In this document: positions 1-24,343 of the stretch, in pieces
How positions within the stretch are numbered: the first letter of the stretch is position 1
Layout: each line of letters begins with the position of its first letter
Virus record (IMG/VR): IMGVR_UViG_3300025652_000531
Coordinates: 1-24,343 of that record
Reading direction: 5' to 3' (one strand)
From: a virus
Length of the DNA stretch: 24,343 nt
The notes under the pieces: model-generated
Databases searched by the model: none
Seen by the model: only the letters and a program-made list of their open reading frames with translations
What the model was told of the DNA's origin: nothing
Made by a program: the position numbers and the translations under genes

Positions 1-3000
1 GATTTCCTTGCGAGACTGTCTGGACACGTCGCCGTGAACATTGATCTCGAAGTGTTGTGATGTTTGGCCTCTACGACCAGAAGCTTGAAGAACTGCTTTC
101 TTGTTTACTGGACCAACTTGACCGCCCTTTGCAAAAGCAGGAACGTTGTCATTATTGATAGCTTCAAGAAGAGGCTGATACTTCTTAGTCATTGATGCAC
201 GGGTTACAAATTCCCCGTTTGAGAGCATCGCTGCAATAGAGTCGCTGGTACCGGTTCCGGCACCTCGGATGAGACCACCAGTTGCAGCCGCAACAGGAGC
301 CGCGCCCCCGCCAAAGCCACCAAACAGCCCACCAATCCATTTGAAGATACCTGTTAGAGATTTTCCAATGGACTTGAAGATACCGGAGATAGCACCGCTA
401 CCACCGAACAACGCGGGAGTTACTTCTTGACTTGCAGTTTCAGCAACACCTGTGCCGAAGGTCATTGCCAGACCTCCACCTGCCTTAGTCCCTGCCTCGC
501 TAATGCCTGCAAACATATCATTAAATATTTGGTCAAGGCCGAGAGCATCGAATAAAGCGTCAGTGAAGCTTGCAGAGAACTCCTCAATTATTTTGCTGGA
601 GATCATATCAAGCAAGCCGCTGAAGAACTCTCCAAGGCTGGCAGAACCATCAAGCAGTGAGGTGAGGGAGCTGGCAAAGGTGTCCCGAATCTGTTCAGAA
701 GCTTTTCCAAGATCACTGATTTTAAGAGTCAGGGTGTCGATCGCTTGTGATGCACTGATTGCTTCAATAGAGCCGACTTGCATAGTTAGTCTTTGATTTG
801 TTAAGATCTTGATCTGTTCGGCAGCATCGTAAGCGAAGGCTGCTTGCTCCTTTGAAAGTCTTCCAAGGATATCATCACTAAGAGACTGCCCCCCAGCTTC
901 CATGCTAGCTTTTAGACCACCAAAGGTGCCGTCATTGAGACTCCTCATTGCAGTGAGTTCAGCTTCTTGCATAATTTTCAGTGATTTACGACGAAGTTCT
1001 ACCTCATCAGCAGCTGATTTATTAATTGCTTCTTGAGCTTTCAGATAGTCAGCCGAAGCAGCAGTCAAGTTGCCAATAGTGGACTTAGAAAGGTTAGCCA
1101 ATACTTCGATTGGTGCATTCACACTCAAAGTAGAAAGACCTTCATTGAAGGCTTCCCACCACGTTTTAGCGGCACCTCCACCACTCTTTCCAGCTGGAGA
1201 ACTCGATCCAGAACTTGAATCCGAGCCAATCGAACCGAGAAGTTTTTTGATATTTTGCTCCAAACCATCGGCACGGTTCTTGAGGCCGTTCATAGCGATG
1301 TCGGCTTGTTCTTGCGCCGTTGTTCCAATTTTTCTTTCAGCGGGGAGAACCACGCTGGATATATCACCACTACGGATGAGGAGGAGAACAGCAGCCAGCT
1401 TTGAGCCAAACTCTACAATCCTGTCAATGGACTCTTTGGAGAGTGTCATTGCGTCGCTTATACTAGGAGCGTCATCCACCATCGAGAAGACTCGCTCGAG
1501 TTTAGTTTCAGTGTCGGCAAACAGGTTAAAGACCTCTAGTTTTTGTTCTTCAATGTTGAAGAAATCAACTTCTTTCCCTGAGTAGGAAGCTATCATTTTC
1601 TCTAGCTCGTTAAGTTCCCCCTCAGCAAAGTCAAAATCTCCTGCTGAAGGTAGCCATTTGATTTCAAGGCCATCGGCAGCATCAGAGATCCTACGGGACA
1701 ACTGAACAAACCCAGAGTCAGTTTCAAGCAGAGCGCCATCTATCGTTGCACTTAGTACGTCACCCAGGTTTTTGAACTGAGAAGTCATGTAGCTAAAGTC
1801 TGCAGCATTCAATGATTGGTTAACAGCAGAAGTAAGATCTTCAATTGACGCAGCGTCAGCAATATCGGTGAAGTTATTGTTGAACTGGCTCCGGCTTATG
1901 GGTTCACCACCCTGCTGCATCTGTTTTGCATTGTAGGAGTTGAAGATCTGGCTCTTGGCGTTTTCAAGAGAGATGTTAAACAACCTAAGGGAGTGAGTTA
2001 CTGCATCGATAGTTTCTTGCGGTCTACCTCTCAGTTCCGCCATGGAGTCGATATCCGCCCCAGCGGCCCGCAGTGAAGAGAGTAGAGCTTGTAGATTTTT
2101 CTCGTATTCAGTAGCTGTACTTGCTTGTCCAAGAACTACCTCAGCCAGCCTCAAGTTGTAACTCAGAGCTTCCATTTCAGGAGCGTAGCTTTGGCCCGTG
2201 GACACCTTTCCGAGTGCGAGAAGTAAGCTCTCTTGAATTGCCATTCCAAGGTCAGCAGCGCCTTGAGACTCTAGCTCATCCCAGCTAATCTTACTAGATC
2301 TGTCCAGGAACGCCATCAACTCTTTGTTAGACGCAGCAAATGCCGCACTGAAGTCCATGGGAGACAAAGAATCTCCTGCGCCTAGACGATTCATCCGTCT
2401 ATCAATGAGCTCCGCTTCGGTCATTTTGCGGTCTACTCCAGGCGACATTTTTGGTGTTATCCAGTTAGTACCCTTTTGTAATGAGTATACAAGCTCATCA
2501 ATAGGCTTCGATAGGTTATACCCAAAGAAGCTGTTGAAAAAGTTTCTATCTCTCTCAGTTTTCCGTAACGCATCGGGAGTGGATTGCGCACTTGTGATCC
2601 TCGATGCTAGCATACGAGTGAAGACTTTTTGATTGAAGGCACTTGTGCCCAAAAGGCCATCACCCGTTTTAGGAGTTGGAACAGGTGTGTTGTCTTTAAC
2701 AGCGTTAGTTACAAGGTTTGTAGCGATTTTGACTTCTCGGATTTGTGCGCGAGTTAGTCTTCCCTCTCTCTCGTATATTGACTGGTTACGAGAAAACACT
2801 TTATTTGCGGTCGCAATTGCGGAGGTTATATTACTGAGTTGCTGGTCTGACATCAAGTTCAGGTTAACAGAATCCAAGGCATCTTTGAGGCCAAGGTCCA
2901 TAGTTCCAACTTTATCGAACTGAAGGAAACCTTCAATCTGAGATCTGGTCTTTCTAGCTAGCGCAGTGGTGCCAGTGAAGAAGTTGACCACTTGAGTCTT

Positions 3001-6000
3001 TGCCCAAGAAATCTTCTCCATAATTCCATTACCGGGGCCGAAGAGCCATAGTGTAAGGAAACCGGCTCCAGCTACCATCCCTAGAAACGGGAGGGCACCC
3101 ACAGCGATAGCGAATTTCCCAAGACCCATGATGGCACGTCCGATAGTGGAGAGGAAAACGCCAGCCCCACCAAACAGATACTTACCAATACGACCTGCGA
3201 CACCAGCCGAGGCCTTTACTGGGAGAATGTTATTGATGGTCAGGACAGAAGCTTTCAAGTAGTCAAAGGTACGTTGTAGCGCCCCAAAACTACTACGGCT
3301 ACCAGCTCCCAGGCCACTTGTCACAGTCAGTGCTGCAACGGCGACCTTCTTGAGTAATTTCAAGATTGTTCTGTGTCCAAAGACTCCAAAGAGAGCCAAG
3401 CCCACTAGACCAAACTCAAGACCACGAGACACAGCAGATACCGCAGATTCTGCGCCTGTAGCTGCGTTTGCAGCAGCGGTGAAGATACCAATGATAATCG
3501 CAGCGAGTGCTGCGGCCTTCATACCACTACCAAACATCAAGTTACTGAACAGACCAAATTTACCGGCCTTATCCTTGACCTTTCCTGATAACGTCGAGAC
3601 TTGGTTTGATACCGATAAAAAGAAGTCTTTCACTGACTGACCGACGGTCGACAAGCTCAAGGCAGACAGAACCATACTAGCCATGCCTGAGGCGTTGCCA
3701 GCACCCCCCGGACTACCAACAAACTTAGAGAAGTCTATTTTACTGAGATAAGTCTTCAGTTTAGATACTTGAGTTTTGAAGTTTGATGGGTCAAGGAAAC
3801 CCCCGATCCATACACGAGCCATTTTGGTCTTACGCGCCTGATCCGCCTGAAAGAAGGAGGTCATCGATGGGAAGTTTGTGGTGAAGAATTGTGTCAACTT
3901 TTGTTTTAGTTCTGCGCCTTTTCCTTTGGGTAGTAGGGTCTCAATCAACCCAGGCGCTGTGCTTTTTGTCGCTAACGTAGAGATAAGTAAACGCTTAACA
4001 CGATCGAGCGTGGTCTTCAAGAGTGATAAGAAGTTACCACGACCGAATAGGCCAAGGCCAACAAGACCTAGTCCTAATGATGTTGTTGTGAGCACCGACA
4101 GGGTATTGAAGTAGCCGGTCAGAGTACCCAGGATTGTAATAGCACCCAGACCCATTGCCAGGAAAGCTCGGGGTTGAGCTCCAAAAACTAAGGAGCTGAG
4201 AAGCCCTCCAGCTGGAAGTTTACCGGCCATTGTACCTACGCCTTGGCCCATGATTATCGAAATAATACCTGACAGACCAGATTGGAACGCTTTAAACTTT
4301 CCCGTCACCAAGCTAGCACCTGCACCTAAGAGTATAAAATCGAATATGCCTGAGCCTGGAACAAGACTCTTTATATAACTAATTGTTCTACCAATCACTC
4401 CAAAGTTAGCAAGAAATGAGTCTACAAAAGCAGTACCCATTTGAGATAGGGTACTAACCAACATTGGTATGTTTCTAAGAAGCTCATTTGCCATCTTTCC
4501 GAGGTGGTGGCCAATTGGTTCCGCTATTTTAGCAAATACCGCAGAATCATAGATTTCTTGCCCGGCCTGCTCAAAAGCCCTCGAAAGAACATCAGAGGTG
4601 AGTGCAAATAACAATACAGTACCGATAGAGGCTAGTTTTGATTTTGCAAAGACTGCCACAATACCCGTAAGCAAGCCCAGACCCATGAGACGACCAACGT
4701 CTTCAGAGAGCCCAGAGGTCACCTTCATCACCTCACCGATGAAGGAGGCAGTAGCAGCACCCGCAGCTCCTCGGAAATCTTTCATGGCATCCAGGATATT
4801 ACCCACAAATCCAAAGTCAGTTCTCATGTAGAAAGACCTGAATTGTGACTTAATATCTTTGAAAATGCCGCCTAGGTTTAGTTTTTCAATCTCCATCTTA
4901 ACATTAAGTTTGAAGGATTCCCGGCGAGTCTTCCTGGAAAATAGAGAATCATCCTCAAAGAGATCGCTGATATTCTTGAAGATAGAGTTGACAGTTCGGC
5001 TGAATGAATTGATGTATTCAAGCGCCTTTTTAGTGTGCTTACCCGCTAGGCTACTCACACCCTCCATAGTGTCAGTCCACCAAGAGTTACCAATGATTTC
5101 ATCGTACAACCAGAAGAACCAACCATTCACCTTTTTAGCGAACTGAGCAACTTTACCCAAGGATTCCTCCAGAGACATATCTGTAAGAGACTTAATACTT
5201 TTCGCTAGCTTCTCAAGATAGTTAGCCAGTCCTTCATTAGTGGTAACCACCTTGAAGAGCTCTGAAAAGCTATCTATGCTCAAGTCACCCATCGTTTCTC
5301 GCAGTTTGTCAACGTTACTTGCAAGGTTACCAACGTAGGTGGAGGCCACCTTAAAGATTTGTATGTTGGTTACTTGACCGAGAGAGGAGAGGACAGCGCT
5401 GATGCCGGAGAGGACCTTGACTATTGCAATCTCGGTGACCTTTTCGTAAAAGTCAGCTACGGATTTGATAGGAAAGTCTTCATAGGTTTTACGTAGAGTA
5501 TTGTTAAATAGGTACGTGGCGTTTGATACCATTTGCGCCGAGAAAGCATTGTATGACCGCAGGCCATTACGCGCCATTTCAGCGGGTAGGTCAGACATAT
5601 TTCGGAAGAATCGGTTGTAAGTCTGAGTTGCAATCTTAAACAAATTGATCTGATCTAAGATGTTATTGGTGTGAAAGCCTAGCGTGCTTGAAATGGATCT
5701 CATGAAAGAGGAATACATTTCTACAGCAACAAGGGAACCAAAGCTGTTTCCAAGATCCATGATCCCTTGGCTGAGCTTGATTATGCCCTCGTAGCCACCC
5801 TCAAAGCGGCCTCCAGTTAGGGCCATGATAAAATCGCGGTAGCTGTTAGCGACACCTTCTATGATCCTACCAAACTTTTGGAAGATAATCTGAGCAGTGG
5901 CAACCCAAAGATCGTTTGCTGGGTCTGCAATAAGGACGGTAAACAGTTCTTTAAGGAAGAACGCAGTAGTTTTTAACCCGTCTACTACATTTTCAAAGGA

Positions 6001-7428
6001 TACCTTACGGAATCTCAACATCTTTTGGTCGATGAGTCCTAGATAGATGCCAGTCTTTAGGAGCGTGATGTTAGCCTGACGGCCAAAGCGCTCAAACTTG
6101 TTGCCAACATTGAACCACTGAAGACCAACCAACCTGATTGAGTCTGCCATTGCATCTAGGGCACTCCTGAATTCCATAACTGAGTTAGCGTTAATCAGAT
6201 CAAAGAGAGCTCTTGAGATACCGGCATCCACAAAACTTAACATGGTTGCTCTCAGCCCCAGGAGCGAGTTAATGAGGTTTGTTGTAGCACCAACCATGAG
6301 GTAGTTAACAGCGACTGAGAAGTCATCTGCAAAGGTCCTCATTGGCGCTATCATGGTGAATCCAACTTGCATAACTCGACTGAAGATTGCCGACAAGATG
6401 TTACCAACACCTCCGAGAATTGAGAGCAAGTCGTAGATGGGGTATACAATGAACCGCTTGGCAGCAAAGCCAATGGCCGTCATCTTATTTTCCATCCCAT
6501 TCAAGATTTCGGTTACTCTGGAGAGGTTGTCAGCAAGACCTGCAGAAAAGCCAAAGCCTTTGTCAAAATTGAATACAGAGCGTTTAAAGGCATCTCCCAA
6601 CACCGTTTTGCTCTGAGCAATTGTTGCATTCATTATCTCAAATTCAGCACCAACCTTCGAAGCCTGATTGACCATTGCCTTCAAAACTACATCAGTAGTC
6701 AGCAGACCCTCAGCTGCCATAGCTCGTAGTGAGCCCATGCTGACATCTAACTCGTCTGAGATGGCTCTGGCAATCCGAGGCGCTTGTTCCAGCACGGAGT
6801 TAAGTTCCTGACCCCGGAGTGTACCGGAAGCAAGACCCTGGCCCAATTGGAAGATAGCAGCACTGGCAGATTCAGCTGAAGCTCCTGAGATGGCAAGAGA
6901 TTTTTGAACAGTAGAAGTGGCCTTCAACATATCTTCTAGCGAGGTGTTAGAATCTTTCAAGGCCAGACCGAAACGGTTGAAGGTCTCGGTAGTCGTGAGC
7001 ATTGAGGTCCGGCTCACAGCGGCAATATTGATCAGCGCCCTGCGCGTCTTTGCAAGATCGTCATTTCTTCCGGTGACGAGCGCAATCCGGTTGTCGAGGT
7101 TTACCAACTCATCAGAGATTTTGGCAAAGCCTTGTGTTATCAAACCACCTGTTGTGAGAGCTCCAAGGGCCAAAACGGTGCGACGCACTGCTCTTGTGAC
7201 TTTGGTAAAATTCTGCTCGATGTTTGCGGTGGTTCGAGTGACTTGAGTATTTAGTTTTCTTAATTCAGCAACCGCCGGGGCGGTCTGCACCTTGATAGTG
7301 CCAACTTTAGCAGCTGATCCCGACACTTTTTGCGCTTCTTTATCTAGTCCGCGAAATCTTTGGGAGAGGCGAGATAATGCTGAGTCTAGTTTTGCGGAAT
7401 TGGCTTCCATGTTTACGACTACAGTCAT
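1..7428 (-). CDS. Tail tape-measure protein, 3' end outside window
   Basis: One open frame runs from ATG 7428 to the left edge, at least 2476 codons, with the stop outside the window. The start has AGGAGA five bases upstream. The N-terminal ~60-260 residues match the tape-measure N-terminal domain: an AISDELDVSMGSLRAM-like segment near residues 216-256 is typical of it. The middle (about residues 1000-1480) holds several hydrophobic segments with a recurring GL-x-LFG pattern (near 1117-1131, 1335-1350 and 1446-1476), which could cross the host membrane at infection. Near the left edge a GGLIRGxGTGTSDSI...SNGEFV block, common close to the C-terminus of these proteins, suggests that little is missing. 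The protein sets tail length and lies inside the tail tube. At the usual ~0.15 nm per residue the tail would be at least ~370 nm. It follows the chaperone and gp10-like genes, as expected, but is separated from them by an intrinsic terminator. Confidence 0.93.
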   Translation of the reverse strand, partial: MTVVVNMEANSAKLDSALSRLSQRFRGLDKEAQKVSGSAAKVGTIKVQTAPAVAELRKLNTQVTRTTANIEQNFTKVTRAVRRTVLALGALTTGGLITQGFAKISDELVNLDNRIALVTGRNDDLAKTRRALINIAAVSRTSMLTTTETFNRFGLALKDSNTSLEDMLKATSTVQKSLAISGASAESASAAIFQLGQGLASGTLRGQELNSVLEQAPRIARAISDELDVSMGSLRAMAAEGLLTTDVVLKAMVNQASKVGAEFEIMNATIAQSKTVLGDAFKRSVFNFDKGFGFSAGLADNLSRVTEILNGMENKMTAIGFAAKRFIVYPIYDLLSILGGVGNILSAIFSRVMQVGFTMIAPMRTFADDFSVAVNYLMVGATTNLINSLLGLRATMLSFVDAGISRALFDLINANSVMEFRSALDAMADSIRLVGLQWFNVGNKFERFGRQANITLLKTGIYLGLIDQKMLRFRKVSFENVVDGLKTTAFFLKELFTVLIADPANDLWVATAQIIFQKFGRIIEGVANSYRDFIMALTGGRFEGGYEGIIKLSQGIMDLGNSFGSLVAVEMYSSFMRSISSTLGFHTNNILDQINLFKIATQTYNRFFRNMSDLPAEMARNGLRSYNAFSAQMVSNATYLFNNTLRKTYEDFPIKSVADFYEKVTEIAIVKVLSGISAVLSSLGQVTNIQIFKVASTYVGNLASNVDKLRETMGDLSIDSFSELFKVVTTNEGLANYLEKLAKSIKSLTDMSLEESLGKVAQFAKKVNGWFFWLYDEIIGNSWWTDTMEGVSSLAGKHTKKALEYINSFSRTVNSIFKNISDLFEDDSLFSRKTRRESFKLNVKMEIEKLNLGGIFKDIKSQFRSFYMRTDFGFVGNILDAMKDFRGAAGAATASFIGEVMKVTSGLSEDVGRLMGLGLLTGIVAVFAKSKLASIGTVLLFALTSDVLSRAFEQAGQEIYDSAVFAKIAEPIGHHLGKMANELLRNIPMLVSTLSQMGTAFVDSFLANFGVIGRTISYIKSLVPGSGIFDFILLGAGASLVTGKFKAFQSGLSGIISIIMGQGVGTMAGKLPAGGLLSSLVFGAQPRAFLAMGLGAITILGTLTGYFNTLSVLTTTSLGLGLVGLGLFGRGNFLSLLKTTLDRVKRLLISTLATKSTAPGLIETLLPKGKGAELKQKLTQFFTTNFPSMTSFFQADQARKTKMARVWIGGFLDPSNFKTQVSKLKTYLSKIDFSKFVGSPGGAGNASGMASMVLSALSLSTVGQSVKDFFLSVSNQVSTLSGKVKDKAGKFGLFSNLMFGSGMKAAALAAIIIGIFTAAANAATGAESAVSAVSRGLEFGLVGLALFGVFGHRTILKLLKKVAVAALTVTSGLGAGSRSSFGALQRTFDYLKASVLTINNILPVKASAGVAGRIGKYLFGGAGVFLSTIGRAIMGLGKFAIAVGALPFLGMVAGAGFLTLWLFGPGNGIMEKISWAKTQVVNFFTGTTALARKTRSQIEGFLQFDKVGTMDLGLKDALDSVNLNLMSDQQLSNITSAIATANKVFSRNQSIYEREGRLTRAQIREVKIATNLVTNAVKDNTPVPTPKTGDGLLGTSAFNQKVFTRMLASRITSAQSTPDALRKTERDRNFFNSFFGYNLSKPIDELVYSLQKGTNWITPKMSPGVDRKMTEAELIDRRMNRLGAGDSLSPMDFSAAFAASNKELMAFLDRSSKISWDELESQGAADLGMAIQESLLLALGKVSTGQSYAPEMEALSYNLRLAEVVLGQASTATEYEKNLQALLSSLRAAGADIDSMAELRGRPQETIDAVTHSLRLFNISLENAKSQIFNSYNAKQMQQGGEPISRSQFNNNFTDIADAASIEDLTSAVNQSLNAADFSYMTSQFKNLGDVLSATIDGALLETDSGFVQLSRRISDAADGLEIKWLPSAGDFDFAEGELNELEKMIASYSGKEVDFFNIEEQKLEVFNLFADTETKLERVFSMVDDAPSISDAMTLSKESIDRIVEFGSKLAAVLLLIRSGDISSVVLPAERKIGTTAQEQADIAMNGLKNRADGLEQNIKKLLGSIGSDSSSGSSSPAGKSGGGAAKTWWEAFNEGLSTLSVNAPIEVLANLSKSTIGNLTAASADYLKAQEAINKSAADEVELRRKSLKIMQEAELTAMRSLNDGTFGGLKASMEAGGQSLSDDILGRLSKEQAAFAYDAAEQIKILTNQRLTMQVGSIEAISASQAIDTLTLKISDLGKASEQIRDTFASSLTSLLDGSASLGEFFSGLLDMISSKIIEEFSASFTDALFDALGLDQIFNDMFAGISEAGTKAGGGLAMTFGTGVAETASQEVTPALFGGSGAISGIFKSIGKSLTGIFKWIGGLFGGFGGGAAPVAAATGGLIRGAGTGTSDSIAAMLSNGEFVTRASMTKKYQPLLEAINNDNVPAFAKGGQVGPVNKKAVLQASGRRGQTSQHFEINVHGDVSRQSRKEI

Positions 7429-7442
7429 AATTTTCTCCTAAT

Positions 7443-7472
7443 AAAAAAGCCCTACAGTTTTCACCATAGGGC
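7443..7472 (-). terminator. Intrinsic terminator just before the tape-measure gene
   Basis: On the minus strand a GCCCTA / TAGGGC 6-bp stem (7467-7472 with 7449-7454) with a 12-base loop is followed directly by TTTTTT (7448-7443). It fills the 50-base gap between the gp10-like stop and the tape-measure ribosome binding site. It would end most late transcripts before the longest gene and so lower its yield relative to capsid and tube genes. The function is inferred; the structure is seen directly. Confidence 0.75.
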
Positions 7473-7478
7473 CTTTGA

Positions 7479-7796
7479 TTACTTGTACTCTACCAAAGAG
7501 CCCTTTGGCTTACCGTGGCGAAGCAGAACAGACTCGATAAAGAAAGCAGGGGCTTGTTTTGATGAGCCTGCGTTCAACATCTTGACGTATTCTTGTGAAT
7601 TGGTTACAGTTGCGGTTTTCTGAGTTTTAACAGTTTCCCAGCTACTAGCTGCAAGGCCGGTCAAGACTGGCGTGTCAGCTGCGAGTTCTTCAGCCACCTG
7701 ATTTACAGTACCTTCAAACTCGTCATAACTCTTTTTTCTTACTGCTGCTTTTATATTTCGCAGCTCCTCTTCATACTTCAAGGATATCTTAATCAT
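7479..7796 (-). CDS. HK97 gp10-like tail-completion / head-tail joining protein
   Basis: A 105-residue protein. Residues 39-53 (AADTPVLTGLAASSW) and 70-90 (YVKMLNAGSSKQAPAFFIES) match the HK97 gp10-like pattern: a DTG.L..S strand, a Y.k.L..G segment, then a proline/aromatic segment before the last helix. Proteins of this family join the head and tail or complete the tail at the neck. It starts within the last 8 bases of the chaperone T frame, with a strong GGAGGAGGA site upstream, so translation is probably coupled. Its place between the chaperone and the tape measure is unusual; the family normally sits between head-closure and tail-terminator genes. Family assignment is by motif only. An alternative is an unrelated tail assembly factor. 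Confidence 0.6.
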   Translation of the reverse strand: MIKISLKYEEELRNIKAAVRKKSYDEFEGTVNQVAEELAADTPVLTGLAASSWETVKTQKTATVTNSQEYVKMLNAGSSKQAPAFFIESVLLRHGKPKGSLVEYK

Positions 7797-8423
7797 TAAA
7801 GGGGTCCTCCTCCGTGAATTTTCGTTTAAACCTCTCGTAAAATCTTGAACTCACCGAAGAGCCTGTGGACTCTGAATTCGAATCTTGAATAACCTTTAAA
7901 GAATGAAATAGATCAGATGGTTTCAGCTTATCGCTGCCACCGAAAGACATGGCGATAACTGCTGCCCGATTATCTTCGCGCCATCCGTAGGGACGTCGAG
8001 CAAAGTATTCATGCCAACACAGTTGTTCTTCATAGTCAAGCTGATCTAGTTCTTCCATTGTACGACCAAGGTAAAAAGCTAGCTCGTATTGAGATAACTC
8101 AGCTTCGGTTAGGCGTTTCCCTCAGCTGGCTCGCTGATACCCGAGTACTCAAGGCAACTCTGGGTGAGAGAAGCAAGGTCATCAAGGGGGAAGGCGTCAA
8201 ACTCTTCATCCGTCATATCTTCAGCACCAACGACTGTCATGCGGAGAACGAGGTTACGAATAGCGAGACCTTGCTCTTCTTCTGGAAGTTTCTGGAGAGC
8301 CTTGATGTCTTTCTGAAGTGATTTAACTTCTGAGCCAATTAGCTTCCGAACTTCAACAGCACCTTTTTCACCAAGGAAGTCGATTTTCTTAAGTTTACGG
8401 TCTTTGTTGAGCATGTTACGCAT
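7789..8423 (-). CDS. Tail assembly chaperone GT fusion (made by -1 frameshift)
   Basis: This is the frameshift product of the chaperone pair: residues 1-103 from the G frame (8423-8115), then a slip to the -1 frame, which is open from 8115 to the stop at 7789 (108 residues), ~211 in all. The T part reads ELAFYLGRTMEELDQL, then YFARRPYGWREDNRAAVIAM, matching the 'xAFYLGRTxxEL...(W)REDxRAAxIA' pattern of lambda gpT-type domains. In the lambda family GT binds the tape measure and recruits the tube protein during tail assembly but is not in the finished tail. The T frame also has an internal ATG at 8058, but it lacks a convincing ribosome site and would lose the YLGRT segment, so the fusion is the better model. 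Confidence 0.85.
8109..8423 (-). CDS. Tail assembly chaperone G (unshifted product)
   Basis: A 104-residue acidic protein with a long helical middle (about residues 27-65) and a C-terminal MTDEEFDAFPLDDLASL segment, as in gpG-type chaperones. The start is ATG 8423, with AGGAGA eight bases upstream; it overlaps the end of the preceding gene by 8 bases. The frame ends in GCC TAA directly after a GGGAAAC slippery heptamer, so most ribosomes should stop here and a minority continue into the T frame. It follows the tail tube gene and precedes the tape measure, which is the standard place. Confidence 0.85.
   Translation of the reverse strand: MRNMLNKDRKLKKIDFLGEKGAVEVRKLIGSEVKSLQKDIKALQKLPEEEQGLAIRNLVLRMTVVGAEDMTDEEFDAFPLDDLASLTQSCLEYSGISEPAEGNA
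8115..8121 (-). promoter_or_regulatory. Programmed -1 frameshift site G GGA AAC
   Basis: In the G reading frame the bases read G GGA AAC GCC TAA, a canonical X XXY YYZ slippery heptamer three bases before the stop. Lambda uses G GGA AAG at the same point. After the slip the reading continues CGC CTA ACC GAA into the T frame with no stop. I did not identify a strong downstream stimulatory hairpin or pseudoknot. Confidence 0.88.
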
Positions 8424-8649
8424 TTGTGGATTCTCCTACAATTTCATTGTTATTTGATTTGATTTCTTCGATAAGTTGGTTGAGCTGAGACAGGTTGTGG
8501 AGAGTCACCATGACTTCTCGCGTTGCATCTGAATCACCTCGAAATTCTTCAAGTCGAGCGATCGTTTTTTGAGTGCTGATCGATACACTATTTTGCATGT
8601 GACGAAGGGTTTCCCTAATCACATAGTCATTACTGAATGGTTTACTCAT
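8416..8649 (-). CDS. Small protein before the tail chaperone, unknown function
   Basis: A 77-residue protein from ATG 8649 (MSKPFSNDYV); the site AAGGA lies seven bases upstream, so I prefer this start over the GTG/TTG-type start 27 bases earlier. It is mostly helical and polar, with no cysteine or membrane segment; a possible coiled-coil lies at residues 25-67. It stands between the tail tube and chaperone G and overlaps G by 8 bases. The position suggests a tail assembly factor or a second small chaperone, but I do not recognise the family. Confidence 0.7.
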   Translation of the reverse strand: MSKPFSNDYVIRETLRHMQNSVSISTQKTIARLEEFRGDSDATREVMVTLHNLSQLNQLIEEIKSNNNEIVGESTNA

Positions 8650-8668
8650 TTCATTATCCTTGGATGGT

Positions 8669-8691
8669 GGGGCCACCGATGTGGCGACCCC
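8669..8691 (-). other. Hairpin after tail tube gene, no U-tract
   Basis: On the minus strand GGGG-TC-GCCAC, loop ATCG, GTGGC-CCC forms a stem with a two-base bulge just after the tail tube stop. No T-run follows, so it is not a standard intrinsic terminator. It may protect the 3' end of a processed tube mRNA, or may reduce read-through. Confidence 0.45.
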
Positions 8692-8702
8692 TCCTAAGTT
8701 GT

Positions 8703-9230
8703 TTATACAGTGAATGGACCGAAGAAGTCTGACTGGATAGACAGAGCAACAGTCGCAGTAGATGCGTCATCACGTGATGGGTTGATCAGCAGTGATTCGA
8801 TCTTACCGACAAAGTAAACGTTAGCGTTAGGGACTGTGCCCAGACCACCAACAGTTGCTGTCAGGTCAACTGGCTCGGAAGGCAGCAGCGAGAACTGGAA
8901 TACCTTAGCGACGCCATCAGCCACGTAGTCACCGAGAGTTGTGCCAGCGGCCCACTCTGAAGGTACGTAGTTGATTGTCAGCTCCAGATCAGGGGCATCG
9001 GACTGAGCGCCGATGGACTGTGTCTGAGCCTGGCCGTAGACAGGAACCTTGACGATGTTCGCGGGTGTACCGAAGGACGGCATGTCGCGGATGTTTTCGA
9101 CTTCGTCGTAGTCAGCCACAAGGGCAAATAGACCTGCAAGGTTTGCCTCAGAGGTGACGCTAGGGACTGCGCCGTTTGCGATGGCCAGTGCAGAATACTG
9201 AGCCGCGCTAATTGATGTTGGGAATGCCAT
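8703..9230 (-). CDS. Major tail tube protein
   Basis: A 175-residue, alanine- and beta-rich protein of the size usual for siphovirus tube subunits. It has an N-terminal helix, then a DMPSFGTPANIVKVPVYGQ strand region, a DLELTINYVPSE strand and a C-terminal VALSIQSDFFGPF end, compatible with the shared tube/gpV fold. It lies between the tail terminator and the chaperones, exactly where the tube gene is expected. The start ATG 9230 has GGAG ten bases upstream. The family call rests on position, length and strand pattern rather than a diagnostic motif. Confidence 0.8.
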   Translation of the reverse strand: MAFPTSISAAQYSALAIANGAVPSVTSEANLAGLFALVADYDEVENIRDMPSFGTPANIVKVPVYGQAQTQSIGAQSDAPDLELTINYVPSEWAAGTTLGDYVADGVAKVFQFSLLPSEPVDLTATVGGLGTVPNANVYFVGKIESLLINPSRDDASTATVALSIQSDFFGPFTV

Positions 9231-9235
9231 AGTTG

Positions 9236-9631
9236 TTAATCTCCATAGTAGTTAAAGGGAATCGTGAGATCCGCTCTTGAAAGGGTTTTGTTGTCTGGGT
9301 CTCTACCCATAAATTGTAGTGATGCTAGATCCGTTTGCAGCCCTTCAATGACAGTCTTTGTTTCAAAAATTTGAAGCAGAGAAGCTGTCTTGTTAACGGG
9401 TACAGTCTGTCCATTACCCGAGGGGTAAAAGATAGACAGAACAATCCTACCAGGAATGACACGAGCGTTACCTGAGTAAGCAAGGCGATCTGTGTTGTTG
9501 AACACGACCATGTACTTGATAAACTGGGGTTTGCTAATGTTGCCTTTGTAGTCATGCGGATACACAGGAAACTCTTCAGTCTTTGAAGCTTCCGCGAGGA
9601 GGTTGAAGTTATCTACAAGTGTTTTAAACAT
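9236..9631 (-). CDS. Tail terminator protein (gpU-like)
   Basis: A 131-residue protein: an N-terminal helix (residues 1-15), then FPVYPHDYKG, VVFNNTDRLAYSG, a beta hairpin region (VIPGRIVLSIFYPSG), a helix (TASLLQIFETKTVIEGLQ) and a final strand (SRADLTIPFNYYG). This helix-strand-helix-strand plan and length fit tail terminators, which cap the tube and join it to the head. It overlaps the head-closure gene by 8 bases and lies directly before the tube gene. The start ATG 9631 has GAGG seven bases upstream. An alternative is another neck protein. Confidence 0.65.
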   Translation of the reverse strand: MFKTLVDNFNLLAEASKTEEFPVYPHDYKGNISKPQFIKYMVVFNNTDRLAYSGNARVIPGRIVLSIFYPSGNGQTVPVNKTASLLQIFETKTVIEGLQTDLASLQFMGRDPDNKTLSRADLTIPFNYYGD

Positions 9632-9968
9632 TGGATAACCTCGCTGCTGTCAGAATATGAGCGCCTTCGTAGGACTCAAAAGATTCAATTTGGTATTTGA
9701 TACTATTGACAGTGAAAACGGAGTATTTAGAAATGTCAAAGTCGATTGAACGAGCAATGAACTTTGTCCTGATAGTTGAGCCGTCGGCTGTCACATGTTC
9801 AATAGGTATCATCTCAACAGCCTTGAGTTCGAGAGTGGAGTTTACATCCCCTCCTACGAAATCAAAGCCGCTGACGAGTTCTTCATCAAAGGTTGCGATC
9901 TGAACCAGATCAGACAAACTTCGAAAGGCTGTGTCTACTCCCGCCCTGATCGTTGATTTCAATGACAT
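9624..9968 (-). CDS. Head-closure / head-tail connector protein (stopper)
   Basis: A 114-residue protein from ATG 9968 (MSLKSTIRAG), chosen because GGAGG lies eight bases upstream and the ATG overlaps the previous stop as TAATG. It has an N-terminal helix (SLKSTIRAGVDTAFRSLSDL), then mostly beta strands with a DISKYSVFTVNSIKYQIES segment typical of small head-closure proteins ('...dr v.v.g..y.v..i...'). Such proteins seal the connector after DNA packaging. It sits between the connector and the tail terminator. The family call rests mainly on order and fold pattern. Confidence 0.65.
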   Translation of the reverse strand: MSLKSTIRAGVDTAFRSLSDLVQIATFDEELVSGFDFVGGDVNSTLELKAVEMIPIEHVTADGSTIRTKFIARSIDFDISKYSVFTVNSIKYQIESFESYEGAHILTAARLSNV

Positions 9969-10462
9969 TAGTTTGACCTCCACCAACCTGCAGAGGTTGC
10001 GCCGGAGAGCAGTAATGGCATGATCAATCGATTCACGGTTGTGGGTATCTGCGGGATTCGCGGCGGGGAACCAGCGCTTTGTCCGCTAGACAGCTCAATG
10101 GGGCCAACACTGATAGAGGTGTATCGTGTGTCGTAAGCCCCTGAGATTGCCTCAGGATACCTAACAAGGTGTAGGGCAAGTTGAGCAGTTGCCTTTTGAA
10201 GACGAATTGGAATCTCAGCAGCTGTGTAGCTGACCCATAGATTGAGTACAGGATCAAAAAAGGTACCTGCCTCTCGGGGCCAAGCTAGAGTCTGCGTTGG
10301 GTCGACAGCGACCCCGATCCATGGTTGTTGGTCTAGCAAGTAGGTAGCGTCAATGAGCGCCTGCTCTTGAACAACCAAGGTTTCCGCTTCCCAGTCCGGG
10401 TTATCAGCGAGATAGTCGTCTGCAGAAGCGAGGTAAGAGTTTTCAAGATAGACAAGCGCCAT
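9968..10462 (-). CDS. Head-tail connector (adaptor), DnaT-like fold
   Basis: A 164-residue protein starting YLENSYLASADDYLADNPDW. Residues 28-45 (VVQEQALIDATYLLDQQ) and 80-98 (AAEIPIRLQKATAQLALHL) are the two helices seen in proteins often labelled 'putative DnaT-like ssDNA-binding protein', which act as head-tail adaptors, with the LAWPREAG turn between them. It attaches under the portal. It follows the capsid gene by 12 bases; AAGGAG stands six bases before ATG 10462. The C-terminal 60 residues are proline- and serine-rich and less regular. Confidence 0.78.
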   Translation of the reverse strand: MALVYLENSYLASADDYLADNPDWEAETLVVQEQALIDATYLLDQQPWIGVAVDPTQTLAWPREAGTFFDPVLNLWVSYTAAEIPIRLQKATAQLALHLVRYPEAISGAYDTRYTSISVGPIELSSGQSAGSPPRIPQIPTTVNRLIMPLLLSGATSAGWWRSN

Positions 10463-10474
10463 TGGTTGCTCCTT

Positions 10475-11566
10475 TTATGAGTGAAAGATTGGAAGGATGC
10501 CCAAGTTCAGAGGGTCAACTTTACGATTCCAGCTAGCAGCTGCCGCCAGAGTGGTGTTGCTTGCGAAGGCAGAAGTGGAGCCAGCCCAGTCGTAACCGAG
10601 GGGGTGAGCCACAAAGCCGTAGCGGTACCAGATGTCGGTCGAACCACCACCTGCGTAAGCAGCGGCGTCACGGTCGACTTCGGTTGCAACAGGCATCGGG
10701 ATCTCAGCGAACGCGATGGAGTTTGGCTTAACCAAGAAAGTTGTCTTGTTGGACTGCGCGTTGACATTCGCACCAGCGGACAGGTCACCCTGAGCTGCGC
10801 GGGTCATCAGCAGACGGAACTTGCCACCAAAGATTGTCTGGAAGGTCATGTTGCCGTCCTGGATACGATCTTCGTCAACGAGGTTAGCTGCGCGGAGGTC
10901 AGCCATGATCTCAGGGGACGTGATCATATAGACATAGTCGGGCTCGTAGTCCTTGTAGAACATACCCATTGCACGGAAGAGACGCTCACCACGAGCAGCA
11001 CCTGTGGCACCTGAGTCGATCAGTTTACGCTCATCGTTTTCACCAGTCGCAGCAGCACCGAAGGCACCGTTGGAGTTGACGTCAATGAAAGCACCTGTGT
11101 CGTTGTCAGGGATTGTGTCGAAACCGACGATGCCTGCACCGACTGCAGCTTCGGAAGCCGCTACACCTTTGAGGGCAGCGAGGATCGCAGCGTGCTCGTC
11201 TTGAGCGCGAGACTCAGCGAAGCTACGGGCGAAGTACGCCAGACCGTCCTGCTGAGAGATGATACGCTGCAGGTTGACCTGCTTCGAACCGATTGTGCGA
11301 GCTGACTTGATGTAGTTCGCGATGTCGGTTGAGATCTCTGTGTAGGAGCCGTCAGCTGCGTTGCTCAGGGAAGCAATGTTGACGGTTGCATCGAGTGGTT
11401 TATACCAGCGCATCTGACCCGTGAAGCTTTCACGTGACGTGTCGATGTCTGCACTACCAGTAACCATACCAGTGGAGTTGATTCGTTTCTCTTCTGTCCA
11501 ACGCTCTTGAGCGTAGCTAGAAATCGCTAGTGCGACGTTTTGAAAGTTTGTGTTTGTAATAGCCAT
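10475..11566 (-). CDS. Major capsid protein
   Basis: A 363-residue protein. An N-terminal helix region (FQNVALAISSYAQERW) is followed by GQMRWYKPLD and a long alpha segment (QQDGLAYFARSFAESRAQDEHAAILAALKGV). A YVYMITSPEIMADLRAANLVDE block, as in P-domain/spine regions of HK97-fold capsid proteins, and a C-terminal VAHPLGYDW segment complete it. The VxHPxGYxW end is common in phage major capsid proteins of this size (MCP 13-like group, from memory). It follows the scaffold gene and precedes the connector. AAGG lies eight bases before ATG 11566. It is alanine-rich and looks strongly expressed. The HK97 fold is inferred. Confidence 0.9.
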   Translation of the reverse strand: MAITNTNFQNVALAISSYAQERWTEEKRINSTGMVTGSADIDTSRESFTGQMRWYKPLDATVNIASLSNAADGSYTEISTDIANYIKSARTIGSKQVNLQRIISQQDGLAYFARSFAESRAQDEHAAILAALKGVAASEAAVGAGIVGFDTIPDNDTGAFIDVNSNGAFGAAATGENDERKLIDSGATGAARGERLFRAMGMFYKDYEPDYVYMITSPEIMADLRAANLVDEDRIQDGNMTFQTIFGGKFRLLMTRAAQGDLSAGANVNAQSNKTTFLVKPNSIAFAEIPMPVATEVDRDAAAYAGGGSTDIWYRYGFVAHPLGYDWAGSTSAFASNTTLAAAASWNRKVDPLNLGILPIFHS

Positions 11567-11587
11567 TTGTTGTACCTTAGCCTTTAT

Positions 11588-12271
11588 TTAGTAAGTAATA
11601 GAGCCCAGCTTACCCTGTTCAGCTAGACGCAACAGATCTTCTGTTGAGACACCTTCGAGAGTTTTAGGACGCCCAGTACTTGTACTAGAGTTGTTTGTTG
11701 ATGTTCCTGTACCGGAATTATCTTTGGGTTTAAATAGAAAGTCTTTGTCGGGATCTTTACGGAATGCCTTGATGTAGTCACCAATAGGGGCACCCGATTT
11801 ATGAACCCAACGCTCATCATCATCTTGAACTAGTTCTGAAACGATGGCTTTGAAGGCAGTCTCCTTAGCGAATTCGTTCTTGAACTCAAGCCCGCCCAAA
11901 TAACTATCGAGTTCCCGATCGCGAGTCAGGGACGTCAATCGCTCATTGAGGATCTTGTTTGTTTCTTCATACTCTGTCAGCTTCAAGTTAGCAACCTCTA
12001 GGTGCTTCCCTTCAGCCTCGAGCTGTTTACGTTTTTCGGCCTGTTGATTCTCTTTCAGTCGTGTATTTTCACGAGCGAGTTCTTCAGCTTTCTTGTAAGC
12101 TTTGTCAACATTGCTTTTCATTTTGCCTAGACGATCTTCAACAATCTTTTCAATCATGTCAGCATAATCTTCTGACAGCTTTTGTTTTGTTGTTGTATCT
12201 TGATTATCGTCAGTGGTCTGTGTAGTTTCTTTATCTAGTTCGTCTTGAGGTTCATTAGCTTCATCAGCCAT
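11588..12271 (-). CDS. Capsid scaffold protein
   Basis: A 227-residue, very charged protein from ATG 12271 (MADEANEPQDEL). I prefer this to the in-frame GTG 21 bases upstream because AAGGA lies ten bases before the ATG. Residues ~1-40 are acidic and disordered. Residues ~41-120 form a predicted coiled coil rich in K, E and L. A globular or helical stretch (YLGGLEFKNEFAKETAFKAIVSEL) follows, then a Ser/Thr/Asn/Gly linker and a short C-terminal helix (STEDLLRLAEQGKLGSITY) that could bind the capsid protein. This is the classic plan of a head scaffold placed directly before the capsid gene. Confidence 0.85.
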   Translation of the reverse strand: MADEANEPQDELDKETTQTTDDNQDTTTKQKLSEDYADMIEKIVEDRLGKMKSNVDKAYKKAEELARENTRLKENQQAEKRKQLEAEGKHLEVANLKLTEYEETNKILNERLTSLTRDRELDSYLGGLEFKNEFAKETAFKAIVSELVQDDDERWVHKSGAPIGDYIKAFRKDPDKDFLFKPKDNSGTGTSTNNSSTSTGRPKTLEGVSTEDLLRLAEQGKLGSITY

Positions 12272-12299
12272 AGTTTTATAATCCTTCTGCACACAGTGC

Positions 12300-12336
12300 T
12301 AGTAGAGCTAAGGTACAACCTTGACTCAGTCTACTA
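12300..12336 (-). repeat. Nested inverted repeat upstream of the scaffold gene
   Basis: An outer 7-bp repeat TAGTAGA (12300-12306) / TCTACTA (12330-12336) encloses an inner perfect stem AAGGT (12310-12314) - ACA - ACCTT (12318-12322). It lies 29 bases before the scaffold start and could be an operator or promoter hairpin for the head genes, or an mRNA leader structure. Function is inferred only. Confidence 0.4.
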
Positions 12337-12390
12337 TGGTAATCCCTCACAGGGAGGGGTTTAAAAAAAAAAGAGGGGAGGAACAGAACA

Positions 12391-12411
12391 GGAGGCCCTC
12401 TGGGGGCTTCC
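12391..12411 (+). other. 8-bp hairpin in the divergent intergenic region
   Basis: GGAGGCCC pairs with GGGCTTCC around a five-base loop. One pair is G-U as plus-strand RNA but A-C as minus-strand RNA, so the plus transcript folds better. On the minus side a run of ten T (12372-12363) follows 18 bases after the stem, too far for a standard terminator. It may be a weak terminator or leader structure separating the plus cassette from the head genes. Confidence 0.4.
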
Positions 12412-12471
12412 GGTCCTGCTACCCTTCTTTATCGTTACCTGGTGGTTATTCCAAAAAGTGAGGAAAATGAT

Positions 12472-12487
12472 GTATCTATAATGATAC
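12472..12487 (+). promoter_or_regulatory. Putative promoter/operator for the plus-strand cassette
   Basis: TATAAT (12477-12482) is a perfect -10 match and is enclosed by a perfect inverted repeat GTATC (12472-12476) / GATAC (12483-12487). It lies 42 bases before the first plus-strand ATG. No good -35 TTGACA is present at the usual distance. An ACTATA word (12486-12491), reminiscent of T7-family promoters, follows. A repressor site over the -10 is plausible but unproven. Confidence 0.4.
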
Positions 12488-12528
12488 TATATAAAGTAGT
12501 GTTATCCCCTTGATCAAGGATTAGAACA

Positions 12529-12903
12529 ATGAAAGCTAAAGTAAACAACCCTGCAATGACCGAAGCAATGAAAAAGGCTTTTGAAAAGCCAATGACAGAG
12601 TGGGTTCATAAAGAGTTGAGCCTTCTCCGTTTTCACCCAGTTTGGATTACTACTACCATGCTTGTCGCAGCGGTTGGTGTCTACTCTTTGGGTGGAACTC
12701 TTGCAGCTTCCACTGCAGCTCCCGCGCTTATGATTCCTATTGTAACAGGCATCTTCGGTTGCGGGATTGGCTTGCTTATGGCGAGCCTTGAAACCACTGT
12801 TCACTCAGTGGTCTACGACTATATCACGCCTGCCATCAGCGGCGCGTATGACTACCTGGCCTCTTGGTTCGCCAGTGAAGAAGAACCAACAGTCGCAGCC
12901 TAA
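12529..12903 (+). CDS. Small two-helix membrane protein, unknown
   Basis: A 124-residue protein with AAGGA eight bases before the ATG. Residues 1-36 form a polar, basic N-terminal helix (MTEAMKKAFEKPMTEWVHKEL). Two hydrophobic segments follow, about 38-60 and 63-86, rich in Ala, Gly and Val. An aromatic-acidic tail (YDYLASWFASEEEP) ends the protein. It is the first gene of the plus-strand cassette. The next gene repeats the same plan, with a similar W/Y-acidic tail, so the two may be ancient paralogues. Holin, superinfection exclusion or other membrane roles are possible; I do not recognise the family. Confidence 0.8.
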   Translation: MKAKVNNPAMTEAMKKAFEKPMTEWVHKELSLLRFHPVWITTTMLVAAVGVYSLGGTLAASTAAPALMIPIVTGIFGCGIGLLMASLETTVHSVVYDYITPAISGAYDYLASWFASEEEPTVAA

Positions 12904-12913
12904 GGAGCGTAAG

Positions 12914-13228
12914 ATGACTACCTCAAATGACACTAACAACTTCCAAGCAACAGCACAAATTGTTGCGGCCATCAGTCTGGGTGCATTCCTGGGTACGACG
13001 GCTTCAGCAGCACTGCTACTCCCAGTGATGGGTGTGGCAATCAACACTACGTACCTTGCCTACATTACTGTAGTGGGTATCGCAGTTGGCGTAGCGGTGA
13101 TGGAGATCGCCCTCCCGTCAGTCTTTAGTATCGTTAATAGTACCAGCGAAGCCGTGGTTGCAAGCTGGAATTACGTCTCAGATTGGTGGTATCAAACACC
13201 TGAAGAAGAAACAATTAAGGCCCAGTAA
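12914..13228 (+). CDS. Small two-helix membrane protein, second member
   Basis: A 104-residue protein from ATG 12914, preceded by AAGGAGCG; an in-frame upstream extension to 12767 would overlap the first gene and lacks a ribosome site. A polar N-terminus (residues 1-11) is followed by two long hydrophobic segments, about 12-42 and 46-70, then a WNYVSDWWYQTPEEE tail. The order 'membrane, membrane, aromatic-acidic tail' mirrors the preceding protein. The ribosome site and first codons nearly match those of the fibre gene at 21638 (AGGAGCGTAAGATG shared). Function unknown. Confidence 0.8.
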   Translation: MTTSNDTNNFQATAQIVAAISLGAFLGTTASAALLLPVMGVAINTTYLAYITVVGIAVGVAVMEIALPSVFSIVNSTSEAVVASWNYVSDWWYQTPEEETIKAQ

Positions 13229-13246
13229 GAGGCCCAAGGACTTTTT

Positions 13247-13336
13247 ATGTTAGAGAAACTACTAGCTACCATGGTTAAGATCTGCGTTCAGCTGATTTTG
13301 ACAAGACTAGAAATTTGGTGGAGAAAACATGCTTGA
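13247..13336 (+). CDS. Tiny 29-residue amphipathic peptide
   Basis: MLEKLLATMVKICVQLILTR then LEIWWRKHA. AAGGA lies seven bases before the ATG. The stop overlaps the next start (ATGCTTGA), a sign of translational coupling. The peptide is helical and amphipathic with one cysteine. Its reality is supported by the ribosome site and tight packing, not by recognised homology. Confidence 0.55.
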   Translation: MLEKLLATMVKICVQLILTRLEIWWRKHA

Positions 13337-13397
13337 TTACTTCGTATTCAAACTTGTATCCGCCTTCTTCCTGATGTTAGTTAAATCTCTTTCCTAA
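13329..13397 (+). CDS. Tiny 22-residue hydrophobic peptide
   Basis: MLDYFVFKLVSAFFLMLVKS then LS. A single hydrophobic helix spans nearly the whole peptide, enough to span or lie in a membrane. It starts within the last 8 bases of the previous ORF, with GGTGGAG five bases upstream of its ATG. Function unknown; a toxin-like or lysis-timing peptide is conceivable. Confidence 0.5.
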   Translation: MLDYFVFKLVSAFFLMLVKSLS

Positions 13398-13406
13398 GTC
13401 GAAAAC

Positions 13407-13430
13407 CGGGCACCTAACGGTGACAGCCCG
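13407..13430 (+). other. RNA hairpin between tiny plus-strand ORFs
   Basis: CGGGC, ACC, loop TAAC, GGT, then four unpaired bases and GCCCG form a two-part stem. It is followed by purines, not T, so it is not a terminator. It may shield the mRNA or set translation of the 37-residue ORF downstream. Confidence 0.4.
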
Positions 13431-13446
13431 AAAGAATCGAGAAAAG

Positions 13447-13560
13447 ATGTTAAACATTCTGTTCAATCACATGATTCATGGAGTCATCTTCTGTTTTAGA
13501 AAGGCAGATCACTACCCGGCTACCCTGATACCAACCCTTAAAAGACTTGAGAGGAAATAA
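13447..13560 (+). CDS. Small 37-residue peptide, unknown
   Basis: Hydrophobic N-terminus (MLNILFNHMIHGVIFCF) followed by a basic tail (LKRLERK). GAGAAAAG precedes the ATG, a weak ribosome site. The stop lies one base before the next ATG, and the Shine-Dalgarno of the next gene is inside its last codons. It fits the cassette pattern of short membrane peptides, but the evidence is limited to frame, packing and composition. Confidence 0.45.
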   Translation: MLNILFNHMIHGVIFCFRKADHYPATLIPTLKRLERK

Positions 13561-13561
13561 A

Positions 13562-13747
13562 ATGACTGGTCTTTATAACGTAACCCTCACAGCATTGCAA
13601 TATGGTGTGATTACTGGAACAACACTCGTGGTTGTACCCGCCTCATTGGCAGTCGCTCTTATCTGCCAAGCATCTGACATTGTAGTCGACGGACTAGAAT
13701 GGTTGAAGATCAATGGGGAAGGTGCAGCTAATGCCGAAGTTGGATAA
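13562..13747 (+). CDS. 61-residue single-helix membrane protein
   Basis: Starts at ATG 13562 with AGAGG seven bases upstream; a TTG 15 bases earlier is less likely. Residues ~13-36 are strongly hydrophobic (YGVITGTTLVVVPASLAVAL), and the C-terminal 20 residues are polar. One membrane helix with a cytoplasmic or periplasmic tail is likely. It overlaps the next gene by 17 bases, so translation is likely coupled. Family unknown. Confidence 0.7.
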   Translation: MTGLYNVTLTALQYGVITGTTLVVVPASLAVALICQASDIVVDGLEWLKINGEGAANAEVG

Positions 13748-13853
13748 ACTGGACTTCGCAGCAATACTTGAGTTGGCGGTCGTTGCCGCTACTATCACTC
13801 TGATAGTTGAGACCCTTCTCGTTACCGCAGGTAAACTGGAAGAAGAAGAGTAA
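13731..13853 (+). CDS. 40-residue single-helix membrane peptide
   Basis: MPKLDKLDFAAILELAVVAA then a hydrophobic stretch to about residue 33 and an acidic KLEEEE tail. GGGGAAGG stands eight bases before the ATG. It is the last gene of the plus cassette; its stop is six bases before the terminator stem. Small size, one membrane helix and a charged end resemble pinholin- or holin-like peptides, but nothing diagnostic is visible. Confidence 0.65.
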   Translation: MPKLDKLDFAAILELAVVAATITLIVETLLVTAGKLEEEE

Positions 13854-13858
13854 GATAA

Positions 13859-13916
13859 GTCATCGGCCCATTAGCATCATGCTAGTGGGTCGGTGGCTCC
13901 TTCTTTTTTTTTTTTT
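13859..13916 (+). terminator. Strong intrinsic terminator of the plus cassette
   Basis: Bases 13859-13876 pair with 13880-13897 in an 18-bp stem with a TCA loop, then TCCTTC and a run of 13 T (13904-13916). Four pairs are G-U in plus-strand RNA and would be A-C mismatches in minus-strand RNA, so the element is built for the plus transcript. Its T-run ends inside the stop codon of the converging minus gene. Confidence 0.88.
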
Positions 13917-14145
13917 ATCCGTGGATCACAAACTGTTGAGCTTGAGCCAACAAGAAATAGACTTGAGCTACTTCTAGTGGGGTTGTCACTAGCCGGAATT
14001 CACCCTCTTCATTTGTACCAATGATGATCAGATCTTCAATACCACTCTCCTTAGCCATCTCGAGGAGAGTCTCTGTGGCGAGCATCTCCTTACTGTGCTC
14101 CGGGTCCTTCTTAGCGTCGTCTGCAAACAGTTCTACTACCTTCAT
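13915..14145 (-). CDS. Small conserved-looking phage protein, unknown
   Basis: A 76-residue acidic protein: MKVVELFADDAKK, a helix (LLEMAKESGIEDLIIIG), a TNEEGEFRLVTT strand pair and a C-terminal helix (VAQVYFLLAQAQQFVI). The plan 'helix - vIvIGxdexGxf...t - helix' is common among small phage proteins of unknown role, from memory. AAGGA seven bases before the ATG supports the start. It follows the MuF-polymerase fusion by 12 bases and is probably the last gene of that transcript before the opposing cassette. Confidence 0.75.
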   Translation of the reverse strand: MKVVELFADDAKKDPEHSKEMLATETLLEMAKESGIEDLIIIGTNEEGEFRLVTTPLEVAQVYFLLAQAQQFVIHG

Positions 14146-14157
14146 TATTTTTCCTTC

Positions 14158-17100
14158 TCATGGCCCAAAACCGTAACGGTTATAGCCTGGTTTAAGTGGT
14201 TGAAGTATCTCAGCGCTAGAAAAACCTTCGCTGATAAATCCTTTTTCGTAAGCTTCCTCTAAATACTTTTCGTATACGTCTTTCGGTAACCCTTCTTTTC
14301 GCAGAGCATCCAAAGTTGCCTTGATGTTGTTGAAGTCTCTAGCTCGCGCATACACTTCGAACATGGAATCGATGCCCTCTTCTAACTCGTTGATATTCAT
14401 AAAAATAGCATCGTGAATTGTAGAGGTTCCTAGTCCTCGTTTGAGCCCTTCCAGATGGTAGCCTCTAACAAGAGACGCATCAAGAGCGTGGTTACCGTTC
14501 ACCCCGAAACCAAGGCGAACATCGCCAATGGAGCCCTTACCGAGAAGCTTACCGTCTTCCGCAGACATCTGGTAGATGTTACGTATATAACGCTTAGACT
14601 CTGGGTCATAGAACCGGATTTCTTGTTGGATCTTTGGTCGGTATCTTTGCATCAGGACTTTGTTGTCAAAGGTGACCCAAGGAATGTCTACTTTACCAGT
14701 AGTCAAGGTGTATTCTTGAGCAACTCGCTTCCAGAACTCGATGTAGGTGTTTGCAACAGGCGCTCGTTCAGTTAGCTTTTCTGACATGATGTTAGCGATC
14801 TGCTTGAATTCCTCAGGTCCGATAGTAGGTCCACGAGTGTTAGTGTACTTACGAACGAGGTCTGCGACATCAGGATGGATCTCTTCAGCCTCTGACAACA
14901 TTGCAGCACCGATATTAATATCATGTTTTTCAACCATGTCCGTTAGCTCTCGCCTGAATTGTTTGAGAGAGTCAGCTGTTTCAAAGGCACCAATGTTCTC
15001 AGCATCCTTGATTTTCTGGTCGACAATCTTTCTGAACCCAAGAAATTCTGCTCGTGTTGTGAGAGTAACATCTTGCTTTCTAAGAACTTTTGCCAGTTCA
15101 ACAGCCACTCGAGCTCGCTGTCCCGTCGCACCAGCACCATAGAAGGCGATCATAACTTGATACTTGGAGGCCTTTGAAAGGTCTTCCCATGTCAGGTCCA
15201 TCCCGAGTTCTTCCATCATCTTCTGAAAGCGGGGGTCAGCAACTGCATCTTGAGCAACAAGATCGTAGATCCGGTTCTTACGTGTGGTTGGCATGACGTT
15301 ACTGGTCAGAGCAGCACCACGGTTTCCTGTAGAAAGCGCAATTACCTGTAGACCACTAGCTGAAGCGTCTGCTTCTCCCATCAGCTTAGACTTGAAGGTA
15401 CTAAGAGACTTGGCATCGAATCGGCCACCAGTGTGTTTATGGATGCGATAGTATTCAAGGGCGAAACGTGCAATCTTAGCGACTTCCTCCCCTTCAATCG
15501 ACTGCATGAAAGGGTCTGTCAGGAACTCTCGGATACGACGATCACGCTGTGTGGTGTGAGACATGATCTCGCCTACACGGAGAATAGACGCTTCATGACG
15601 CTTAAAGATTGCCATACGGCCAGCATCTGTGAGCGCCTCTGTTCCGGGTCCGATGACTGACGCCATTTGGATTTGGATCTGATGCAGACCCTTTGGTGTC
15701 ATCGCTGTTGCCTTTGCTGAATTCAGGAAGGGCCGGACAACTTCACCACCTGTAGGTGTCAGGTAGCCGTTGTAGTAGACACGGCCACGTCCATCAATGC
15801 GGGCAGGTACTGTGAATTTCTTACCGCTGCTATTGTAATAACGTATAGTTTCCATGAGTCCGTACCCTTGGTCACCTCTTCGAATGATTTCCTCACGGAA
15901 TGTATTAATTTCATCAAAGTACTCAGCCTTTCCTCGTTGATCTTTGAATCTAACTACGTCATCCATGAAACTAGCGAAGGTAGGGTCTACCTCGTATTCA
16001 AGAGACATAGTATGGTTCAACATGTCCGCAAAGTCTTTATCAAGCTGTTTGGCATCAAACTTTTCGTAGGCAGAACGTGTGATAAGTGGGATACCTGTGT
16101 CGTTACCCCTGCCATCAATGTAGTTCTTATTACGAGCTACTGCATACAATTTATTAACAGGTCGATCAATACCAACTCGGTTAGCCAGCTGAAATTTACG
16201 AGAGGCGAACTGCAAACGCAACATATCTGGGTCAAGTACTTCAACTTCACGAGAGACAGTATCTCTCCAGTTACCGGAGAAACGACCTGTATCAAGATCA
16301 ATAGTAGCTCGTCGAGTAACACCACGAGAGTTGACGCGGATTAGCCCTTGATCACGAAAGTGAGTCAGAATAGCGGAGCCTTCTCGATGGAAGTCGCTTA
16401 GGCTGGCCCCCATATGGGTTGATGCACCCGGCCACTGTTTCTTCAGTTGTTTACCGAGGTTAATTGCTAGACCATCGTAGTCAGTCATACGACCTGCGGC
16501 AATAGTCTCCATTAGCCCAGACATAACCTTGATAGAGTCTTCCGCTCTTGTACCTTTTTCAACTTGACTGATTAGGCTGTCGGCTAGGGACTTGCGTCGG
16601 CCTCCAAGAAGGAACTCTAGGTCAATAATGTCACGGTAGGCTTCTCTGACAGAACGTCTGAGGAAGTTCATTACCCCCTCTTGAGAGAGGGTCTCAAGAA
16701 ACTTGTAGTAAGGTACTTTACCCTTGACCTTACCCTCAATATGCTCCTTGATGATTTTTGACCATTTGTCAGGTGTCTTACCAAAGCGAGTGTAAAAGGC
16801 TACTGGATCTTTTTTGTAAAACAGTTCACGTACACTACGTTTGTAGAAGGAATCACGAAGTTTGCCAGTCAAACCCCCCGCCCCTCTCGAAGGTCTAAAG
16901 AAGTAGGCTCCCCATGGGGCTTGGCCCTTATAGAATAGCTTACGCGCCATCGGTCGCCCAAACTGTGTAGACCAGTTATTGATGAACCTCTGATTTCTCA
17001 GCTTCTCAGCATGTAACTGTGCAATTGTAACCTTTTCACCCATGATCATTACGCTAGGCTCTTTAGGATCACCACGGTATGACATGAACAACTCAGAGCG

Positions 17101-18687
17101 AGCGCGTGAGCGTCTGTCTAGAAGACGAGAGGTGTTAACAACTGAGAAGTTCTGTTCTGTTCGGAAGACTTTCACAAAGTCGCCCCAAGGTTCACGGTTC
17201 TTTTCGTATCGTTCGAAGAGTACGCGGAGATTCTCAACCACTGCAGTACGCTGGTTGATTGAGACTTGTTCTCCGAGATCCTCAGCAAACTCTTGTATGA
17301 ACTTCTTCTGACGTATGTTCAGGAGTTTTGACTCGTTCATGTAGTCAACTCTCTCCTGATAGAGGTTAAAATCAGGATCGTAAAAGAGTGTAGATTTAGA
17401 CTCGCCTGTGAACGGGTCGAAGCTATTATTACGGGGGTCATACTGGTTGTTAACCCTGCGTCGTACGGTCCTCTTTCCCATCAGAGTGGTGCCCCTGAAG
17501 TCTGTAAGAGACAAGGGCTGCCCCGCATTGCTGGTATCAGCGATGACTAGAGCCTTGAGAGTCTTCTGTAACTTCCTTGACTGTACAAGTTGGTGAGGGC
17601 GGGAAACACCAAGGAACACGCTAGAGGGGTCGGTCTTTAGTTGTCTGGTTGGACTGAACCAAGTCAGCAGGTTGTCCTGAACTCGCAAAGCAGCGAGGCT
17701 AATAGGGTTACCCTTGGCTGTGAAGAACTTCGTCAGATCGAGAGCACCATTTTCAAACAATGCAACCTTCTCATCTGAATCGAGGTATTTACGCTTAGTA
17801 TCGTGCGACTGTCTACGCAACCACTCAGAGAAAGATTCCTTGAGAGGCATAGAGCCAGGGAGCTTATCTTCGCCGAGACCCCTGAGAACTTCTTTGTTGA
17901 CACGGGGGTCATTACCTTCTAGCAGAACCGTCTTGGACTTGAGTACAGGTACAAGCGTGGAACGACAATTCCAGTGAAGAGGAGGGCGAACCTTTAGGTT
18001 TTCACGAGTTTGAAAGAGACCATCGTAGGAGCTGCAGAGTGTTGACGTACGACTATCGAGGATGGCAGTGAATACAAAGCCACTGATAACGCCAGCATTG
18101 TCGTCGTAGAGTCTTTCCTTGACGAGCTGCTCGGCTCTTGTCATGTTTGTTGTAACAAGGGTTTTGGCTTGGTTCTCGGTCAGCTTAGACGCCTTCATAA
18201 CGTCTTGTATGATATCAGCCTGCGGACGCCCATCGGAGATACCTCTACGGATCTTTAGTTGGATCGTAGTTAGCTGCTTGTTACCAATGGAGTTAAAGGC
18301 AGACTGCATAGTCCCGTGAGTACGATCCTCGAAGGCGAGCTTCAGAGGCGACCGTGAAATCACTTGAGCAAGCTCTCCTCGGGAGGGTGTCTGTACTCGA
18401 TAGAAGTCTTTCACTGAACGTTTAAGACTGTTAGTTTGGAAGTCGATCTCAGCTCCAAGGAAGTCGTCTACTGAGCTACGTGAGAGGCCATAGAGCTCTT
18501 GCACGTGCTTAGTTACTTCCCTTTGTATATCGGGGTTATTATGTCTTAGATCTTTTCGGAGCAATGTCTTCAGACTCAGCCTATGTCGCTTAGATTCCCT
18601 CTCGATGAGGACTCGTGCTGATTCGGAATAGCGACGAGTAAGAATCATATGCTCGACTTGGCGGTCAAACAACTCTTGGGATAGCAT
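14158..18687 (-). CDS. MuF/SPP1 gp7-like head protein fused to single-subunit RNA polymerase
   Basis: A 1509-residue protein. Residues ~130-250 form a MuF/SPP1 gp7 head-morphogenesis domain: TRAEQLVKERL helix, DSRTSTLC (D211, C218), YDG (D222), then PPLHWNCR (H238, C241, R242). The C-terminal ~550 residues carry the single-subunit RNA polymerase signatures: DGRGRVY at 965-971 (T7 DWRGRVY), motif A DASASGLQ with catalytic D1107 (T7 D537), motif B K1175..VM...Y1183-G (T7 K631..Y639), and motif C H1425-D1426 (T7 HD812). Every catalytic residue is present. About 700 residues between the two parts match nothing I know and could hold a promoter-recognition or N-terminal polymerase domain. MuF proteins are minor capsid proteins near the portal, and some enter the cell, so a packaged, injected polymerase is the likely role. 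The start ATG 18687 has AGGA six bases upstream and directly follows the peptidase stop. Confidence 0.9.
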   Translation of the reverse strand: MLSQELFDRQVEHMILTRRYSESARVLIERESKRHRLSLKTLLRKDLRHNNPDIQREVTKHVQELYGLSRSSVDDFLGAEIDFQTNSLKRSVKDFYRVQTPSRGELAQVISRSPLKLAFEDRTHGTMQSAFNSIGNKQLTTIQLKIRRGISDGRPQADIIQDVMKASKLTENQAKTLVTTNMTRAEQLVKERLYDDNAGVISGFVFTAILDSRTSTLCSSYDGLFQTRENLKVRPPLHWNCRSTLVPVLKSKTVLLEGNDPRVNKEVLRGLGEDKLPGSMPLKESFSEWLRRQSHDTKRKYLDSDEKVALFENGALDLTKFFTAKGNPISLAALRVQDNLLTWFSPTRQLKTDPSSVFLGVSRPHQLVQSRKLQKTLKALVIADTSNAGQPLSLTDFRGTTLMGKRTVRRRVNNQYDPRNNSFDPFTGESKSTLFYDPDFNLYQERVDYMNESKLLNIRQKKFIQEFAEDLGEQVSINQRTAVVENLRVLFERYEKNREPWGDFVKVFRTEQNFSVVNTSRLLDRRSRARSELFMSYRGDPKEPSVMIMGEKVTIAQLHAEKLRNQRFINNWSTQFGRPMARKLFYKGQAPWGAYFFRPSRGAGGLTGKLRDSFYKRSVRELFYKKDPVAFYTRFGKTPDKWSKIIKEHIEGKVKGKVPYYKFLETLSQEGVMNFLRRSVREAYRDIIDLEFLLGGRRKSLADSLISQVEKGTRAEDSIKVMSGLMETIAAGRMTDYDGLAINLGKQLKKQWPGASTHMGASLSDFHREGSAILTHFRDQGLIRVNSRGVTRRATIDLDTGRFSGNWRDTVSREVEVLDPDMLRLQFASRKFQLANRVGIDRPVNKLYAVARNKNYIDGRGNDTGIPLITRSAYEKFDAKQLDKDFADMLNHTMSLEYEVDPTFASFMDDVVRFKDQRGKAEYFDEINTFREEIIRRGDQGYGLMETIRYYNSSGKKFTVPARIDGRGRVYYNGYLTPTGGEVVRPFLNSAKATAMTPKGLHQIQIQMASVIGPGTEALTDAGRMAIFKRHEASILRVGEIMSHTTQRDRRIREFLTDPFMQSIEGEEVAKIARFALEYYRIHKHTGGRFDAKSLSTFKSKLMGEADASASGLQVIALSTGNRGAALTSNVMPTTRKNRIYDLVAQDAVADPRFQKMMEELGMDLTWEDLSKASKYQVMIAFYGAGATGQRARVAVELAKVLRKQDVTLTTRAEFLGFRKIVDQKIKDAENIGAFETADSLKQFRRELTDMVEKHDINIGAAMLSEAEEIHPDVADLVRKYTNTRGPTIGPEEFKQIANIMSEKLTERAPVANTYIEFWKRVAQEYTLTTGKVDIPWVTFDNKVLMQRYRPKIQQEIRFYDPESKRYIRNIYQMSAEDGKLLGKGSIGDVRLGFGVNGNHALDASLVRGYHLEGLKRGLGTSTIHDAIFMNINELEEGIDSMFEVYARARDFNNIKATLDALRKEGLPKDVYEKYLEEAYEKGFISEGFSSAEILQPLKPGYNRYGFGP

Positions 18688-19140
18688 TTAGCTTCCTTTC
18701 ATTTTTGTTTCAAATTTTTCCGTAACCTCTTTATGTAGCTCCCTGACAGATAACCGCCAGGGGTCTTGGAGGCCCAGGACTTGGCCAATGAGAGCACTAC
18801 AATGGATCCTGTCTTTTCGGTTACGACCTAGGCGAGTGATGGAGAGGATCGCCCCTACTGTGTCGTATCTCTTTCCCAACGACCCGAGAGAGATAGTCAG
18901 GGGGTCACTGGGGAGGCTGTGAGTCACCTCCATGATGTCCCAGTGGTCTGGGTTCAAAGTGAGCTGTTTGATACGGACTTGGTGGTTGTCTCGTTTAGAG
19001 GCCGAGAGGATAGTCCAAGAGCCGTCTGAGTTCTCTTCTGCGATCTCGACATGGCTATAGTCGCCGCCATCGAACAGGCGGATCAAACGATCCACCCATC
19101 GGTCTGTGCCCTTGTACCAAAGGAGGTATGTTTTCTTCAT
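18688..19140 (-). CDS. YiiX/YebB-type permuted NlpC/P60 papain-like protein
   Basis: A 150-residue protein with the circularly permuted papain-like order: an N-terminal active His in YSHVEIA (H30), strands, KRYDTVGAIL (residues 90-99), then the nucleophile Cys in IHCSALIGQVLG (C114). Members act as amidases, peptidases or lipid-acyl hydrolases; phage copies are often called cell-wall hydrolases. Both catalytic residues are present; no signal peptide is seen. It overlaps the preceding small gene as ATGA and touches the MuF-polymerase start, so they are made together. It could cut peptidoglycan during infection or lysis, or process the adjacent fusion protein. Confidence 0.78.
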   Translation of the reverse strand: MKKTYLLWYKGTDRWVDRLIRLFDGGDYSHVEIAEENSDGSWTILSASKRDNHQVRIKQLTLNPDHWDIMEVTHSLPSDPLTISLGSLGKRYDTVGAILSITRLGRNRKDRIHCSALIGQVLGLQDPWRLSVRELHKEVTEKFETKMKGS

Positions 19141-19364
19141 GATTTCTCCTTGTATATCTTTGATATTGTTAGTGGGATTGGTTGAATCAACCCAGTGTCT
19201 GTCGTCTGTGAGATCAGAAGGGATGATGTGGTCTGGTATGTGGACCCGCTAAGCACGAAAGCGTTACATGCCCTGCTAACCAAAGAAACAAACATCTCGA
19301 CTACGCGGAACAGAATGTAGAATGGGCGGGGCCATGTCTTAGAAAGGAACCATTTGCTGCTCAT
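19137..19364 (-). CDS. Small protein paired with the YiiX-like gene
   Basis: A 75-residue basic protein: SKTWPRPFYILFRVVEMFVSL, a hydrophobic or amphipathic helix (residues ~14-36), then LSGSTYQTTSSLL and a polar tail. The A-x-N-x-x-x-x-G(S)-x-x-x-T-x-S-S pattern recurs in small phage proteins encoded next to permuted NlpC proteins (from memory). AGGAG stands seven bases before ATG 19364, and the stop overlaps the next start. It may be a membrane partner of the hydrolase; function unknown. Confidence 0.65.
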   Translation of the reverse strand: MSSKWFLSKTWPRPFYILFRVVEMFVSLVSRACNAFVLSGSTYQTTSSLLISQTTDTGLIQPIPLTISKIYKEKS

Positions 19365-19374
19365 GTGCTAACTC

Positions 19375-19680
19375 CTAGACAAACAGGCCATCAACTTGAC
19401 TGTCAGTTAGGCCAAGCTGTGCTTTTAGGACGTAAATCAACGGGGCATCCCTGCGAATATTTGGCGTTGATAGGGCCTCAACTTTTGCCTCAAGTGTCGC
19501 CAGATACGGCTGCACAAGCGCAGGCAGACTATTACCGCCCGCCCAATTTTCCGCCTCGGCCTCTGTGATCAAACCAGCATTGTATGCTCTGACCGCAAAT
19601 TGCCCGCGCGTTGTCACCATCGTTGCGCGCTTATGCTCAAGGATTTTTTCTGCCAGTTCGGCTGGGGTTCTCTTAGCCAT
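19375..19680 (-). CDS. Small helical protein after the fibre gene, unknown
   Basis: A 101-residue, helix-rich protein. It has an N-terminal amphipathic segment (RTPAELAEKILEHKRA), then FAVRAYNAGLITEAEAENWAGG, a leucine-rich helix (LVQPYLATLEAKVEAL) and LKAQLGLTDSQVDGLF. The last segment resembles a short EF-hand-free helix-turn-helix, with no metal ligands. It overlaps the 652-residue fibre gene as TGATG, which points to a fibre accessory or assembly role. I do not recognise the family. Confidence 0.7.
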   Translation of the reverse strand: MAKRTPAELAEKILEHKRATMVTTRGQFAVRAYNAGLITEAEAENWAGGNSLPALVQPYLATLEAKVEALSTPNIRRDAPLIYVLKAQLGLTDSQVDGLFV

Positions 19681-21638
19681 CAGGACACCTTCACTTTCAG
19701 ATTTTGGGCTGCATTGGACGTGATCCGCACTGTGGTGCTGTCGGGGTAATCAAATTCGTAATCTGTACCCAAAACAGCACCTTGGTTGAGGGCGTTTGCA
19801 TCGTAGTCGATTGTCACGCCGTTTGATGAGGGGACGGACGGAGAAGCTGACGCCATATAAAGCGCAACCATCAGGTCAAGGTCATCGCCAAGAACGTAAT
19901 GATTAGCGTCTGCAACAGCTTCAAGCTGCGCTTTATCCATCCGGTTTGACGCTACTGACAACGCCTGCTGTAGCGCATCAAGTTCTGCGTTTGTTGTTGC
20001 GGCTGTCCATGTGGTGCTGGCGTAGGTTGCATTTGAATTATACTCCCACGTTCCAGTGTTATTGCGCACAATATCCCGCTCGCCGCTTGTGTTGTCTATG
20101 ACAGTCCACGTTGTCCGGTTATCTGTCGAAACAGCGTAAAAGGCATCGCCTGCACCTTTGACCTCACTGGCGACCATTGAATTAATGTCAGTCCAGAATG
20201 TGCTATCAATTTGCCCGTATACGTTTGTAATAGCAGGGGCATATTGAGATGTTGGGTTTTTAGATGCACCGATGTTGTACTCATAGACGTTATCACCTGT
20301 AGACCCAACAACATACATTTTCAGGCCATCTGGCTTGAAGAACAATCCCTGTGGAAATGTATCTTGCGCAGAAGCATTAAAGTTCCGCACATAGGACGCA
20401 GTAGAAACATTCCAAGCGGTACTTAGATTGTACTCATTAACGGTATTACCACTGCTTCCGACAACATACACTTTCAGACCATCTGACCTGAAGAACAATC
20501 CCTGTGGGTTTGTATCTTGCGCAGAGACACTAAAGTTCTGCACATAGGACGAGGTGGAAACATTCCAAGCAGTGCTTAGATTGTACTCATTAATGTCATC
20601 ACCTGTAGACCCAACAACATACATTTTCGTACCATCTGGCTTGAAGAATAGTCCGTTTGGGTTTGCCTCTTGCGAAGAAACACTAAAGCCCCGCAAATAA
20701 GACGCAGTAGAAACATTCCAAGCGGTACTTAGATTGTACTCATTAACGTCGTCATTCCCAGTCCCAGTAGTATACATTTTCGTACCATCTGGCTTGAAGA
20801 ATAGTCCGGTTACGTTTGTCTCTTGCGTAGAAGTATCAAATTTCTGCACATAGGACGCAGTAGAAACATCCCAAGCGGTACTTAGATTGTACTCAATAAT
20901 GTCATCGAGCGCGCCAACAACATACATTTTCGTACCATCTGGCTTGAAAAATAGTCCTTGAGGGACTGCCTCTTGCCCAGAGACACTAAAGCTTTGCAAA
21001 TAGGACGCAGTAGAAACATTCCAAGCGTCACTAAGGCCAAAACTTAATTCAAGGCCGTTGGTGGCGTCAAAAACAGTGGCATACATACCCCAGTCACCAG
21101 ATGCGATGGCGCTCGTGTCCGTGAACGGGGTGACTAGATAATAGCTGCCATCAACATTGGTCAGGACCGCTGAACCACCATTTCCTTCGATTGTTTTGCC
21201 CACATCCCCAGCCGCGAATGAACCTGTGCCAAGCGTGAAAGTACCGTCCGCAGTTGCGCTAGAGGGCGTGATCGTGGTTGCATACGCTGTATCAAGACGC
21301 TCGAAATTGTAACCATCTATTGCAACGTCCCATTGGCTGCTAGATACCCCTGTTTGCGGCACCTCTTTGGTCACAGTCACCGTTGGCGCGTTGCCTGCAC
21401 CGGCACTTAGGGCAATGGTCGAGGTTTCGTTGCGAAGGAATGATTTTGTCAGCGTTCCAAGCGTTGAGGTGATGCCAAGGTTTGTTTTTGCTGCATCTAC
21501 ATCTGTCAGATCGGACAGGTTGTTTCCGACTGCCGCGTAATCCGTTGCCGCCGTTGTCGCTGCGGTGCCAAGGCCAGACACATCAGCAGCGTCAATGGCT
21601 GCACGTCGGCTCGCAAGTGTTTGTGATAAAGTAGCCAT
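19680..21638 (-). CDS. Tail fibre with propeller-like repeats
   Basis: A 652-residue protein. Residues 1-110 are a typical fibre linker region (DVSGLGTAATTAATDYAAVG, LSDLTDVDAAKTNLG). About residues 110-195 form a beta domain (ATADGTFTLGTGSFAAGDVG). Five tandem repeats follow (~200-460), with the core GLFFKPDGTKMYVVG, then NEYNLSTAWNVSTASY. Such F-x-P-D-G-x-x-M-Y / Y-x-L-S-x-A-W repeats fold as beta-propeller blades, here used to bind a host surface ligand. The C-terminal 190 residues contain a beta stretch and a helix (NAELDALQQALSVASNRMDKAQLEAVADAN). AGGAGCG precedes ATG 21638. It is a host-recognition candidate. Whether five blades close a full propeller is unclear, since trimerisation could complete it. 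Confidence 0.82.
   Translation of the reverse strand: MATLSQTLASRRAAIDAADVSGLGTAATTAATDYAAVGNNLSDLTDVDAAKTNLGITSTLGTLTKSFLRNETSTIALSAGAGNAPTVTVTKEVPQTGVSSSQWDVAIDGYNFERLDTAYATTITPSSATADGTFTLGTGSFAAGDVGKTIEGNGGSAVLTNVDGSYYLVTPFTDTSAIASGDWGMYATVFDATNGLELSFGLSDAWNVSTASYLQSFSVSGQEAVPQGLFFKPDGTKMYVVGALDDIIEYNLSTAWDVSTASYVQKFDTSTQETNVTGLFFKPDGTKMYTTGTGNDDVNEYNLSTAWNVSTASYLRGFSVSSQEANPNGLFFKPDGTKMYVVGSTGDDINEYNLSTAWNVSTSSYVQNFSVSAQDTNPQGLFFRSDGLKVYVVGSSGNTVNEYNLSTAWNVSTASYVRNFNASAQDTFPQGLFFKPDGLKMYVVGSTGDNVYEYNIGASKNPTSQYAPAITNVYGQIDSTFWTDINSMVASEVKGAGDAFYAVSTDNRTTWTVIDNTSGERDIVRNNTGTWEYNSNATYASTTWTAATTNAELDALQQALSVASNRMDKAQLEAVADANHYVLGDDLDLMVALYMASASPSVPSSNGVTIDYDANALNQGAVLGTDYEFDYPDSTTVRITSNAAQNLKVKVS
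20265..21040 (-). repeat. Five coding tandem repeats of ~153 bp
   Basis: Within the fibre gene the unit recurs every ~150-153 bases. Blocks two units apart are the most alike: 48 bases are identical at 20395-20442 and 20701-20748, and 31 bases at 20292-20322 and 20598-20628, both 306 bases apart. This suggests duplication of a two-blade segment. Confidence 0.85.
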
Positions 21639-21639
21639 C

Positions 21640-22239
21640 TTACGCTCCTACGTTCCAGTGGTTGTCTGCTGTGTAATCTGTCGGTATTGGGTCCATAGCC
21701 AGCAGTGTGTCTCTCGCGGCCATAATGGCTCCAGACGCCAGTGCAAACTGCTCGGCAAGATAAAGTACCCTATCGGCTTGTTCGTCCAGTGTGCGCCCTT
21801 TGACGGCTGCAAGCGGTGCCAAAATCGGCGCGGTTGTCGCACCCGCTTTGATTGCCTCGGCCTCTTTGACCTGAGTGGCCCACGTCTCGCGCTCTGCGTC
21901 CTCGTAGTCAACTGCCAGCAATCGCAGCCGCCGCGACATTTCTGCCTGAACCCGCGCTGCGTCTCGCGCTTTATCGGATGCCAGTTCGTCTGCCGTCTTG
22001 TCACGTACTGTCCAGCCCGCGATCCATGCCCCATTGACCTCTTGTGGCATTGATTGCTCAACCACCTGAGTAGACGCATCATGCGCTGGCTTTTGTGCGA
22101 TAGTGACTGGATAGACATCAACAGAGGCACGATTTTTATCAGTAATGTTTTTGGGAAAAGAGACGTTGCGGTTGTCACGTTTCATGTCTCGGTCGGTGTA
22201 GGGGAAGACCACCCCGTCAGCTTTAATGTACTGTGTCAT
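21640..22239 (-). CDS. Tail fibre assembly chaperone-like protein
   Basis: A 199-residue protein. The N-terminal part (~1-85) is beta-rich: YIKADGVVFPYTDRDMKRDNRNVSF..., then NGAWIAGWTVRDKTADEL. The C-terminal part is a long helical region (about 85-150, KARDAARVQAEMSRRLRLL), then LDEQADRVLYLAEQFALASG. It resembles tail-fibre assembly proteins of the DUF4376/APC type, in which a short N-terminal beta segment binds the fibre, encoded beside the fibre gene. The start ATG 22239 has AAGGAGG seven bases upstream. Role inferred from place and plan; no catalytic motif is seen. Confidence 0.6.
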   Translation of the reverse strand: MTQYIKADGVVFPYTDRDMKRDNRNVSFPKNITDKNRASVDVYPVTIAQKPAHDASTQVVEQSMPQEVNGAWIAGWTVRDKTADELASDKARDAARVQAEMSRRLRLLAVDYEDAERETWATQVKEAEAIKAGATTAPILAPLAAVKGRTLDEQADRVLYLAEQFALASGAIMAARDTLLAMDPIPTDYTADNHWNVGA

Positions 22240-22251
22240 GTTTTAGCCTCC

Positions 22252-22917
22252 TTAGCTTAAAATCACGTTTGTGACGGCGTGATAGTCCACGTCTGAATAT
22301 GTCGTAGTAGTCACGCTTGTCGTCGTGACGGACGGGTCTGTAAACTCGGTCGCCATGATTGTGAGCTTGTTTCCACTATAAGTATAAACTTGCTCAATGC
22401 GCTCGTCACCGGCGGTGACCCCGTCTGTGATTGTAAAAACAGTAATTTTGTTGCTCGTGTAAAGTCCGGCCATGCAGACTAGAACTTCCCCCGCAGAGAT
22501 TGCCGTGGTGGTGTTTATAGCCGAGGGAGGTTCTCCACCAAACGACGTGATTGGGTCGAGTGACGCAGCATTTGCGCCGGAATACGATAGCATGATGCCA
22601 CCCATTGGCGTTTTCGCACTGGAAACGGTGAAAGTCACTGTGGCAGGTTCTGAAGCGCCAGCAATTTTGTAAAAAACGCCGGGGTCGGTCTCCATGCTGC
22701 CGGGCGTCATACCATCGTTAAGCACTGTCCAACCTGCGGGTGTTGCCCATGTTTGACTGCCGTTGTCCCGCGTAGTCACACGAACTAACAGCAAATCACC
22801 CTCAACGTGCGTGGGTACTGTGATGATCACGTCATCGCCAGAGGTAGTTGAAGTGCCTACGTCAACAAAGGAAATCCCTCCAGCACCCGCTGCACCTTGG
22901 ATTTTATGCCACAACAT
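22252..22917 (-). CDS. Fibre-associated beta-sandwich protein
   Basis: A 221-residue protein. The true start is ATG 22917 (MLWHKIQGAAGAGG), which overlaps the fibre stop as TGATG; a longer frame upstream lies inside the fibre gene. Residues ~16-221 form a strand-rich domain: GDLLLVRVTTRDNGSQTWATPAGWTVL, FYKIAGASEPATVTFTVS, GGIMLSYSGA. This 'GDLLL-r-GW-yk-A...ep-t-F' pattern is widely seen in phage fibre-tip and adhesin proteins. Gly-Ala at the start may dock on the fibre. It probably works with the neighbouring fibre in host binding. Confidence 0.72.
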   Translation of the reverse strand: MLWHKIQGAAGAGGISFVDVGTSTTSGDDVIITVPTHVEGDLLLVRVTTRDNGSQTWATPAGWTVLNDGMTPGSMETDPGVFYKIAGASEPATVTFTVSSAKTPMGGIMLSYSGANAASLDPITSFGGEPPSAINTTTAISAGEVLVCMAGLYTSNKITVFTITDGVTAGDERIEQVYTYSGNKLTIMATEFTDPSVTTTSVTTTTYSDVDYHAVTNVILS

Positions 22918-24343
22918 CAGGAACCATCCCCTACAAGTGCGCCGTATAGCGTGGTGCTGACCTTCCACAATGCAATCACTGTGTATCCGGTCGTTGCCAG
23001 CGTTGGTGCGGACCCTGCGTTATTTACCCACGTGATTGTGGGCCATGTAATCGTGTAGGCAGTACCATCGTCAATCATCAGCGTGATGCCCTCGCCCGCA
23101 GCCAAGCTGTCTGTTGGCGTAGAGTTTGCTGTCAGCGCCCACGTCTGGATAGAACCGTTTGCAGGCTCAAGAGCAGGCGTGGTTCCTGTCAGGGTATAGA
23201 CATCTTCAATGACCGTGCCTGTGATTGTAGGGGCAGTCAGTGTTTTATTCGTCAGGGTTTCTGTGCCTGTTACTGTGGAGTAACCCCCAGACGCATGGTT
23301 GCCCCAACCGAACGCGGTATCCCAGTTTGTACTGTTCGCAATCTCAGCAGGTTGGACGGCAGTGTCAGCAGTAGCGCCTTGAGAAGCAGTAGCAAAATAC
23401 TCAACATCCTGAACAGCCGCCGTACCTAGCGTCTCGTTGATATATCCGCCTGTTTCAGCGGTTAAGGACCATGTAACGCCTGTGTATACGAGTACAACTT
23501 TTAGGTTTTTGATGTCACAAACAAGGTCTTCAGCCGCACCCTCGATAGTAGAGCCATTACGTGCAACTGTGAGATTGTTTGTACCCCAAGTGCCACCTAC
23601 ATCTGTGATGGCAATCTCAGTCCCGAATGCTGGGGAAGCCGGAAGGGTGATCGTAAATGCACCTGCGGTCGTGTCCGTCAAGACGTTCTCGCTGGGTAAT
23701 GCTGTATATGCGGCAGTTTTGATACCAACAGCCGTAAGACCTCCAGATGCAAGTTCTGCAATAGCCTGAGCAGTCCTGAGCGGGGTCATGAAGGTTGCGT
23801 TGTTAGTTCCGGCTTCGGCGGTGGCTTGGTCGGGAATGGGGATAGTTGCGGTAATCGTGACGTCGGCAGAACCGTTGAATGATGCGGAGCCAGTGACATC
23901 GCCCCCAAGGGAGATGGTGCGGGCGGTAGTTAGAGTGTCGGCGTTTGGGTGGTAGTCATCTCTAAAAATATGATTGTTGTAGAACTTCATCTCACTGGGC
24001 GAGACAGTAAAAATACTGGTGCCGCCAGCGCCCGGATCATTTTCAGTATCACTGTGTGTACCGTTGTAATACACAGAAAATCTACTGGTTGTTCTTGCGT
24101 AGAGTGTGTTCGCTTGTACGCCAAGGCCAAACCATACTCCGTATAGATCAATCATTTGCTTTGTGTCGGAACCAAATGCTATTTTGCTAGATGTGTCGAA
24201 TAAAATATCACCAGTAAAAGTACCGCCAGTGAGGGGCATTTTGGCATCCAAAGTCGTCTGCAATCCATCCACATTTGCGATGACGTGGTTGTGGCTATCA
24301 TCGGCAATGGTTGCCGTGATGGTTACGTTAGCAGAGCCATTGA
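22917..24343 (-). CDS. Tail fibre, 5' end outside window
   Basis: The frame is open to the right edge (upstream residues NGSANVTITATIADDSHNHV), so the GTG at 24272 is not the real start; the gene enters from outside. At least 475 residues are present. Modules seen: MPLTGGTFTGDILF (a common fibre linker), GDVTGSASFNGSADVTITAT repeated with the edge sequence, a carbohydrate-binding-like stretch (VLTDTTAGAFTITLPASPAFGTEIAITD), TETLTNKTLTAPTITGT, and a C-terminal Thr/Ala-rich beta domain. These are hallmarks of mosaic phage fibres. The stop overlaps the next gene. Confidence 0.87.
   Translation of the reverse strand, partial: NGSANVTITATIADDSHNHVIANVDGLQTTLDAKMPLTGGTFTGDILFDTSSKIAFGSDTKQMIDLYGVWFGLGVQANTLYARTTSRFSVYYNGTHSDTENDPGAGGTSIFTVSPSEMKFYNNHIFRDDYHPNADTLTTARTISLGGDVTGSASFNGSADVTITATIPIPDQATAEAGTNNATFMTPLRTAQAIAELASGGLTAVGIKTAAYTALPSENVLTDTTAGAFTITLPASPAFGTEIAITDVGGTWGTNNLTVARNGSTIEGAAEDLVCDIKNLKVVLVYTGVTWSLTAETGGYINETLGTAAVQDVEYFATASQGATADTAVQPAEIANSTNWDTAFGWGNHASGGYSTVTGTETLTNKTLTAPTITGTVIEDVYTLTGTTPALEPANGSIQTWALTANSTPTDSLAAGEGITLMIDDGTAYTITWPTITWVNNAGSAPTLATTGYTVIALWKVSTTLYGALVGDGS

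Follow-up and report, generated by a model that had tools for sequence, protein, structure and literature searches.

A MuF Head Protein Fused to a T7-Type RNA Polymerase in Mostly Aquatic Long-Tailed Phages: A Candidate Virion RNA Polymerase

The gene described here encodes an N-terminal MuF/SPP1-gp7 minor head domain and a C-terminal single-subunit RNA polymerase in one reading frame (MuF-RNAP). It was found in a 24,343-nucleotide stretch of viral DNA (IMG/VR record IMGVR_UViG_3300025652_000531, positions 1 to 24,343; hereafter the window). We consider it likely that the product is a virion RNA polymerase, held at the portal by its MuF domain and ejected with the DNA for early transcription. 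The fusion, the conserved active site, the predicted fold, the place in the head operon, and a second RNA polymerase in relatives are consistent with a virion-borne early polymerase. Phages with this fusion form a large, previously unrecognized, mostly aquatic long-tailed group. A literature search that included few subscription papers, such that a prior mention is possible, found no published description of a MuF-RNAP fusion.

Gene Layout and Domain Assignment

The 1509-aa open reading frame (14158..18687, minus strand) starts with ATG and has no internal stop codons; its parts are listed in Table 1. The MuF half matched PF04233 (residues 141-245, E 7e-8, exceeding the curated Pfam cut-off), TIGR01641 SPP1_gp7 of NCBIfam (residues 145-248, E 4e-12, exceeding the cut-off), and the head morphogenesis family phrog_241 (residues 4-338, E 2e-48). 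The polymerase half matched PF00940 RNA_pol (residues 1093-1428, E 1e-7, exceeding the Pfam cut-off) and the RNA polymerase family phrog_414 (residues 937-1199, E 4e-20). An initial annotation, made from the letters of the window, had read both halves in this way, and the profile matches above cut-offs bear this out. The MuF residues it named (D211, C218, H238, and C241) and the four polymerase motifs lie where it placed them, in one uninterrupted 1509-codon frame.

Comparison of the MuF model with known structures found nothing beyond helical-bundle look-alikes (maximum Z 11.6), and the MuF alignment, used as a profile query against PDB sequences, gave no match. The MuF assignment therefore rests on the sequence profiles. 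Phmmer with the single MuF-RNAP protein against the PDB returned nothing useful.

Table 1. Features of the MuF-RNAP gene and its surroundings in the window.
Feature	Position	Strand	Basis
Major capsid protein	10475..11566	(-)	phrog_247; same place in relatives
Head scaffolding protein	11588..12292	(-)	phrog_206; same place in relatives
Putative T7-type phage promoter CCACCAGGTAACGATAAAGAAGGGTA	12420..12445	(-)	Reads into scaffold and capsid genes; resembles the DSS3_VP1 16-copy motif
MuF-RNAP fusion gene, 1509 codons + stop	14158..18687	(-)	Profile matches and full-length homologues
Single-subunit RNA polymerase (predicted), residues 556-1509	14161..17022	(-)	PF00940, phrog_414, AlphaFold2 model vs. 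T7 RNAP
Motif C, residues 1423-1426 (TIHD), predicted catalytic D1426	14410..14421	(-)	Invariant; aligns with T7 HD 811-812; L077 and L078 have an intron here
Motif B / O helix, residues 1175-1186 (KYQVMIAFYGAG), K1175 and Y1183	15130..15165	(-)	Invariant; group I intron site in relatives
Motif A, residues 1105-1114 (EADASASGLQ), predicted catalytic D1107	15346..15375	(-)	E1105 and D1107 invariant; aligns with the T7 D537 motif
DxxGR motif, residues 965-971 (DGRGRVY)	15775..15795	(-)	D965, R967, R969, and Y971 invariant in 25 homologues
Helical linker domain, conserved, residues 341-555, without a known-fold match here	17023..17667	(-)	T7 RNAP structural alignments begin at about residue 554; purifying selection
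MuF / SPP1 gp7-like minor head region, residues 1-340	17668..18687	(-)	PF04233, TIGR01641, phrog_241; AlphaFold2 pLDDT 88
MuF core, residues 141-245	17953-18267	(-)	PF04233

Predicted Fold of the Polymerase

Modeled with AlphaFold2 (mean pLDDT 79, pTM 0.70), residues 340-1509 adopt a right-hand, T7-type single-subunit polymerase fold, as the initial annotation had expected. The model aligned with T7 RNAP at Z 30.0 (526 residues, 3.6 Å), with mitochondrial RNA polymerases at Z up to about 27, and with the N4 virion polymerase at Z 16.4 (510 residues, 3.9 Å). Structural alignments with T7 begin near model residue 215, which is residue 554 of the protein, and on this basis we assign residues 1-340 to MuF, 341-555 to a helical linker, and 556-1509 to the polymerase.

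Profile comparisons with the family alignment (A2) matched T7 RNAP (E 2e-10, hhalign probability 97%) and a Foturvirus RNAP (E 1e-9), with a probability of 0.1% for N4 mini-vRNAP, a weak comparison in which the target was a single N4 sequence. By these profile alignments, D1107 and D1426 would be the equivalents of T7 D537 and D812, and the equivalence of motif B is likewise predicted from the alignment to a Foturvirus RNAP. The markers of N4 vRNAP (PF21894, PF21769, PF21867, PF21624, and phrog_2206) were absent from MuF-RNAP and from the other members scanned, whereas all five matched N4 mini-vRNAP.

The initial annotation had judged the motif spacing to be nearer to N4 than to T7, and the two spacings it quoted (R969-D1107 138 and K1175-D1426 251) are arithmetically right. 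Residues were read from the sequences, with the N4 motif positions taken to be R424, K670, Y678, and D951, and E557 as given in PMC4496689. The R-D distance (138 in MuF-RNAP, 135 in N4, and 112 in T7) and the K-D distance (251 in MuF-RNAP, 281 in N4, and 181 in T7) are in line with that judgment; the D-K distance of 68 is nearer to T7 (94) than to N4 (111) and goes against it. A kinship with N4 was not supported, given the Z of 30 for T7 vs. 16 for N4 and the absence of the N4 Pfam domains and phrog_2206. By fold and domain content, MuF-RNAP is not a member of the N4 vRNAP family, though it may function like N4 vRNAP.

Conservation of the Active Site

Conservation was assessed in 25 non-redundant full-length members with 25-61% identity to the window protein, varying by region. 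Invariant residues were D211, C218, H238, and C241 in MuF and D965, R967, R969, Y971, E1105, D1107, K1175, Y1183, G1184, T1423, H1425, and D1426 in the polymerase. The DxxGR motif, the motif A Asp, the motif B K...Y-G, and the motif C H-D occur in the same order as in T7-type RNAPs. Because the key residues are invariant in homologues down to 25-31% identity, a chance motif match is ruled out. Where dS was usable, pairwise dN/dS was about 0.03-0.2, with similarly low values across the MuF, linker, and polymerase parts. The active site is intact and conserved, the gene is under purifying selection, and the protein is predicted to be catalytic. In place of the motif B arginine of T7 (R627, at K-4), MuF-RNAP has an invariant lysine at K-3 (K1172), and the details of catalysis may therefore differ.

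These observations bear on the view that the protein is structural only, with a non-catalytic polymerase fold kept for packing or for binding DNA. Phage records that name the protein do call it a head protein. Strong purifying selection and the invariance of D1107, K1175, Y1183, H1425, D1426, and R969 across the 25 divergent members argue against a purely structural role, which we regard as very improbable.

Head Operon and Surrounding Genes

The conserved gene order in relatives is (TerL), portal, MuF-RNAP, scaffold, and major capsid protein. In the clade of the window, tail-fiber genes are inserted between the portal and MuF-RNAP; for this reason, the window itself holds no portal gene, which would lie beyond its right edge. 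Further downstream in the window are genes for an adaptor (phrog_477), a major tail protein (phrog_158), and a tape measure of more than 2400 codons (PF20155). These genes indicate a long-tailed phage.

Several neighboring genes were also noted. A gene at 18688-19140 (minus strand) ends directly ahead of the MuF-RNAP start codon and matches phrog_1128 (enoyl-CoA hydratase-like); by eye (SHVEI ... HCSALI), its product resembles a permuted NlpC/P60-type papain-fold hydrolase. Among the tail-fiber genes, 19680-21638 (minus strand) encodes a probable beta-propeller protein of 652 aa in which FFKPDGTKMYVVG-like units recur. Small opposite-strand ORFs lie between MuF-RNAP and the scaffold gene (12529-13747, plus strand), one with a weak holin match (phrog_1129). 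The terminase large subunit of phage DSS3_VP1 (L002:3143-5163) is annotated as two genes around an endonuclease VII gene and is in one piece in DSS3_PM1; the DSS3_VP1 split is possibly an intron.

Distribution and Constancy of the Fusion

Among phage records, full-length tblastn matches to MuF-RNAP were found in roseophages DSS3_PM1 and DSS3_VP1 (44% identity; DSS3_VP1 in two records), and EBPR siphovirus 1 matched at 31% identity over 81% of the protein. The homologue occupies the same place, between portal and scaffold, in all three phages (DSS3_VP1 and DSS3_PM1 belong to Naomviridae). Their records call it "head morphogenesis", "minor head protein-like protein", "head protein", or "hypothetical protein" and leave the polymerase half unannotated.

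A search of viral contigs with the single MuF-RNAP protein gave no match, and an alignment query was required; this query found 80 MuF-RNAP loci. A second alignment query, limited to the polymerase half, matched at least 585 encoding stretches in viral contigs; 80 of them were retained. Among loci from both searches, MuF and the polymerase N-terminus shared one ORF in all 145 testable ORFs (4 further ORFs, cut by a contig end, stand outside this count), and there were no cases of the polymerase without MuF among the loci tested. An artefact, with neighboring genes joined by a frameshift or the contig being chimeric, has a negligible probability: nothing was found in its favor, and it is refuted by two sequenced isolates, with many independent metagenomes showing the fusion in the same unbroken form. 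In a collection of bacterial and archaeal genomes with one genome per species, a relative was present in a single bacterial MAG (two contigs). This near-absence fits lytic phages.

Variants of the gene were observed as well. One member ORF (L048:764-6280) encodes 1839 aa, approximately 330 residues more than the window protein, with an uncharacterized C-terminal extension. Group I introns interrupt the MuF-RNAP gene in several loci, singly in L003:22942-23168, L064:3157-3476, and L081:5716-5941 and in pairs in L077:6014-6309 and 7429-7707 and in L078:13146-13402 and 15296-15518. The insertion sites are within or next to motif B; L077 and L078 have a further one directly past the motif C HD. 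Most hold a homing-endonuclease-like ORF (annotated as HNH in L003). Similarly, gp47 and gp49 of EBPR siphovirus 1 are a single gene, split in motif B by a group I intron.

The Pelagibacter phages Kolga and Aegir (L115:5740-7641 and L116:7740-9641) encode a homologous MuF protein of 633 aa, with a zinc metallopeptidase-like domain, as tested for Kolga, at the C-terminus where the polymerase would be. With such a domain in the same slot, the head gene has the appearance of a carrier for cargo.

Second RNA Polymerase and Promoter Motifs

Besides MuF-RNAP, the genomes of DSS3_VP1 and DSS3_PM1 and six contigs (G003, G005, G010, G011, G012, and G013) encode a second, canonical RNAP. The remaining contigs searched carried MuF-RNAP alone and are partial; the window record is a 24-kb fragment without a second RNAP. 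In DSS3_VP1 and G003, the second RNAP lies near replication genes. In two contigs it is in pieces (G011:C1:43386-46423 and G012:C1:72095-74148), possibly split by introns again. An origin of MuF-RNAP by duplication of the second RNAP was considered, and a recent duplication is unlikely: the MuF-RNAP profile matched the second RNAP at E 2.5e-4, more weakly than it matched T7 or the Foturvirus RNAP.

A 26-base T7-type promoter-like motif with the core ATAGGKTRCGTTAAAGARGGGGA occurs in 16 copies in DSS3_VP1 (NC_055826 2239-73990) and in 15 copies in DSS3_PM1. Every copy is on the gene strand, and for DSS3_VP1 shuffled sequences gave zero. This motif family is unannotated in both records. A degenerate form of the motif in metagenomic relatives (score >= 16) gave 21 sites, 20 of them on the gene strand, vs. 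2 in shuffled sequence; the 21 come from partly overlapping loci and include 13 distinct sites. The candidate promoter in the window (Table 1) has a 24-base core identical to one in the same place in the closest relative, L119, and by the DSS3-derived matrix alone it is not significant, as 17 of 200 shuffles reach its score. A de novo search of intergenic motifs in the contigs of the window's clade (G001-G003) gave AT-rich noise only.

In DSS3_VP1, no copy of the motif was found in the few kilobases immediately upstream of the second RNAP gene, a pattern that would be in keeping with another enzyme initiating its transcription. Sigma-70-like promoters and terminators upstream of the second RNAP gene were at shuffle level and decide nothing, and the 513-nt gap ahead of it held no convincing hairpin promoter.

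Alternatively, MuF-RNAP might be a late intracellular polymerase that works in the producing cell, for instance by boosting late transcription near assembling heads, with packaging incidental and the enzyme perhaps cleaved from MuF first. The location of the gene in a late structural operon and the candidate phage-type promoter directly downstream in the window and in L119 would suit such an enzyme. It would be redundant, however, with the separate second RNAP of several relatives, and a free late enzyme needs no fusion to a portal-associated head protein, yet the two are fused in all 145 testable ORFs. Given the second RNAP in relatives and a fusion never broken in the loci tested, we think a late intracellular role unlikely.

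Discussion

The proposed virion RNA polymerase would act as follows. The MuF half would be made late, alongside the other head proteins, and by family resemblance to SPP1 gp7-type proteins it would dock on the portal from inside as the head is assembled, and so bring the T7-type RNAP (residues about 556-1509) into the particle next to where the DNA leaves. When the phage infects a cell, either the whole fusion or just the polymerase half would exit with the DNA through the tail and transcribe early genes from phage promoters. Early transcription would include, or lead to, the second, free phage RNAP, which would then serve middle and late genes; the division of promoters between the two polymerases is part of this proposal. 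Counting against a virion RNA polymerase is the need for a protein of ~170 kDa to cross a siphovirus-type tail, presumably unfolded.

Transcription-coupled genome entry is used by T7. It has also been described for N4 (PMC4496689), and this invites the thought that an injected MuF-RNAP mainly pulls the genome in by transcribing or forms part of a DNA conduit. The portal-side position of the gene fits such an ejection motor or pilot protein. This idea overlaps with the virion RNA polymerase, as packaging and active RNA synthesis are equally required, and we hold a primarily motor or pilot function to be improbable.

N4 vRNAP (gp50, Schitoviridae) and MuF-RNAP are both large single-subunit-type RNAPs encoded among virion genes, with a second phage RNAP in the genome (for MuF-RNAP, in relatives). 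They also share a Glu two residues ahead of the motif A Asp (E557/D559 in N4; E1105/D1107 in MuF-RNAP) and an Arg 16 residues past the Arg of DxxGR/TxxGR (N4 R440; MuF-RNAP R985). N4 E557 contacts the initiating nucleotide, and N4 pairs its virion vRNAP with a second phage enzyme, RNAPII (PMC4496689). In contrast, the N4 enzyme lies within a 3500-aa polypeptide and has the motifs TRVGR and IFDG, whereas MuF-RNAP is joined to a MuF head protein in the head operon of a long-tailed phage, has DxxGR and HD in the T7 form, and has a predicted fold much nearer to T7 (Z 30 vs. 16). N4-like virion RNAPs have been stated to occur in N4-like phages only (PMC5512222).

With T7-type RNAPs (PF00940, phrog_414), MuF-RNAP shares all four motifs and, in the model, the right-hand fold. 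What sets it apart from them is its fusion to a head protein, the place of its gene in the head operon, its longer motif B-C region, and its divergence (about 15% identity). MuF proteins joined to effector domains that are believed to be injected are an established pattern (Iyer et al. 2017, PMC5512222). MuF-RNAP has in common with these fusions and with SPP1 gp7 proteins the D...C...H..C signature and a gene near that of the portal, and with the fusions an enzymatic domain as a C-terminal extension; here, the extension is an entire RNA polymerase.

Virion RNAPs also occur in phiKZ-like jumbo phages (PMC10612078). They resemble the scheme proposed here in that a virion-borne polymerase starts early transcription and, in phiKZ, a second phage RNAP acts on later genes. 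Virion RNAPs of crAss-like phages likewise start early transcription. The enzymes of both groups are of the multisubunit (double-psi beta-barrel) type, unlike T7-type enzymes.

More broadly, MuF-RNAP may represent an independent origin of virion RNAPs, in which a T7-type polymerase was recruited to the portal by fusion to MuF and a large, long-tailed aquatic family runs its transcription on two phage-encoded T7-type polymerases, possibly owing to uracil DNA in some members (DSS3_VP1 and DSS3_PM1). We regard the chances of this broader account as evenly balanced. In DSS3_VP1, reportedly first described in Current Biology in 2021, and in DSS3_PM1, uracil replaces thymine in the DNA. Contigs G002 and G003 carry a deoxycytidylate-deaminase relative, but a dTMP phosphatase gene was not identified, so the link to uracil DNA remains a suggestion.

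Virion RNAPs are known from a few lineages, and N4 is the well-studied T7-type case. If our reading is right, MuF-RNAP would be a second, separately built T7-type virion RNAP, reached by a different route than in N4, through a widespread head protein in the structural operon of long-tailed phages. The list of MuF cargo, so far one of effectors aimed at the host, would then also include the machinery with which the phage itself transcribes. The start of transcription in such phages, some of them with uracil DNA, would be explained. The family is also a source of new polymerases, together with a new class of promoters for use with them, and the proposed virion role is directly testable in the isolated phage DSS3_VP1.
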